DNA of 64,000 nt. It comes from Nocardiopsis algeriensis. Its GTDB lineage: Bacteria > Actinomycetota > Actinomycetes > Streptosporangiales > Streptosporangiaceae. The notes below the pieces were generated by a model. The model was given only the letters and a program-made list of their open reading frames with translations, had not been told where the DNA came from and searched no databases. This document shows, piece by piece, positions 1 to 64,000 of the stretch. Numbering within the stretch: the stretch's first letter is position 1; the number at the start of each line of letters is the position of its first letter. The position numbers and the translations under genes were made by a program. The stretch spans positions 248,001-312,000 of the forward strand of contig NZ_JACHJO010000004.1 in assembly GCF_014203695.1 (NCBI RefSeq). Direction: 5' to 3'.

Positions 1-1271
1 GGTTCGAACCCGGGGACCACCGCGGCGGTGCCGCTCTCCGGGTCCAGCACGAGGGGCCCGTAGGAGACGACCTCCGTACCGACGGGGCCGGAGCGGTGGC
101 GCGCCTCCTCCAGGTCGGCGGGGTCGACCTCGGCGCTGCCCGCGACGCTTCCGTCCCGGCTGTCGTGGAAGGCCAGCACGGTGCCTTCACCGCGCAGCGG
201 CTTCCAGCGGATGATGACGTATTCGCGCAGGGCGGTGACCACGGACTCCATCTCGCCCGCGCCCTCGGGGCGCTGCGCGGTGACCGCGCTGCTGCGTCCT
301 TCGGGGTCCGTCCACGTCCAGGGGCCGTTGACCACGGCGTTGAGCACCTCGGTGCCCTCGGCCAGCATGGGGGCGGACCCCTCGGGCACCTCGACCGCCA
401 CGAGTTCGCCGTCGACCGGGACGAAGGCCTCGTTGCCCCGGCGGACCAGCACCGACGTGCCCACGTACTGGGAGAAGCCGTCCTCGGGCAGGTCCACGCT
501 GCTGTGCGAGCCGCCTCCGAGAGGCCAGAACCAGAGGGTTCCGGCGGTCTCCATGACCACGGCGGGCTCCCCGTCGTACTCGACGAACCGGGGGGCGTCC
601 AGGAACTCCCCCGGGAGCGCGGGCAGGTCCGCCGACCACAGCCGGGTGCCGTCGGCGGAGAACAGGTTCAGCCGGCCCTCGGCGTCCATGAAGGCCATGT
701 GCCCGCCGTCGCGTCCGACACCCGGGCTGCTGCCCGGTGCCAGTGCCTCACTGAAGGCGACGGTGTCGGTGAAACCGGGCGGGGCCGGGTGTCCGAGGGC
801 CTCGGTCCCCGCCGGCTGCTCCCCGGCGGCGGGAGCGGAGTCGGGCAGGAAGCGCCAGACGACCGCTCCCGTGCCCGCGATCAGCACCAGAGCGAGCACG
901 ACGGCACCGACGATGACCAGGCCGCGGCGGCCGCTGCCCCGCCCCGTGCCGGAAGGCCCGGCAGCGACGGGTCCGCCGGGCGGCGCCGAGACCGCCTCCG
1001 GCAGCCGGTCGGCGGCCTGCACCACACCGTCGGGTGTGGCGATCAGGTTCCAGTAGCCGTTGCTGTCGCGGGCGTCGATGAGCACCGGCTGGCCGATCCG
1101 GGCGGCGTAGGCGGTGGCGACGTCCAGGGCGGCGCGGCGGGTCTCCTTGGGGGTCTGCCCGGCGACGACCTGGCGCTGCCCCTCGATGGTGATGTCCGCG
1201 CTGCGTTCGTCCGTGGCGATGACGATGACGGCTGTGGGCCGGGGGTGCCCCGGTCGGGACGCCCGGCTCAT
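1..1271 (-). CDS. Single-pass membrane protein with C-terminal beta-propeller-like region (3' end outside window)
   Basis: The reading frame is open from an ATG at 1271 to the window edge, so at least 423 residues are present and the C terminus is missing. A strong GGAGG lies 4 bases before the ATG. Residues 1-85 form a small soluble domain, followed by a Pro/Gly-rich linker. One hydrophobic segment lies at about 116-138 (LVIVGAVVLALVLIAGTGAV). The rest is extracytoplasmic and has repeats such as LFSADGTRLWSADLP and PLVLDPESGTAAVV, which resemble PQQ/WD-like propeller blades. I do not recognise the family. The orientation (N-in, C-out) and the propeller are inferences. Codon use matches the rest of the window, so I trust the frame. 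Confidence 0.75.
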   Translation of the reverse strand, partial: MSRASRPGHPRPTAVIVIATDERSADITIEGQRQVVAGQTPKETRRAALDVATAYAARIGQPVLIDARDSNGYWNLIATPDGVVQAADRLPEAVSAPPGGPVAAGPSGTGRGSGRRGLVIVGAVVLALVLIAGTGAVVWRFLPDSAPAAGEQPAGTEALGHPAPPGFTDTVAFSEALAPGSSPGVGRDGGHMAFMDAEGRLNLFSADGTRLWSADLPALPGEFLDAPRFVEYDGEPAVVMETAGTLWFWPLGGGSHSSVDLPEDGFSQYVGTSVLVRRGNEAFVPVDGELVAVEVPEGSAPMLAEGTEVLNAVVNGPWTWTDPEGRSSAVTAQRPEGAGEMESVVTALREYVIIRWKPLRGEGTVLAFHDSRDGSVAGSAEVDPADLEEARHRSGPVGTEVVSYGPLVLDPESGTAAVVPGFE

Positions 1272-1467
1272 GGTGCCTCCGAAGGCATGGGAAACGTGAA
1301 CCTGTTCGTGTGCGGGTGGCAGTGGACCTCGGTCGGCGGTGGCGTGCGGTCGCGGCCCGGGGGGCGGTACGGCAGCGGTTCCGGCACACATGTGGTCGAT
1401 GTCGATGCTGAACGCGATGATACTGACCGTCGGCGACCGTTCCCGTCCCTTCTTCGAGAAGGTGTAT

Positions 1468-1587
1468 CGGACACGGGACGTATCGTTTCCGGACACATCG
1501 CCAAGCCCCCTCCCCTGACCTGGAACGTTGCCGCGGAAGGGTTTCGGACCCCGGCATCGGACACGGTCTGCACACTTGTTCGGACAC
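1468..1587. promoter_or_regulatory. Array of four CGGACAC repeats in a 359-base gene-free stretch
   Basis: The stretch 1272-1630 has no convincing gene. It holds four direct copies of CGGACAC at 1468, 1490, 1558 and 1581, that is two pairs each spaced 22-23 bases (about two helical turns). They lie about 200-315 bases upstream of the leftward gene that starts at 1271. On the transcribed strand they read GTGTCCG. Such paired spacing fits a cooperative regulator site, but no regulator is identified. Confidence 0.35.
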
Positions 1588-1630
1588 CTGGGAGGGCCGA
1601 TCGGTTCACACCGAAATTGGCCGGAACCGG

Positions 1631-2443
1631 TCAGCGGTCTGCTGCGTCCCGCTCCGGCGGCGAGACGTGTACGGGCTCCGGGGCCCGGACGAGCCGGAGC
1701 CGGGCCTCAGGACTCCGCCACCACCCCAGAACGGACCTGGGGCCGCCTTCTCCCTGGTCCGCCAGGAGCCGGACGGGCTTTCCCGGCTCGGCGACGATGC
1801 GCACCGGGTCGCCGGAGAGACTTCCGAGCCGGAGCCGGACGGTGTGCGGCCCCGGGGGGAGGCCGACCACCAGTTCCTCGCCCGGGCCGACCCAGCCCAC
1901 GTGGTCACCGTCGACGGTGACGCGGTGGTCGGCGAAGTGGTCGCGCAGGGTTCCGGCCTCCCGGTGGACCAGGAGCGGCACCCATCCCCGGGGCACCTGC
2001 CGAGCGTCGCGGAGACCGATGATCTTCGGTCCGGTGAGCCTGCCCTCTGCGGCCAGCGCCCGGATGTCCAGCCTCTCCCGGCGGCGTTGGAGGTGGGAGG
2101 CCACGGCGAGGGCGACCGCGACGGCGAGCAGGGGAGAGAGCGTCCAGCGGCTGAGCCCGACGTTCAACAGGGCGACAGGAACGTTGGTCCAGAAGAGGAC
2201 CGCATTGGTTCGCGAGCTCGTGGTGAGGGAGCGCGAGAGGCTCCGGCGCCGCCACTCTCCGAGGGGCGGTTCCGCGTACCCGGCCCTGGAGAAGGCAACC
2301 GCCGCCATGCCCAGGAACGCGGCGAGGACGATCCCGACCGACAGCGGCACCGTGCTGTCCGCCCTCAGGTAGAGGGCGGGGAGGATGCAGCACGCGAACG
2401 TGCCCGGAAGCGCGTACGACATGAGGTCGGGGGGAGTTCTCAC
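1631..2443 (-). CDS. Hypothetical membrane protein with soluble C-terminal half
   Basis: 270 residues from a GTG at 2443, which has GAGAGG five bases before it; an in-frame ATG at 2503 lacks such a site and would add 20 Pro/Gly-rich residues. Four hydrophobic segments lie at roughly residues 8-27, 31-50, 79-94 and 101-116. They are followed by a soluble region that holds a beta-rich stretch (VTVDGDHVGWVGPGEELVVG, then a PGPHTVRLRLGSLSG-like stretch). That part resembles the small domains that dress peptides or ligands onto a surface, but I do not recognise a family. It ends 187 bases before the upstream neighbour's promoter region and starts 85 bases beyond the BrkB-type gene, so the three leftward genes may be read together. 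Confidence 0.65.
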   Translation of the reverse strand: MRTPPDLMSYALPGTFACCILPALYLRADSTVPLSVGIVLAAFLGMAAVAFSRAGYAEPPLGEWRRRSLSRSLTTSSRTNAVLFWTNVPVALLNVGLSRWTLSPLLAVAVALAVASHLQRRRERLDIRALAAEGRLTGPKIIGLRDARQVPRGWVPLLVHREAGTLRDHFADHRVTVDGDHVGWVGPGEELVVGLPPGPHTVRLRLGSLSGDPVRIVAEPGKPVRLLADQGEGGPRSVLGWWRSPEARLRLVRAPEPVHVSPPERDAADR

Positions 2444-2528
2444 GGATTCCTCTCGCCCACCGCCGGAGGGGTTCGGTGGTGGCTCGGTCCCAGTGTTCCA
2501 CACGGGCCGCGGCGACGGCCGGAGGCGG

Positions 2529-3623
2529 TCAGCGGCCGCCGCTCTCCACGATGGTCTCGATGACGGCCTTCTCCCGCCTCCTCACGAGCCGGACCGCGCG
2601 CTCGTAGCCGCGGCTGGCGATCTCGGCGCGGGCGGCGGCCGTGCGAACCGTGGGCCACATCGCGTCGATCTCGGCGTTGAAGCAGGAGCCGACCAGCACC
2701 GCGATGGCCATCACGTACAGCCACGCCAGAACGGCGATCGGCGCGGCCAGGGAGCCGTAGATGCTCGTCTGACCGAAGGATGCGCCCAGGTAGGCGCGCA
2801 GGCCCACCGAGCCGCAGAGGAGAAGGAGGGTGGCCAGCAGCGCGCCGGGCAGGTGGCGCCACAGCGGCGTGCGCACCGGGACGCTGAGGAGGTAGAGGAG
2901 GGTGACCGAGGTGGCGGCCAGCAGGGCGACCGTCGGCCAGTACAGCAGGTCGAGCCGCAGCGAGAAGGCCCCGGGCAGCAGTCGGCGCAGCAGGTCGGGT
3001 CCGGCCACCAGGACGGGCAGCACGACCAGGGCGAACGCGAGGCCGCCCAGGTAGGCGGCGAAGGCGAGGGAGCGCTGGGCGAGCCAGCCGCGCAGCTCGC
3101 TGAGCCCGTAGGCGATGGTCACGGAGCGGATGAAGACGTTCATCGCGCGCGAGCCCGACCACAGGGAGACCAGGAAGGTGAGCGACAGGATCCCGCCCTG
3201 GGCCCCGCCGAAGAACTCGTCGACCATGGGTGCCACCAGGGAGTCGACGGCCTCCTGCGTCAGCACGTGGGCGGCCAGGTCGAGGATCCACAGCCTGACA
3301 CCCTCGACCAGCCCCTCCCCCAGCACGGCCGCCAGCGGCGCCAGTGCGCCGAGCAGACCGAGCATGAGGGCGGGCAGGGAGATGATGGTGAAGAAGGCCG
3401 ACTCGGCGGCCAGGCCCAGTACGCGGTGGCGGGCGAAGGAGCGGAGCGTGCGCAGGACGAGGAGCGTGCTGCCGCGCACGAGGGGATGCGCCCTGAGCCA
3501 GGCGTCGGTGATGCGCCACAGCCCTTCCCAGAAACCCGCCACGAGAAGAACGTTAGCGTCCGCGCCGACCTGCGGCATCACCGGGGCGTGACGTGGCTCA
3601 CCTCCGGCCCTTGCGGAAGGCAC
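2529..3623 (-). CDS. YihY/BrkB family inner-membrane protein
   Basis: 364 residues with about six transmembrane segments, in the usual size range for YihY/virulence factor BrkB proteins. The family pattern is visible: an early segment with AESAFFTIISLPALMLGLLG, a central acidic amphipathic stretch (QEAVDSLVAPMVDEFFGG), and a late SIYGSLAAPIAVLAWLYVMA segment followed by FNAEID. The last 50 residues are basic and cytoplasmic. The family was once annotated as RNase BN, which is wrong; its molecular role remains uncertain. The start could be the ATG at 3623 or the one 15 codons later (3578). It is divergent from the sulfur-assimilation operon, and its 5' end lies within 40 bases of the Cys leader peptide. 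Confidence 0.85.
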   Translation of the reverse strand: MPSARAGGEPRHAPVMPQVGADANVLLVAGFWEGLWRITDAWLRAHPLVRGSTLLVLRTLRSFARHRVLGLAAESAFFTIISLPALMLGLLGALAPLAAVLGEGLVEGVRLWILDLAAHVLTQEAVDSLVAPMVDEFFGGAQGGILSLTFLVSLWSGSRAMNVFIRSVTIAYGLSELRGWLAQRSLAFAAYLGGLAFALVVLPVLVAGPDLLRRLLPGAFSLRLDLLYWPTVALLAATSVTLLYLLSVPVRTPLWRHLPGALLATLLLLCGSVGLRAYLGASFGQTSIYGSLAAPIAVLAWLYVMAIAVLVGSCFNAEIDAMWPTVRTAAARAEIASRGYERAVRLVRRREKAVIETIVESGGR

Positions 3624-3660
3624 CTGGACAAGGGAGCGGCGCCCATGACATTCTCATGGC

Positions 3661-3750
3661 ATGTTCGCTGTCCTGGACCCCATGCTCTACGTGCGTCGGC
3701 ACGTGGACCTCCTCAGGGTCGGCAGCGCCATCTGTTGCAGCGTCGGTTAA
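3661..3750 (+). CDS. Short Cys leader peptide upstream of the sulfite reductase operon
   Basis: A 29-codon frame from the ATG at 3661; a second in-frame ATG at 3682 would give 22 residues. It ends RRHVDLLRVGSAICCSVG, with two adjacent Cys codons (TGT TGC) four codons before the stop. This is the RRHVDL...S.A.C pattern of the putative leader peptides found ahead of sulfur-metabolism genes in Streptomyces and relatives. In mycobacteria, poly-Cys leader ORFs have been shown to act as cysteine-responsive attenuators, often on leaderless transcripts. No clear ribosome site precedes either ATG, which fits leaderless translation. It lies 172 bases before the reductase start. The role in attenuation is inferred. 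Confidence 0.75.
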   Translation: MFAVLDPMLYVRRHVDLLRVGSAICCSVG

Positions 3751-3766
3751 TCTCGCCGCCTTTTGA

Positions 3767-3783
3767 CGCACCCCAGGGGTGCG
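3767..3783 (+). promoter_or_regulatory. Small hairpin between leader peptide and reductase gene
   Basis: A 7-bp stem with a three-base loop (CGCACCC-CAG-GGGTGCG) begins 16 bases after the leader-peptide stop. It sits where a translation-coupled attenuator would act, with the rest of the 150-base leader being G+C rich and able to form alternatives. It has no U-tract, so a Rho-dependent or translation-occlusion mechanism is as likely as termination. The function is a guess from position. Confidence 0.35.
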
Positions 3784-3922
3784 CGCGGCACCGGCGCCCT
3801 CCCCTTTCTTCCCACACACGCGGTATCACCCGCGGCCTCGCACGACGACGTGCGGTGCCGAGGGCCGACGGTGCGGGCGCCGGGACCGTGAGCGCCCCGC
3901 GACCCCATCGGAGACACCCGCG

Positions 3923-5593
3923 ATGCCTCCCTCTTCCGTCAAGCCCCGCCGTCGGCGCGGTGAGGGCCAGTGGGCCCTCGGCTACCGTGAACCGCTGAAC
4001 AAGAACGAGGAGAACAAGAAGAACGACGACGGGCTCAACGTCCGCGAACGGATCATCAACATCTACGCCAAGGGCGGGTTCGACTCGATCGACCCCTCCG
4101 ACCTGCGTGGGCGTTTCCGCTGGTACGGCCTCTACACCCAGCGCGCTCCGGGGATCGACGGCGGCAAGACCGCGATCCTGGAGCCGGAGGAGCTCGACGA
4201 CCGCTACTTCATGATGCGCGTGCGCATCGACGGCGCACAGCTGTCGGTCGCCCAGGTGCGCGCCATCGGCGAGATCTCCCGCGACCACGCCCGCAACACC
4301 GCCGACATCACCGACCGGCAGAACATCCAGTACCACTGGGTCGAGATCGAGGACGTGCCGGCGATCTGGGAGAAGCTGGAGTCGGTGGGCCTGTCCACCA
4401 CCGAGGCCTGCGGTGACACCCCGCGCGGCATGCTGGGCTGTCCGCTGGCCGGCGTGGCCGAGGACGAGGTCATCGACCCCACGCCCCAGCTGCGGCAGAT
4501 CTACGAGGACCACATCGGCAGCCCGGAGTTCTCCAACCTCCCCCGCAAGTTCAAGACGTCCGTGTCGGGCTGCTCGGTCCACTGCGTCAACCACGAGATC
4601 AACGACGTGGCCTTCGTGGGTGTGCGCAACGAGCGGGGCGAGGTCGGCTACGACCTGCAGGTGGGCGGCGCCCTGTCCACCAACCCGATGTTCTCCGTGC
4701 GGCTCGGCGCGTTCGTGAGCCCGGAGCGGGTGAGCGAGGTGTGGGCGGGCGTCTGCTCGATCTTCCGCGACTACGGCTACCGGCGCCTGCGCTCGCGCGC
4801 CCGCCTCAAGTTCCTCGTCAAGGACTGGGGCGCGGAGAAGTTCCGCGACGTCCTGGAGAAGGAGTACCTGGGCTACGCCCTGCCCGACGGCCCCGCTCCG
4901 GTGCTCGACTCGGGCCTGCGCCGCGACCACGTGGGCGTGCACCGCCAGCGCGACGGCAAGTACTACGTGGGGTTCGCCCCGCGGGTGGGCCGCGTGTCGG
5001 GCACGACGCTGCTGCGCGTCGCCGAGATCGCCGAGGAGCACGGCTCCGACCGCATCTGCACCACGCCCGACCAGAAGCTCGTCATCCTCGACGTCGAGGA
5101 GGAGCGGATCGCCTCCATCACCGCCGCGCTGGAGGCCGAGGACCTCCAGGTCAACCCGAGCACGTTCCGCCGCCAGACGATGGCGTGCACCGGCATCGAG
5201 TACTGCAAGCTCGCGATCGTGGAGACCAAGCAGCGCGCCTCCACCCTCATCGACGAGCTGGAGAAGCGGCTCCCGGACTTCACCGAGCCGCTGACCATCA
5301 ACGTCAACGGCTGCCCGAACTCGTGCGCGCGCGTGCAGGTCGCCGACATCGGCTTCAAGGGCCAGCTGGTGGTCGACGAGCGCGGCGAGCAGGTGGAGGG
5401 CTACCAGATCCACCTGGGTGGCGGCATGGGGCTGGACGCGGCCTTCGGCAAGAAGGTGCGCGGCCTGAAGACCACCGCCGAGGAGATGCCCGACTACATC
5501 GAGCGGGTGCTGCGCCGGTTCCAGGAGCAGAAGCAGGACGGCGAGTCGTTCGCGTCCTGGGCGGCCCGCGCCTCCGACGACGACCTGAAGTGA
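3923..5593 (+). CDS. sir: Siroheme- and 4Fe-4S-dependent sulfite/nitrite reductase
   Basis: 556 residues from the ATG at 3923 (GGAGA eight bases upstream). It reduces sulfite to sulfide, or nitrite to ammonia, with ferredoxin as donor, using a siroheme bridged to an iron-sulfur cluster. The cluster cysteines are C422 and C428 (ACTGIEYC) and C464 and C468 (NGCPNSC). The basic siroheme-site block TDRQNIQYHW and the conserved SVSGCSVHC stretch are also present. The following APS reductase and sirohydrochlorin chelatase-like genes argue for sulfite as the main substrate, as for mycobacterial SirA/NirA. It is the first full gene of the operon. Nitrite use cannot be excluded from sequence. Confidence 0.93.
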   Translation: MPPSSVKPRRRRGEGQWALGYREPLNKNEENKKNDDGLNVRERIINIYAKGGFDSIDPSDLRGRFRWYGLYTQRAPGIDGGKTAILEPEELDDRYFMMRVRIDGAQLSVAQVRAIGEISRDHARNTADITDRQNIQYHWVEIEDVPAIWEKLESVGLSTTEACGDTPRGMLGCPLAGVAEDEVIDPTPQLRQIYEDHIGSPEFSNLPRKFKTSVSGCSVHCVNHEINDVAFVGVRNERGEVGYDLQVGGALSTNPMFSVRLGAFVSPERVSEVWAGVCSIFRDYGYRRLRSRARLKFLVKDWGAEKFRDVLEKEYLGYALPDGPAPVLDSGLRRDHVGVHRQRDGKYYVGFAPRVGRVSGTTLLRVAEIAEEHGSDRICTTPDQKLVILDVEEERIASITAALEAEDLQVNPSTFRRQTMACTGIEYCKLAIVETKQRASTLIDELEKRLPDFTEPLTINVNGCPNSCARVQVADIGFKGQLVVDERGEQVEGYQIHLGGGMGLDAAFGKKVRGLKTTAEEMPDYIERVLRRFQEQKQDGESFASWAARASDDDLK

Positions 5594-5670
5594 CCCCGCG
5601 GGGCGGCCCCGGCCGGGGCCGCCCCGCGACTTCCCCGGTTCCCACGAAGTCCCCAGCGAGGAGATGCGCC

Positions 5671-5865
5671 GTGTCCGAGAGGGCCGCACCCTACTACTGC
5701 CCCTACTGCGGTGAGGAGGACCTGGTGCCCGAGGAGGGCGCCGCGGTGAAGGGCGAGGGCTACCCGTGGGCCTGCCTGTCCTGCGCCCGGGTGTTCCGGG
5801 TCAAGTACGCGGGCCTGCGCTCGGCCTCCTTCGGCGGCACACCCCCCAGACAGACGGAAGGGTAG
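5671..5865 (+). CDS. Small zinc-ribbon protein in the sulfur operon
   Basis: 64 residues from a GTG at 5671 with GAGGAG seven bases before it. Four cysteines in two knuckles (C10-PY-C13 and C35-LS-C38) form a compact zinc ribbon or rubredoxin-like fold. The C-terminal third is basic and probably disordered. It sits between the reductase gene and the APS reductase, two bases before the latter's ATG, so the two are translationally linked. Small proteins of this kind occur at the same place in other actinomycete sulfur operons, from memory. Its function is unknown; an electron-transfer or chaperone role for the reductases is only a suggestion. Confidence 0.8.
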   Translation: MSERAAPYYCPYCGEEDLVPEEGAAVKGEGYPWACLSCARVFRVKYAGLRSASFGGTPPRQTEG

Positions 5866-5867
5866 AG

Positions 5868-6569
5868 ATGAACACCGCCATCACCCCCGTGGGCGGCCCC
5901 GAGCTCGCCGAGCGCGCCGCTCGCGAGCTGGAGGAGGCCACCGCCCAGGAGATCATCGCCTGGGCCGCCGAGACCTTCGGCGACGGACTGTGCATGACCT
6001 CGTCCATGGCCGACTCCCTCATGGTCGACCTCGCCTCCAAGGTGGTCCCGGGGATCGACGTGATCTTCCTGGACACCGGGTACCACTTCCCCGAGACCAT
6101 CGGCACCCGCGACGCGGTGGAGTCGGTCTACGACATCAACCTCGTCAACGTGGAGCCGTCCCGCACGGTGGCCGAGCAGGACGCGGCGCTGGGGCCGCGG
6201 CTGCACGGGCGGAATCCGGAGCTGTGCTGCCACCTGCGCAAGGTCGAACCGCTGCAGAAGGCGCTCGCACCGTACTCGGCGTGGCTGACGGGCCTGCGCC
6301 GCGAGGACTCGGCTGCCCGCCGCGACACCCCGGTCGTGCAGTGGGACCGGCGCAAGCGGATGACGAAGGTCAACCCGATCGCACGTTGGACGCAGGAGCA
6401 GGTCGACTCCCACATCGCCGAGCACGGTGTGCTGGTGAACCCGCTGCAGTACGACGGCTACCCGTCGATCGGCTGCGAGCCGTGCACCCGCAGGGTGGCG
6501 CCGGGCGAGGACCCGCGCAGCGGCCGCTGGTCGGGGACGGGGAGGACCGAGTGCGGCATCCACGTCTAG
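5868..6569 (+). CDS. cysH: Assimilatory APS reductase (4Fe-4S type)
   Basis: 233 residues. It reduces adenylyl sulfate to sulfite and AMP with thioredoxin as donor. The signature separating the APS form from PAPS reductases is complete: C120-C121 (ELCCHLRK), C203-EP-C206 (SIGCEPCTR), which bind the 4Fe-4S cluster, and the catalytic cysteine C229 in the terminal TECGIHV. The N-terminal half is an adenine-nucleotide alpha-hydrolase fold with the TSMADS and DTGYHFPET motifs. The ATG at 5868 is set two bases after the preceding stop, with the ribosome site inside that gene's last codons. ATP sulfurylase genes (cysD/cysN) do not follow it, so they must lie elsewhere. Confidence 0.94.
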   Translation: MNTAITPVGGPELAERAARELEEATAQEIIAWAAETFGDGLCMTSSMADSLMVDLASKVVPGIDVIFLDTGYHFPETIGTRDAVESVYDINLVNVEPSRTVAEQDAALGPRLHGRNPELCCHLRKVEPLQKALAPYSAWLTGLRREDSAARRDTPVVQWDRRKRMTKVNPIARWTQEQVDSHIAEHGVLVNPLQYDGYPSIGCEPCTRRVAPGEDPRSGRWSGTGRTECGIHV

Positions 6570-6592
6570 ACCGCGCCCAGGAAGGCATCCCC

Positions 6593-7348
6593 ATGCACGA
6601 GACCACTCCCCCGGTGCCGCTGCTGGCGGTCGCCCACGGCAGCCGCGATCCGAGGGCGGCACAGGCGGTCGAGGCGGTGTTCGAACAGGTCCGGCGGCTG
6701 CGCCCGGGGCTGGACGTGCGCGTCTCCTACCTGGACCACACGGCGCCCTCGGCCTCCGACGCGCTGGACGGCCTGGCGTCGGAGGGCGCCGGTGAGGCGG
6801 TGGTGCTGCCCGCGCTGCTGACGGCGGCCTTCCACAGCAGGACCGACATCCCCGAGGTGCTGGCGCGCTCGCGGGAGGAGAGTCCGTGGCTGCGGCTGCA
6901 CTACGCGGACACCCTGGGGCCGCACCCGCTGCTGTTGGGAGCGGTGGAGCGGCGCCTGGCCGAGGCCGGGGCCCGCCCGGGCCCGGACACGGCGCTGGTG
7001 CTGGCCTCGGCCGGCTCCAGCGACCCGAGGGCCAACGCGATCGTCGCGGCAGCGGCGGCCGAGCTGGGCCGCCGGGGGCCGTGGCGCGAGGCCGCGGCGG
7101 CCTACGCCTCGGCCGCCGGGCCCCGCCCCGGCGAGGCGGTGGCCGCACTGAGGGAGCGAGGGGCACGGCGGGTCGCGGTGGCCACCTACCTGCTGGCCCC
7201 GGGCCTCTTCGCCGACCGCGTGCGCGCGCAGTCCCTGGACGCGGGCGCGGACACGGTGTCGGAGGCCCTGCAGGACGCCCCGGAACTGGCGCAGGTGGCG
7301 GTGGAACGCTACGACGCGGCACTGGCGCGGCGCCACGCGCCGGTGTAG
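6593..7348 (+). CDS. Sirohydrochlorin chelatase-like protein (CbiX/SirB family)
   Basis: 251 residues beginning at the ATG at 6593, 23 bases after cysH. The N-terminal AVAHGSRDPRA contains the metal-binding active-site histidine (H15) of class II chelatases, and a second CbiX-like half follows (LVLASAGSSDPRANAIV). The two-domain length is usual for actinobacterial CbiX/SirB. The expected reaction is insertion of ferrous iron into sirohydrochlorin to give siroheme, the cofactor of the reductase three genes upstream; cobalt insertion for cobalamin is the alternative. The operon context favours iron. Its 3' end has a decayed copy about 670 bases downstream. A strong hairpin closes the operon. 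Confidence 0.85.
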   Translation: MHETTPPVPLLAVAHGSRDPRAAQAVEAVFEQVRRLRPGLDVRVSYLDHTAPSASDALDGLASEGAGEAVVLPALLTAAFHSRTDIPEVLARSREESPWLRLHYADTLGPHPLLLGAVERRLAEAGARPGPDTALVLASAGSSDPRANAIVAAAAAELGRRGPWREAAAAYASAAGPRPGEAVAALRERGARRVAVATYLLAPGLFADRVRAQSLDAGADTVSEALQDAPELAQVAVERYDAALARRHAPV

Positions 7349-7358
7349 GACCGGGACG

Positions 7359-7396
7359 GGCGGCGGGCGGTCCCTTGCGGAGGACCGCCCGCCGCC
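7359..7396. terminator. Bidirectional hairpin terminator
   Basis: A perfect 15-bp stem (7359-7373 with 7382-7396) with an eight-base loop stands between the convergent chelatase gene and the leftward DUF5713-type gene. It starts 11 bases after one stop and ends 14 bases from the other. There is no U-tract. Confidence 0.8.
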
Positions 7397-7409
7397 GCTT
7401 CTCGGACGT

Positions 7410-7751
7410 TCACCAGTTCCTGCCCGCGACGAGTTTTTCGGGGTCCGCACCGGTGAAGCCGTACGCGGTGGCCACGAACCAGAACTCCTCGACGATCTTC
7501 TCCCGCGCCACGGTCTCGATCCCGCTGCCCTCCGCGGCGAACTCCTCCTCCAGGGCGTTGAACTCCTCGGTCGAGCCCCTGGTGAGCGTATAGAGCGCGG
7601 TGATGTCCCCGGGGCGCTCGGCCTCGATCCGTTCGCACAGCCGCACCAGGATCGCCCTGCCCTTGTCGAGGACGCGGTCGGGGAAGCAGGGGTCGCTGTA
7701 GAGCTGCTGCAGGAAGACGCGGTCGGCGGCCTGGGGGCTCGTGATCGGCAC
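7410..7751 (-). CDS. DUF5713-like protein of unknown function
   Basis: 113 residues from a GTG at 7751 with a GAAAGG site upstream; longer in-frame starts up to 7898 would add an Arg-rich stretch without family likeness. The pattern DPCFPDRVLDKGRAILVRLC, RIEAERPGDITALYTLTRG and EEFWFVATAYGF matches what I remember of DUF5713, small helical proteins of no known function. It is predicted to be soluble and acidic. It lies between the chelatase gene and the decayed copy of that gene's end, so it may have entered with the duplication. No catalytic motif is apparent. Confidence 0.7.
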   Translation of the reverse strand: MPITSPQAADRVFLQQLYSDPCFPDRVLDKGRAILVRLCERIEAERPGDITALYTLTRGSTEEFNALEEEFAAEGSGIETVAREKIVEEFWFVATAYGFTGADPEKLVAGRNW

Positions 7752-7872
7752 GGCGGCCCTTTCTCGGGGGAGTCGGACGCACCGATCCTGCACCGCGCCG
7801 CCGACAAACGGGAAGGTGCGCCGCTGCTTCTCCGTTCGGCCGAACACCGCCCGCACGGTGACCGGTCCCGGA

Positions 7873-7985
7873 CCTCTTCGCCGACCGCGTGCGCACATCG
7901 TCCGGACACGGGCGCGGACACGGTGCCGGAGGGCCCGCAGGACACCCCGGAACTCATGTGTGCGGCGCAGGAGCGGAACATGCGC
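7873..7985 (+). pseudogene. Decayed duplicate of the 3' end of the chelatase gene
   Basis: This stretch matches 7204-7310 of the chelatase gene. The first 22 bases are identical (both begin CCTCTTCGCCGACCGCGTGC), and about 85 bases align at nearly 90 per cent with a net loss of two bases that shifts the frame. After the shift it still reads ADTVPEGPQDTPEL against ADTVSEALQDAPEL in the intact gene. The upstream five sixths of the gene are missing and no start is usable. It looks like the scar of a local tandem duplication. Confidence 0.75.
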
Positions 7986-8030
7986 AGGGCGGTCCTGTGC
8001 GGAGACCCCCGCTCATGTACCCCCACATGT

Positions 8031-8078
8031 TTGATCGAACGAGGTAGTGGCAATAAAGTTGAGTGCAACCGCATCAGG
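8031..8078 (+). promoter_or_regulatory. Promoter of the small heat-shock gene with a degenerate HspR (HAIR) site
   Basis: A good housekeeping promoter is visible: TTGATC at 8031-8036, a 17-base spacer and TAAAGT at 8054-8059. GTTGAGT at 8058-8064 matches six of seven bases of the left HAIR half-site (CTTGAGT); seven bases later CATCAGG matches only four of seven of the right half. HAIR sites bind the repressor HspR, which controls Hsp18 in Streptomyces relatives only in some lineages. The promoter call is firmer than the operator call. Confidence 0.5.
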
Positions 8079-8113
8079 TATCGGCAAGAAGTCGACACAG
8101 GAGGTGACGAACG

Positions 8114-8539
8114 ATGCTGATGCGCACCGACCCGTTCCGTGAGTTCGACCGGATCACCCAGCAGATTCTGGAGAGCAACCGCCCGGCAGCCGTGCCGATG
8201 GATGCCTATCGCGAGGGCGACGACTTCGTGCTCCACCTCGACCTTCCGGGGGTCGCCCCCGAGGGCATCGACGTCGAGGTCGAGCAGAACGTGCTCACGG
8301 TGAAGGCCGATCGCCCCGCGCTGCGGCGAGAGGGTCGGGACGTCGTCGCCTGCGAGCGACCGAGCGGCACGTTCACCCGGCGGATCCTTCTCGGTGACTC
8401 CCTGGACACCGAGAACATCGCCGCCGACCACGCCGACGGGGTGCTGACCCTGCGCATCCCGGTGGCCGAGCGGTCCAAGGCCCGCAAGATCGTGGTCGGC
8501 CGCCCCGGCGACCGTCGGCAGACCGCGATCAACGCCTGA
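8114..8539 (+). CDS. Hsp20 / alpha-crystallin small heat-shock protein
   Basis: 141 residues from an ATG with a very strong AGGAGGTGA nine bases upstream. The short N-terminal arm (MRTDPFREFDRI) is followed by an alpha-crystallin domain at about 25-128 with DDFVLHLDLPGV, VLTVKADR, ERPSGTFTRRILL and DGVLTLRIPVAER. The last motif is the usual GVLT(I/L)-type strand. It is an ATP-independent holdase that binds unfolding proteins in large cytoplasmic oligomers. The C-terminal tail lacks a clear IXI motif, with RKIVVG the nearest. It is monocistronic, between its own promoter and a hairpin terminator. Confidence 0.92.
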   Translation: MLMRTDPFREFDRITQQILESNRPAAVPMDAYREGDDFVLHLDLPGVAPEGIDVEVEQNVLTVKADRPALRREGRDVVACERPSGTFTRRILLGDSLDTENIAADHADGVLTLRIPVAERSKARKIVVGRPGDRRQTAINA

Positions 8540-8556
8540 TCCGGACACCGCACCAT

Positions 8557-8588
8557 CGGCGGGGCCGCACCCGGATGCGGCCCCGCCG
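8557..8588 (+). terminator. Hairpin terminator of the hsp20 gene
   Basis: A perfect 13-bp stem (8557-8569 with 8576-8588) and six-base loop begin 18 bases after the stop. It has no U-tract. Confidence 0.75.
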
Positions 8589-8769
8589 CCGTCCGCCCTC
8601 CTCCGGGCGGGAACAGGTTTCCCGGTCCTGGAAAGCGTGTGCCCCCTCCCGCCGGGCCCCTGCCGCGGGCCCGGCGAGCGCCGCGGTACCCTCCGGCCTC
8701 CCTGTATGCGTGCGACGCGGATAGGATTCCCGCACCCCGACCGACACCGAAGCCGAAGGACGGTCCCCC

Positions 8770-10401
8770 ATGCCTCCCACTCACGAGGTGTTCAACCAGG
8801 CTCCCCCGCTGGGCGACCACAGCGCCGCGGACGAACCCGCGCTCCTGGAGGGGCTGCGGCGGGAAGGCGCCCCGTGGGCCGAGGCGGAGGTACGGGAGGT
8901 GGGCGACGCGGCCGGGTCGGAGCGGGTGCGCTCCTGGGGCGAGGCCGCCAACACCTACACCCCCGTGCTGCGTACCCACGACCGCTACGGCCACCGCGTG
9001 GACGAGGTCGACTACCAGCCCGCCTACCACGTCCTCATGGAGCAGGCCGTCGCCCACGGCATGCACGCCGCGCCCTGGGCGGAGGACCGGGCCGGGGCGC
9101 ACGTGGCGCGGGCCGCGAAGTTCTACCTGTGGTCTCAGGCCGAGGCGGGCCACGGGTGTCCGATCTCCATGACCTACGCGGCGGTGCCCGCGCTGCGGCA
9201 CTCCCCCGGGCTGGCCGGGCGCTACGAACCGCTGCTGGCCTCGCGCACCTACGACTTCGGGCTGCGTCCGCCGCACACCAAGCGCGGCCTCGTCGCCGGC
9301 ATGTCGATGACCGAGAAGCAGGGCGGATCGGACGTGCGCGCGAACACCACGCGGGCGGTGCCCACCGCGGAGGGGCACCACGTGCTGACGGGGCACAAGT
9401 GGTTCACGTCGGCGCCGATGAGCGACTTCTTCCTGACACTGGCCCAGGCGCCGGAGGGTCTCAGCTGCTTCCTGGTGCCGCGGGTGCTGGAGGACGGCAG
9501 CCGCAACGCCCTGTACATCCAGCGGCTCAAGGACAAGCTCGGCAACCGCTCCAACGCCTCGGCCGAGCTGGAGTACGACGGTGCCGTCGCCCATCTCGTG
9601 GGAGAACCCGGGCGAGGAGTTCCCACGATCATCGAGATGGTCAACAGCACCCGTCTGGACTGCGTCATCGGTTCGGCCGCGGGCATGCGCGCCGCCGTGG
9701 TGCAGGCGCTGCACCACGCCGAGCACCGGCAGGCGTTCGGCGGGGTGCTGGTGGAGCAGCCGCTGATGCGCAACGTGCTCGCCGACCTGGCCCTGGAGTC
9801 GGAGGCGGCCACGGCCCTGATGACGCGCCTGGCGGGGGCGGTGGACCGCTCGGTGCGCGGGGACGCCTCCGAGACGGCGTTCCGGCGCCTGGGTGTGGCG
9901 GTGAGCAAGTTCTGGGTGACCAAGCGCCAGCCCGCGCACGCGGCCGAGGCGCTGGAGTGCCTGGGCGGCAACGGCTACGTGGAGGAGTCGGGGATGCCGC
10001 GGCTGTTCCGGGACTCCCCGCTCAACTCGATCTGGGAGGGATCGGGCAACGTGGCGGCGCTGGACGTGCTGCGCGCGATGGGCCGCAGCCCCGAGGCGGT
10101 GGAGGCGTTCCTGGCGGAGCTGGGTGCCGCCCGGGGCGTGGACGACCACTTCGACTCGGCGTTCAAGCGGCTGGAGCGGGTGCTGGGCGACACGGAGGAG
10201 GCCCAGTACCGGGCCCGGTCGGTGGTGGAGCTGATGGCGCTGCTGCTCCAGGCCTCGGTGCTGCTGCGCTTCTCCCCCACCCCGGTGGCCGAGGCGTTCA
10301 CGGTGTCCCGGCTGGGCGGGGAGTGGGGCCACGTGTTCGGCACCCTGCCGCGCGGGGTGGACACCGAGCTGATCCTGGAGCGGGCCCGGCCCCAGAGGTG
10401 A
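8770..10401 (+). CDS. aidB: AidB-like acyl-CoA dehydrogenase
   Basis: 543 residues, almost the length of E. coli AidB (541). The start HEVFNQAPPLGDHSA is the AidB opening, and the extended N-terminal domain (to about 170) separates it from ordinary 380-residue acyl-CoA dehydrogenases. FAD-binding landmarks are GMSMTEKQGGSDVR and GHKWFTSAPMSD, and the C-terminal half carries LECLGGNGYVEESGMPRLFRD and NSIWEGSGNV. AidB is a flavoprotein of the adaptive response to DNA alkylation that binds DNA through its C-terminal domain; it also keeps weak isovaleryl-CoA dehydrogenase activity. No ada or alkA gene is nearby. The GC-rich leader 8589-8769 holds TAGGAT at about 8730, a possible -10 element. Confidence 0.9.
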   Translation: MPPTHEVFNQAPPLGDHSAADEPALLEGLRREGAPWAEAEVREVGDAAGSERVRSWGEAANTYTPVLRTHDRYGHRVDEVDYQPAYHVLMEQAVAHGMHAAPWAEDRAGAHVARAAKFYLWSQAEAGHGCPISMTYAAVPALRHSPGLAGRYEPLLASRTYDFGLRPPHTKRGLVAGMSMTEKQGGSDVRANTTRAVPTAEGHHVLTGHKWFTSAPMSDFFLTLAQAPEGLSCFLVPRVLEDGSRNALYIQRLKDKLGNRSNASAELEYDGAVAHLVGEPGRGVPTIIEMVNSTRLDCVIGSAAGMRAAVVQALHHAEHRQAFGGVLVEQPLMRNVLADLALESEAATALMTRLAGAVDRSVRGDASETAFRRLGVAVSKFWVTKRQPAHAAEALECLGGNGYVEESGMPRLFRDSPLNSIWEGSGNVAALDVLRAMGRSPEAVEAFLAELGAARGVDDHFDSAFKRLERVLGDTEEAQYRARSVVELMALLLQASVLLRFSPTPVAEAFTVSRLGGEWGHVFGTLPRGVDTELILERARPQR

Positions 10402-10404
10402 ACG

Positions 10405-10438
10405 CCCGCCCCGCCCGTTCCGGAAAGGGCGGGCGGGG
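10405..10438 (+). terminator. Hairpin terminator after aidB
   Basis: A G+C-only stem of about 11 bp with one bulge (10405-10416 with 10427-10438) and a ten-base loop begins three bases after the stop. Confidence 0.7.
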
Positions 10439-10474
10439 ACCATCGTCATTTCCTCTTCTTCCCCGAGAAATATT

Positions 10475-10556
10475 ATTCGCGGACGAATCATCCCATTACG
10501 GGACAGGCTGAATTATCATCGGCGCAGGTCGGCATACTTTCCGCTGCAGAGCGGAA
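10475..10556. promoter_or_regulatory. A+T-richer leader of glgX with two inverted repeats
   Basis: The 190 bases before glgX are much richer in A+T than the surroundings. Two perfect inverted repeats stand out: ATTCG-CGGA-CGAAT at 10475-10488 and TTCCGCT-GCAG-AGCGGAA at 10539-10556. CATACT at 10533-10538 directly before the second could be a -10 element, which would put that palindrome over the transcription start, a typical repressor position. No matching regulator is in the window. Confidence 0.4.
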
Positions 10557-10672
10557 GAAAGAAGTCGTCACGAACACAACCGACCGCTTTCGGGCCGCGG
10601 AAGTCCCGGCATGCAGGACCTTCCGGACACGTGTCCACGAAAGCCCTGAAAACAAGAGACTTGACGACGCCT

Positions 10673-12853
<2,181 letters not shown>

Positions 12854-12862
12854 CACGGCCCG

Positions 12863-12897
12863 GGCCGGGGCGGCAGGCCGTGCCCGCCGCCCCGGCC
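12863..12897 (+). terminator. Hairpin terminator after glgX
   Basis: A perfect 12-bp G+C stem (12863-12874 with 12886-12897) with an 11-base loop begins nine bases after the glgX stop. Confidence 0.7.
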
Positions 12898-12932
12898 GCG
12901 GATCGGGGGAGCAGGCCCTACGCTGGGTGTCC

Positions 12933-13724
12933 ATGTCCACTGCACACAAGAGCGACGTCTTCCGCAAGCTCCTGCCGGTCCCGGGGGAAGAGGTGGACCT
13001 GGCGGCCGCCTACGCCTATCCCGAGGACCTCGACCGCCCCTGGGTGCGGGCCAACATGGTGACGAGTGCGGACGGCGGGGCGATCGGCCCCTCCGGGCGG
13101 ACCCGCGAGCTGTCCTCCGACCCCGACCGGTACCTGATGGGTCTGCTGCGGGGCCTGTGCGACGTCGTGCTCGTGGGAGCGGCGACCGCGCGGGTGGAGG
13201 GCTACGGCCCCGCGCGGGGGCGCGCGTCCTGGGAGGGGCTGCGGCGGGGCCGGACGCCCACGCCTCCGGTCGCGGTGGTCTCGCGCACCCTGGAGCTGCC
13301 CGAGAAGCTGCTGTCCGACGCACCCGAGGACGCCAGGACCATCGTGTTCACCACCGCGCACGCCCCGCGCGAGCGGCTGGAGCACGTGCGGCGGCTGGCC
13401 GACGTGGTGGTGGTCGAGGGGGAGTCCGTCTCCCCGGTGCACGTGCTGGACGCGCTGGCCGAGCGCGGCCTGCACCGGGTGCTCACCGAGGGCGGTCCGC
13501 ACCTGCTCGGCGAGTTCGTCGCCGCGGGCCTCCTGGACGAGCTGTGCCTCGCGACGAGCCCGCACCTGCTCGGTTCGGGCGCGCCGCGCATCGTCGCGGG
13601 AGGGCCGGGCGCCCCCGGCGCGCCGGAGCACTCCTCGGTGCGCAGCACACCCGTGCGGCTGGCGCATCTGCTGGAGAGCGGCGGCTTCCTCTTCGCCTTG
13701 TACACACGCTCTCAGGACCTTTGA
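12933..13724 (+). CDS. RibD C-terminal-domain / DHFR-fold reductase
   Basis: 263 residues from the ATG at 12933; a GTG two codons earlier is equally possible and neither has a strong ribosome site. The protein matches the reductase half of RibD: VRANMVTSADGGAIGPSGRT near the N terminus, VLVGAATARVEGYG in the middle and LTEGGPHLLGEFVAAGLLDE late. There is no deaminase domain. RibD reductases use NADPH on 5-amino-6-ribosylamino-uracil phosphate in riboflavin synthesis, but stand-alone relatives are broader, and no rib genes are nearby. The exact substrate cannot be told from sequence. Confidence 0.85.
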   Translation: MSTAHKSDVFRKLLPVPGEEVDLAAAYAYPEDLDRPWVRANMVTSADGGAIGPSGRTRELSSDPDRYLMGLLRGLCDVVLVGAATARVEGYGPARGRASWEGLRRGRTPTPPVAVVSRTLELPEKLLSDAPEDARTIVFTTAHAPRERLEHVRRLADVVVVEGESVSPVHVLDALAERGLHRVLTEGGPHLLGEFVAAGLLDELCLATSPHLLGSGAPRIVAGGPGAPGAPEHSSVRSTPVRLAHLLESGGFLFALYTRSQDL

Positions 13725-13862
13725 CCGTAACCGGTCGGTTTCGGCCACACCCCAATCAGCATGAACCCCGGCGGGACCGGACATACCCGTGGTGTGTCCT
13801 TCCTCCACCGGGCACACCGCTGACGGGGCTTATCGGCTTGGCCCCCCGCCGAGAGGAACAAC

Positions 13863-14621
13863 GTGGTGCCGACGTCCGAGAACGGGTCCACCCCGGTCTA
13901 CCGGGAGATAGCCGACGAACTACGCGAACAGATCCGCTCCGGGCGGCTCACCGACGGCGACCGCCTGCCCGGCGAGAACACTCTCATGGAACGGCACGGA
14001 ATCGCCCGGGCGACGGCCCGCCAGGCCCTCTCCGAGCTCATCAACGAGGGTCTGGCCTCGCCCGTGCGCGGCTCGGGCGTGTACGTGCGCCTGTTCCGTC
14101 CGGTGCGAAGACACGGTTCCCGGCGCCTGTCCAGGGACATCTGGGGTCGCGGAGGGTCGATCTGGCAGACGCAGGAGCGCGACTACGAGGTGGACCGCCT
14201 GCTCGTGGACGAGGCCGTCCCCGAGGCCCACGTGGCGCGGGCGCTGGGCCTGGCGGAGGAGGAGGCCGTCCTCCGGCGCTCGCGGCGCTACCTCGTGGAC
14301 GGGCGGCCGGTGCAGAACGCGGTCTCGTACCTGGCCCCGGCGGTCGCGGCGGCGGCTCCCCGGGTGCGTGAGCACGACACCGGACCGGGAGGGGTCTACG
14401 CGCGACTGGCCGAGGTCGGCCTCGCACCTGTGCGCTTCACCGAGGAGATCCGGGTGCGCATGCCCACGCCCGGTGAGCGCGAGGACCTGTCGCTTCCGCC
14501 GGGCACCCCCGTGGTGGACGTGGCGCGTACCGCGCTGGCCGACGGGAACAGGCCGGTGGAGTTCGGCGAGATCACGATGGACGGCTCCGCCTACGTCCTG
14601 CAGTACGACTTCGAGGCCTAG
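13863..14621 (+). CDS. GntR-family (HutC/UTRA) transcriptional regulator
   Basis: 252 residues from a GTG at 13863 (GAGAGG six bases upstream; the next codon is also GTG). The N-terminal winged helix at about 12-75 has the GntR pattern: PVYREIADELREQIRSGRL, DRLPGENTLMERHGIARAT and VRGSGVYV. Residues 95-250 form a UTRA ligand-binding domain (VPEAHVARALGLAEEEAVLR, PVVDVARTALADG, then VEFGEITM). It should bind an operator as a dimer and release it on binding a small molecule, possibly a sugar derivative. The neighbours give no hint of target genes, and no clear palindrome lies in the 138-base upstream gap. Confidence 0.9.
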   Translation: MVPTSENGSTPVYREIADELREQIRSGRLTDGDRLPGENTLMERHGIARATARQALSELINEGLASPVRGSGVYVRLFRPVRRHGSRRLSRDIWGRGGSIWQTQERDYEVDRLLVDEAVPEAHVARALGLAEEEAVLRRSRRYLVDGRPVQNAVSYLAPAVAAAAPRVREHDTGPGGVYARLAEVGLAPVRFTEEIRVRMPTPGEREDLSLPPGTPVVDVARTALADGNRPVEFGEITMDGSAYVLQYDFEA

Positions 14622-14902
14622 GGAAAACACGGCCTCGGTGTACTGACTCCAGATGTCGGGAACGGCCCGGCAGTGGTGTCACAGCAGGAGAGGGCCTCCG
14701 ACACAGGTGTGGACTGCCTGGATCACCACCTGAAGAAGGTCAGGAGGCCTGCGGCTTCCCACCCCGCTCACGCCGGCGCCCGGCCCGTCCCCGGCCTTGC
14801 ACGGAACGCACGGGGGTTCCGCCTGCTGCGGGCGGCACCCGCCGAACACACCGAGACGCGGAGAGGGGGCGCCCCGCGCCCCCTCCCCGTCGCTCCTTGC
14901 CC

Positions 14903-15313
14903 TCATTCGCCTCCCGGCTCCCTCGAGCGCCTTGCCCTCGCCGAGGAGAACACCGTGTGCGCCACGGGCACGAGCACCGCCGCCACACCGACGCCGCCGA
15001 CGAGCATGAGCAGCGGGGCATCCGGCGCGGTGCGCATCCAGCTGGACACCCCCAGGCCCAGCAGGACCGAGACCACCGCCGCGCCGACCGCGAGCAGCGC
15101 CAGCGAGTTGAAGAGCTTGCGGTCGTCCCAGTGCTCGGGCGCCGGACGGTCGAGCCGCACCGGGACGGAGCGCAGACCCGCGTCGGCGAGGGTGCGGGCC
15201 CTGATGCCCGCATCGGCCGCCGCCGTCTGGATCCGCCACATCCCGTAGCGCACTCTCCCCACCCTCAGCGGTTCCTTGCCCACCGGGAACGGCTGCTGCA
15301 TCGTAGCCGTCAT
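14903..15313 (-). CDS. Small membrane protein of unknown function, two transmembrane segments
   Basis: 136 residues. A soluble, basic N-terminal half of about 75 residues (containing RYGMWRIQTAAADAGIRART) is followed by two hydrophobic helices at roughly 68-90 and 95-118 (SLALLAVGAAVVSVLLGLGV and LLMLVGGVGVAAVLVPVAHT). A basic tail ends it. I recognise no family. Its start is close to that of the divergent msrB gene; 280 bases of G+C-rich sequence without apparent features separate its end from the GntR gene. Confidence 0.65.
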   Translation of the reverse strand: MTATMQQPFPVGKEPLRVGRVRYGMWRIQTAAADAGIRARTLADAGLRSVPVRLDRPAPEHWDDRKLFNSLALLAVGAAVVSVLLGLGVSSWMRTAPDAPLLMLVGGVGVAAVLVPVAHTVFSSARARRSREPGGE

Positions 15314-15450
15314 GTCACCTACCCCTCGGTTTCCTCCACCGCCGGCCTGCCTGCTGCCCTACCCTGGAGCACTTCCGGCGAACGCCGCCGAAGGTGAAGT
15401 TCAGGGCATCGCGCGGCCAAGGACGACTTACCGCTCCCCGTACCGGGATG

Positions 15451-15481
15451 TCCTGGCAGGACCTGTACCTGTCGGCAGGTA
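15451..15481. promoter_or_regulatory. Nested inverted repeats just before msrB
   Basis: TCCTG-G-CAGGA at 15451-15461 is followed by TACCTG-TCGG-CAGGTA at 15466-15481, ending 11 bases before the msrB ATG. The second can fold over the ribosome-binding region in RNA, or both could be halves of a regulator site. No regulator is assigned. Confidence 0.3.
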
Positions 15482-15492
15482 GCGTCGAAGGT

Positions 15493-15930
15493 ATGTCTGA
15501 TTCAGAGGAGCGAGCCCCCCGCGACGGGGCAGTCAGCATTCCCCGGACCGATCAGGAGTGGCGGGAGCGGCTCAGCGAGCAGGAGTACGCGGTACTGCGC
15601 CGGTCCGCCACGGAACGGCCCTGGAGCGGCGAGTACGTCGAGACCAAGGCCGAGGGCGTCTACCGGTGCCGCGGGTGCGGAGCCGAACTGTTCCGCTCCT
15701 CGGAGAAGTTCGACTCCCACTGCGGGTGGCCGAGTTTCTACGACCCGGCCGAATCCGCGGCGGTCACCCTCCACGAGGACACCTCTCTCGGCATGGTCCG
15801 CACCGAGGTGCGGTGCGCCACCTGCGACTCGCACCTGGGGCACGTCTTCCGCGGTGAGGGCTATCCCACGCCGACCGACGCCAGATACTGCATCAATTCG
15901 GTGGCCCTGAGTCTGGAGCCGACGGAGTAG
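15493..15930 (+). CDS. msrB: Peptide-methionine (R)-S-oxide reductase
   Basis: 145 residues from the ATG at 15493. It repairs R-methionine sulfoxide in proteins, with thioredoxin as donor. The zinc site is complete (C59-RG-C62 and C108-AT-C111), and the nucleophile is C133 in the RYCINS motif. HCGWPSFYDP and DSHLGHVF are the family blocks. C77 (SHCGWP) is near where some MsrB enzymes keep a resolving cysteine. The gene stands alone; no msrA is nearby. The short Ser/Asp-rich N terminus is typical for actinomycetes. Confidence 0.95.
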   Translation: MSDSEERAPRDGAVSIPRTDQEWRERLSEQEYAVLRRSATERPWSGEYVETKAEGVYRCRGCGAELFRSSEKFDSHCGWPSFYDPAESAAVTLHEDTSLGMVRTEVRCATCDSHLGHVFRGEGYPTPTDARYCINSVALSLEPTE

Positions 15931-16044
15931 GTTGGCATACCATCCTCGTACCGGGCCTGTGCCTGAGGGCCGCCCGCGGGCGGCGCACCGTCGCCGGCCC
16001 GCGACCCATCCGCCGCGGGATCGGGGATAATCACACCCAGCACG

Positions 16045-16072
16045 CCGCCGGTCGGCCCCTACCGACCGGCGG
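16045..16072 (+). promoter_or_regulatory. Hairpin between msrB and psd
   Basis: An 11-bp perfect stem (16045-16055 with 16062-16072) with a six-base loop lies 115 bases after msrB and 33 bases before psd. It may end msrB transcripts or structure the psd leader. Confidence 0.45.
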
Positions 16073-16104
16073 AGCGCCGTATCAACCCGTGACGAAAGCG
16101 CCCG

Positions 16105-16770
16105 ATGACCGACTCACCTTCCCCACCCGCCTCCCCCCGTCCTGCGGCTCGGCCGCGGTTCGGCATGGCCCAGGGCTCGGCGCCCTGGCTGCTCCCAGCC
16201 CTCGGCGCCGCCGGCGCCGCGGTCCTGGCCGCCCGGGGCTCGCGCACGCGCACGGCCCTGGCCGCCCCTGTCGTGGGTCTGGCCGCGGGAATGGCCTGGT
16301 TCTTCCGCGACCCCGAACGGGGTCCGGCGACCGGCCGGGTGCTGTCGGCAGCCGACGGTGTCGTGCAGAGCATCGACCGCCGATCCGACGGGCGCACCCG
16401 GGTGGCGGTGTTCATGAACCCTCTCAACGTGCACGTCAACCGCGCCCCCCTCGCGGGAGTGGTCACCGGCGTCGAACACCGCCCCGGGGGCTTCCGCCCC
16501 GCATTCGACAAGGACAGCGAGCGTAATGAACGCGTCATCTGGACCCTTGAAACCGAGATCGGTGAGGTCACGGTCGTTCAAATCGCCGGCGCGATGGTCC
16601 GGCGCATCATCCCGTATCTCGCTGCGGGGCAGAAGGTCGAGCAAGGCGAGAGAATCGGCCTCATCCGGTTCGGGTCCCGTGTCGACGTCTACCTTCCGGC
16701 CGGTGTCGCCCCGGCGGTGGAGGTCGGCCAGAAGGTCCGCGCCGGAGAGACCCGTCTTGACGCCGACTGA
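16105..16770 (+). CDS. psd: Phosphatidylserine decarboxylase (short, single-membrane type)
   Basis: 221 residues. It converts phosphatidylserine to phosphatidylethanolamine at the cytoplasmic membrane using a self-made pyruvoyl group. The self-cleavage site is G190-S191 in RFGSRVDVYLP, so mature beta and alpha chains of about 190 and 31 residues are expected. FMNPLNVHVNRAP and FFRDPER are conserved blocks, and a hydrophobic N-terminal region at about 28-65 anchors it. This is the short (Asd/Psd-D type) class found in actinomycetes and archaea. The next gene, pssA, starts inside its last codons, so the enzyme making its substrate is translationally coupled. Confidence 0.93.
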   Translation: MTDSPSPPASPRPAARPRFGMAQGSAPWLLPALGAAGAAVLAARGSRTRTALAAPVVGLAAGMAWFFRDPERGPATGRVLSAADGVVQSIDRRSDGRTRVAVFMNPLNVHVNRAPLAGVVTGVEHRPGGFRPAFDKDSERNERVIWTLETEIGEVTVVQIAGAMVRRIIPYLAAGQKVEQGERIGLIRFGSRVDVYLPAGVAPAVEVGQKVRAGETRLDAD

Positions 16771-17569
16771 GCAGGCGCTCTCCCCCGCCCTCTCCCCCGC
16801 TTCCTCCTCCTCGGACGACGCCCCCCGGCTCCGTCTGGCCCTGGCCGACTACCTGACCTTGGGCAACGCCCTGTGCGGTTTCCTCGCGGTGTGGTCCCTG
16901 GTCGCGGCCAAGTCCGCGCACGCGGCCTCCGGTGCGGCCGGGCCCCTGCCCAGCAGCGCCGTGGCCGCGGTCGTGGGCCTGCTGCTCGTGGCGGCCGCGC
17001 TGGACCTGCTGGACGGACGGGTGGCCCGCAAGCTGGGCGGCAGCGGCATGGGCGCGGAACTGGACAACCTCGCCGACGTCATCAGCTTCGGGTTCGCCCC
17101 GGCGTTCCTCTTCGTCGTGTGGGAGTCCCAGGCCGGCGGAGCGGGCCGGTTCGCCGTGCTGGCCGGCGGAGCGGTGCTGCTGGCGGTGATCGTGCGCCTG
17201 GCCCGCTTCTCCTGCCAACCGCCCGAGGCCTCCTCCTTCACGGGCCTGCCGTGCCCCTTCGGCGCGATGGCGGTGGTCACCGTCGTGCTGATCGACCCGC
17301 CGGCCCCGGTGGCGATCGCGGTGGTGCTGCTCATCTCCTGGCTGATGGTCAGCCGCGTCTCCTATCCCAAACCGCGCGGCCGCAAGGCCTACGGGGTGCT
17401 GACCGTACTGGCCGCGGGCGTCGCCCTCGTCACCGCCTGGGGCATGGGCCTGCCCGCCGGCCAGGCGATGGTCTACGCGATGAGCGCCCTGGTCCTGGGC
17501 TTCGTCGTCGTGGTCCCGTTCCTGACCGCCGCCGGGCGGCGCTCCGGGGCCGGGTTCCCGGGCGACTGA
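16757..17569 (+). CDS. pssA: CDP-diacylglycerol-serine O-phosphatidyltransferase
   Basis: 270 residues. It makes phosphatidylserine from CDP-diacylglycerol and serine. The start is a TTG at 16757, 14 bases inside psd, with GGAGAG seven bases before it; no ATG or GTG occurs before the first membrane helix. The CDP-alcohol phosphotransferase signature reads DGRVAR, seven residues, then GAELDNLAD, one residue shorter in the gap than the textbook eight. About eight transmembrane helices follow the family layout, with AFLFVVW, TGLPCPFGAMAV and SYPKPRGRK as landmarks. A bidirectional terminator follows. Confidence 0.93.
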   Translation: MTPTEQALSPALSPASSSSDDAPRLRLALADYLTLGNALCGFLAVWSLVAAKSAHAASGAAGPLPSSAVAAVVGLLLVAAALDLLDGRVARKLGGSGMGAELDNLADVISFGFAPAFLFVVWESQAGGAGRFAVLAGGAVLLAVIVRLARFSCQPPEASSFTGLPCPFGAMAVVTVVLIDPPAPVAIAVVLLISWLMVSRVSYPKPRGRKAYGVLTVLAAGVALVTAWGMGLPAGQAMVYAMSALVLGFVVVVPFLTAAGRRSGAGFPGD

Positions 17570-17578
17570 CCCGGTCCG

Positions 17579-17628
17579 AACGCCGTGCGCCCCGGTGGAG
17601 GGTTTCCTCCACCGGGGCGCACGGCGTT
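17579..17628. terminator. Bidirectional terminator between pssA and hemQ
   Basis: A perfect 23-bp stem (17579-17601 with 17606-17628) with the four-base loop GTTT. It ends in AA/TT on both sides and lies between two convergent stops (17569 and 17640). Confidence 0.92.
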
Positions 17629-17639
17629 TCGGGCGGGCG

Positions 17640-18347
17640 TTACGGAAGGGCCTCGACCAGTTCGGAGACGCTCTTGCGGCGGCCGGTGTAGAAGGGGATC
17701 TCCTCGCGGGTGTGGCGGCGTGCGGCAGCTCCGCGCAGGGTGCGCATGAGGTCGACGATGCGGTGCAGTTCGTCGGCCTCGAACGCCAGCAGCCACTCGT
17801 AGTCGTTCAGGCCGAAGCACGACACGGTGTTGGCGCGCACGTCCGGGTAGGGGCCGGCCATGCGGCCGTGCTCGGCGAGCATGGCGCGGCGCTCCTCGTC
17901 GGGCAGCAGGTACCACTCGTAGGAGCGCACGAACGGGTACACGCAGACGTTGTCGCGGGGCTCCTCACCGGCCAGGAACGCGGGTACGTGGCCGCGGTTG
18001 AACTCGGCCGGGCGGTGCAGGCCCATGACCGACCACACCGGGGTCGCGGCGCGGCCGATGCGGGTGCGGCGGAAGGCGCTGTAGACGGCCTGGAGCTGCT
18101 CGTGGGTGTCGGCCACCCACCAGAACATGATGTCGGCGTCCGCGCGCAGACCCTGCACGTCGTAGCTGCCGCGGGTGGTGACGCCCTGCTCGGCGGCCTT
18201 GTCCAGGAGGGCCTGGAGCTCGTCGGCGACGGCGGTGCGGTCGAGGCCCTCGAGGCTGTCGACCTTGAAGACCGACCACATGGTGTAGCGGATGAGGGCG
18301 TTGAGGTCGGTGCCGTCCTGGGCGGTCTCTGTGTTCTGGCCCGTCAC
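17640..18347 (-). CDS. hemQ: Coproheme decarboxylase (HemQ, chlorite dismutase-like)
   Basis: 235 residues from a GTG at 18347 with AAGGAG seven bases upstream. It performs the last step of the coproporphyrin-dependent haem pathway, turning coproheme into haem b by peroxide-driven decarboxylations. Family blocks are [22 protein letters not shown] and [19 protein letters not shown]146 in WYLLP is the likely catalytic tyrosine and H160 (LAEHG) the likely proximal ligand. The distal arginine of true chlorite dismutases is not evident. Its start overlaps the stop of the oxidase gene by four bases, so the two proteins are made together. Confidence 0.94.
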
Positions 18348-19807
18348 GGGTTGACTCCTTGCTGGTCGTGGCCGTCGGCTCCGTCGCCGCGGCCGGGGTG
18401 GATGTCGGTTCGGAGAGCGTCTGCCAGCCGCTCGGCCTCCCGGCCGGCGTCGGCGATGCACGCGGGGATGCCCACGCCGCCGTAGGCCGCGCCGCACACC
18501 CCCAGTCCGGGGTGGCGGGTCAGGGCGGTGCGCACCCGCTCGACCCGGCCGGTGTGGCCGACCGCGTACTGGGGCAGGCCGTCGGTCCATCGGGTGACCC
18601 TGGTCTCCACGGGGCTTCCCGACAGGCCGGTGACCGTCGCCAGGTCGGCCAGGGCCACCGCGGCCAGGTCCTCGTCGGAGCGCTCCAGCACCCCGGACTC
18701 GCCGTGGCGGCCGATGGAGCAGCGCAGCAGGACCAGGTCCTGTCCGGGAGCCGTGCGGGCGAGCTCCTCGCCCAGCCACGGCCACTTGTTGCTGGAGAAG
18801 GTGGCGGCCTTGACGGTGAGCCCCTCCCCCGCCGGAACGAGGAACCCGGTCCCCGAGGGCGGCTCCGGGAAGGCCGACGCCGGCAGGGCGAAGGTCACCA
18901 GTGCCATCGAGGCGTACTCGATGCCGCCCAGTTCGCGGGCGGCCTCGGGCACGTGCTCGGAGAGCAGGCGGGCCGCCTCGGGGGCGGGGCAGGCCAGCAG
19001 GACCGCGTCGGCCTCCAGCGGGCCGCCGTCCGTGCGGACCCGCCAGCCCTGGGGGCGGCGCTCCAGGGAGAGCACGCGGGTGCCGGTACGCACGCGCCCG
19101 CCCAGGCGCTCGGCCAGGGCCAGGGGCAGGGAGGCGATGCCGCCGCGCAGTGAGGCGAACACCGGGCCCTTCCCCTTGGCGGGCGTCCCCTTCTCCAGGG
19201 AGGCGCGGACCGCGCGCATCAGCGAGCGGTCGCGGCGCGCCATCGGGGCGATCTGGGGCAGGGTGGCGTCGAGGGAGAGCAGGTCGGCCCGACCCGCGTA
19301 GACACCGCCCAGGAGCGGCTCGACGAGGCGTTCGACGACCTGGCGTCCCATGCGGATGCCGATGTAGGAGGCCACGGGGAGGTCGCCGCGTACGGGGGTG
19401 CGCGGCCACACCAGGTCCAGGGCGGCGCGCAGGGTGCCGGCGGGCGAGAGCACCCCGCTGCGGGCGAGGGCGGCCAGGTCGCCGGGCACGCCCATGAGCT
19501 GGCCCTGGGGCAGGGAGCGGATCCGGCCGCGGCTGTAGACGGAGGCCGATCCCGGCCCGGGGTGCACGACCCGCTCCTCCAGCCCCAGCTCGGAGATCAG
19601 CCCGAGCGCCTCGGGACGGCGGGCGAGGACAGACTCGGCCCCGGAGTCGACGGGCACGCCGGCCACCGGTGAGGCCTGCATCTTGCCGCCGGGGGTGTCG
19701 GCGGCCTCGACCACCGTGACGGCGGCGCCCAGGGCGTCGAGGCGGAGGGCGGCGGTCAGGCCGGAGATACCGCCTCCGACCACGACGACGTGCGGTGCTT
19801 CAGGCAT
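18344..19807 (-). CDS. hemY: Coproporphyrinogen/protoporphyrinogen oxidase (FAD)
   Basis: 487 residues from the ATG at 19807; a further ATG at 19840 is possible. The N terminus [18 protein letters not shown] is the FAD Rossmann motif and [13 protein letters not shown] and [16 protein letters not shown] are oxidase landmarks. In actinobacteria this HemY/HemG-named protein oxidises coproporphyrinogen III to coproporphyrin III (also called CgoX), which fits the coupled hemQ. It is probably membrane-associated. Overlap with hemQ is four bases (GTGA). The ferrochelatase gene is not in the window. Use of protoporphyrinogen in vitro is possible for this family. Confidence 0.93.
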
Positions 19808-20011
19808 GCTCCCAGCTTCCCAGATGGCGTGGGTCACCATGCGCCACCGTCCCTGTGAGATGTGTCGGTTCCCTCCCAGGATCGGCGGCCCGGCACGCCG
19901 AGCGCACCGGGAACGTCCTCCCCGACCAGGGACTTTGGTCCCTTTTTCGGCGTTGTGGTGTCGTTATCCGGCCTCCGCAACGGCGGTCGGCGGCACGGCG
20001 TCGAAGAGTGC

Positions 20012-21025
20012 ATGACTATCTCAGCGGTCCCCCCTGCACGGCGTGTCGCCGGAGCGGTGTTCGCCACGGTCCTGGCGGCCCTCCTCACAGCGTCCTGCGC
20101 CGCCCCGCACGACATGGCGGAGTTCTCGGGAGAGGCCTCCCAGGAGACGGCCCGGACCTCGGAGGACCGTCCCGCGGCGGTCGCTCCTGAGGCCGGCGGA
20201 ACCGAGGCCGGCGGAACCGAGGCCGGCGAACCCGGGGCCGACGGGTCCGCGGCCTCCCTGGACGCCGGAACCGCCGCTTCCGAACGCAGCCTCGTCCACA
20301 CCGCGAGCATGACGGTCCGGGTGGAGGACGTGGAGGAGGCCGGCGAGGCCGCCCGGGAGCTGGTCCTGGAGGCGGGCGGCTACATCGCCGAGGAATCGGT
20401 CTCCACCCCCGCGAACGGCGCCCCCGCCGCGTCCATGACGCTGCGCGTGCCCGCCGGCGGCTACGAGGAGGCGCTGGTCTCCCTGGCCGACCTCGGCGAC
20501 CGCTCGTACCTGGACCGCTCGGTGCAGGACGTCACCGAGGAGGTGGCCGACGTCGAGAGCCGGATCGAGTCGACCGAGACGGCCCTGGAGACGCTGCGGG
20601 GCTACCTGGAGGAGGCACAGGACGTCGACGACCTGCTGCGGGTGGAGGAGGAGATCCAGACCCGCCAGGCGGAACTGGAGGCGTTCCAGGCCCGTCGCGA
20701 CGCACTCGGGAACCAGACGTCGTACTCGACGGTGTATCTGGAGCTGGTGCCGCCGCAGACCTACGTCGAGCCCGCCGAGGAGGGCATCGGCTTCCTCGGC
20801 GGCCTGGAGCGCGGGTGGCAGGCGCTGGTGCGGGTCGTCCAGGGCGTCGCGGTGGCCGCGGGCTGGCTGCTGCCCTTCGCCGCAGTGATCGCGCTGCCGG
20901 CCGCCGGCGCGCTGTGGTGGCTGCGCAGGCGCCGGGCCGCCCGCCGGCGCGCCGCGGCCGCCCCGCCTCCCGCGGCGGAGGAGGCCGGCGGAACCGGGGC
21001 CTCCGGGGAGGGGCCGAACTCCTGA
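20012..21025 (+). CDS. DUF4349 lipoprotein with coiled coil
   Basis: 337 residues. A signal peptide ends in a lipobox-like LLTASC (C29), so the protein is probably lipid-anchored outside the membrane. After a Glu/Gly/Ala-rich linker, residues 90-260 form a DUF4349 domain: LVHTASMTVRVEDVEEAGEA, MTLRVPAGGYEEAL and a coiled coil around DVESRIESTETALETLRGYL. A transmembrane helix at about 280-305 and a basic tail end it. DUF4349 proteins are widespread and uncharacterised; some sit near envelope-stress genes. It is flanked by the haem genes, all on the other strand. Confidence 0.85.
   Translation: MTISAVPPARRVAGAVFATVLAALLTASCAAPHDMAEFSGEASQETARTSEDRPAAVAPEAGGTEAGGTEAGEPGADGSAASLDAGTAASERSLVHTASMTVRVEDVEEAGEAARELVLEAGGYIAEESVSTPANGAPAASMTLRVPAGGYEEALVSLADLGDRSYLDRSVQDVTEEVADVESRIESTETALETLRGYLEEAQDVDDLLRVEEEIQTRQAELEAFQARRDALGNQTSYSTVYLELVPPQTYVEPAEEGIGFLGGLERGWQALVRVVQGVAVAAGWLLPFAAVIALPAAGALWWLRRRRAARRRAAAAPPPAAEEAGGTGASGEGPNS
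20189..20233 (+). repeat. 15-base tandem repeat inside the DUF4349 gene
   Basis: Two exact and one altered copy of GAGGCCGGCGGAACC encode the linker EAGGT-EAGGT-EAGEP. It can expand or contract in frame, changing linker length. Confidence 0.8.
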
Positions 21026-21036
21026 CCCCGCGGGAA

Positions 21037-21074
21037 CGCGAGCGGCGCCCGTCCGGGGACGGGCGCCGCTCGCG
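21037..21074. terminator. Bidirectional terminator between DUF4349 gene and hemE
   Basis: A perfect 17-bp stem (21037-21053 with 21058-21074) with a four-base loop stands between convergent stops at 21025 and 21092. Confidence 0.88.
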
Positions 21075-21091
21075 CGTGTACGGAGAACCGG

Positions 21092-22123
21092 TCAGACGGC
21101 GGTCTCCTCGTGGACGAACTCGGTCAGGCGCTGGAGCATGTCCGGGTCGGTGGCGGGCAGCACACCGTGGCCCAGGTTGAAGATGTGCCCGTCGGCGGCC
21201 CGGCCCCGGGACAGGATGTCGCGTGTGCGCTCGGCGACGACCTCCCAGGGCGCGAACAGGGTCGCCGGGTCCAGGTTCCCCTGCAGCGCGGTGCCGGGAC
21301 GGACGCGCTGGGCGGCCTTGTCCAGCGGGATCCGCCAGTCGACACCGACCACGTCGGCGCCCGCCTCCCCGAGCAGGCCCAGCAGTTCGCCGGTTCCCAC
21401 GCCGAAGTGGATGCGCGGAACCTCGTACTCCTCCAGCTGGGAGAAGATCCAGGAGGAGTAGGGCAGGACGGAGGCGCGGTAGTCCTCGGCACCGAGCGCG
21501 CCGACCCAGGAGTCGAACAGCTGGACCGCACTGGCCCCGGCCTCGATCTGGGTACGCAGGAACCCGAGCGTGATGGCCGACAGGCGGCGCATCAGCTCGT
21601 CCCACAGCTCGGGCTCGCCGTACATGAGCGCCTTGGTGTGCTCGTGGTTCTTGGACGGCCCGCCCTCGATGAGGTAGGAGGCCAGGGTGAACGGCGCTCC
21701 GGCGAAGCCGATGAGCGGCTTGTCCCCCAGCTCTCCGACCAACTGGCCGACGGCCTCGGTCACGAACCCGAGATCGTCGGGCTCGATCTCGCGCAACCGC
21801 TTGATGCCGGCCGCGTCGCGGATCGGGTCGGCGACGACGGGGCCGACCCCCGGTTTGATGTCGAGGTCGATCCCGATGGCCTTGAGCGGCACGACGATGT
21901 CGCTGAAGAAGATCGCGGCGTCGACGTCGTAGCGGCGCACGGGCTGCATCGTGATCTCGGTGACCATGTCGGGGCGCGTGCACGACTCCAGCATGGGCAC
22001 GTCGGCGCGGACCCTGCGGTACTCGGGCAGGGAGCGCCCGGCCTGGCGCATGAACCACACCGGCGTGTGGGGCACGGGCAGGCGCCGGCAGGCGCGAAGG
22101 AACGGAGAATCTTGGAGAGTCAC
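21092..22123 (-). CDS. hemE: Uroporphyrinogen decarboxylase
   Basis: 343 residues from a GTG at 22123, which has no well-spaced ribosome site; a leaderless start is possible. It removes four carboxyl groups from uroporphyrinogen III to make coproporphyrinogen III, the substrate of the oxidase encoded 1.3 kb downstream. Both family signatures are present: PVWFMRQAGRSLPEYR and GFAGAPFTLASYLIEGG. FNLGHGVLPATDPD closes the active-site region. It is divergent from the DUF3000 gene across 272 bases that contain no evident hairpin. Length is normal. Confidence 0.94.
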   Translation of the reverse strand: MTLQDSPFLRACRRLPVPHTPVWFMRQAGRSLPEYRRVRADVPMLESCTRPDMVTEITMQPVRRYDVDAAIFFSDIVVPLKAIGIDLDIKPGVGPVVADPIRDAAGIKRLREIEPDDLGFVTEAVGQLVGELGDKPLIGFAGAPFTLASYLIEGGPSKNHEHTKALMYGEPELWDELMRRLSAITLGFLRTQIEAGASAVQLFDSWVGALGAEDYRASVLPYSSWIFSQLEEYEVPRIHFGVGTGELLGLLGEAGADVVGVDWRIPLDKAAQRVRPGTALQGNLDPATLFAPWEVVAERTRDILSRGRAADGHIFNLGHGVLPATDPDMLQRLTEFVHEETAV

Positions 22124-22395
22124 CCTTCGATCGTGCCATGTCCTGCGGGGTACTGCCGAGCGGGGCGCACGGACGGGACCTCCGCACGGCACCCGCGGGC
22201 GACCGCCGATCCCTGGAGCGGTTCCAAGATCATCACAAAACACCGACACGCCGGGGAAACTGCACCCCCCTGCGCGCCACTCGTGCCACGGTCGTCTGCG
22301 TGCCCACCCTCTCGCCCGCGGCAGGGAGCAGGCGCACGCCTCTGCACGCCCCGCCCGCACGCGGCCACCACTCAACGAAGGCTGACTTTTCCACC

Positions 22396-22971
22396 ATGCC
22401 CGATTCCGGTAGTGCCGAGGACGCCCGCGAGACGTTCCGGCGAGCGATCGAGGCCCTGCACGAACCCTCCACCCGACCGGAGATCACCGTCCGGGAGATT
22501 CCCGCCCCCCAGAGGTTGGCGCCCCTGTCCGCCGCGGTGTCGGCGGAGGTGACCGTCCACGGCGAGGAGATCGCCTGGGGCCGTCTCATCGTGCTCTACG
22601 ATCCCGAGGGCACACGCGACTGGCCCGGTCCCTTCCGGATGGTCTGCCAGGTCAACTCCGACCTGGAGACCGACATCGCCACCGACCCCATGCTCGGGCC
22701 GGTGGCCTGGAGCTGGCTGACCGACGCCCTGGAGTCGCACGGCGCCGTGCACCACACCCTGAGCGGCACGGTCACCCGCGCCACCACGGAGGGGTTCGGA
22801 ACCAAGGCGGGAGAGGGCTCCAGCACGGAGGTGGAGATGCGTGCGTCGTGGACACCACAGGACGCGGACCTGTCGGGCCACGTCGGCGCGTGGCTGGCGC
22901 TCCTGGCCTCGGCTTCGGGACTGCCCCCTGCGGACGTGGCCGACATCACGGGCCGGCGCGTACGACCCTGA
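22396..22971 (+). CDS. DUF3000 protein
   Basis: 191 residues from the ATG at 22396. Actinobacteria-specific DUF3000 proteins have this pattern: FRRAIEALHEPSTRPEI, RLAPLSAAVSAEV, WGRLIVLYDPEG and WSWLTDALE. Function unknown. The gene is almost always beside RNase D, and often hemE, as here, so it may belong to the same RNA or haem housekeeping set. It is soluble and acidic, without recognisable catalytic residues. The gap to the RNase D gene is 70 bases. Confidence 0.88.
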   Translation: MPDSGSAEDARETFRRAIEALHEPSTRPEITVREIPAPQRLAPLSAAVSAEVTVHGEEIAWGRLIVLYDPEGTRDWPGPFRMVCQVNSDLETDIATDPMLGPVAWSWLTDALESHGAVHHTLSGTVTRATTEGFGTKAGEGSSTEVEMRASWTPQDADLSGHVGAWLALLASASGLPPADVADITGRRVRP

Positions 22972-23041
22972 GCCCCGGCGCCGGGTGTCCCGGCCCCGGG
23001 CCGCTTCCGCGTCCGGTTCCCGCAGCGCATACCGTAGTGGT

Positions 23042-24301
23042 GTGGCGAACGCGTTGAACTCGAAGACAGAATCCCGTGGACCGGACGACGACGCCGAGCG
23101 GGCGCCGCTGCTGAAGGAACCGAGCGAGGGACTGCCGGAGGTCACCTCCGACGCCGCAGCCCTGGCCGGGGTGACCGCGGCCTTCGCCGCCGGAACCGGT
23201 CCGGTGGCGGTCGACGCCGAGCGCGCCTCGGGCTACCGGTACGGCCAGCGCGCCTACCTGGTCCAGCTGCGCCGCGAGGGTGCGGGATCGGCACTCGTCG
23301 ACCCCGTCGCCTGCCCCGATCTGAGCGGGCTCAGCAGTGCACTGAGCGGTACCGAGATGGTGCTGCACGCCGCCCACCAGGACCTGCCGTGCCTGACCGA
23401 GCTCCACCTGCGCCCCGACCGCCTGTTCGACACCGAGCTGGCGGGTCGGCTGCTGGGCTACCAGCGGGTGGGACTCGGGTTCATGGTCGAGCGGATGCTC
23501 CACGTGCGGCTCGCCAAGGAGCACTCGGCGGTGGACTGGTCGCAGCGCCCCCTGCCCGAGGAATGGCTGCGCTACGCCGCCCTCGACGTGGAGATCCTCA
23601 TCGACCTGCGCGACGCCCTGGAGGCGGAGCTGGAGGAGTCGGGAAAGCTGGAGTGGGCCAGGGAGGAGTTCGACTCGATCCTGGCCGCGCCCCCCAAGGA
23701 GCCCCGCCCCGACCCGTGGCGGCGCACCTCGGGGATCCACCGGGTGCGCAACCAGCGCTCGCTGGCCGCCGTGCGCGAGCTCTGGTACGAGCGCGACCGC
23801 ATCGCGCAGGAGAAGGACGTCTCCCCTGGGCGGGTACTGCCCGACGCCGCGATCGTGGAGGCCGCCACGGCCATGCCGCGCACCGCGGCGGAGCTCTCCA
23901 GGATCCGGCAGTTCGGCATCAAGCTGGCCCGGCGCTACCCGGCGACGTGGCTCAAGGCGGTCAACCGGGCACGGGAGATGCCGCCGGAGGAGCTGCCGCG
24001 GCCCAACGCCCCCGGTGACGGACCGCCGCCGGTGAACCGCTGGGCCGACCGTGCTCCGGACGCGGCCTGCCGCCTGGAGGCGGTGCGGACGGCGGTGACG
24101 GGGATCGCCGAGGACGTGGTGATGCCGACCGAGAACCTGCTGCTGCCCGACACGGTGCGGCGGCTGGCCTGGGCACCGCCCGCAACGGTGGATCCCGACT
24201 CGGTGGGCGAGTTCCTGCGCGAGCGGGGTGCACGGGAGTGGCAGATCGGACTGACCGCCCTTCCCCTGGCCACCGCACTGCGCGCGGCCGCGGAAACGTG
24301 A
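23042..24301 (+). CDS. rnd: Ribonuclease D (DEDDy exonuclease with HRDC domain)
   Basis: 419 residues from a GTG at 23042. The exonuclease domain (about 33-200) has all three motifs: D58 and E60 (VDAERASG), D114 (AAHQDL) and Y178 with D182 (YAALD). An HRDC domain follows at about 238-305 (AAVRELWYERDRIAQEKD, PDAAIVEAA), and residues 320-419 form a second helical region as in other actinobacterial forms. It trims 3' ends of tRNA precursors and other stable RNA. It follows DUF3000 and is probably co-transcribed with it. Confidence 0.92.
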   Translation: MANALNSKTESRGPDDDAERAPLLKEPSEGLPEVTSDAAALAGVTAAFAAGTGPVAVDAERASGYRYGQRAYLVQLRREGAGSALVDPVACPDLSGLSSALSGTEMVLHAAHQDLPCLTELHLRPDRLFDTELAGRLLGYQRVGLGFMVERMLHVRLAKEHSAVDWSQRPLPEEWLRYAALDVEILIDLRDALEAELEESGKLEWAREEFDSILAAPPKEPRPDPWRRTSGIHRVRNQRSLAAVRELWYERDRIAQEKDVSPGRVLPDAAIVEAATAMPRTAAELSRIRQFGIKLARRYPATWLKAVNRAREMPPEELPRPNAPGDGPPPVNRWADRAPDAACRLEAVRTAVTGIAEDVVMPTENLLLPDTVRRLAWAPPATVDPDSVGEFLRERGAREWQIGLTALPLATALRAAAET

Positions 24302-24335
24302 CTTTTTACCCTCTCGCCAACGGAACACACAGAAC

Positions 24336-24406
24336 GTGACGCAAATCACTATCTGCCCCTGTGCCGAAGTCCTGTTCTAGGGCACGATGCCCGTTTAAGT
24401 TATAGA
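24336..24406 (+). promoter_or_regulatory. CRP-like site and promoter region before the TPR gene
   Basis: GTGACGCAAATCAC at 24336-24349 is a perfect GTGA-N6-TCAC core of the CRP/FNR family. Downstream lie an inverted repeat GGGCA-CGA-TGCCC at 24380-24392 and TATAGA at 24401-24406, a possible -10 with no good -35. The patch is clearly richer in A+T than its flanks. Activation by a CRP-like protein is inferred from the sequence alone. Confidence 0.5.
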
Positions 24407-24493
24407 ACTGTGCCCTTGGATTGCGGGCACTCTCGATGTCTACGGGTGACGGACCGCCGGCTCCCCCGCCGGGGTCCACGATCAGGGAAAGTG

Positions 24494-25483
24494 GTGAGAC
24501 TGCTGTCGTTCTGGCGTGCTCTGCTGCGCGAAACCGGCTTGACGCGTGCGGGCAGGGCCGGGTCCGCCGAGGTCGCCGCTCCCGCGGAGAACCTCGTCCA
24601 GGAGAGGGAACCGGCGCTGGTCCCCGTCCCCACCGGCGCCCCGGTCCCCGGGGCGCCGGCCGAGGAGACCGCCGCCGCTCCCGTCCCCTCCCCCGTCCCG
24701 GTCCCCACTGCGGGGATGAGAGCCTCCTCCCTGGAACGGACGCTGCAGTCACTGGTGGAGCGACTGGGTACCGAGCATCCGGACACGATCACCGCGCGCA
24801 ACAACCTCGCCACCAAGTACGCCCAGATGGGACGTCGGCAGGCCGCGGTGCAGCAGTTCGAACTGGCCCTGGAGGAGGCCCGGGCGGTCTTCGGCGAGGA
24901 GCACCCCCGCACGGAGATCATCCGCGAGAACCTGGCCTGGGCCTACGAGGACGCCGAGCGCCCCGAGGACGCCGCCGCCCAGTGGGAGATCCTGCTGCGC
25001 GAGCGCGAGGGGCAGTTCGGCAGCGCCGACGAGGACACCGTGGAGGCGCGCACCCGCCTGGCCCTGTGCTACCGCCGGTGCGGCCGCCTGGATGCGGCCA
25101 TCGCCCACTACCAGCGGGCCGTCGAGGACACCCGGTCCACCGAGCAGCGTGACGACCTGCGGCTGGGTCTCAGCGTGGCGCAGAGCCTGGCGGGGCGCCA
25201 CGACGACGCCATCGGCCAGCTGCGCATGGTCCTGGCGGGGCGGCGCCGACGGATGGGCAAGGGGCACCTGGACACGCTCAAGGTGCACCACCGGCTGGGG
25301 CGCGCCTACACGCAGGCGGGACGGGGCGAGGAGGCGGTGGAGACGCTGCGCGACGCCTATCGGACAGCGCTGGGTTCCTCAGGCGACCCCGAGGTGCGGC
25401 GCCTGACGCTGCGGCTGCGCCGCGACCTGGCGGGCGCCTACAACGCGGTGGGACGCCACCGCGAGGCCAACGCCCTTCTCTGA
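24494..25483 (+). CDS. Tetratricopeptide-repeat protein
   Basis: 329 residues from the second of two adjacent GTG codons (24494; AGGG six bases upstream). After a basic start and a Pro/Val/Ala-rich linker (to about 75), residues 78-325 consist of about six TPR units of the kinesin-light-chain kind, for example HPDTITARNNLATKYAQMGR and VHHRLGRAYTQAGRGEEAVE. Such arrays bind peptides or partner proteins. No enzymatic domain or signal peptide is evident. It has its own promoter region and terminator. Partner unknown. Confidence 0.8.
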   Translation: MRLLSFWRALLRETGLTRAGRAGSAEVAAPAENLVQEREPALVPVPTGAPVPGAPAEETAAAPVPSPVPVPTAGMRASSLERTLQSLVERLGTEHPDTITARNNLATKYAQMGRRQAAVQQFELALEEARAVFGEEHPRTEIIRENLAWAYEDAERPEDAAAQWEILLREREGQFGSADEDTVEARTRLALCYRRCGRLDAAIAHYQRAVEDTRSTEQRDDLRLGLSVAQSLAGRHDDAIGQLRMVLAGRRRRMGKGHLDTLKVHHRLGRAYTQAGRGEEAVETLRDAYRTALGSSGDPEVRRLTLRLRRDLAGAYNAVGRHREANALL

Positions 25484-25510
25484 GAGCGGCTGCGACCCCC
25501 TGAACACCCC

Positions 25511-25542
25511 GAGGCGGGGCCCGGTGCACCGGGCCCCGCCTC
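25511..25542 (+). terminator. Hairpin terminator after the TPR gene
   Basis: A 32-base perfect palindrome: 14-bp stem (25511-25524 with 25529-25542) with loop TGCA, 27 bases after the stop. Confidence 0.85.
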
Positions 25543-25648
25543 GCACATCGTGGCCCGATCGTGGTCCGCGTCTCGGTCGCGGAATTTGTTACTGGCGAGT
25601 AGCATGAACCTGACCATCCATCGCACCCCTTGAGAAGGAGGGGCCATC

Positions 25649-26848
25649 GTGCCGCGAACTGCCCGCGATGTCGTGTTTGTCGACGGGGCCCGCACCCCGT
25701 TCGGCAAGTCTGGCAAGGGCCTCTACGCCGAGACGCGCGCCGACGACCTCGTCGTACGCGTCATCCGCGAACTGATGCGCCGCAACCCGGGCCTGCCGCC
25801 CGAGCGCATCGACGAGGTCGCCATCGCCGCCACCACCCAGATCGGCGACCAGGGCCTGACGATCGGGCGCAGCGCCGCGATCCTCGCCGGGCTGCCCAAG
25901 AGCGTTCCCGGCTACGCCATCGACCGCATGTGCGCGGGCGCCCTGACCGCGGTGACCACCGCGGGCGCGGGCATCGCCTTCGGCGCCTACGACGTGGTGA
26001 TCGCCGGCGGCGTGGAGCACATGGGCCGCCACCCGATGGGCGAGGGCGTGGACCCCAACCCCCGCTTCCTCACCGAGAAGCTGGTCGACCCGTCCGCCCT
26101 GGTCATGGGCAACACGGCGGAGAACCTGCACGACCGCTACCCGGGCATCACCAAGGAGCGCGCCGACGCCTACGCGGTGCGCAGCCAGGAGAAGGTCGCC
26201 AAGGCCTACGCCGACGGCAAGATCCAGCCCGACCTCGTCGAGGTCCTGGTCCGCTCCGCCGAGCAGGGCTACGGCCTGGCCACCAAGGACGAGCCGCCGC
26301 GGCCCGGCACCGACATGAAGACCCTCGCGGGTCTGAAGACCCCCTTCCGCGCGCACGGCAACGTGACCCCCGGCAACGCCGCGGGCCTCAACGACGGTGC
26401 CACCGGTGCGATCCTCGCCGCCGAGGAGACCGCGGCCGAGCTGGGTCTGGACGCCCGGATGCGCCTGGTGGACTTCTCCTTCGCGGGTGTGGAGCCCGAG
26501 GTCATGGGCGTGGGCCCGGTCCCGGCCACCGAGAAGCTGCTCGCCCGCCAGGGCATGGGCATGGACAACATCGGCCTCATCGAGATCAACGAGGCCTTCG
26601 CCGTGCAGGTGCTCGCCTTCCTCGAGCACTTCGGCATCGCCGACGACGACGCCCGCGTCAACCCGTGGGGCGGCGCCATCGCCCTCGGCCACCCGCTGGC
26701 CTCCTCCGGCGTGCGCCTGATGATGCAGCTGGCCCGCCAGTTCGCCGAGCGCCCCGACGTCCGCTACGGCATCACCACCATGTGCGTCGGCATGGGCATG
26801 GGCGGCACCGTCCTGTGGGAGAACACCAACTACGAGGGGGGCAAGTGA
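25649..26848 (+). CDS. fadA: Acetyl-CoA acyltransferase (thiolase)
   Basis: 399 residues from a GTG at 25649 preceded by AAGGAGGGG. It cleaves 3-ketoacyl-CoA in beta-oxidation. The catalytic set is complete: nucleophile C95 (DRMCAGALT), H348 (ALGHP) and C379 (MCVGMGMGG), with INEAFAVQ between. It overlaps the next gene by four bases (GTGA), giving a two-subunit fatty-acid oxidation complex. The upstream intergenic region contains a weak A+T patch around 25575 that may be the promoter. A biosynthetic thiolase is less likely in this context. Confidence 0.94.
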   Translation: MPRTARDVVFVDGARTPFGKSGKGLYAETRADDLVVRVIRELMRRNPGLPPERIDEVAIAATTQIGDQGLTIGRSAAILAGLPKSVPGYAIDRMCAGALTAVTTAGAGIAFGAYDVVIAGGVEHMGRHPMGEGVDPNPRFLTEKLVDPSALVMGNTAENLHDRYPGITKERADAYAVRSQEKVAKAYADGKIQPDLVEVLVRSAEQGYGLATKDEPPRPGTDMKTLAGLKTPFRAHGNVTPGNAAGLNDGATGAILAAEETAAELGLDARMRLVDFSFAGVEPEVMGVGPVPATEKLLARQGMGMDNIGLIEINEAFAVQVLAFLEHFGIADDDARVNPWGGAIALGHPLASSGVRLMMQLARQFAERPDVRYGITTMCVGMGMGGTVLWENTNYEGGK

Positions 26849-28941
26849 GCAACAGCGCGATCGACCAGGCACGAGAGCTGTTCCGGGACGAGGTCGTCAC
26901 CAAGGCGCTCTCCCGTGACGTGGAGCTCCCCTACGGCGCGGGCACCGCGGTCCTCATCACCCTGGACAACGGCCACGACCACACCCGGCCCAACACCTTC
27001 GGCCCCGCCGGCCTCCTCGACCTCGACGCCGCCATCGAGGCGGCCCGGGCGCGGACCGACATCGTCGCCGTCGCCGTCACCGGCAAGCCCTTCATCTTCG
27101 CCGTCGGCGCCGACCTGAGCGGTGTGGACGCGATCCAGAACCGCGAGCAGGCGCTGGCCATCGGCAAGCTCGGCCACGACGTGTTCCGCAAGCTCGGCGA
27201 GCTGCACGTGCCCACCTTCGCACTGGTCAACGGTGCCGCCATGGGCGGCGGCGTCGAGGTGGCCCTGCACTGCACCTACCGCACCGTCTCCTCGGGTGTG
27301 CCGGCCTTCTCCCTGCCCGAGGCCTTCCTCGGCCTGGTGCCGGGCTGGGGCGGCACCTACCTCCTGCCCAACCTGATCGGCGCCGAGAAGGCCCTGAAGC
27401 TGATCATCGACAACCCGCTCGCCCAGAACAAGGTCATCAAGGGCACGCAGGTCTTCGAGATGGGCATCGCCGACGCGATCTTCGAGCCCGCCGACTTCGT
27501 CGAGGAGTCCCTGCGCTGGGCGGCCAAGGTCGTCAAGGGCGACATCACCGTCGAACGCCCCGAGGTCGACAAGGGCGAGGCCTGGGACAACGCGGTCAAC
27601 ATGGCCCGCTTCACCGTCGAGGGCAAGCTGCACGGCGCCGCCCCGGCCCCGGCCCGCGCCGTCGAACTGGTCGCCGAGGCCAGGAACCGCACCCGGGACG
27701 AGGGCTTCGCCGCCGAGGACGAGGCGCTGGCCGACCTCATCATGAGCCCCGAGCTCAAGGCCGGCCTCTACGCCTTCGACCTGGTGCAGAAGCGCGCCAA
27801 GCGCCCCGCCGGCGCCCCGGACAAGTCGCTGGCCCGCAAGGTCACCAAGGTGGGCGTCGTCGGCGCCGGCCTGATGGCCGGCCAGCTGGCGCTGCTGTTC
27901 GCCCGCCGCCTGGACGTACCGGTCGTCATGACCGACCTGGACCAGGAGCGCCTGGACAAGGGCGTGGCCTACGTCCACGGCGAGGTCGACAAGCTCCTGA
28001 AGAAGGGCCGCGTCAACCAGGACAAGGCCAACCGCCTCAAGGGCCTGGTCACCGGTTCCCTGACCAAGGACGCCTTCTCCGATGCCGACTTCGTCATCGA
28101 GGCCGTGTTCGAGAAGATGGAGGTCAAGCAGCAGGTGTTCGCCGAGGTGGAGGCCGTGGTCTCCCCCGAGGCGATCCTGGCGACCAACACCTCCTCGCTG
28201 TCCATCACCGAGATGGCCTCCGGGCTCAAGCACCCCGAGCGGGTCGTGGGCTTCCACTTCTTCAACCCGGTGGCCGTCCTGCCGCTGCTGGAGATCATCC
28301 GCGGCGAGAAGACCGACGACGCCGCCCTGGCCACGGCCTTCACCGTCGCCAAGAAGCTGAAGAAGACCGCGGTCCTGTGCAAGGACGCCCCGGCGTTCGT
28401 GGTCAACCGCCTGCTCACCCTGTTCATGGGCGAGGTCCTGGCCTCGGTCAGCGAGGGCACCGAACCCGAGACGGCCGACCGCGCGGTCGCGCCTCTCGGC
28501 CTGCCGATGTCGCCGCTGATGCTGCTGCAGCTGGTGGGTCCGGCGGTGGCCCTGCACGTCTCCGAGACGCTGCACGAGGCCTTCCCCGAGCGCTTCGCGG
28601 TCTCCGCCGAACTGGGCGAGGTCGTCAAGGCGGGCAAGAACGCGATCTTCGCCCCCGACTTCACCATCGACCCGGAGGTCAAGGAGCTGCTCAAGGGCGG
28701 CGACAAGCCCTCCACCGAGCCCGAGATCCTGGACCGCGCGCTGCGCGCGCTGGCCCGGGAGATCCGGATCATGCTGGACGAGGGCGTCGTGGCCGAGGCC
28801 GCCGACATCGACCTGTGCCTGATCACCGGTGCGGGCTGGCCGTTCCACACCGGCGGCATCACGCCGTACCTGGACAAGGTCGGCGTCTCCGAGGCCGTCA
28901 ACGGCAAGCCGTTCCACGAGGATGCTCCCAAGGCTCTCTAG
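26845..28941 (+). CDS. fadB: Bifunctional enoyl-CoA hydratase / 3-hydroxyacyl-CoA dehydrogenase
   Basis: 698 residues from a GTG overlapping the thiolase stop. The N-terminal crotonase domain (about 1-200) has NGAAMGGGVEVALH and LPEAFLGLVPGWGGTY with the usual glutamates. The dehydrogenase part starts near 330 with the NAD motif VGVVGAGLMAGQLALL and has the HFFNPVAVLPLLEI signature; its C-terminal helical domains run to the end. It performs the two middle steps of beta-oxidation, passing product to the thiolase. It most resembles the trifunctional-enzyme alpha subunit. A dispersed repeat starts exactly at its stop codon. Confidence 0.94.
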   Translation: MSNSAIDQARELFRDEVVTKALSRDVELPYGAGTAVLITLDNGHDHTRPNTFGPAGLLDLDAAIEAARARTDIVAVAVTGKPFIFAVGADLSGVDAIQNREQALAIGKLGHDVFRKLGELHVPTFALVNGAAMGGGVEVALHCTYRTVSSGVPAFSLPEAFLGLVPGWGGTYLLPNLIGAEKALKLIIDNPLAQNKVIKGTQVFEMGIADAIFEPADFVEESLRWAAKVVKGDITVERPEVDKGEAWDNAVNMARFTVEGKLHGAAPAPARAVELVAEARNRTRDEGFAAEDEALADLIMSPELKAGLYAFDLVQKRAKRPAGAPDKSLARKVTKVGVVGAGLMAGQLALLFARRLDVPVVMTDLDQERLDKGVAYVHGEVDKLLKKGRVNQDKANRLKGLVTGSLTKDAFSDADFVIEAVFEKMEVKQQVFAEVEAVVSPEAILATNTSSLSITEMASGLKHPERVVGFHFFNPVAVLPLLEIIRGEKTDDAALATAFTVAKKLKKTAVLCKDAPAFVVNRLLTLFMGEVLASVSEGTEPETADRAVAPLGLPMSPLMLLQLVGPAVALHVSETLHEAFPERFAVSAELGEVVKAGKNAIFAPDFTIDPEVKELLKGGDKPSTEPEILDRALRALAREIRIMLDEGVVAEAADIDLCLITGAGWPFHTGGITPYLDKVGVSEAVNGKPFHEDAPKAL

Positions 28942-28976
28942 GCCCTGTTCTCCGGAACATCTCGGGCTGCACGGCC
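28941..28976. repeat. 36-base dispersed repeat, copy 1
   Basis: Starts at the last base of the fadB stop codon. It matches 45336-45371 in 34 of 36 positions. Both copies begin GGCCCTGTTCT and end TCTCGGGCTGCACGGCC. This copy contains GTTC-TCCG-GAAC, a small inverted repeat lost in the other. Both are non-coding by my reading. Confidence 0.7.
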
Positions 28977-28994
28977 CAGGTCCTCGGCTCCCGA

Positions 28995-29035
28995 AGGAGG
29001 GGCCCGGCCGCCCACACGGCGGCCGGGCCCCTCCT
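28995..29035. terminator. Bidirectional hairpin terminator after fadB
   Basis: A perfect 18-bp stem (28995-29012 with 29018-29035), loop CACAC, between the convergent fadB stop and the lipoprotein stop at 29071. Confidence 0.9.
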
Positions 29036-29070
29036 CTCGTGGATCCGGGCGGGTCGGGCCGCCCCGGCGT

Positions 29071-29706
29071 TCAGCCGTCGGAGGTGATGTCCATGCAGGC
29101 CACGGGGTCTCCGCCGTCGTCGTCGGTCGGGTCGGTGACGAACACCAGTGAGCCCATGGCGTCCGGCTCGGGCTGCCGGTCGACCGGGACCTCGGCCTGC
29201 GCCCGGCCGTCCGCATCGGTGTCCATCTGCAGGAACACGGTGTCCTCCTCTCCGCCCTCGCCGCCGGACTGCCCGCTCTCCCCGCCGGGCCGGTAGGGAG
29301 GACCGGCGTCCTCGGCGGAGGTGCCGCACCTGCCGGTGTGCACACGGGCCCCAAGCAGGCGGTTCTCGGGAAAACCCTCGACCTCCGCGTAGTAGGAGCC
29401 GCCGTTCTCCTCCGAGAGGATCACCAGTTCGGCCCGGGCCCCGTTGGCGACCGGGCTGCCCTCGTACAGCACACCGCCCGCCTCGCCCGCGCGGTCGAAC
29501 TCGGCCGTGACCTCGGCCAGGCGCTCGCCCTCCGGGTCGGGTTCGGGAACGGTGGCCTCGTCCGGAGGCTCGTTGGGCTCGGTCCCCGAGAAGGTACCGC
29601 CCTCGTACCCCTCGCTGTTGCCGCCGCACCCCGAGGCGAGCAGGCCGGCGCACAGGAGGGCGGCGGTGAAGGCGACGAGGCGGCGCTCCGAAACACAGCT
29701 GTCCAT
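29071..29706 (-). CDS. Lipoprotein resembling a degenerate Cu/Zn superoxide dismutase
   Basis: 211 residues with a signal peptide and a clear lipobox LLASGC (C27). After an acidic linker the remaining 140 residues read like a SodC fold without its copper site: GARVHTGRCGTSAEDAG corresponds to the VH..G.C region and PVACMDI to the final AC-V-I strand; the two cysteines could form the usual disulfide. The cluster of copper/zinc histidines is absent, so dismutase activity is unlikely. The SodC likeness is my own pattern reading. It is acidic and membrane-tethered outside the cell. It stands alone downstream of the MMPL exporter gene. Confidence 0.65.
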   Translation of the reverse strand: MDSCVSERRLVAFTAALLCAGLLASGCGGNSEGYEGGTFSGTEPNEPPDEATVPEPDPEGERLAEVTAEFDRAGEAGGVLYEGSPVANGARAELVILSEENGGSYYAEVEGFPENRLLGARVHTGRCGTSAEDAGPPYRPGGESGQSGGEGGEEDTVFLQMDTDADGRAQAEVPVDRQPEPDAMGSLVFVTDPTDDDGGDPVACMDITSDG

Positions 29707-29766
29707 GACGGAGAGACTACAGAAAGTGATGCCCCCTGCCCCGGGTACGCGCGGGCGATTTCCGGA

Positions 29767-29798
29767 CGCGGGTCCGCCGGAGCTCCGGCGGACCCGCG
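29767..29798 (-). terminator. Palindromic terminator of the MMPL gene
   Basis: A perfect 32-base palindrome centred on GAGCTC, four bases after the MMPL stop on the minus strand. Confidence 0.82.
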
Positions 29799-29802
29799 GA
29801 GG

Positions 29803-32010
29803 TCAGGGCCTGGCGTGGGTGTGCTCGCGTACCGGCGGCGCGGACACGATCTCCTCCTCGCCGCCCTCGGAGATGCCGATCCGGTCGTGCAGCCATCGCA
29901 AGGGGCGGGGCAGCCACCAGTTGAGGCCTCCGAGCAGGCGCATCGCCGCGGGCACCATCACCGCGCGCACCAAGGTGGCGTCGACCAGCACCGCGATGGC
30001 CAGGCCGATGCCGATGATCTTCAGGAAGAGCAGGCCCGAGGTACCCATCGCCAGGAGCACCACCACCAGCAGGATCGCCGCGCTGGTGATGATCTGCCCG
30101 GTGTGCTGGAGCCCGGCGGCCACCGAGTGGGTGTTGTCCCCGGTGCGCAGGTACTCCTCCCTCACCCGGCTGAGCAGGAAGAGCTCGTAGTCCATCGCCA
30201 GACCGAAGGCCACGATGGCGATGAGGACCAGATAGGTGGGGTCGATCGTGCCGACGGCCTCGAAGCCGAGCAGGCCGGCGAAGGCGCCTTCCTGGAAGCC
30301 CCAGACCACCAGGCCCAGTGACGATCCCAGGGACAGGGCGCCCATGGCGACCGCCTTGAGGGGCAGAGCGATCGACCCGAAGGCGAGGAAGAGCAGCAGC
30401 AGGGTGGCCGTGGCGACGAAGGCCACCGTCGTGGGAAGCGTGTCGACGATCGCCGCGACGTTGTCCTGCTGCATGGCGGCCACGCCGCCCACCAGGGCGT
30501 GTGTTCCGTCGGGTGCGGGCTCGGCGCGCACGTCCTCCACCAGGCCCTTGACCTCGTCGGAATCGGTCGCCCCCCGATAGGAGACCAGCACGTGGGCGAT
30601 GCCGTCGCCGGTGCGCTCGACCCGGGCCAGGACGGCCTCGGGCAGATCGCCCAGGCGCTCGGCGTACTCCTCCAGGTCCTCCTCCTCCGCCTCGCCGACC
30701 ACGGCCACGTCGAGACTGCCCAGGCCGCCCGCGGGAAAGTCCTCGGTCAGCGCCTCCATGGCGATCCTGCTGCCGGCGTCCCCGGGCAGGTAGCGCTGGT
30801 CGGTGGTGCCCAGCTGGGTGGCGGCCAGGGCGGAGCTGAAGACCGCCAGCAGGCCCAGGACCGCGACGAGCGACACGGCCGGCCCGCGCATGACGATGCG
30901 GGCCAGGCGCGCCCAGGCACCGCCGTGCTCGTGCACCGCTCCGGTGACGGTGCGCCGGGGCAGTGGCAGGCGCAGGCTGTCGATGCGGGGGCCGACCACC
31001 GACAGCAGGGCGGGCAGGAAGACCAGCGCGGCCAGGAGGTCGAAGAGGACGACGGCGATGCCGCCGAAACCGATGGACTTGAGGATGGGCTGCGGGAAGA
31101 ACAGCAGGCCCGCGAAGGCGATGCCGACCGTGACGCCGGAGAAGGCGACGGTGCGCCCGGCGGTGTCGACCGCGCGGGCGACCGCGGCACCGACCGGCTT
31201 GCCCTTGTTCAGCTCCTCCCGGAACCGGCTGACCATGAACAGGCCGTAGTCGATGGCCAGGCCCAGGCCCAGGATGGTGGCCACGTTGACCGAGAAGACC
31301 GAGACCTCGGTGACGTAGGTCAGGGCCCGCAGGAGGGTGAGCGAGCCGAGGATGGCGAGGCCTCCGACGACGAGCGGGACCGCGCCCGCGATCACACCGC
31401 CGAAGATGAGTACGAGGAGGAGCAGCAGGATCGGCAGCGTGACCAGCTCGGAGCGGACGATGTCCCTCTCGGCGGCCTCCGAGAGTTCGTGCTCGACGGC
31501 GACGGGGCCGCCGAGGTGCACCTCCAGGCTGCTCGACTCCAGGTGCTCGGCGACCGCCTCGTAGTGGTCGAGCCGGTCGGTGTGGCTCTCCCCCTCCAGC
31601 GTGATCGGGACGTACGTGGCGTGCATGTCCTCCGAGACGAGCATGCCGCGTTCCGTCTCACCGAGATCCTCGTCGAGGTAGGTGTCGAAGGCGGCGACCT
31701 CGCCGGGCATGCCGTCGGCCAGCCGCCGGACCGCCGCGGCGAAGGTGGGGTTGTCCACCTTGATCTCGTCGCTGCGGTAGACGGCCACGATGTCGACACC
31801 GTCGTGGCCGAGCTCGGACTCGAGCAGGTCGGAGGCCTCCGAGGACTCGGCACCGGGGTCCTCGAAGCCGCTCTCGCTGACGTCGGAGAAGACACCCGAT
31901 CCCCAGATCGCGGCGAAGGCGGCGAAGACCGCGGTGAGGGCGAGGACCACCCAGCGGAACCTGTGGGCGGTCAGCCCGAGACGGCCGAACAACCCCGTGT
32001 GTGTCGGCAT
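29803..32010 (-). CDS. MMPL/RND-family membrane exporter
   Basis: 735 residues with the two-fold MMPL layout: one N-terminal helix, an extracytoplasmic domain (about 45-175), five helices, then the pattern repeats. The Asp-containing helix motif is seen twice, as LGLGLAIDYGLFMVSRFREE and IVAFGLAMDYELFLLSRVREE, where the aspartates carry protons. MMPL proteins export lipids or drugs. No lipid-synthesis genes are nearby, and the divergent TetR gene suggests an inducible drug or lipid efflux pump. The start is the ATG at 32010; the candidate operator lies 44 bases upstream. Confidence 0.92.
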   Translation of the reverse strand: MPTHTGLFGRLGLTAHRFRWVVLALTAVFAAFAAIWGSGVFSDVSESGFEDPGAESSEASDLLESELGHDGVDIVAVYRSDEIKVDNPTFAAAVRRLADGMPGEVAAFDTYLDEDLGETERGMLVSEDMHATYVPITLEGESHTDRLDHYEAVAEHLESSSLEVHLGGPVAVEHELSEAAERDIVRSELVTLPILLLLLVLIFGGVIAGAVPLVVGGLAILGSLTLLRALTYVTEVSVFSVNVATILGLGLAIDYGLFMVSRFREELNKGKPVGAAVARAVDTAGRTVAFSGVTVGIAFAGLLFFPQPILKSIGFGGIAVVLFDLLAALVFLPALLSVVGPRIDSLRLPLPRRTVTGAVHEHGGAWARLARIVMRGPAVSLVAVLGLLAVFSSALAATQLGTTDQRYLPGDAGSRIAMEALTEDFPAGGLGSLDVAVVGEAEEEDLEEYAERLGDLPEAVLARVERTGDGIAHVLVSYRGATDSDEVKGLVEDVRAEPAPDGTHALVGGVAAMQQDNVAAIVDTLPTTVAFVATATLLLLFLAFGSIALPLKAVAMGALSLGSSLGLVVWGFQEGAFAGLLGFEAVGTIDPTYLVLIAIVAFGLAMDYELFLLSRVREEYLRTGDNTHSVAAGLQHTGQIITSAAILLVVVLLAMGTSGLLFLKIIGIGLAIAVLVDATLVRAVMVPAAMRLLGGLNWWLPRPLRWLHDRIGISEGGEEEIVSAPPVREHTHARP

Positions 32011-32053
32011 GTGTCGCCCTTTCAGCGAGCTGTCGTCAGGAAAGCCAACGCTG

Positions 32054-32074
32054 TTTGCTAACGGTGTTCACTAA
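32054..32074. promoter_or_regulatory. Candidate TetR operator between the exporter and regulator genes
   Basis: TTTGCTAAC-GGT-GTTCACTAA is a 9-3-9 inverted repeat with six of nine symmetrical positions. The right half reads TTAGTGAAC on the other strand, a half-site often seen at actinobacterial TetR/MMPL loci, from memory. It lies between divergent starts at 32010 and 32148, so one site could control both. Confidence 0.6.
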
Positions 32075-32147
32075 AGCGTGCAGGCGTTACGCTGTCAAAG
32101 CAGACACCACGGAACAGAGCGCCGTTCTTCCGGCGCCTCGGGACGGG

Positions 32148-32945
32148 ATGTACCTCAGCAAGATGACAGAACCGCAGGTGGACGTGGAGAAGCGGGCGCC
32201 GAGCCGGCGGGAGCGTGTGCGCGAGGCCACACTCGCCGAGATCAAGGGGATCGCCCGCAACCACCTGGTCGCGCACGGGCGGGCCGGCGTGTCCCTGCGC
32301 GCCGTCGCGCGGGAGATGGGGATGACCGCTCCGGGCCTGTACCGCTACGTCTCGGGCATCGACGCGCTGCTCGTACTGGTCACCGCGGACCTGTTCGACG
32401 AACTGGCCGACGCGGTCGCCGCGGCCGACGCCAGTGTCGCGCCCGAGGACACCGACCTCCGGATCCTCACGTCCCTGCGCGCCTTTCGCGGCTGGGCCCT
32501 GAGGCACCCCGTCGAGTTCGCCGCCATGTTCGGCCCGCACGGCCATCCCACCCCGGGAACAGACCTCACCCCGGCGCTGGAGGCGGCCCGCAGGTTCGGG
32601 GCGACCTTCTTCGTCCTGTTCGACCGACTGCTGGCCGAGGGCCGCTTCGCGCTGCCCGACAGCGGTCTGATCACCCCCGAGCTCTCCCGCGAGCTGCAGG
32701 CCTTCGCCGACACCTGCGGCTTCTCCGCCCCGCACATCCCGGTCGAGGCGGTCATGGTCCTGAGCACGTGCTGGGTGCGCCTGTACGGCGTGGTGTGCAT
32801 GGAGGTGTTCGGGCATCTCGACTTCGTGATGCGGGACATGGAACCGCTCTTCGAGTCCGAGCTTCAGAACTTGTTGACAGACCTGGGTGTTCGGTACCAA
32901 CCACCCGAAAACACTGCTTCGGATACCATCGATACGTCCGAATAA
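32148..32945 (+). CDS. TetR-family transcriptional regulator
   Basis: 265 residues from the ATG at 32148 (GGACGGG before it); the ATG at 32163 is the alternative. A helix-turn-helix domain spans about 25-75 (RREATLAEIKG-like start, VSLRAVAREMGMTAPGLYRYV). The C-terminal domain resembles the TetR_C_33/WHG type: LRAFRGWALRHPVEFAAMFG and a hydrophobic pocket with three cysteines. It is divergent from the MMPL exporter and most likely represses both genes. The ligand is unknown. No gene follows it in the same unit closer than about 100 bases. Confidence 0.9.
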   Translation: MYLSKMTEPQVDVEKRAPSRRERVREATLAEIKGIARNHLVAHGRAGVSLRAVAREMGMTAPGLYRYVSGIDALLVLVTADLFDELADAVAAADASVAPEDTDLRILTSLRAFRGWALRHPVEFAAMFGPHGHPTPGTDLTPALEAARRFGATFFVLFDRLLAEGRFALPDSGLITPELSRELQAFADTCGFSAPHIPVEAVMVLSTCWVRLYGVVCMEVFGHLDFVMRDMEPLFESELQNLLTDLGVRYQPPENTASDTIDTSE

Positions 32946-33042
32946 GCCCCGTACCTGAGGTCTGTGGCACTTGCCGGATCCGCCCCCTGGACATCCGGCC
33001 CGGGCATCGGCGTCCCGGACGTGAGAGCGAGGACGGACCCCC

Positions 33043-34266
33043 TTGGAGAACCGCACCGGCGACGAGCCGGTCGAACAGCCCCCGGCCACCCCCCGACCCC
33101 CGTGGCAGGCGCCCGGGCAGACCTCGTGGCAGGCGCCCGGACAGACCCCGCCGCAGGCTCCGGCCGGCCCTTCCGCACCGCAGCCGCCCTGGGCGGGCCC
33201 CGGCACCGGCCACTCCCCGCACCCGTATCCGGCCGGGCCTCCTCCGCGTCCGGCCGGACCTCCCCCGCACCAGGCCGGGCCCCTCCCGTACCGGAACGGG
33301 CCTTCCCCCTACCAGGACGGCCCTCCCCTCTACCTGCCCGAGCACTGGCCGCCGCTCCCCCAGGAGACGTCGCCGTGGGGCCGGTCCTGGCCTCCGCCGC
33401 GCCGCCGGGGACCCCGGTGGGTCCTCCTCCCCTCGGCGCTGGCGGGGGTCGTCGCCTCGGTCGCCCTGATCGCGAGCATCGCCGTCGTCTCCGTCACCCC
33501 GCAGGCGGAGCCGCAGAACGTCGGCACCGACCTGTCCGCCCTCTACGACGAGCGCCTGGCGGCCCGGCCCGAGGCGGTCGAGGTCGACATCGCCGACCAT
33601 CCCCTCTACGACGCGGCGATGCCCGGAGAGGTCGAGTGCGACGTCCCCGAGGTGCAGATGGACTCCGAGGAGTCGTGGCAGGAGTTCGCCACCGTCACCG
33701 GGCAGTGCCTGGACGAGATGTGGGCGCCGGTCATGGAGGAGCTCGGCCTCACCGTCGGGACGCCCGAGTTCACCGTCACCGAGGAGTCCCCCGACTCCGG
33801 CGACGAGGAGGGCTACACGCTCGCCTACTACGAGGGCAACTACGAGCGCATCACCGTGGTGCTGCCCAACGTCCGGCAGCTGGGCGCCTTCGTCCCCGCG
33901 GGACAGCGCGAGGACGTGTGGATCGCGCTCATGGGCCACGAGTACGGGCACCACGTGCAGTACGTCACCGGCATCCTCGACATCTCCTACGAGAGGGAGT
34001 ACGCCGCCGAGAGCGAGGCCGAGAGCATGGAGGTCCTCCGCCGCACCGAGCTCCAGGCCGAGTGCATGGGCGGCATCGGCCTGCGGTCGATCACCGGAGC
34101 CGACGAGGAGTCGCTGCGCCGGACCAACCAGCACTTCAACAGCGGCGGGGACCTGGACACCCACGGCAGCGCCGCCAACCGGGCCCACTGGCTGGAGCAG
34201 GGCTGGCGGGAGAGCACCGTGGGTGCCTGCAACACCTACGGCGCCGATTCCGGCCTGGTCTCCTGA
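33043..34266 (+). CDS. Membrane-anchored neutral zinc metallopeptidase
   Basis: 407 residues from a TTG at 33043 with GAGGAC upstream; start choice is not firm. Residues 1-120 are Pro-rich (PPPRPAGPPPHQAGP, PSPYQDGPPLYLPE), then one transmembrane helix at about 127-150. The extracytoplasmic domain matches the putative neutral zinc metallopeptidase family (YpfJ-like): H299-E300-Y-G-H303 zinc motif in MGHEYGHHVQ, and RRTELQAECMGG for the third ligand region. The physiological substrate is unknown. Its last 31 bases overlap the end of the convergent fprA gene. Confidence 0.88.
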   Translation: MENRTGDEPVEQPPATPRPPWQAPGQTSWQAPGQTPPQAPAGPSAPQPPWAGPGTGHSPHPYPAGPPPRPAGPPPHQAGPLPYRNGPSPYQDGPPLYLPEHWPPLPQETSPWGRSWPPPRRRGPRWVLLPSALAGVVASVALIASIAVVSVTPQAEPQNVGTDLSALYDERLAARPEAVEVDIADHPLYDAAMPGEVECDVPEVQMDSEESWQEFATVTGQCLDEMWAPVMEELGLTVGTPEFTVTEESPDSGDEEGYTLAYYEGNYERITVVLPNVRQLGAFVPAGQREDVWIALMGHEYGHHVQYVTGILDISYEREYAAESEAESMEVLRRTELQAECMGGIGLRSITGADEESLRRTNQHFNSGGDLDTHGSAANRAHWLEQGWRESTVGACNTYGADSGLVS

Positions 34267-35675
34267 CCCGCGGGCCGGTCCCGTCCGAGCACCTCCTCGT
34301 AGGCCGCCCGCCCGTGGAGCTTGACGCGTTCGCCGCGCCCCAGCTCCTCGGCCCGGGCCGCCTCGGCCGCGTCGATGCGCAGCCAGTCGTCGTAGTCGCT
34401 GTACGCGGGCCCCCGCTCGCGCAGCACCTCCTCCAGCGGGACGAGGGCTCCGGCGGCCGCCCGCAACCGGGGCTCGTCCTCCAGCAGTGCGCGGACGGTC
34501 GCCGCGGCGTCGGACTTGTTGGTCCCGATCACGCCGGTGGCACCGCGCTTGATCCACCCGGCGACGTAGTCGCCCACCACGACACGGCCCTCGCCGTCCA
34601 GCACCCGGCCGTCGGCGTGGGGGACCGTGCGGATCCGCTCGTCGAAGGGCACGCCGGGCAGGGGGACGCCCGCGTAGCCGACCGAGCGCAGCACCATCCC
34701 GGCGGGCAGGTCGACGGTCTCCCCCGTTCCTTCGAGGCGCCCCTCGGCGCCGGGACGGGTGCGCTCCACGCGCACCGCCTCGACGCGGTCCCGGCCCAGG
34801 AGCTCCTGGGGCCGGGCCCAGAAGTGCAGGTGGACACTGCGGGGGCGGCCCTGCGGCTTGCGGGCGGCCTGCTCGCGCAGCAGGCGCAGGTTGGTGCGCG
34901 CGGCCCGTGCGACATCGCGCAGTCCGGGGGCGCCGCCGCCCACCTCGGCGGGGTCGATGTCGACCTGTTCGGGGCGCACGAGGACGTCGGCGCCGGGCAG
35001 TCCGAGCAGGTCGCGCAGCTCGGGGGCGGTGAACTTGGCCTGGAGCGGACCGCGCCGGGACAGCAGGTGCACCGTACGCACACGGCTGGCGGCGAGCACG
35101 TCCAGGACGGGCTGCGGAATGTCGGTGTGGCGCAGCTCGCCGGCCGTCTTGGCCAGGATGCGGACCACGTCCAGGGCCACGTTGCCCGCGCCCACGACCG
35201 CGACCTCCTCGCTGTCCAGGACGAAGCGCTCCAGCTCGCTGTCGGGATGGCCGCAGTACCAGCTGACGAAGTCGGTGGCGGCGACGCTGCCGGGCAGGTC
35301 CTCCCCCGGCACGCCCGTCCTGCGGTCCGAGGAGGCGCCGGTGGCGTAGACGACGGCGTGATGGGTGCGCGCCAGGTCCGCGCGGCTCAGGTCGGTGCCG
35401 AACTCCACACCTCCGACGAAGCGGACGTCGGGGTGCTCCAGGGTCCGGCGCAGCGACCGGGCCACCCCCTTGATCCGGGTGTGGTCGGGGGCCACGCCGT
35501 AGCGCACCAGGCCGTAGGGGGTGGGCAGTCGGTCGACGACGTCGACCCGAACGGGGACGCGGCGCTGGCGGACGAGGGCTTCGGCGGTGTAGACACCGGC
35601 CGGGCCGGAGCCGATCACGGCCACCCTGAGCGGTTCGGCTTCCTCTGTGCGCTGCTGCTGTTCGGGAGAGGTCAT
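34236..35675 (-). CDS. fprA: Ferredoxin-NADP+ reductase (FprA / adrenodoxin-reductase type)
   Basis: 479 residues from the ATG at 35675. FAD motif VAVIGSGPAGVYTAEAL at the start, NADP motif VAVVGAGNVALDVVRILAKT in the middle, and VGYAGVPLPGVPFDE and GWIKRGATGVIGTNKSDA near the end match mycobacterial FprA. It moves electrons between NADPH and ferredoxin, for example for P450 enzymes or the upstream sulfite reductase. The C terminus extends past most homologues by about 20 polar residues, which produces the overlap with the metallopeptidase gene on the other strand. Confidence 0.93.
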   Translation of the reverse strand: MTSPEQQQRTEEAEPLRVAVIGSGPAGVYTAEALVRQRRVPVRVDVVDRLPTPYGLVRYGVAPDHTRIKGVARSLRRTLEHPDVRFVGGVEFGTDLSRADLARTHHAVVYATGASSDRRTGVPGEDLPGSVAATDFVSWYCGHPDSELERFVLDSEEVAVVGAGNVALDVVRILAKTAGELRHTDIPQPVLDVLAASRVRTVHLLSRRGPLQAKFTAPELRDLLGLPGADVLVRPEQVDIDPAEVGGGAPGLRDVARAARTNLRLLREQAARKPQGRPRSVHLHFWARPQELLGRDRVEAVRVERTRPGAEGRLEGTGETVDLPAGMVLRSVGYAGVPLPGVPFDERIRTVPHADGRVLDGEGRVVVGDYVAGWIKRGATGVIGTNKSDAAATVRALLEDEPRLRAAAGALVPLEEVLRERGPAYSDYDDWLRIDAAEAARAEELGRGERVKLHGRAAYEEVLGRDRPAGQETRPESAP

Positions 35676-35710
35676 GGGCCCATTCTGGCAGCAGGCGGGG
35701 CCTGTCGGCC

Positions 35711-35744
35711 TCCGCCCGGCCCGTGCGGTCACGGGCCGGGCGGA
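35711..35744 (-). terminator. Terminator of dxs
   Basis: A perfect 15-bp stem (35711-35725 with 35730-35744), loop CGGT, seven bases beyond the dxs stop and 35 bases before the fprA start, so fprA needs its own promoter. Confidence 0.85.
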
Positions 35745-35751
35745 GAGCGGC

Positions 35752-37674
35752 TCAGGCCGTCTCGTCGGCCAGGGCGCGGTCGGAGGCCTCCGTGCGCCGG
35801 GAGACCGTCTCGGTGAGCTTGCGCGAGAGCTCCTGCGGGGTCAGGCCCTGCTGCTGGAGGATGGTGTCGCGCTTGGCGTGGGAGAGGAATTCCTGCTCGA
35901 TGCCGAAGGTGCGCACGGGCACGTCGACGTCGTGGTCGCGCAGCAGGCGTGCGACGGCGTCGCCGACGGCGCCGGTGCGGCCGTTGTCCTCCACGACCGC
36001 GACGACGCTGTACCGGGCGGCCTCGGCGACGAGCGCCTCGTCCAGCGGCTTGACCCACAGCGGGTCGACGACGGTGACGCCGATGCCCTGGGCACCGAGG
36101 CGGTCGGCGGTCTCGCAGGCGACATGGGCCATCGTGCCCACTCCGACGATGAGCAGGTCGTCGGCGTTGCCGCTGTCGGAGGCGCGTCGCAGCAGGTCCA
36201 TGGAGCCGAGCTTGCCGACGGCGGGCAGTTCCTCGGCGACGGCGCCCTTGGGGTAGCGCACGACGGTGGGGGCGTCCTCGACCGCGACGGCCTCGCGCAG
36301 CAGGGTGCGCAGGCGCTCGGCGTCGCGGGGGGCGGCCAGGCGCAGCCCCGGTACGACCTGGAGGATCGACATGTCCCACATGCCGTTGTGGCTGGCGCCG
36401 TCGTTGCCGGTGACGCCGGCCCGGTCCAGGGCGAAGGTGACGCCCTGGCGGTGCAGGGCCGCGTCCATGAGCACCTGGTCGAAGCAGCGGTTGAGGAAGG
36501 TGGCGTAGACGGCGACCACGGGGTGCAGGCCGTTCATGGCCATGCCGGTGGCCGCGGTGGCGGCGTGCTGCTCGGCGATGCCCACGTCGAAGATGCGGTC
36601 GGGGTAGGCATCGGCGAACTTGTTGAGGCCGGTGGGGTGGAGCATGGCCGCGGTGATGGCCACCACGTCCTCGCGCTCGGCACCGATCTCCACCATGGTG
36701 TCGGCGAACACCGACGTCCACTTGAGGACCTTGGGTCCGGACCTGGCCTTGCCCGTGGCCACGTCGAACGGGCCGGGGGCGTGGAACTGGTCCTCCTCGT
36801 GGTTCTCGGCCGGCGCGTAGCCCTTGCCCTTCTGGGTGAGGACGTGGACGATCACGGGACCGCCGAAGTCGCGGGCGCGGCGCAGTGCCTTCTCCAGCGC
36901 GGGCTCGTCGTGGCCGTCGATGGGGCCGAGGTACTTCAGGCCGAGGTCCTCGAACATCATCTGCGGCTGGATAGCGTCCTTGAGGCCCTTCTTGAGGCCG
37001 TGCAGGGCCTCGTAGAGCGGCTGCCCGACCACGGGGGTGCGGTTGAGGGTGGTCTTGGCCAGGTCCAGGGCCTGTTCGTAGCCGGGGGCCATGCGCAGGG
37101 AGGCGAGGTGGTCGGCGAGGCCGCCCATGGTGGGCGAGTAGGAGCGCCCGTTGTCGTTGACCACGATCACCAGGCGCCGGTCCTTGCGCTCGGCGATGTT
37201 GTTGAGCGCCTCCCAGGCCATGCCTCCGGTGAGGGCCCCGTCCCCGATGACCGCGACCACGGTGCGGTCGCGCAGGCCCCGCACCTCGTTGGCCTTGGCC
37301 ATGCCGTCGGCGTAGGACAGGGCGGTGGAGGCGTGGGAGTTCTCGATGAAGTCGTGTTCGGACTCCTCGCGCGAGGGGTAGCCCGACAGGCCGCCCTCGG
37401 ACTTGAGGTCGGTGAAGTCGTGGCGGCCGGTGAGGACCTTGTGCGCGTAGGCCTGGTGGCCGGTGTCGAAGAGGATGGGGTCCTTGGGGGAGTCGAAGAC
37501 CCGGTGCAGCGCGATGGAGAGCTCGACGACGCCGAGGCTGGGGCCCAGGTGTCCGCCGGTCTGCGCGCACGACTCGATCAGGAAGGTCCTGATCTCCTGT
37601 GCCAGAGCAGGGAGCTGTTCGGCCGGGAGCCTCTTGAGCGCTTCCGGATTGTGTATCGACTCGAACAGTGTCAC
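35752..37674 (-). CDS. dxs: 1-deoxy-D-xylulose-5-phosphate synthase
   Basis: 640 residues from a GTG at 37674. It joins pyruvate and glyceraldehyde 3-phosphate in the first step of the MEP isoprenoid pathway. The thiamine-diphosphate motif is GDGALTGG (144-151) with the closing ALNN at 156-159; [23 protein letters not shown] and the C-terminal [14 protein letters not shown] match the family. Length is standard. The gene is alone: 221 bases separate it from the upstream TauE-type gene, including a palindrome GGTATACATACC at 37756-37767. Confidence 0.96.
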
Positions 37675-37755
37675 TGTCTCGTCAGTCCCCTCGTCCAGCG
37701 TGTCGGTCGGAGCCCTTCCGGTCCCGTGTGCGTGGACCGGTCTCGGCTACCGGCA

Positions 37756-37767
37756 GGTATACATACC
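37756..37767. promoter_or_regulatory. Palindrome upstream of dxs
   Basis: GGTAT-AC-ATACC is a perfect 12-base inverted repeat in an A+T-richer patch, 82 bases before the dxs start. It may be an operator or part of the -10 region (TATGTA or GTATAC on the minus strand). Confidence 0.35.
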
Positions 37768-37895
37768 CGAGTTTATGGGGCTCCGTCCATGGTCTTGGCG
37801 CGGCAGGGCCGTATGGCCGGCGGCGGACCAGGAAATCCGGTTCCCCGGTTGTGCGCGTACATTACTCGCTTTGTCCCGCAGGGTGGACCCCGACG

Positions 37896-38687
37896 CTACC
37901 CGAGAAGCGCCTGCGCCAGGAGGAAAAGCGCCGAGGTGCCGACCACCGCGAGCATCGCCGCCCGGAGCCGGCCGGCGTCGACGCGGCGGCGCAGGGCCCC
38001 GCCGAGCAGGAATCCCAGCGCGAGGAAGGGGGTCGCACCCGCGCCCAGGGCGACGGCCCGCACGTCCAGCTGCCCGCCCAGGGCCAGGCCGGTGAGGGAG
38101 ATCGCGGCACCGCACAGGAAGAAGGCGGCAAGGGTGGCGCGGACCCGGGCGGGCGGCTCGTGCTGGTAGAGCAGGGCGATGGGCGGTCCTCCGATGGAGG
38201 TGGCGGTGCCCGCGACGCCCGAGAGGGTGCCAGCCGCCACCAGCGACGCCGGGGTGATGCGCACCCGGACCGACCACAGCGAGAGGACGACGGCGAGCAG
38301 GACCATCGCCCCGATCGTCCCGGCCAGTGCCCGGGGGTCGAGCACCGAGACCACCCACACCCCGGCCACGGTTCCCGGGACGCGCGCGGGCAGGCCCCAG
38401 GCAAGGGCCCTCAGGTCCACGTTCCGCCACTCCTGCAGGAGGGTGAGCACCGGCAGGGCGACAGCCGTCACCAGGAGCGCGCCGGGCATGACGGTCGGGT
38501 CCAGGAGCGAGACGACGGGCGCCGCGACCATTCCCAGACCGAGGCCGACCGTGCTCTGCACGGCGGCCCCGGCCAGTACCGCGAGCGCGGTGAGGGCGAG
38601 GAACGTCCAGGCCTCGCCCTCACCGAGAACCCCGTGGCCACTGGGAGAGAAGAGTTCTACGGGCACGGTGAGGACGTTACACCGCAT
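37896..38687 (-). CDS. TauE/SafE-family permease (sulfite exporter-like)
   Basis: 263 residues from the ATG at 38687; a GTG seven codons later is possible. Seven to eight hydrophobic segments with the family blocks QSTVGLGLGMVAAPVVSLLD in the first half and GVAGTATSIGGPPIALLY in the second, the two repeats that define TauE/SafE. Members move sulfite, sulfoacetate or other organosulfur anions; the substrate here is unknown. It starts 15 bases after the flavoprotein monooxygenase gene, so the two are likely one transcript. Confidence 0.88.
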   Translation of the reverse strand: MRCNVLTVPVELFSPSGHGVLGEGEAWTFLALTALAVLAGAAVQSTVGLGLGMVAAPVVSLLDPTVMPGALLVTAVALPVLTLLQEWRNVDLRALAWGLPARVPGTVAGVWVVSVLDPRALAGTIGAMVLLAVVLSLWSVRVRITPASLVAAGTLSGVAGTATSIGGPPIALLYQHEPPARVRATLAAFFLCGAAISLTGLALGGQLDVRAVALGAGATPFLALGFLLGGALRRRVDAGRLRAAMLAVVGTSALFLLAQALLG

Positions 38688-38702
38688 TTCGTCCGATTTT
38701 CG

Positions 38703-39968
38703 TCACCAGGTCGGAACATGGGACGGCCGGTCGGGTTCTGCCCTCCTGATGCTGTCCACGTACTCCAGGGCCCGCTCCGGGTGCAGGAACCACTCGATCA
38801 GCCCCATGGGATCGCTGAAGGAGTTGGCGAAGCGGTCGGCGGTCTCCTGGTGGCGGGAGGCGAGGCGGTACAGCTCCCACACGTGCGGCGGCCCGGAGAG
38901 CATGACGCGGCTCCAGGCGGTCACCTGGCGGGCGCGGAGCCAGTAGTCGGAGAACGCCTGGCGCATGAACGCCTCGTCGAAGGGGCGCATGCCGTGGTCG
39001 ACGATGGCCCGGCGGTAGACCTCTGCGGCCGTGGAGGCCATGTTGGCGCCCTGGGCGGTGATGGGGTCGTTGCTGACCACCGCGTCGGCCATCCCGAGGA
39101 CCACTCTCCCGCCGGGCGTACGGGCCACGGGCTCACGCACCACCGGCGTGTATCCGCCGCTGAGCGAGGCCTTGGGGTCGGCGGGGCGCGCACCGGCGAA
39201 GCGCTCGTACTCCCAGGGAGCGTGGCGGCGCACCACCTCCAGGAGGTTGGCCAGCACCTCCTCGGCCGGGGCGTCGAAGGGCAGCGGGCGGTCCAGCGGG
39301 CCGCCGGGGACCGCCTCGACCATGAGCGCGTCGCAGACGCCGTTCAGGGAGAGGGTGGACAGGCTGAACACCTCTCCCGCCCCCGGGACGATGCTGCGGG
39401 CCAGGATCGGGCCGTCGGGGTGGGGCGCCGCCCCTGACGTGTAGACCAGCGACAGCGAGCGCTGGGGTGCCCGGAAGGGCGAGCGGGAGGTGTCGCGGGG
39501 AAAGATCTCCGACAGGCCGCCGCGGCCGGTGGCCACGACGACGAGCTCGTGATCGGCGGCCAGAAGGTCCAGCTCCTCGGCCGCCACCTGGTGGCGGACC
39601 AGCTTGCCGCCGCTCCGGGCGAAGAGCTCCATCCAGGCCGCCATCTTCAGGCGCTGGTCGACCGACCGGGCGTGCTCGTCCAGTCGCCCCACCCAGGCCA
39701 GGGAGGGTTCGCGACCGCCCGAGGGATCGGCGACGCGCACGCCGACACCGTGGACGGTGGGCGCCTCGCCGTCCCAGAAGGAGAGCCCGTGGCGGCGCTC
39801 CCGACGCAGCGCGGGCCCGAAGAGGCACTGCGTGGAGGCCACACGTCCGGCCCTCAGCTCGTCGGGGCCGGCTGCGGTGGCCAGGGTGACGTCGTAGTCC
39901 TCGGACAGCAGTCCGAGGGCGAGTTGGAGGCCGGACTGCCCTGCTCCGACGACAAGGATCTTTCGCAT
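38703..39968 (-). CDS. StyA-like FAD-dependent monooxygenase
   Basis: 421 residues from the ATG at 39968. The N terminus RKILVVGAGQSGLQLALGLL is a FAD-binding Rossmann motif. The body resembles the oxygenase subunit of two-component styrene/indole monooxygenases: HGVGVRVADP, RLKMAAWMELFARSGG, VVVATGRGGLSEIF and NDPITAQGANMASTAAE. StyA needs a separate flavin reductase (StyB), and none is present here, so reduced FAD must come from elsewhere. The substrate is unknown. Co-transcription with the TauE-like permease is likely. Confidence 0.82.
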   Translation of the reverse strand: MRKILVVGAGQSGLQLALGLLSEDYDVTLATAAGPDELRAGRVASTQCLFGPALRRERRHGLSFWDGEAPTVHGVGVRVADPSGGREPSLAWVGRLDEHARSVDQRLKMAAWMELFARSGGKLVRHQVAAEELDLLAADHELVVVATGRGGLSEIFPRDTSRSPFRAPQRSLSLVYTSGAAPHPDGPILARSIVPGAGEVFSLSTLSLNGVCDALMVEAVPGGPLDRPLPFDAPAEEVLANLLEVVRRHAPWEYERFAGARPADPKASLSGGYTPVVREPVARTPGGRVVLGMADAVVSNDPITAQGANMASTAAEVYRRAIVDHGMRPFDEAFMRQAFSDYWLRARQVTAWSRVMLSGPPHVWELYRLASRHQETADRFANSFSDPMGLIEWFLHPERALEYVDSIRRAEPDRPSHVPTW

Positions 39969-40062
39969 GGTCTTCTTTCTGGGGCCGCACGTGCGCACAG
40001 CGGCCCGTGGCGGACTTCGGTCGGTCGCGGTGAACCTAACAGCAGCCGGGTAAACGCTGTTT

Positions 40063-40281
40063 TCACCCCTCTTTGCCGGGACCTTCGGCCCTGTTCGCCC
40101 GGGACCTGGGCCCCTGCGGCCCCGGCCGCGAGGAAGACGCCTCCGGCGCCCCGGGCGCCCGAGGCGCATCGGGGCGTTCCCGCAGTTCACATGCGTCACA
40201 GAAGCATTTGATGTCCCGTTCGAGGGTGGAGAGGCGCCCTACCCCCACCGCAGCGGCCGGCTCGCCGCACGGGGAGGCCAT
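40063..40281 (-). CDS. Doubtful small Cys-containing ORF
   Basis: About 72 residues from an ATG at 40281; an upstream in-frame start at 40320 is also open. The only striking segment is DIKCFCDACELRERPD, with three closely spaced cysteines; the C-terminal half is a low-complexity Pro/Arg/Ala stretch. Third-position G+C is lower than in neighbouring genes, so it may be a chance frame. It ends 94 bases before the monooxygenase start on the same strand, in what may be its leader. Confidence 0.25.
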   Translation of the reverse strand: MASPCGEPAAAVGVGRLSTLERDIKCFCDACELRERPDAPRAPGAPEASSSRPGPQGPRSRANRAEGPGKEG

Positions 40282-40351
40282 ATCCGTTCGACACAGCAGG
40301 AAAAAAGTGCCCGAAGTCACAAATGTTCACACGCGAGCGCGGCACAGGAAA

Positions 40352-40387
40352 GGCCCCGGTCCGGACGACGGGGTCCGGACCGGGGCC
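40352..40387 (-). terminator. Terminator of the sugar ABC operon
   Basis: A perfect 15-bp stem (40352-40366 with 40373-40387), six-base loop, about 83 bases beyond the permease stop on the minus strand. Confidence 0.82.
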
Positions 40388-40469
40388 GAGCGGGGCGGCC
40401 AGGAGTGGAGGGGCCGCCCCGGGGAGGGGAGGGAAGCCGGTGCACCGGGGAGGAGCGGCGCACCGGCTG

Positions 40470-41741
40470 TCAGGCTCCTCCCCTGGCGTGGGTCTTGCGC
40501 CCTCGGCGGGAGGCCGCGTCCATGACGACCGCCACCAGCAGGACGGCCGCGGTGATCATGAAGCGCACCGAGGTGTCCATCTGGAGCAGCAGCAGGCCCG
40601 AGGTGATGGCACCCAGCACCAGGCCGCCCAGCAGGGCCGAGTAGGCGTTGCCCCGACCTCCGAAGAGGCTGGTGCCGCCGATGACCGCCGCGGCGATGGC
40701 CATCATCAGCTCGGCGCCGTCACCGGTGGACACGCTCGCCGCGAAGTTGCGCGAGACCAGCAGGATCCCGCCCAGGGCGGCGAGGGCCGAGGCGATGCCG
40801 AAGACCGAGATCCGGACCATGTCGACCTGGATCCCCGCGCGGCGGGCGGCCTCGGCGTTGCCGCCGACCGCGTAGACCATGCGGCCGTAGCGGGTCTTGC
40901 GCAGCACCAGGTCGAGGACGACCACGGTGCCGAGGAAGATCAGGAAGGCCAGCGGGACGCCCTTGTACTGGTTGAGCACCCACACCCCTCCCAGGATCGG
41001 CAGGGCCAGCAGGGCGGTGCGCAGGAGGATCTCGGCCGGCGGCTTGTAGGGCAGCCCGCTGCTGCGGCGCCGCCGCTCGGCCGTCAGGACCGACACCACG
41101 TACAGGCCGATCGCGAGGGCGGCCAGGCCCCAGCCCACGACCGGCACGAAGTAGGTCTGGGTCAGCATCGCGATCGCCCCGTTGGGGCTGGTGTTGATGG
41201 TGCCGTCCGAGCCCATCAGGTACAGGTGCACACCCTGCCAGCCCAGGAGGCCGGCCAGTGTGACCACGAAGGCGGGCACCCCGACCTTGGCGAAGACGAC
41301 GCCGTGGAGCAGGCCGATGAGCAGGCCGACCGCGATCGCCGCGAGGATCGCCAGCCACTCGGGCATCCCCTGCTTGACCGCGAGCACCGCCAGTACCGCG
41401 GCGGACAGGCCCGCCACCGACCCGATGGACAGGTCGATCTCACCGAGCAGCAGCACCATGAGCACGCCGGCGGTCATCAGGCCGATCGCGGCGATCTGGA
41501 CGGTGAGGTTGGACAGGTTCTGCGGAGACAGGAACCGGTCGTTGAGCGACTGGAAGACGATCGCGATCAGCACGAGGCCGATGATGACGGGGAAGGGTCC
41601 GAGCTCCCCGCCGCGCAGGTTGCGGCGGGCGGCCTGGAGCCACCCCTTGGGCGAGGCGACCGTGGTCAGCAGGCGCGGGTCGCGCGGGGCCTGCGGAGCG
41701 GCCGCGCCCTCGGCCTTGGAGGCGTCGATCTGCTGGGTCAT
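40470..41741 (-). CDS. Sugar ABC transporter permease (XylH/RbsC type)
   Basis: 423 residues from the ATG at 41741, whose first base is the last of the preceding stop. Ten or more membrane segments with the BPD_transp_2 family blocks MVLLLGEIDLSIGSVAGLSA, FVVTLAGLLGWQGVHLYLMG and the coupling loop GGNAEAARRAGIQVD. The length, with a central insert around 210-260, is closer to XylH than to RbsC. It forms the membrane channel for the neighbouring ATPase and binding protein. The sugar is inferred to be xylose or a related pentose. Confidence 0.92.
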   Translation of the reverse strand: MTQQIDASKAEGAAAPQAPRDPRLLTTVASPKGWLQAARRNLRGGELGPFPVIIGLVLIAIVFQSLNDRFLSPQNLSNLTVQIAAIGLMTAGVLMVLLLGEIDLSIGSVAGLSAAVLAVLAVKQGMPEWLAILAAIAVGLLIGLLHGVVFAKVGVPAFVVTLAGLLGWQGVHLYLMGSDGTINTSPNGAIAMLTQTYFVPVVGWGLAALAIGLYVVSVLTAERRRRSSGLPYKPPAEILLRTALLALPILGGVWVLNQYKGVPLAFLIFLGTVVVLDLVLRKTRYGRMVYAVGGNAEAARRAGIQVDMVRISVFGIASALAALGGILLVSRNFAASVSTGDGAELMMAIAAAVIGGTSLFGGRGNAYSALLGGLVLGAITSGLLLLQMDTSVRFMITAAVLLVAVVMDAASRRGRKTHARGGA

Positions 41742-42538
41742 CACTTGTCCTCCGTGGCCGGCACCGGGGAGGCGGTGCGCTCCGAACGGCGGCTGACCGG
41801 GTTGTCGGCGGCACCGGTGATGGCTGCCACGATCTCCTCGTAGCTGGTCTCCGCGATGGGGAAGTCCCCGGCGTTGCGGCCCAGCCGCAGCACCACGGCG
41901 CGGTCGGCGACCGCGCGCACGTCGGCCATGTTGTGGCTGATCAGGACCACGCCGTGGCCCTGGTCGCGCAGGCGCTCGATGAGGTCGAGCACCTGGGCGG
42001 TCTGGGCGACGCCCAGGGCCGCGGTGGGCTCGTCGAGCATCACCACGCGCGGCTGTCCGAGGAGGGAGCGGGCGATGGCGATGATCTGGCGCTGGCCGCC
42101 GGAGAGGGAGGCGACCGGGACGCGCAGGCTGGGGATCCTGACGGACAGGGAGTCCAGCAGCTCCATCGCCCGGCTCTCCATCTCGACCTCGTCGAGGGTG
42201 CCGGGGAAGTGCAGGCTCTCGTTCCCGAGGAACAGGTTGGCGACGATGTCCAGGTTGTCGCACAGGGCGAGGTCCTGGTAGATGGTCGCGATGCCGAGCT
42301 TCTGGGAGTCGGAGGGGGAGTTGATGGAGACCGGGCGGCCGTCCCAGCGGATGGTGCCGCCGCTGTCGGCCGGGTGGGCTCCGGAGATGACCTTGACCAG
42401 GGTCGACTTGCCCGCGCCGTTGTCTCCGAGCAGGGCGACGACCTCGCCCTCGCCGACCTGGAAGTCGACATCGCTCAGCGCGCGGACCGCCCCGAAGGTC
42501 TTGGAGATCCCGGAGAGTTCCAGGACTGGTGTGCTCAT
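41741..42538 (-). CDS. Sugar ABC transporter ATP-binding protein (single domain)
   Basis: 265 residues. Walker A GDNGAGKST, Q-loop IYQDLALCDNL, signature LSGGQRQ, Walker B VVMLDEPTAAL and the switch histidine in LISHN are all intact. It has one nucleotide-binding domain, whereas E. coli XylG and RbsA have two; single-domain forms are common in actinomycetes and would act as homodimers. The C-terminal tail is short and polar. Stop and next start overlap (TGATG). Confidence 0.93.
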   Translation of the reverse strand: MSTPVLELSGISKTFGAVRALSDVDFQVGEGEVVALLGDNGAGKSTLVKVISGAHPADSGGTIRWDGRPVSINSPSDSQKLGIATIYQDLALCDNLDIVANLFLGNESLHFPGTLDEVEMESRAMELLDSLSVRIPSLRVPVASLSGGQRQIIAIARSLLGQPRVVMLDEPTAALGVAQTAQVLDLIERLRDQGHGVVLISHNMADVRAVADRAVVLRLGRNAGDFPIAETSYEEIVAAITGAADNPVSRRSERTASPVPATEDK

Positions 42539-42560
42539 GGGTTCGCTTCTCTTCTCTCGT

Positions 42561-42598
42561 CCCGGGCGGGGCAGGGCCGGGGCCCCGCCCCGCCCGGG
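42561..42598 (-). promoter_or_regulatory. Hairpin inside the sugar ABC operon
   Basis: A 12-bp perfect stem (42561-42572 with 42587-42598) with a 14-base loop lies in the 76-base gap between the binding-protein gene and the ATPase gene. Such hairpins protect the upstream mRNA or end part of the transcripts, giving more binding protein than membrane complex. Confidence 0.65.
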
Positions 42599-42614
42599 GC
42601 GTCGCGCCGGCTGC

Positions 42615-43757
42615 CTACTGGGCTTCCTTGCAGAAGTCGGTGTCGGCGTAGTCGTCGGTGCAGATCTCCTCGATGGAGTAGATCCCGTCCGAGACCACCG
42701 TGTCGCCGATGTTGTCGACGGTGACGGCGACCGGGTCCAGCAGGACGGCCTGGACGGTCTCGCCGGCCGCGTCCTCGACCTCGACGAGGCGCTCCTCGCC
42801 CAGCTCGGGCTCCTCGCCGGTGGCCAGGGCCACGGCCATGGCCGCGGCGATGCGGGCCTCGGGCTCGATGGCCTTGTAGACGGTCATGTACTGCTCACCG
42901 GCGGCGATGCGCTGGATGCCCGCGAGCTCGGCGTCCTGTCCGGTGACCGGCGGCAGGTCCTCGACGGACACGCCCGCGCTGCGCAGCGCGGAGATGATGC
43001 CCGAGGCCATGCCGTCGTTGGCGGAGTAGACACCGACGATCTCGTCCACGCCCAGGGCGGTGATGGCGCCCTCCATCTGGGCGTTGGCCTGGTCGGGGGA
43101 CCAGTCAGGGGTGTCGAACTCCTGGCCGATCTCGATCTGGCCGTCGAGGATCTCGTGGGCGCCGGCCTTGAAGTCGGCGGCGTTGGGGTCGGTGGGCGAA
43201 CCGTTGATCATGACGATCGAGCCGTCACCGGTGTCGCCCTCCTCCTCCACGGCCTCGAGCAGGGCCTCGGCCTGGACCTGGCCGACGCGGCGGTTGTCGA
43301 AGGAGACGTACATGTCCACGCCGCCCTCCGCGAGGCGGTCGTAGGCGACCACGGGAACACCCTGGGACTTGGCCTCGGCCACGGTACCGGCGGCGGCGGC
43401 CGAGTCGACGGCGTCCAGGACCAGCACGTCCACGCCCTCGGTGAGCATGGCCTGGGCCTGGGTCTGCTGCTCGTCCACGTCCTGGTCGGCGTTGGCGTAG
43501 GACAGCTCGCAGTTGGGGCAGTACTCCGCCAGCGCCTCCTCGAAGAAGGGCTTGTCGAAGGCCTCGTAGCGGGCGGTCTGGAGTTCGGGCAGGAGGAGGC
43601 CGACGTGGAAGCCCTCCTCGACGGTGTGGGTCTCCCTCTCGGCGTCCTCACCGCTGGTGGTGAGCGAAGCGCAGCCGGAGACGAGGAGGGCGAGCGCGGC
43701 CCCGGCCGCGGCGAAGCCGCCGGCGACCTTGCGCTGGTGAACGGTGCGTGTACTCAC
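42615..43757 (-). CDS. Sugar-binding lipoprotein (XylF type)
   Basis: 380 residues from a GTG at 43757 with GAGAGG seven bases upstream. A signal peptide with lipobox LLVSGC (C29) is followed by a periplasmic-binding-protein fold (PF13407 type): FHVGLLLPELQTARYEAFDK, VDVLVLDAVDSAAAAGTVAEA, GVPVVAYDRLAEGG and VPPVTGQDAELAGIQRI-like blocks. EGGVDMYVSFDNRRVG is characteristic of xylose-binding XylF. The mature C-terminal part contains cysteines that may form a disulfide. First gene of the importer operon. Confidence 0.92.
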   Translation of the reverse strand: MSTRTVHQRKVAGGFAAAGAALALLVSGCASLTTSGEDAERETHTVEEGFHVGLLLPELQTARYEAFDKPFFEEALAEYCPNCELSYANADQDVDEQQTQAQAMLTEGVDVLVLDAVDSAAAAGTVAEAKSQGVPVVAYDRLAEGGVDMYVSFDNRRVGQVQAEALLEAVEEEGDTGDGSIVMINGSPTDPNAADFKAGAHEILDGQIEIGQEFDTPDWSPDQANAQMEGAITALGVDEIVGVYSANDGMASGIISALRSAGVSVEDLPPVTGQDAELAGIQRIAAGEQYMTVYKAIEPEARIAAAMAVALATGEEPELGEERLVEVEDAAGETVQAVLLDPVAVTVDNIGDTVVSDGIYSIEEICTDDYADTDFCKEAQ

Positions 43758-43780
43758 GCTGTACCTCTCATGTACGGGGA

Positions 43781-43922
43781 ATGGTGTGAACTCGCGAGTG
43801 ATGGTGTGAAGTCAAACCCCGACCCCGGCTTGCCGTCAACTCCTGAACACATAACTGAAACATCACGGATATTGCGTTCACACGTTTAAGTCATGATACG
43901 TGCAGGTCAGAGCGTATGTGAC
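43781..43922. promoter_or_regulatory. Regulatory region of the sugar ABC operon
   Basis: Within the A+T-richer gap 43758-44035. ATGGTGTGAA occurs twice as a direct repeat at 43781-43790 and 43801-43810, exactly 20 bases apart. The reverse core TTCACA recurs at 43877-43882 and again at 43978-43983. An inverted repeat, GTCATGATACG (43890) with CGTATGTGAC (43913-43922), spans 33 bases. The ROK regulator gene lies just upstream, so some of these are plausible ROK sites. Confidence 0.5.
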
Positions 43923-44035
43923 CTACGAGGCACACATCAACATCGCACGGCAAGAACATGCACGGACACGTACAGTGTTCACATATCGCCTCGCCCGCAG
44001 GCGCGGGAAAGGGCCTTTTCCCAGCTCTGGGCGAC

Positions 44036-45211
44036 TCAGCCGATACGGACCGCAGCCATGCGCAGGGCCCCGCGGAGCGACGCGTCCCGCCCGATCCCGC
44101 TGGGTACCAGTTCCAGCCGTTCCAGGGCGCTGCCCAGCGCCCCCATCTCCATCGACCGGTACATCGGATCGAGGAGGAGGTCCCCGGCCTCGGAGAGGGG
44201 GCCTCCCACGATCACGCGCTCGGGGTTGAACAGGTTCGCCATGATCGCGACCCCCTGCCCCAGCGCGTTGCCCGCCTCGGCGACGACGCGGCGGCAGCCG
44301 GGGTTCCCCGCCCGCGCCGCGGCCACCAGGTCCTGGATCCGCGCCGGTTCCGGGCCCCGGGCGATCTCGGCGGTCTGGGGCAGCATGTCCAGCAGGTAGC
44401 GGGAACCCACGAAGGTCTCCAGGCAGCCGCGGTTGCCGCACCTGCACACCTGGCCGCGCGGGTCCAGGGCGATGTGTCCGACCTCCCCGGCGGTGCCGCC
44501 CGCACCGCGGAAGAGCTGCCCGGCCACGACGATGCCCGCGCCCACCCCTTCGTTGATGACCAGGTGGATCACGTGTTCGGCACCCGCGCCCGCGCCGCCG
44601 TGCTGCTCGGCCAGGACGGCGAGGTTGGCGTCGTTCTCGGCCACGACCTCCACGCCCAGCCGTTCGGACAGGGCCTCGGCCGGACGGAAGCCCGCCCAGC
44701 GCGGCACGCAGGAGATTCCGCCGACCTCGCCGGTGCCGGGGTCGACCGGTCCCGGTACCGAGGCCACCACCAGCGACACCGAGGACAGGTCGATGCGCGA
44801 GCGCATCAGGGCCGTCTCGACCAGCCAGGCCGCACGGCGCACGCTGCGGCCGGGATCCGCGGCCACGTCGTAGGCGATCTCCTCGCGCGACAGCATGGTG
44901 CCGCCGCTGTCGCCGATCGCGACGGCGACGCGCCCGGCGGTGAAGTCGACGGCCGCGACCGCGCCGGGTGACCGCACGAGGGTGACGGCCCGGGCGCGCC
45001 TGCCGTTGGAGGAGGTGTCCCGGACCGAGACGGTGCCGACCGCGCGCAGGCCGCGCACGATGTTGGAGACACTGGCGGCCGAGAGCCCGGTGGCCCGGGC
45101 CAGCTCGGCCTGGGTGAGGGTGCCCTCGCTGCGCAGCACCTCGACCACGCGGCGCTCGTTGGCCTGGCGCAGTGCGGACTGGGAACCCGGTGTCACTACG
45201 GTTTCGGTCAC
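44036..45211 (-). CDS. ROK-family transcriptional regulator (XylR/NagC type)
   Basis: 391 residues from a GTG at 45211. An N-terminal winged helix (about 15-68: LRQANERRVVEVLRSEGTLT, ELARATGLSAASVSNIVRGL) is joined to a ROK sugar-kinase fold. The ROK zinc motif GHIALDPRGQVCRCGNRGCL is complete. Catalytic residues of true kinases are partly kept (ENDANLA), but the HTH makes it a regulator. It precedes the sugar importer genes on the same strand and most likely represses them until the sugar binds. Read-through into the importer is possible. Confidence 0.92.
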   Translation of the reverse strand: MTETVVTPGSQSALRQANERRVVEVLRSEGTLTQAELARATGLSAASVSNIVRGLRAVGTVSVRDTSSNGRRARAVTLVRSPGAVAAVDFTAGRVAVAIGDSGGTMLSREEIAYDVAADPGRSVRRAAWLVETALMRSRIDLSSVSLVVASVPGPVDPGTGEVGGISCVPRWAGFRPAEALSERLGVEVVAENDANLAVLAEQHGGAGAGAEHVIHLVINEGVGAGIVVAGQLFRGAGGTAGEVGHIALDPRGQVCRCGNRGCLETFVGSRYLLDMLPQTAEIARGPEPARIQDLVAAARAGNPGCRRVVAEAGNALGQGVAIMANLFNPERVIVGGPLSEAGDLLLDPMYRSMEMGALGSALERLELVPSGIGRDASLRGALRMAAVRIG

Positions 45212-45335
45212 CCGTGCCCCCTGCGTTCTGTCGGCTCGACGGCGCTGCTCGCCCGTTGCGTGGAATGCTACAAGCATTGAAGGCAAGCGGAAACGAGGGC
45301 CTCCGAAGACCCCGCGGCACTCCGGGGACCTCCTC

Positions 45336-45371
45336 GGCCCTGTTCTTCGGATCATCTCGGGCTGCACGGCC
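45336..45371. repeat. 36-base dispersed repeat, copy 2
   Basis: Matches 28941-28976 in 34 of 36 positions, same orientation. It sits in the 317-base gap between the divergent ROK and P-loop genes, a stretch with no other clear feature. The two mismatches are in the central TTCTTCGGATC segment. Confidence 0.7.
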
Positions 45372-45528
45372 GCCGGGCGCCCCCTTGCCGCGCCGGAGAG
45401 CGTGCCGAGCCCACCAGGCCGAGCTGCGCTCCCCGCCTCGCAAGGGCACGCCTGGCCGGCCGCTCGCCGGAGGATCGGCTCCGCCGACACGGCGAGAGCA
45501 TCCACACAACAGGTCCTAGAGTTCAGGC

Positions 45529-46158
45529 GTGACCGTACCCTGTATCCGCACCGGCGAGGACCGGTGGGAGGAGCGCCTGGCCGACGCCGTGTCGGCGGTC
45601 GGTGCCCGCCGCCGTACGCGTGTCGTGGCCTTCGAGGGCCACTCGGGCTCGGGAAAGAGCACCGTGGCCGAGAGGCTGCGCACCGTGCTGGAGGAGCGGG
45701 GCGAACCCGCGGCCGTGGTGGCGATGGAGGACCTCTACCCGGGCTGGCACGGCCTCGGGGAGGCTCCGGGGCTGCTGCTGGAGTGGGTGCTCGTCCCCCT
45801 GGCCCGCGGCGGCCGGGCCGCGTGGCGGCGCTACGACTGGTCCCTGGGGCGCTTCCTCGACGGGTGGACGGAGCTCGACGCGCGCGTCGCGGCGGGCGGC
45901 ACCTTGATCGTGGAGGGGTGCGGTTCGGGCGCCGCCTCCGTCCGCCCCTTCCTGGACCTGCTGGTGTGGGTGCGGGCCCCGCGCCGGGTGCGGGCCGACC
46001 GCCTGGACGTTCGAGCGGACGCGGACGCCTACGCCCCCCACCGCCGGACATGGGCGGACCAGGAGAGGGCCTTCCACACGCGGGACCGCCCCCGCGACCA
46101 CGCGGGCCTGGTCGTCGACAACGGCCGGCCCTCCCCCGCGCCCGTCAGCCGCCGGTGA
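45529..46158 (+). CDS. P-loop kinase-like protein (uridine kinase family)
   Basis: 209 residues from a GTG at 45529. Walker A GHSGSGKST near residue 37 and AMEDLYPGWHGL, where uridine kinases have the substrate-binding DDFY region, point to the uridine kinase / phosphoribulokinase superfamily. The later IVEGCGSG and LVWVRAPRRVRADRLD are consistent. Actinomycete members of this kind lack known function. The end overlaps the Ser/Thr kinase gene by 14 bases tail to tail. Confidence 0.82.
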   Translation: MTVPCIRTGEDRWEERLADAVSAVGARRRTRVVAFEGHSGSGKSTVAERLRTVLEERGEPAAVVAMEDLYPGWHGLGEAPGLLLEWVLVPLARGGRAAWRRYDWSLGRFLDGWTELDARVAAGGTLIVEGCGSGAASVRPFLDLLVWVRAPRRVRADRLDVRADADAYAPHRRTWADQERAFHTRDRPRDHAGLVVDNGRPSPAPVSRR

Positions 46159-48361
46159 TGCGGCGGGCGGTCGCCAGGTCGCCGCGGATCCTCTCCACCC
46201 CCGAGGTGAGCTGGGGCAGCTGGCTCCCCACGTGGGTGAGCTCCATCAGCCGCTGGTTGCGTACGGCGAGGTTGCCGTACCCCACCCGCAGAACGATCGA
46301 GAGCACGGCCGTCGCGGCCAGACCGAGGACGGAGAGCAGGATCAGCAGGTCGCCGATCAGCGCGGGAAACCAGCTGCCCTCCAGGAACAGGGACGAGAAC
46401 ATGTGCAGGAACATCCCCGCCGGAAAGCCCCAGAGGGCGAGGTTGCAGTAGCGGCGGATCCGGGTCATCTGCTGCTGCTGGGCGACCCTGCCGGCCAGGG
46501 CCTCGTGCTCGGAGGACACCTTGGCGAAGCGCTCCTCCCAGTAGCGGCGCTCGCGGGCCAGGGTCTGGAGGAGCGGCAGGGAGGTGTAGACCACCGCCGC
46601 GTACCCGGCGGCCTCCGCCTCCGGGGAGCTGCTCACCCTCTGCCAGAGGATGTCGACCCATTCCTGGGCCCCCGGGTCGCTGGCGGCGGGCGGAAGCATC
46701 CGCTCGGGGTGCAGCAGGAAGGTGAGGACGAGGACCGGGTTGACGGCACCGGCGGCCTTCCACCCCGCGAGCTGCCCGGTCAGCTCCTCCCGGAAGGCGC
46801 TGCCCGCACGCTCCGCGGAGTCCAGCTGGTCGGCGAGCCGGCGGAGGGTCTCCTGTTCGACACCGCGGTGGAGCGCCATGGTCCGCAGTACGGCCGGGCG
46901 GGCCAGGAGCGCCATCTCGTTGGAGACCGGTTCCCCGGTGAGGACCGGCCGGGGGTCGGTGAAGATCTCGCGGAGCTCCGCGACGGTGGCGCCGCGGCCC
47001 CGGAAGACCGGCGGCAGGTCGGGGCGCAGCTGGGCGACGAAGGAGGCCAGGGAGAGGTTGGCGTCGCCCGCCGCGCGCCGGAACAGCGAACGGTCGACGG
47101 TGGTGTCCCCCAGGTCGTCGACCAGCCAGGCGCCCAGGGCCGCCCGCTCGACGGGGTCGCCGAACACGCGCACGGCCATGCTCCAGTTGCTCTGCATCGC
47201 CTCGGCGAGGGAGCCGGGGTCGGTGAACCGGATGCCGTCGAAGTGGTAGGGCGGCCTGCCTCCGACCGCCGCACCGGAGGGCGTCGGGGGCTCTCCCCAG
47301 GAGGGGCTTCCGGACGGAGGAGGCATGCCGGGGGCCGGGGCTCGGCCCTCCTGCCCCGTCTCCCCGCCGGTGTAGGAGGTGGTGGGGAACACTCCGCCCG
47401 GTGGTGCCACCCGCGTGGGGTCGACCCCCTCGGCCGGGGCCACCCGCGTGGGGTCGATCCCCCCGGCCGGGGCCACCCGGGTGGGGGAGAGCCCTTCCGG
47501 AGGCGCCGTGAGGGTGGCGGCCGCCTGTCGCACACCGGTACGGGTCCCGCCCCCGGAGATGAGGAGGTCGAGCAGGGCGGAGGCCTCCGGACGCCGCCGG
47601 GGGTCCTTGTCCAGGCAGCTGCCCACGATCTGGAGCAGCGGTTCGGGGAGACCGCCCAGCTCGGGCTGCCCGCCGAGGATGCGGGCGATCCTGGAGGCCT
47701 GGGTCGGGCCGGGGAACGCCTCGTGGCCGGTGGCGGCGTAGACCATCACCGACCCCCAGGAGAAGATGTCCACGGCAGGGGTGAGCCGGATGCCCTCCAG
47801 CTGTTCGGGGGCCATGTAGCCGATGGTCCCCACGACCCCGCTGGCGGTCACGGAGGTGCTCTCCACCGCGCGGGCGATTCCGAAGTCGATCACACGCGGA
47901 CCGTCGGCGGCCAGCATGATGTTCTCCGGTTTCAGGTCCCGGTGCACCACCCCGGCGGCGTGGATCGCCGCCAGTGCCGTGGCCGTGCTCACCGCGAGCC
48001 GGTGCAGCTCGGACCCGCTCCGGGGCCCCTTCTCCTGCACGAAGTCGTGGAGCGTGGGGCCGTCGATGTACTCGGTGGCGATCCAGGGCCGGGGCGCGTC
48101 GGGGTCGGCGGCGAGGATCTCCGCGACGCAGAAGCCGCTCACCTTGCGTGCCTGCTCCACCTCCGCGGCGAAGCGCCGGCGCATGTCGGCGTCGCCCGCC
48201 CAGGAGGCGTGCAGCATCTTCACCGCGGCCCGGCTCCCGTCCGGGGCCTCTCCGAGGAAGACCTCGCCGAACCCGCCCCGGCCCAGCGAGCGCACGAGCT
48301 GGTAGTCCCCGACGACACGCGGTGACTCCGCCGTCCCGTTCCCGCCCTGCGGGTCGGCCAT
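46145..48361 (-). CDS. Membrane Ser/Thr protein kinase with PTRVAP repeat linker
   Basis: 738 residues from the ATG at 48361 (GAGGGAG upstream). An intact Hanks-type kinase domain covers about 18-270: G-loop GRGGFGEVF, K48, HRDLKPEN with D142, DFG with D159 and APEQ. A linker has 11-residue repeats (SPTRVAPAG, DPTRVAPAE, DPTRVAPPG) at about 291-324. A 280-residue helical region of unknown family follows, then two hydrophobic helices near 625-690 and a cytoplasmic tail. No PASTA domains are present. It should phosphorylate Ser/Thr residues at the inner face of the membrane. The two paralogous membrane-protein genes upstream may share its transcript. Confidence 0.92.
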   Translation of the reverse strand: MADPQGGNGTAESPRVVGDYQLVRSLGRGGFGEVFLGEAPDGSRAAVKMLHASWAGDADMRRRFAAEVEQARKVSGFCVAEILAADPDAPRPWIATEYIDGPTLHDFVQEKGPRSGSELHRLAVSTATALAAIHAAGVVHRDLKPENIMLAADGPRVIDFGIARAVESTSVTASGVVGTIGYMAPEQLEGIRLTPAVDIFSWGSVMVYAATGHEAFPGPTQASRIARILGGQPELGGLPEPLLQIVGSCLDKDPRRRPEASALLDLLISGGGTRTGVRQAAATLTAPPEGLSPTRVAPAGGIDPTRVAPAEGVDPTRVAPPGGVFPTTSYTGGETGQEGRAPAPGMPPPSGSPSWGEPPTPSGAAVGGRPPYHFDGIRFTDPGSLAEAMQSNWSMAVRVFGDPVERAALGAWLVDDLGDTTVDRSLFRRAAGDANLSLASFVAQLRPDLPPVFRGRGATVAELREIFTDPRPVLTGEPVSNEMALLARPAVLRTMALHRGVEQETLRRLADQLDSAERAGSAFREELTGQLAGWKAAGAVNPVLVLTFLLHPERMLPPAASDPGAQEWVDILWQRVSSSPEAEAAGYAAVVYTSLPLLQTLARERRYWEERFAKVSSEHEALAGRVAQQQQMTRIRRYCNLALWGFPAGMFLHMFSSLFLEGSWFPALIGDLLILLSVLGLAATAVLSIVLRVGYGNLAVRNQRLMELTHVGSQLPQLTSGVERIRGDLATARRITGG
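47389..47494 (-). repeat. 33-base tandem repeat in the kinase gene
   Basis: About three units of 33 bases, each with CCACCCGCGTGGGG or a close form on the plus strand, encode the PTRVAP linker. In-frame change in unit number is possible. Confidence 0.8.
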
Positions 48362-48402
48362 GGAAAGCTCCCTCTGTCCATCTCTTCCGTCGCACCCTCT
48401 AC

Positions 48403-48439
48403 GACGGTTGGAACTATAACGGGGTTTCGGACACCTGGG
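48403..48439 (-). promoter_or_regulatory. Candidate promoter of the kinase gene
   Basis: On the minus strand TATAGT (about 48418-48413) is a good -10 element 50 bases before the kinase start. Just upstream, TTCGGACACCTGGG (48426-48439, plus strand) is identical to 1579-1592 in the CGGACAC array. The -35 is weak, which fits activator help. Confidence 0.4.
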
Positions 48440-48448
48440 TGCGGGCCC

Positions 48449-49684
48449 TCACACCGCGCCGCGCCGGTGTTCTCCCCGCTGGATCCGCGCCACGAGGTCG
48501 TCGGTGAGCGTCCCGTATCCCGTGGCCGCCCACACGCTCCGCTCCGCGGGGACCTCGTAGTAGGGAACGGTGGCGCCGTCGTGTTCGGCAGGCAGGACGG
48601 TGGGCCGGACCCGGACCCGGACCGCACGGGCGCAGTCCGCGCACAAGGGGACGCGAATGCTGTGCGTGCCGCCGAACTGGCGCCACTGCACGGGCCTGGT
48701 GCCGCTTCCGTGCAAGGGGTCGGCGTAGCAGGGGCGGCGCGGAGTGCGCAGGCCGGCCAGGGCGTCCTCGGCCAGGTCGAGCAGGACGAGCACGCCGACG
48801 GCGTCGGGCAGGTTCGTGCCCTCCCGCAGCATCCGGTCGTGGACGGCGGCCGCGGCGTCCCGGGCGTCCAGGGCGCGGGAGAGGCGCTCCGCGGGGACCC
48901 CCCGGGCAGAGCTCAGCCGCTCCCCGAGTTCGACCAGTTCGCGGCCGCCGCGGTCCACCAGCCTCTCCAACCGGGCCCGGTCGGCGTTGGCGAACGCCGC
49001 GTGCTGGGGAAGCCCTCGCAGGACACCGCGCCGGGTGCGCGCCCCCAGGGCACGGCCGACCAGGAGCGCCGCGGCGGCCGCCAGGAGGACGAGGAGGAGC
49101 ACGCCCGTCCAGAGCGCCCACCGGGGCAGCGCGAACAGGAGACCGTGGGAGGGGCGGCCCTCCTCGTACACCTCTCGGGCGGCGTGGTAGGCGGCCTCGG
49201 GGTCCGGGGAGTAGGCGGCGTCGAGCGCCGCGTCGACCTGCTCGACCGGGCCGCCGTCGAAGCCGGTGCCGTAGCTCGCGGCGAGGGCTCCGTAATAGGC
49301 GGGCGAGAGGCCCTGCGTACCGAACCCGGTGCCGGTCAGCTGCTCTCCCCCGTAGACGAGGTAGTGGGCCTCTCCCCCGCCCCTGCGGTCGTGGACCGCC
49401 GAGGCCAGGGCCTCGGGGTCCCCGTTCCAGGGGTCTCCCCGGGTCAGGGGCACCGCGATGACGTACAGCTCCAGGTCCTCGGCCCCGATGCGCGCGGCGA
49501 CCCGGTCGCGCTCGTCCTCGGGAAAGGCCGTCCCGTAGGCGGGGTCGACGTGGACGGGCACCCCCTCCAGGGCCTCGGCCACCGCCTGTGCGGGCGAGAC
49601 CGCGGTGTCGGCCGCCGCGGGTGCGGGCAGCGCCGCCAGCAGGGCTGTGGCCGCGGCGGCCGCGAGCGTCCTCTCAGCGGACAC
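48449..49684 (-). CDS. Membrane protein with PLHG/CxxC C-terminal domain
   Basis: 411 residues from a GTG at 49684, overlapping the preceding gene by 11 bases. A signal peptide (ALLAALPAPAAA) is followed by an extracytoplasmic domain of about 150 residues (EGVPVHVDPAYG, YVIAVPL), like a TPM-type module. One transmembrane helix (WALWTGVLLLVLLAAAAALL) at about 192-212 leads to a cytoplasmic helical region, then a Cys-rich end: RRPCYADPLHG, PLCADCARA, and VPYYEV...SVWAATGYGTL. The three cysteines and the histidine suggest a metal site. It is a shorter paralogue of the upstream gene. Function unknown. Confidence 0.75.
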   Translation of the reverse strand: MSAERTLAAAAATALLAALPAPAAADTAVSPAQAVAEALEGVPVHVDPAYGTAFPEDERDRVAARIGAEDLELYVIAVPLTRGDPWNGDPEALASAVHDRRGGGEAHYLVYGGEQLTGTGFGTQGLSPAYYGALAASYGTGFDGGPVEQVDAALDAAYSPDPEAAYHAAREVYEEGRPSHGLLFALPRWALWTGVLLLVLLAAAAALLVGRALGARTRRGVLRGLPQHAAFANADRARLERLVDRGGRELVELGERLSSARGVPAERLSRALDARDAAAAVHDRMLREGTNLPDAVGVLVLLDLAEDALAGLRTPRRPCYADPLHGSGTRPVQWRQFGGTHSIRVPLCADCARAVRVRVRPTVLPAEHDGATVPYYEVPAERSVWAATGYGTLTDDLVARIQRGEHRRGAV

Positions 49685-51650
49685 GGTTCTCCTCCAGGAC
49701 GAGTTCGATCATGCGCTCGGGGCGCCGGGCTCCGAAGGCATGGGTGATCCAGGGGCTGTCCCCCTCGTGCGTGTAGGGCGTGAAGGCGCCGCCGGGGCCC
49801 CGCAGGGACAGGACCGCCGTCCGCCTCCGGGCCTCGGTGAGCTCCGCGCAGTCCCGGCACACCCGGGCGGCGCCGGCGGCACCTTCCCCGCGGGTCCGAA
49901 CGCGCTCGGTCGCGGTCCCGTGGAGGGGGTTGACCTCGCACGGCCTGCCCCGGACCGGGGCGCCGGGCTCCCGTGCCGCGGCCAGGACCCGGCGGGCCAG
50001 TACGGTGGCGCCGACCAGGTCGAGCGGTCCGGGATCGCGCTCGGCCACCAGGAGGGCGGCCTCGGCCTGGGGCATGAGGGAGGCGGGGATCCGCTCGGCG
50101 CCGGGCGAGGACAGCAGCCGGGCCAGCCGCCGGCACTCGGCCCCGGCCAGGCGCCGCAGGCGGCGGGTCCCCGGCCTGGAGCCGATCCGGCGCCGCACTC
50201 CCCGCAGGACACCGGCCGCGACGCCCAGGACCGCGACCGCGAGCACCCCCAGGAGCGGACCGGCCCCGAAGAGCCCTCCGAAGAGACCGCTGGAGAAGCG
50301 CTCGCCGCGCGGACGCGGAACCGAGGGTTCGGACTCGACCAGGGGCGGCTCCTCCGGCCCGCCCGGATCGGTCTCCACGTCCCCGAGGGCTCTCACGGCT
50401 GCGGCCAGTGCCTGGGCGGGGGTGTCCGCCTCGATGTCGTGGACGGCGTTCCACACGTCGTAGGGGTCGGTACCCAGCCCGGTGGCGTGGGCCCCGATCT
50501 CGACCCCTTCGCCGTGGGAGCGGTGGCGGACGACGAGGTGGACGCCGTCCCTTTCCGACAGCGAGGCCAGGGCCGCGGCCAGCAGCTCGGGGTTGCCGCC
50601 GGCGTCGTCGCCGGGTCCCATCGCCAGCACCGCGGCGTACACCGGCGGCTCCGCGGTGGCGATCAGGTCGGCCGTCTCCGCCAGGCCCTCTCTCCGCACC
50701 GGCGCGAGGGGGTCGACGTACAGGGGGTCCCCCTCCCACTGCTCCAGCACGTTCTCCGCGCGGGCCGTGGAGACCACGTAGGGCGGTCCGGCCCTCGCCT
50801 CGTCCTCCGGGTCGGGGGTCTCGTGGCGGCCGGCGGGAGCCCGCACCATGTATCCGTGGGGCACCGCCACGGCCGCCGCGGCCAGGCCGGCGGCGAGCAC
50901 GGCGATCAGGGCCGCACGGCCCCGCGAGCCCCCGCCGGCCCTCTTCCTTCCCCGGCCGGCCCGCCACGCGAGGACACCGCCGACTACCAGGACGAAGCCG
51001 GCGGTGCCGCCGGCCAGCATGCCGAGGTTCTCGGGGCCGGTGTAGGACGTGGGGTCGAGGTCGTCCAGGAGGTACCGCAGGGTGCCGGGTCCTCCGTCGT
51101 AGGTGTACTCGCGCGCGCTCTCCGGGTCGGCCGCGATCTCGGCCAGCACCCCGACGACCTCGGTCGCGGGGGTGTCGTACTCCAGATCGGGGTGCAGCTG
51201 CACGGCCAGGCGGATGTCCTCGGCGGGCAGGTCGACGCCGTGGGCCGCCAGCTCCAGGTCGGTGCCCCGGGGGCGCAGGCGGAGGTAGAGGCCCTCTTCG
51301 CCGAGCCTGTCGTACAGGGCGGGCACCACCGTGTCCCCGCCCCACCGGGCCTCGTGCCCCGGGAAGGGGCTGACCACCGCGTAATAGGGGATCCCCAGCG
51401 GGGACAGGGCCTCGTGCACGGCCCGCGCGATCTCCTCCGGGGAGGAGGCGCCGCCGGTGGCGGCGTCCACGACGACGGCCGCGCCCTCGGGTTCCTGCGC
51501 GAGCAGGGCGGCGTAGTGGGCGGCGGGAGTGGTGTGCTCGGCGGACGGAGGGGGCGGGGGTGAGGACTCAGCGCGGGCGGGGGCGGGGGCTGCCAGGAGG
51601 GCGAAGAGCAGCGCGGCGATCCCCCGTGCGACCTGGGTGGGAACAGGCAT
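49674..51650 (-). CDS. Larger paralogue with two N-terminal modules and PLHG/CxxC domain
   Basis: 658 residues from the ATG at 51650. Signal peptide (LLFALLAAPAPARA), a first extracytoplasmic module (about 40-210, with AVVVDAATGG and YYAVVSPFPG), a hydrophobic pair around 220-275, a second related module (about 285-425, DPLYVDPLAPVRREG, VYAAVLAMGP), another helix near 455-480, and a cytoplasmic end with GRPCEVNPLHG and VCRDCAEL. The end aligns with that of the next gene, and the modules look like internal duplicates. The domain order suggests an ancestral gene that duplicated. Role unknown; with the kinase downstream, envelope sensing is a guess. Confidence 0.75.
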   Translation of the reverse strand: MPVPTQVARGIAALLFALLAAPAPARAESSPPPPPSAEHTTPAAHYAALLAQEPEGAAVVVDAATGGASSPEEIARAVHEALSPLGIPYYAVVSPFPGHEARWGGDTVVPALYDRLGEEGLYLRLRPRGTDLELAAHGVDLPAEDIRLAVQLHPDLEYDTPATEVVGVLAEIAADPESAREYTYDGGPGTLRYLLDDLDPTSYTGPENLGMLAGGTAGFVLVVGGVLAWRAGRGRKRAGGGSRGRAALIAVLAAGLAAAAVAVPHGYMVRAPAGRHETPDPEDEARAGPPYVVSTARAENVLEQWEGDPLYVDPLAPVRREGLAETADLIATAEPPVYAAVLAMGPGDDAGGNPELLAAALASLSERDGVHLVVRHRSHGEGVEIGAHATGLGTDPYDVWNAVHDIEADTPAQALAAAVRALGDVETDPGGPEEPPLVESEPSVPRPRGERFSSGLFGGLFGAGPLLGVLAVAVLGVAAGVLRGVRRRIGSRPGTRRLRRLAGAECRRLARLLSSPGAERIPASLMPQAEAALLVAERDPGPLDLVGATVLARRVLAAAREPGAPVRGRPCEVNPLHGTATERVRTRGEGAAGAARVCRDCAELTEARRRTAVLSLRGPGGAFTPYTHEGDSPWITHAFGARRPERMIELVLEENRVR

Positions 51651-51716
51651 GGACCGAGCATAAGGGGCGTACCGAGCGGGGGAAGAGCCCGGCCGCAGGT
51701 CAGGGGCCCTCACGAG

Positions 51717-51750
51717 CGGGCCCCCGCGCCGGCGGCGGCGCGGGGGCCCG
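51717..51750 (-). terminator. Terminator of the SRPBCC gene
   Basis: A perfect 14-bp stem (51717-51730 with 51737-51750), loop GGCGGC, 24 bases beyond the SRPBCC stop. Confidence 0.82.
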
Positions 51751-51774
51751 GGGGCGGCGGGGTGGGTCCGCCGG

Positions 51775-52341
51775 TCAGTTGCCGGGGAAGCGGCCGGGGT
51801 TCTGGCCGGGCTCACCCGGGATCCGGCCGGGGGCCGGGTCGGTCGGGCCGGGGAAGCCGCCCAGCCTCTGGTCCGGAGTGGTGTTCGGCGTCGGGCCCGG
51901 CGTGTACCCGGGTGCACCGTCCGGGGTGCGCGCCCCCTCGATGTACTCCTTGAAGCGCTTCATGTCGCCCTTGGCGCGGGCCTTGACCAGGCCCAGCTTG
52001 TCGCCGAGCTGCTCGACGGCGCCCTCGGGAACCGTGCGCAGCTGGAGGGTGATCCTGGTCCGGGAGGCCGAGATGTGGTGGAAGGTCACCACACCGGCGT
52101 GGGACACGCCGTCGACGCTGCGCCAGGCGATGCGCTCCTGCGGGACCTGCTCGGTGACCTCGGCGTCGAACTCGCGCTTCTGGCCGGCGATCTCGATGTT
52201 CCAGTGGAGGAGGCGCTCGCCGGTGCGCGTGATGCTGTTGACGCCCTCCATGAAGCGGGGGAACTGCTCGAAGTCCGTCCACTGCGCGTAGGCGACGGAC
52301 ACGGGGACGTCGACCTCCACAGTCTCCACGATGTCAGACAC
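51775..52341 (-). CDS. SRPBCC-family (cyclase/dehydrase-like) protein
   Basis: 188 residues from a GTG at 52341 with GGAAGGA upstream. Residues 1-140 form a SRPBCC (START-like) hydrophobic-pocket domain: VETVEVDVPVSVAYAQWTDF, FPRFMEGVNSI, WNIEIAGQKREFDAEV and GVVTFHHIS. The last 45 residues are a Pro/Gly-rich disordered tail (PGPTPNTTPDQRLGGFPGP). Such stand-alone proteins bind lipophilic molecules and are often induced in stress. Two sigma-B-like promoters lie 46 bases upstream. The ligand is unknown. Confidence 0.87.
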   Translation of the reverse strand: MSDIVETVEVDVPVSVAYAQWTDFEQFPRFMEGVNSITRTGERLLHWNIEIAGQKREFDAEVTEQVPQERIAWRSVDGVSHAGVVTFHHISASRTRITLQLRTVPEGAVEQLGDKLGLVKARAKGDMKRFKEYIEGARTPDGAPGYTPGPTPNTTPDQRLGGFPGPTDPAPGRIPGEPGQNPGRFPGN

Positions 52342-52386
52342 TGTCGGAATCCTTCCGTCGGGTGTGATGCGTCCTCGGAGGCACCG

Positions 52387-52424
52387 CTACCCAAACGCCG
52401 ATACCCAAACGTTACCCAACATCC
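52387..52424 (-). promoter_or_regulatory. Two overlapping stress-sigma (SigB-like) promoters
   Basis: On the minus strand, GGAT-N14-GGGTAT (52424 to 52401) and GTTT-N14-GGGTAG (52410 to 52387) both fit the GnnT-N14-16-GGGTAC/T consensus of Streptomyces SigB/SigH-type stress sigma factors. They share a repeated core, CGTTTGGGTA, seen three times in part. They sit 46 to 83 bases before the SRPBCC start. Confidence 0.6.
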
Positions 52425-52531
52425 GGCCAAGCTCGGGAGAAGCACCGAGCGCCCGCCGTGACCTGGGATTTTTTCCGCGCGGCGGATCGCGAAATTTTTC
52501 CCGCCGCCGGTACCCCGTACCGGAAAAGGGC

Positions 52532-52566
52532 GGGGCCGCCACCGTCGGTCGGACGGTGGCGGCCCC
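52532..52566 (-). terminator. Terminator of acnA
   Basis: A perfect 15-bp stem (52532-52546 with 52552-52566), loop GGTCG, about 50 bases past the acnA stop on the minus strand. Confidence 0.85.
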
Positions 52567-52617
52567 TTCTCGCACCGCGCCGCGCACCGGTCGGGTGCGG
52601 GGCGGAGTCGGCAACCG

Positions 52618-55347
<2,730 letters not shown>

Positions 55348-55716
55348 GGTGTCTGCCTCCTGATCTCGCCACTTTGTCCCCAGCATCCTGCCTCATGGGG
55401 CGGATGCGGGTCCTACTGAGGCCGCCCTCACCGGACACCGCGAGCGCGGAGGGCCGCGGGGTGGCTCTCCGTCTTCTCCGGCCTCCGTCCGGACCGCCGT
55501 GGCCTGCGACGACACCACTCGTCCCAGACCAAGGCGGGCCGCCGTACGAGGGCGACCGCGTCGTTCGGTCCGGGCGGCGGAGCGGTCAACCTCACACGCC
55601 CGGACGCGGGGAAGCCCCGCAGTTATCTTGATGTCAAGCTATCCAACTTGTATCTCGATATCAAGTTATCGGGCCGCTTCCCCGCCCGTGCAGGCGCCCC
55701 CGCGATCGCGCCGGCC
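55348..55716. other. 369-base region between acnA and the LLM gene
   Basis: Bases 55348-55620 are G+C rich and hold the acnA leader; no gene is evident. The right third is an A+T-rich patch with the MarR-like palindromes at 55624-55668. Confidence 0.5.
55624..55668. promoter_or_regulatory. Tandem MarR-like operator palindromes
   Basis: CTTGA-TG-TCAAG at 55627-55638 is a perfect palindrome; CTCGATATCAAG at 55654-55665 has one asymmetric position. Their 18-base contexts (from 55624 and 55651) agree at 15 positions, so the pair repeats at 27 bases. The pattern resembles MarR-family sites. No MarR gene lies nearby. Confidence 0.5.
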
Positions 55717-56652
55717 TCAGTCCAGCTGCGGGGCAACCTTGGCGGCGACCAGCTCCAGGTGGTCCAGGTCCGCCATGTCCAGGACCTGGAGGTACATGCA
55801 CTCGGCCCCGATCTCGGCGAAGCGGCCGATCTTGTCGACCAGCTCGTCGGGCGTCCCCGCCAGGCCGTTGCGGCGCAGCTCGTCCACCTCGCGTCCGATC
55901 CGCCCCGCACGCTCGGCCACCTGGGCCTCGTCGCGGCCGACGCACAGCACCTGCGCGGCCGAGTAGGCCATGGGCCTCTCCCGCCCTGCCGCCGCGACCG
56001 CCTGCCGCGTGCGGTCGAAGGCGGCGGAGGTCTCCTCGACCGAGGCGAAGGGCACGTTGTACTCGTCGGCGAACGTGGCCGCCAGGCGCGGCGTGCGGCG
56101 CAGCCCCGTGCCGCCGATGAGCACCGGAGGTCGGGGGGACTGCTGCGGCTTGGGCAGGGCGGGCCCCTCCGACAGACGGTAGTGCTTGCCCTCGTAGCGG
56201 AACGTGTCGCCGGGTTCGGTGGCCCACAGGCCGGTGATGATGTCGAGCTGCTCCTCGTAGCGGTCGAAGCGCTCACGGGCGGTCAGGGGGAAGGGGATCC
56301 CGTAGGCGGAGTGCTCGTCCTCGAACCAGCCCGCGCCGAAGCCGAACTCGACCCGGCCGCCGCTCATACGGTCCACCTGCGCCACGGCGATGGCCAGCGG
56401 CCCCGGGTGGCGGAAGGTCGCGGCGGTCATCAGCGTGCCCAGGCGGATCCGCGAGGTCTCGCGGGCCAGCCCCGCCAGGGTGATCCAGGCGTCGGTCGGC
56501 CCCGGCAGGCCGGTGACATGGTCCCCCATGTGCAGATAGTGATCACTCCGGAACAGAGCGTCGAACCCCAACGCCTCGGTCGCCTTGGCGACGGCGAGCT
56601 GGTCCTCGTACGTGGCCCCCTGCTGGGGTTCCAGAAAGATCCTCAGGCGCAT
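55717..56652 (-). CDS. LLM-class F420-dependent oxidoreductase
   Basis: 311 residues from the ATG at 56652; one three codons earlier is possible. A luciferase-like TIM barrel: LEPQQGATYEDQLAVAKATE, LGFDALFRSDHY, RIRLGTLMTAATFRHPG, AQVDRMSGGRVEFGFGAGW and PPVLIGGTGLRRTPRLAATF. These blocks match actinobacterial F420-dependent enzymes rather than FMN luciferases. Its substrate is unknown. It is divergent from the sigma-factor operon. Confidence 0.88.
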   Translation of the reverse strand: MRLRIFLEPQQGATYEDQLAVAKATEALGFDALFRSDHYLHMGDHVTGLPGPTDAWITLAGLARETSRIRLGTLMTAATFRHPGPLAIAVAQVDRMSGGRVEFGFGAGWFEDEHSAYGIPFPLTARERFDRYEEQLDIITGLWATEPGDTFRYEGKHYRLSEGPALPKPQQSPRPPVLIGGTGLRRTPRLAATFADEYNVPFASVEETSAAFDRTRQAVAAAGRERPMAYSAAQVLCVGRDEAQVAERAGRIGREVDELRRNGLAGTPDELVDKIGRFAEIGAECMYLQVLDMADLDHLELVAAKVAPQLD

Positions 56653-56766
56653 ACGTCTCATTTTCGCCCACCGCGGCCGCCAACCCGCAACCGGCGCGCG
56701 GGTACTCTCGAAAAGGCCGGTCCCCGCCGGTGAACCGCTCCCCCGGCACGTGACGTTAGCCCTCCC

Positions 56767-57357
56767 GTGAAGTTCCTCCGCCGCTCGCGCCGACGCGCCC
56801 CCTCCTACGGTCCCGACAGCCCCGACCCGGTGCTCCTGTCCGCCGTGGCCTCGGGCGAGACCGAGGCCCTGGAGATCCTGCACCGCAGGCACGCCTCCTG
56901 GCTGCGGGCCCGCCTGCGCTACCGCTGCTCGGACACCGACCAGCTCGACGCCGCCCTCCAGGAGACCTTCCTCGCCGTCTGGAGGAACGCGGGCTCCTTC
57001 ACTCCGCGGGAGGGCGACGGAGACGCCGGCGCCTGGCTGTGGACCATCGCGATCCGCCAGCTCATCTCCCAGTTGCGCAAGCGGGCCAACCGCTGGATCG
57101 CCGAGACCGACCCCGAACCCTACGAGACCATCGGCGACGCCTCGGCCGAGGACACCGTGCTGCTCAACATCGAGCACGGCCCGCTGGGCGCCGCGCTGCA
57201 CTCGCTCTCCCCCGAGCTGCGGGCGGCCATACAGGCCACCGTGCTCGACGGGCTCACCGTCCGGGAGGCGGCGCAGATCCTGCAGATCCCCGAGGGCACC
57301 GTCAAGACACGGGTGATGCGCGCCAAGGCGCGCCTACGGGAGGCACTGACAACATGA
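56767..57357 (+). CDS. ECF-type RNA polymerase sigma factor
   Basis: 196 residues from a GTG at 56767. Region 2 (about 20-90: LLSAVASGETEALEILHRRH, ALQETFLAVWRNAGSF) and region 4 (about 140-195: LSPELRAAIQATVLDGLT, REAAQILQIPEGTVKTRVMR) are clear. Its stop overlaps the start of the zinc-finger membrane protein by four bases, as with a cognate anti-sigma factor. No obvious ECF-type -35/-10 was found before its own gene. It is the first of four coupled genes. Confidence 0.9.
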   Translation: MKFLRRSRRRAPSYGPDSPDPVLLSAVASGETEALEILHRRHASWLRARLRYRCSDTDQLDAALQETFLAVWRNAGSFTPREGDGDAGAWLWTIAIRQLISQLRKRANRWIAETDPEPYETIGDASAEDTVLLNIEHGPLGAALHSLSPELRAAIQATVLDGLTVREAAQILQIPEGTVKTRVMRAKARLREALTT

Positions 57358-58154
57358 GCTGGCACCTGACCCCTGCCCAGGCACACGAGTACGCGGCCCA
57401 CCGGGCCGACGAGATCACGGCGATGTCGGTGGAGGCCCATCTGATGCACTGCGCCCCCTGCCGTTCCCTGGTACCCACCGACGAGCAGTGGCTGGCCGAC
57501 AGCTGGGCGGAGCTGCGCGACGTCGTGGACCGGCCCCGCACCGGCCCGGTGGAGGCCCTGCTGGCCCGGACCGGCCTGGCCGAGAGCACCGCGAAGCTGC
57601 TCGCCGCAACTCCCCGCCTCTACCGGGCGTGGCTGGCCGCCACCGTGGCGGTGCTGGCCGCCGCGCTGCTGGCCGCCCACACCCTGCCCAAGGGTTCCCT
57701 GGTCTTCGTCTTCGTCGCTCCGGTCGTACCCCTGCTGGGGGTGGCCCTGGCCTACGGGCGCGGCGTCGACCCGGCGCACACGCTGACGTCGGTCACGCCG
57801 CTGGCTGGCCAGCGCCTGCTCTTCCTGCGCACGTGCGCGGTACTGGTCCCCGCGCTGACGCTGTGCACGGCGGTGGCGCTGCTCCTGCCGGGGACGACGG
57901 CACCGTGGACGGCGGCGCTGTGGCTGCTGCCCGCACTGACACTCGTGGCCGGCTCGCTCGTGCTGGGCCGCTGGATGCACCTGAGCGCGGCCGCCGGTGT
58001 CATGGGCAGCCTGTGGGCGGCGGCCCTGTTCACACTCTTCCTCGTCGAGCACTCCGCGCCCGTGGTGCTGCTGGCGCCCCCGTCCCAGGTGTGGTGGGGC
58101 ACGGCGCTGGCGCTCCTGCTGGGAACCCTCCTGCTGCGGGTGAGGACGGCGTGA
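57354..58154 (+). CDS. Membrane anti-sigma factor with zinc (ZAS) motif
   Basis: 266 residues. The N-terminal part has the zinc-binding H-x3-C-x2-C of ZAS anti-sigma domains (H29, C33, C36; EAHLMHCAPCRS). Six hydrophobic segments follow from about residue 95 to the end, more than the single helix of most anti-sigma factors. It probably holds the sigma factor at the membrane. Starts on the sigma stop (ATGA) and ends on the ATPase start (GTGA). Confidence 0.85.
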   Translation: MSWHLTPAQAHEYAAHRADEITAMSVEAHLMHCAPCRSLVPTDEQWLADSWAELRDVVDRPRTGPVEALLARTGLAESTAKLLAATPRLYRAWLAATVAVLAAALLAAHTLPKGSLVFVFVAPVVPLLGVALAYGRGVDPAHTLTSVTPLAGQRLLFLRTCAVLVPALTLCTAVALLLPGTTAPWTAALWLLPALTLVAGSLVLGRWMHLSAAAGVMGSLWAAALFTLFLVEHSAPVVLLAPPSQVWWGTALALLLGTLLLRVRTA

Positions 58155-59035
58155 GCGCCCCGGCCGCGGCACCGCCGGTACACGTCCGGGGGCTGGTCCG
58201 CCACTACGGCACCCGGACCGCCCTGAAGGGCGTCGACCTGTCGCTGGGCCGGGGGGTGACGGGCCTGCTGGGCCGCAACGGGGCCGGCAAGACCACACTT
58301 CTGCGCTGCCTGGCCACGGACCTGGAGGCGAGCGCGGGCGAGGTGCGCCTGTTCGGGCTCGACCCCGAGCGCGCGGCCGGGCGCACCGAGATCCGGAGGC
58401 GGCTGGGCTACCTGCCGCAGAACCCCGACTTCTACCCGCACTTCACGGTGTTCGGGCTGCTGGACTACATGGCCGTGCTCAAGGAGCTGGGGAGCCGCCG
58501 GGACCGCCACGACGAGGTGCGCCGCGTACTGGTGCGGACCGACCTGTACGACAGGCGCCACAGCCGGGTCCGGCGCCTGTCCGGAGGGATGCGCCAGCGC
58601 CTGGCGCTGGCCGCGGCCCTGCTGGGAGGGCCGGAGCTGCTGCTGCTGGACGAGCCCACGGTGGGGTTGGACCCCGAGCAGCGCATCCGCTTCCGCAGCC
58701 TGGTCTCGGAGCTGGCCGTGCACAGCACCGTGGTGCTGTCCACCCATCAGATCGAGGACGTGGCCGCGCTGTGCGGGCGCATCCTGTGTCTGGACCGGGG
58801 GCGGGTGATCTTCGACGGCACCCCCGGCGACCTGGTGGAACGGGCCCGGGGCCGGGTGTGGGAAGGCGCCGGCGACCCCGGCGACGGCTGCACCTCCTGG
58901 CGGCTGGCCGACGGCCGCCACCGCGTACTGACCCCGCACGGCACCGACTCGCCCGGCGGGGGTTTCACCGCCGTGGAGCCCTCGCTGGAGGACGCCTACC
59001 TCCTGTACACGGGCATGGACAGGGGGCGGGGTTGA
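58151..59035 (+). CDS. ABC transporter ATP-binding protein
   Basis: 294 residues from a GTG overlapping the preceding stop. Walker A GRNGAGKTT, signature LSGGMRQR, Walker B LLLLDEPTVGLD and the switch histidine in STHQIED are intact. The order resembles drug/bacteriocin or ABC-2 type exporters (YxlF, CcmA-like). The C-terminal 70 residues, beyond the ATPase core, are unusual and Gly-rich. The partner is the membrane protein that follows, which has at least ten hydrophobic segments. Confidence 0.92.
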   Translation: MSAPAAAPPVHVRGLVRHYGTRTALKGVDLSLGRGVTGLLGRNGAGKTTLLRCLATDLEASAGEVRLFGLDPERAAGRTEIRRRLGYLPQNPDFYPHFTVFGLLDYMAVLKELGSRRDRHDEVRRVLVRTDLYDRRHSRVRRLSGGMRQRLALAAALLGGPELLLLDEPTVGLDPEQRIRFRSLVSELAVHSTVVLSTHQIEDVAALCGRILCLDRGRVIFDGTPGDLVERARGRVWEGAGDPGDGCTSWRLADGRHRVLTPHGTDSPGGGFTAVEPSLEDAYLLYTGMDRGRG

Positions 59036-60567
59036 GACGGCACGCCGCGGCCTTCCTGCGGCTGACATGGTTCAACTCCCGGCGTCTGGCCACCAGCCCC
59101 TTCCTGCTGCTCGGGGCCGCCGCCGCGGGCGCCATGGTGTGGAGCCTGCGGGGGATCGAGCGCACGGGAACGGCGGAGAGCTGGTACAACGAGCTCTCCA
59201 CCCTGGCCGTGCTGGTCGCCCTGGCGATGTTCGCCGCGGTGACGCCGGCGGCGGTGCGCGAGGCCCGACACCCCGGGACGCCCGTCGCACCGCTGGGCCG
59301 TACGGCAAGGCTCCTGGCGCTGCTGACCGCGGCCGTACTGGTGAGCTGTGCCGCCCAGGCCGCGGGGACGGCAGTGCTGTACCACACCTACGACCACCCA
59401 CTGCCCGGGGTGGTGAGCCCGTACGCCGTCCCGGTCCCCTTCGCCACGGCGGCCTCGGGAGCGGTGACCGGCATCGCCCTGGCCTCGTGGACGCGCTCCT
59501 ACCTGCCGCTGCTCCTGCTCGCCCTGGGCGGCCCCGGCTACGTTCTCTACGCGACGCTCGCCGCCTCCAGCCGGATGGGCTGGACCATGGGCAGGATGGA
59601 GCAGGTGGCCTACCAGCTCCACAACCCCTTCATCGTGCAGACCCCTTCGCTCACCGGGGTGAGCCTGCTGTCCCTGGCCTACGCGCTGCTGGTCCTGGCC
59701 GCCCTGGCCGCGCTGGCCCTGGCCGCGCGACGGCGCGGGGCCGTCCTGTTCGTGTCCCTGGGGACCGCGGTCGCCCTGTTGGCGGGTGCCGCGGGCACCG
59801 CCCTCCACGGTCGGCACACCTACCCCTGGGGCACGCCGATCCCCGACAGCGAGGTGTACGGCCACAGCGGTGCCTCCCCCTGCCGGGAGCTGGAGGGCAT
59901 CACCTACTGCCCGCTGCCCGGTTACGAGTCCTGGACCGGTCTCTGGCACTCCGTGCTCGGGCCCGCGATGGCCCAGCTGCCGGAGGAGGCACGCAAGCCC
60001 GTGCTGTGGCAGGACAGCCATGCCTACACGAGGGAGATGGAGCTGCCCCCGGGACGGGGCATGGTGGTCTACGACCACGCCGATCCCGGATCGGGGTACT
60101 GGGAGGCCTGGCTGATCGCCGATGCCGCCCGCATCGCCCTGAACATGGACTTCACCCCGCACCGGGCACCGTGCCGGGCGACCGGTCAGGCGCGCATCAC
60201 GGTGGCCCCCTGGCTGTTCGACCTGCCCGACACGCTCTCCGCCCTCGAAAAGGCCGAGATCACGGCCGCGTACCTGACCGACCACACCCCCGCGCCCGCC
60301 GACCTGGAGCTGGTCCGCGCCCTGGAGGAGCTTCCCCGGGAGAGGGTGCGCCAGGCCCTGCACCTGCACTGGGACCGCCTGGTGTCGGGAGAGCTGGGTT
60401 CGGTGGAACTCGCCGAGGAGCTGGGTGTGGTCCTGGAGAGTCCGGCGGACACCCCGATGAGCGCCTCGGACTGGGATCTGCTGTCGCCGCTGCTGTCCTC
60501 TCAGCAGTGGGGCGAGGGCTATCCCGTCTGGAACGCCGATGCCGACGTGTGCGGGCGCGCTTCCTGA
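59032..60567 (+). CDS. Membrane protein, likely permease of the adjacent ATPase
   Basis: 511 residues from a TTG overlapping the ATPase stop (TTGA). About seven hydrophobic segments fill residues 20-260; the remaining 250 residues are mostly soluble, with four cysteines (two in PCRELEGITYCPLPG) and an acidic tail. I do not recognise the family by sequence. Its place, coupled to an ABC ATPase and a sigma/anti-sigma pair, suggests the exporter subunit. The soluble part has metallopeptidase- or gluzincin-like size but no HExxH. Confidence 0.75.
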   Translation: MRRHAAAFLRLTWFNSRRLATSPFLLLGAAAAGAMVWSLRGIERTGTAESWYNELSTLAVLVALAMFAAVTPAAVREARHPGTPVAPLGRTARLLALLTAAVLVSCAAQAAGTAVLYHTYDHPLPGVVSPYAVPVPFATAASGAVTGIALASWTRSYLPLLLLALGGPGYVLYATLAASSRMGWTMGRMEQVAYQLHNPFIVQTPSLTGVSLLSLAYALLVLAALAALALAARRRGAVLFVSLGTAVALLAGAAGTALHGRHTYPWGTPIPDSEVYGHSGASPCRELEGITYCPLPGYESWTGLWHSVLGPAMAQLPEEARKPVLWQDSHAYTREMELPPGRGMVVYDHADPGSGYWEAWLIADAARIALNMDFTPHRAPCRATGQARITVAPWLFDLPDTLSALEKAEITAAYLTDHTPAPADLELVRALEELPRERVRQALHLHWDRLVSGELGSVELAEELGVVLESPADTPMSASDWDLLSPLLSSQQWGEGYPVWNADADVCGRAS

Positions 60568-60633
60568 CCGCAGGGACCTCGCGGAACGCGCTCCGACCTG
60601 CATCTATGAACCTGGCCACAGCACGGGACATTT

Positions 60634-60664
60634 TTGGCTTACATTACCGAATGATAAATATAAT
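60634..60664 (+). promoter_or_regulatory. Promoter of the LPxTG-protein gene
   Basis: A consensus -10 TATAAT at 60659-60664 in a strikingly A+T-rich patch (60630-60690); TTGGCT at 60634-60639 is a possible -35 with a long 19-base spacer. The predicted start is about 55 bases before the gene. Confidence 0.55.
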
Positions 60665-60725
60665 CACTATTGTCCCAATTGTCGCTTTTGGCAGTTTCGT
60701 GGTCGCTACCGCAAGGTGAGTTCTC

Positions 60726-61799
60726 TTGACCGTCGCCCGCATGCTCGCAGGAACCGTCGTCCCCGCCGCCCTCCTGGGTGCCTCGGTGCTGTCCGCACCA
60801 GCCCAGGCGGACACGGCGTTCCCGGCGAGCGCGGGCAGCACACTGGTCGGCCTGTCCGCCACCCACGCGGAGGGCACCACCGAAGGTGTGTGGGGCCGGG
60901 TCTACACCAGTTCCGAGGTGGGCGGAGAGTACCCCTCGGCGGACCTCTCCTCCGACCCCAGCGGGCTGCTCGACCTCGCCACCGTCGGCGGGAGCGAGTC
61001 CCTCGTGAACACCACGGCGTCCGGCGGGGGCCGCGCCGAGGCCGAGGCCTCCATCAGCGGCGGCTTCGAGCTGCGGCTGCCGGGCTACCAGGCACCGGCG
61101 GTCGGCCTGGCCACCCTCCACCACTCCCTCAGGTGCGACTTCTCGGGCAACCTGGAATGGGAGAGCAGGCTCGACGGCGGCTCGGGCGGCAACGACCACG
61201 TGGTCACCGTGTTCGGAACTCCGATTCCGGTGGACGAACCGCGGGTGAGCACCACCGTCCCGGTCCCCGGCCAGGACATGACCGCCGACGTCACCGTCGA
61301 GAACGCCGAGCCGACCGACCCCACCGCCGCCGGCGGCGACCTCTACACCCGTGTGACCGCCGAGGCCGACGGGGCCACTCTGTTCGACCTGACCCTGGGC
61401 GCGGTCTCCGTCGACTGCTCCGAGGCCGCAGCCGGCGCCGGGGAGGAGCCCGCCGGTGAGCCCCCGGCCGAGACGGAGAGCGCACCGCCCCGGGCCGACG
61501 GCGAACCCCGAGGCGGAACCCCCGGCGAGGAGGAGCCGGTCCCCGGGACCGGAGTCCCCGAGCCCGGCGCCGACGCACCCGGCAGCCCGGAGGGCTCCGA
61601 GAGCACGCGGCCGGACCCGCAGGACAACGACGCCACCGGCGGGACCGAGGAGGCCGACGGCGGGTCCGGAGAGACGGACGGCACCCGCGCCACCGGCGGC
61701 CTGCCCGTCACCGGCGGCGCACTGGCCGGACTGATCGCACTCGGCCTGCTCACCGCCGGTATCGGCGGCCTGGCCCTGCGCCTCGCCCGCAGGAACTGA
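60726..61799 (+). CDS. Sortase-anchored surface protein (LPxTG)
   Basis: 357 residues from a TTG at 60726 (AAGGTGAG upstream); an ATG five codons later is possible. Signal peptide ending SAPAQA, a beta-rich choice-of-anchor-like domain to about 240 with two cysteines (LRCDFSG and VDCSE), an acidic Glu/Gly/Pro linker, then LPVTG at 326-330, a hydrophobic helix and ARRN tail. Sortase should attach it to the wall. No sortase gene is in the window. Convergent with the methyltransferase; only ten bases separate the stops. Confidence 0.85.
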   Translation: MTVARMLAGTVVPAALLGASVLSAPAQADTAFPASAGSTLVGLSATHAEGTTEGVWGRVYTSSEVGGEYPSADLSSDPSGLLDLATVGGSESLVNTTASGGGRAEAEASISGGFELRLPGYQAPAVGLATLHHSLRCDFSGNLEWESRLDGGSGGNDHVVTVFGTPIPVDEPRVSTTVPVPGQDMTADVTVENAEPTDPTAAGGDLYTRVTAEADGATLFDLTLGAVSVDCSEAAAGAGEEPAGEPPAETESAPPRADGEPRGGTPGEEEPVPGTGVPEPGADAPGSPEGSESTRPDPQDNDATGGTEEADGGSGETDGTRATGGLPVTGGALAGLIALGLLTAGIGGLALRLARRN

Positions 61800-61809
61800 C
61801 CGTCCTCCC

Positions 61810-63096
61810 TCAGTCCTGGAGGTGGCGGCGCGCCGGGCGCACGGGCTCCAGGACGGCCAGGCACTCCACGTGGTGGGTCATGGGGAAGGCGTCGAAGGCG
61901 CGCAGCGCCACCAGCCGGTAGCCGCTGCGGTCGAACTCCGCGAGGTCGCGGGCGAGGGTGGCCGGGTCGCAGGAGACGTAGGCGACCTTCCTGGGCCGCG
62001 TGCCCGCGATGGAGCGGACCACCTCCGCGCCGGCGCCCGACCGCGGCGGGTCCAGGACGACGAGGTCGGCGTGCACATCGGCCCACTCGCGCATCTGGGC
62101 CGCCACGTCGCCCTGCTCGATCCGGGCCTGCTCCATGTCCCGCAGGTTGCGGCGGGCGTCGCGCACGGCCTCGCTTCCGCTCTCCACACCCATGGTGCGG
62201 CCCTCCGGGCCCACCGCCTCGGCGAGCGCTGCGGTGAACAGGCCCACGCCGCAGTACAGGTCCAGGGCGGTCTCCCCCTCCCCGGGCTCCAGGGCCTCCA
62301 TGACCGCGCCGGTCAGGACGTCCGCGGCGGCCGGGTGGACCTGCCAGAAGCTGTTCGCGCCGAGGCGGTACTCGCGGCCGGCCGCGTTCTCGCGCACACC
62401 GCGGCGTCCGCGCACGTGCTGGACACGTCCGCCCTTGAAGCGGCGCAGCACGGCGGCGGGGGCTCCGAGCTCGGGCAGGGGGCCCAGCTTGGAACCGGTC
62501 GGGGTGACCACGACGGCGCGGTCGCCGCTGGTGGCCGAGGCGACCGCCTCCACGTCGCGCACCCCCTCCCAGCGCACCCGGGGGATGCCCAGGTCCGCCA
62601 CCCCCGGAGAGGCGATCAGGCAGCGGTCGACGGGTTCGACCTCGTGGGAGCGGTGGCGGCGCAGGCCGGCGCGGCCCTCGGAGTCGACGGTGAAGCGCAC
62701 CCGGGTGCGCCAGCCCAGACCGTCCGGTGTGCCGGGCAGCTCCTCCACGACGACCTCGCGGTCGATCCCGGCGATGCGGCGCAGCTGCTCGGAGACCACC
62801 TGGGCCTTGATGCGGCGCTGGGCCTCGGGAGCCGCGTGCTGCCAGTCGCAGCCGCCGCAGCGGCCCGGACCGGCGAACGGGCAGGGTGCCTGGACGCGGT
62901 CGGGGGAGGCGGTGAGCACCTCCACGGCGTCGCCGCGCAGGAAGCGGCTGGTCTGCTCGGTGACGCGCACGCGCACGCGCTCTCCCGGCAGCGCGTGGCG
63001 GACGAACACCACCTGCTCGTCACGGCGCCCCACACACCAGCCGCCGTGGGCGGCACCCTCGACGGTGATCTCGAACTCGTGTCCCACTAGGGTCAT
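61810..63096 (-). CDS. 23S rRNA (uracil-C5)-methyltransferase, RlmD/RumA type
   Basis: 428 residues from the ATG at 63096 (GGGAGGA upstream). An N-terminal TRAM domain, then four cluster cysteines, C72, C80, C83 and C159, with a C-x7-C first spacing. The SAM site is LDLYCGVGLFTAAL, and the nucleophile is C376 in YVSCDPATLARD. It methylates U1939 or a related uracil of 23S rRNA with SAM. TrmA-type tRNA methylation cannot be excluded. Divergent from the trkA pair. Confidence 0.92.
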   Translation of the reverse strand: MTLVGHEFEITVEGAAHGGWCVGRRDEQVVFVRHALPGERVRVRVTEQTSRFLRGDAVEVLTASPDRVQAPCPFAGPGRCGGCDWQHAAPEAQRRIKAQVVSEQLRRIAGIDREVVVEELPGTPDGLGWRTRVRFTVDSEGRAGLRRHRSHEVEPVDRCLIASPGVADLGIPRVRWEGVRDVEAVASATSGDRAVVVTPTGSKLGPLPELGAPAAVLRRFKGGRVQHVRGRRGVRENAAGREYRLGANSFWQVHPAAADVLTGAVMEALEPGEGETALDLYCGVGLFTAALAEAVGPEGRTMGVESGSEAVRDARRNLRDMEQARIEQGDVAAQMREWADVHADLVVLDPPRSGAGAEVVRSIAGTRPRKVAYVSCDPATLARDLAEFDRSGYRLVALRAFDAFPMTHHVECLAVLEPVRPARRHLQD

Positions 63097-63300
63097 GGCG
63101 GGGTCCTCCCGGGTCGGTGCTGTCGCGGAGCTGCCGCGCTGTTGTCGCGGTGAACTGCCTGTACAGCCACCAAACGTCCCCAATCTACCGGCCTTCGAAG
63201 GCCGTCCGGACAGGTCCGTGCGGAGGGCCCCGAGGCGGTGTGCCAAGGTGTCCTTGCGGCACGGCGCCCGTGCCCGGAGGCGGCTCGACGGGAGTGGAAG

Positions 63301-63975
63301 GTGCACATCGTGATCATGGGGTGCGGCCGCGTGGGTTCCACGCTGGCGCACACCCTGGTTGACCTGGGACACACGGTGGCGGTGATCGACCAGGACCCCG
63401 AGGCGTTCCGGCGCCTGCGCGGGGACACCGCCAAGTACGCGGTACGCGGGGTGGGCTACGACCGCGAGGTGCTGCTCGCCGCGGGGATCGATCGGGCGGG
63501 CGCGTTCGCGGCGGTCAGCAACGGTGACAACTCCAACATCATCGCGGCCCGGGTCGCCCGCGAGACCTTCGGCGTGGAGAACGTGGTGGCGCGCATCTAC
63601 GACCCCCGCCGCGCCGAGGTCTACCAGAGGCTGGGCATCCCCACGGTCGCCACGGTGCGCTGGACCGCCGACGCGGTCCTGCGGCGCATGGTGCCCGGCG
63701 ACGAGCGGGCCCCCGCCGGACCCGAGTGGCACGACGCCTCCGGAACCCTGGCCATGGACGCGCTCCCCCTGCCCGCGGGATGGACCGGAAGAACGGTGGG
63801 CGAGCTGGAGGAGCGCGCCCCGCTGCGGGTGGTCTACCTCTCCAGGCGGGGCCGGATCGTCCTGGCGCGCTCGGCCGAGCCGCTGGAGGAGGGCGACATG
63901 CTGCACGTGGTCGCGCACAACCGGGACCTGGGCGGGCTGGCCGAGCGGCTGCACGACGACGAGGCTGGTGAATGA
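63301..63975 (+). CDS. TrkA-type potassium-uptake regulator, first of two
   Basis: 224 residues from a GTG at 63301 (GGGAG upstream). An N-terminal Rossmann RCK domain (VHIVIMGCGRVGSTLAHTLV, then VAVIDQDPEAFRRLRG) binds nucleotide, and a TrkA-C domain follows at about 140-215. It should gate a Trk/Ktr potassium channel from the cytoplasm. The next gene overlaps it by four bases (ATGA) and begins in the same way, as in the CeoB-CeoC pair of actinobacteria. Confidence 0.9.
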   Translation: MHIVIMGCGRVGSTLAHTLVDLGHTVAVIDQDPEAFRRLRGDTAKYAVRGVGYDREVLLAAGIDRAGAFAAVSNGDNSNIIAARVARETFGVENVVARIYDPRRAEVYQRLGIPTVATVRWTADAVLRRMVPGDERAPAGPEWHDASGTLAMDALPLPAGWTGRTVGELEERAPLRVVYLSRRGRIVLARSAEPLEEGDMLHVVAHNRDLGGLAERLHDDEAGE

Positions 63976-64000
63976 GGATGCGGATCGCCATCGCGGGCGC
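63972..64000 (+). CDS. Second TrkA-type protein, start only
   Basis: Only the first nine codons (MRMRIAIAG) are in the window. The ATG overlaps the preceding stop. The opening is that of a Rossmann RCK domain, so a second TrkA subunit is likely, by the neighbour's arrangement. Confidence 0.6.

Follow-up and report, generated by a model that had tools for sequence, protein, structure and literature searches.

The 29-codon open reading frame (ORF) upstream of sir in Nocardiopsis algeriensis is probably (roughly three chances in four) a leaderless, cysteine-responsive attenuator of the NF042934 family, and the codon that would sense cysteine is a single UGU. Such a leader would offer the sir operon a way to track the cysteine supply without a dedicated repressor; cysteine-dependent regulation of the operon is what we infer from the sequence features described below. 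The near-absolute UGU amid UGC neighbours is a distinctive mark, open to testing through a single base change; it separates codon-level from peptide-level sensing and gives a simple rule to find and order such leaders in genomes.

In the window, the 64,000-nt stretch of DNA that was analysed, the leader ORF runs from ATG 3661 to TAA 3750 and reads MFAVLDPMLYVRRHVDLLRVGSAICCSVG. Its stop is separated by 172 nt from the sir ATG at 3923, which bears out the 29-codon frame 172 bases 5' of sir described in an earlier note on this DNA. The peptide matched the NCBIfam profile NF042934 ('putative leader peptide') over profile positions 1-19 of 19 with 36.4 bits (E = 2.6e-9), above the curated cut-off of 27 bits, and its place 5' of sir, with cysH after sir, is also that of a member. 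Judged by its sequence, the sir leader is a genuine and strongly conserved member of a leader family already catalogued in actinomycetes. The RRHVDL pattern, recognized by the same note as an actinomycete leader type, was thus confirmed by the profile match and by the mostly sulfur-related genes downstream of family members, and the small hairpin it had placed after the leader is present as GCACCC/GGGTGC at 3768-3782. The coordinates of the features are collected in Table 1.

Table 1. Features in and around the sir leader region (positions in the window)
Feature	Position	Strand	Evidence
Palindrome GTGA-N6-TCAC, CRP/FNR-type operator-like site	3588..3601	.	sequence and genus column block
-35 element TGGACA	3625..3630	+	conserved in genus
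-10 element CATTCT	3649..3654	+	conserved block in genus alignment
Leader ORF MFAVLDPMLYVRRHVDLLRVGSAICCSVG*	3661..3750	+	NF042934, 36.4 bits; 40/40 genus genomes; without indels
Candidate sensing codon, Cys UGU (codon 25, position 14 of the motif)	3733..3735	+	40/40 genus, 110/110 class, 66:1 (leaders share ancestry)
Structure A	3740..3797	+	97.5% of cells paired across the 40 orthologues, with an invariant outer helix
Structure B, long-range stem (3777-3799 with 3875-3897) that competes with A	3777..3897	+	RNAalifold consensus
Pyrimidine-rich, G-poor tract, possible Rho-loading site	3798..3819	+	C-G skew
Hairpins D (3829-3865) and C (3870-3896), covarying	3829..3896	+	double-change cells vs shuffles
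Shine-Dalgarno GGAGA of sir	3910..3914	+	invariant in 40/40 orthologues
sir, ferredoxin-type nitrite/sulfite reductase	3923..5593	+	Pfam NIR_SIR, NIR_SIR_ferr
cysH, (P)APS reductase ORF	5766..6569	+	Pfam PAPS_reduct; NCBIfam phosphoadenylyl-sulfate reductase

Each of the 40 genomes sampled from the genus carries the leader ORF, always with a length of exactly 90 nt; the spacer to sir varied from 172 to 194 nt. Residues V11, R12, R13, H14, V15, D16, R19, V20, S22, A23, I24, C25, S27, V28 and G29 were invariant, and synonymous changes were observed at R12, R13, D16, R19, V20, S22, A23 and G29, indicating that the leader peptide is under selection at the protein level. The body RRHVDLxRVxSAIC is kept as protein, and within codons 11-24 the third codon position varied in 9 columns and the first two positions in 5. 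Lack of conservation of the Cys codons 5' of sir in relatives, named in the earlier note as an observation that would speak against its proposal, was looked for in the same genomes. All 40 keep the ORF, with TGT as the first Cys codon (codon 25), so that a conserved Cys codon near the stop, as expected of a cysteine-responsive leaderless attenuator, is present. The second codon of the proposed pair fared differently, being replaced by Arg in 9/40 genomes (TGTTGC to TGTCGC). The reading of the ORF as a Cys leader is therefore supported, but its conserved element is one UGU and not a Cys pair, nor the poly-Cys run that characterizes the mycobacterial leaders Ms5788A and Ms4527A.

NF042934-type leaders were detected in 110 of the 148 sampled genomes of the class, and a single genome had as many as 11. 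Among genomes sampled from the phylum, matches were confined to class members, except for one weak partial match outside. For the class survey, 111 leaders were extracted together with their downstream genes. These genes were mostly related to sulfur, including rhodanese-type sulfurtransferases, sir, cysH, cysteine synthase, TauD, SsuE-like proteins and sulfatase; DUF4395 proteins, cysteine dioxygenase, a peptide-binding protein, an SDF transporter, and luciferase-like and FMN reductases were also found. A ROK protein and 2-oxoacid ferredoxin oxidoreductase were exceptions without an obvious sulfur link; in L142, L147, L175 and L201 the leader stands 5' of the alpha subunit of 2-oxoacid:ferredoxin oxidoreductase, a gene with no obvious tie to cysteine. 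The last Cys codon lies 1-9 codons from the stop in 110/111 survey leaders. In L137, possibly a decayed leader, a leader-like motif 5' of a GST-like gene ends AISLV*, and Ser (AGC) takes the place of the Cys. In the same genome as the sir leader, one further leader above the family cut-off precedes a rhodanese sulfurtransferase (L058, G000:C1:230812-230862), and two weaker leader-like ORFs below it precede an FMN reductase (L059, C2:213543-213596) and an SDF transporter (L060, C2:435097-435132). One short ORF, of a kind that usually goes unannotated, is in this way tied to a class-wide network.

A predicted promoter lies directly upstream of the leader. The TGGACA and CATTCT elements are spaced by 18 bp, and the -10 element ends 6 bp 5' of the leader ATG. 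The alignment covered 31 of the 40 genus orthologues and shows CTGGACA without variation; the other nine carry it too. This spacing would place the transcription start at or next to ATG 3661, making the leader mRNA leaderless. Across the family, a TANNNT sequence was found 5-8 nt before an in-frame start in 61/109 leaders, compared to 5% in shuffled sequence. Further upstream, the GTGA-N6-TCAC palindrome coincides in the genus alignment with a block of conserved columns, GTGA(C/T)GTGACTCAC. The palindrome is centred some 66 bp 5' of the leader ATG, and the start of the divergent gene (~3542, minus strand) is about 52 bp away, an arrangement suggesting that sir has a second input, at the level of transcription. 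The divergent ORF, at 2529-3542 on the minus strand, encodes a membrane protein; its likely GTG start has a TAACGT -10 sequence some 6-7 nt 5' and also looks leaderless.

In the reading that we prefer, transcription would start at or next to the leader ATG, so that every transcript of the sir operon begins with translation of the leader, and the conserved nascent chain RRHVDLxRVxSAI would lead the ribosome to the invariant UGU. With Cys-tRNA in short supply, the ribosome would wait with UGU in the A site and cover the codons that directly follow, which make up the 5' arm of an RNA pairing with sequence further downstream; the pairing of this arm is supported by conservation, and its masking by the ribosome is what we infer. 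When cysteine is ample, the ribosome would end at the stop four codons later and leave, the arm would re-pair and expression would fall. In many family members the partner of the arm would be the Shine-Dalgarno (SD) sequence of the next gene, that is, translational attenuation in which the waiting ribosome frees the SD. In this genus the partner would be a segment about 45 nt downstream, otherwise held in a long-range stem (structure A vs structure B), and the final step may act either through access to the SD or through termination by Rho in the pyrimidine-rich spacer. A ribosome stalled at UGU, by covering the tail, would leave the SD free, which is the same logic as in the Cys leaders of M. 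smegmatis, where poly-Cys leaderless ORFs work by attenuation (PMC9031893; PMC13236596).

In the 111 survey leaders, the 12 nt starting 0-6 nt after the UGU were more complementary to the next 90 nt than shuffled sequences, with mean z values of -0.57, -0.82 and -0.38 at offsets 0, 3 and 6; at the control offsets the mean was about 0 (-36, -24, 12 and 18) or -0.28 (-12). This complementarity landed on the SD of the next gene in 9/10 leaders of cysteine dioxygenase genes and 7/13 leaders of DUF4395 genes, for example TCCTGAC facing GTCAGGA. The pattern suggests translational attenuation through an SD-complementary tail in many short-spaced leaders, and it offers the sort of partner that actinobacterial cys leaders lacked in the 2005 survey (PMC1262725). 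Cysteine dioxygenase is preceded by family leaders with such tails in L102, L114, L116, L117 and L120-L125. The occurrence of the family 5' of this gene counts against the mechanism, as low-cysteine induction of a purely catabolic enzyme would appear to run the wrong way, unless the enzyme serves to salvage sulfur from other thiols.

Two conserved, mutually exclusive structures were found downstream of the UGU in the genus. In structure A, the leader tail GCGUCGG (3740-3746) pairs with CCGGCGC (3791-3797) in an outer helix that is invariant in 40/40 orthologues, enclosing GCCGC (3755-3759) paired with GCGGC (3785-3789) and the small hairpin; as the arms are nearly invariant, the genus allows no covariation test of it. 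Structure B shares the downstream segment with structure A and ends just before the sir SD. In structure B, 93% of cells were paired, compared to 37-49% when the arms were slid, and the MFE z was -2.5; its pairing is supported but strong covariation is not, since the changes are mostly one-sided. Hairpins C and D together contained 31 double-change cells against 10.4 in shuffles, and 0/500 shuffles reached as high a value. The energy difference between A and B was 3.0 +/- 4.9 kcal/mol. A switch by equilibrium sequestration of the SD depending on ribosome position was rejected: blocking constraints for the ribosome footprint left the predicted accessibility of the sir SD unchanged in 40 orthologues, and the cost of opening the SD in A exceeded that in B by only 1.1 +/- 1.3 kcal/mol, a difference in favour of the proposed mechanism but within model error. 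No Rfam match was obtained up to E = 1 in 3400-4100.

Transcription attenuation by Rho is a possible but rather unlikely alternative, by which Rho would load on the C-rich, G-poor spacer once the leader is finished and stop transcription before sir, and a stalled ribosome or the competing fold would block loading. It would fit the finding of 0 terminator-like sites in 3500-4000, where neither the small hairpin at 3768-3782 alone nor any GC-rich hairpin with a U-tract of the classical trp type makes an intrinsic terminator. The spacer is also strongly biased to C over G, with a C-G skew of about +0.45 in 40-nt windows at the pyrimidine-rich tract in the genus and of +0.22 after the leader, compared to 0 before the promoter, in the class survey; yet 5' regions of high GC content may often contain C-rich tracts. 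For the cys leaders of mycobacteria, Rho had already been put forward in 2005 (PMC1262725), but in the many relatives whose tail is complementary to the SD it is not needed.

The codon usage of the conserved Cys was examined across the survey, whose leaders had been found by an amino-acid profile and hence blind to codons. At motif position 14 (R1-x-x-V-D5-L6-x-R8-...-C14), Cys is encoded by TGT in 110/110 leaders, the 111th having Ser, and an independent DNA pattern search for RRHVDLxRVxSA[ILMV]C in 395 genomes gave 66 matches ending in TGT (64 genomes, 27 genera) vs 1 ending in TGC, counts that are not independent events as the leaders share ancestry. At the other Cys positions of the motif TGC prevailed over TGT (48:3 at position 7, 35:8 at position 12 and 6:0 at position 13), and the genes downstream of the leaders contained 289 TGC and 25 TGT codons. 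Every class of downstream gene in the survey follows the UGU rule. The rule is near-absolute, with TGC exceptions in L195, a genuine sir leader and the one TGC match of the pattern search, and L185, a low-scoring multi-Cys match. An origin of UGU in a lower GC content of the leaders was rejected, given that other Y-ending two-fold codons in them are T-ending in only 60/368 cases and that TGC predominates at the remaining Cys positions of the motif. A part of UGU in the RNA pairing is unlikely, because complementarity begins only after it. UGU is decoded by wobble (G-U) with the single Cys tRNA, Cys-tRNA(GCA), and the simplest reading would be that position 14 is the sensing codon owing to this wobble decoding. 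Tentatively, and at somewhat under even odds, we propose that it acts as a codon-level sensor, common to nearly all actinomycete leaders of the family, in which the nascent chain and the weaker codon together confer high sensitivity to Cys-tRNA charging, possibly also to the sulfur-dependent ms2i6A37 of the Cys tRNA; UGC would then blunt or abolish regulation. A homologue of miaB, the tRNA thiolation gene, is present. No report of the UGU rule was found in the literature; an earlier one may exist, and the rule may be a new point, perhaps unfamiliar to specialists.

The same codon bears on the idea that the leader is an arrest peptide, in which a sulfur metabolite would be sensed by the nascent chain within the exit tunnel, and not simply by a ribosome waiting for Cys-tRNA. 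R1, D5, L6 and R8 are near-invariant over the 111 leaders despite varied synonymous codons, and the excess of third-position variation in codons 11-24 of the genus points the same way, as a conserved peptide body is not required in classical attenuators. However, conservation of the body is overstated in a survey picked by peptide profile, and a pure peptide-level sensor would accept UGC where UGU is fixed. We regard this explanation as improbable. Far more doubtful still is a functional micropeptide, or delivery of ribosomes to sir by translational coupling, with no sensing of cysteine. The conserved peptide and a leaderless start that would load ribosomes are compatible with it, but the mostly sulfur-related genes downstream, the position of the last Cys in nearly all survey leaders and the constraint on UGU at the codon level argue against it, and the spacer in the genus is too long for simple coupling. 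A chance ORF, conceivable where 95 ORFs of at least 20 aa occur in 12 kb, is refuted by conservation without indels in 40/40 genomes and by the family match above the cut-off.

Canestrari et al. (2020) reportedly described the mycobacterial poly-Cys leaderless leaders Ms5788A and Ms4527A. The sir leader resembles them in its predicted leaderless start, Cys near the stop, sulfur genes downstream and RRxVDLxR body, but the profile similarity is weak (21.3 and 20.7 bits vs family cut-offs of 45 bits). They carry a Cys run in place of one conserved Cys codon, and the RNA part differs. From the NF042934 entry (cis_reg_atten) the peptide shows no difference over the whole 19-position profile; the UGU signature, being at the codon level, lies outside any protein profile. 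Candidate cys leader peptides were described by Seliverstov et al. (2005) in Mycobacterium, Propionibacterium and Bifidobacterium (PMC1262725). Like the sir leader, these are small reading frames that carry Cys codons close to their stop, and no terminator was found; unlike it, they have runs of Cys codons, and no conserved partner structure was reported for them (PMC1262725), whereas here the tail is complementary to the SD or the spacer. The cysS leader uORFC-8-2 of Rhodobacterales, with Cys codons at 14-15, is likewise an attenuator using leader Cys codons, but it belongs to Alphaproteobacteria and has tandem Cys, mostly UGC, and an intrinsic terminator (PMC8632094). A literature search found no papers on Streptomyces sulfite reductase leaders.

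Downstream of sir, the true start of cysH is probably further inside the ORF given in Table 1. A small ORF between sir and cysH (~5675-5865, plus strand) encodes two CxxC pairs (PYYCPYCGEEDL...CLSCARVF).
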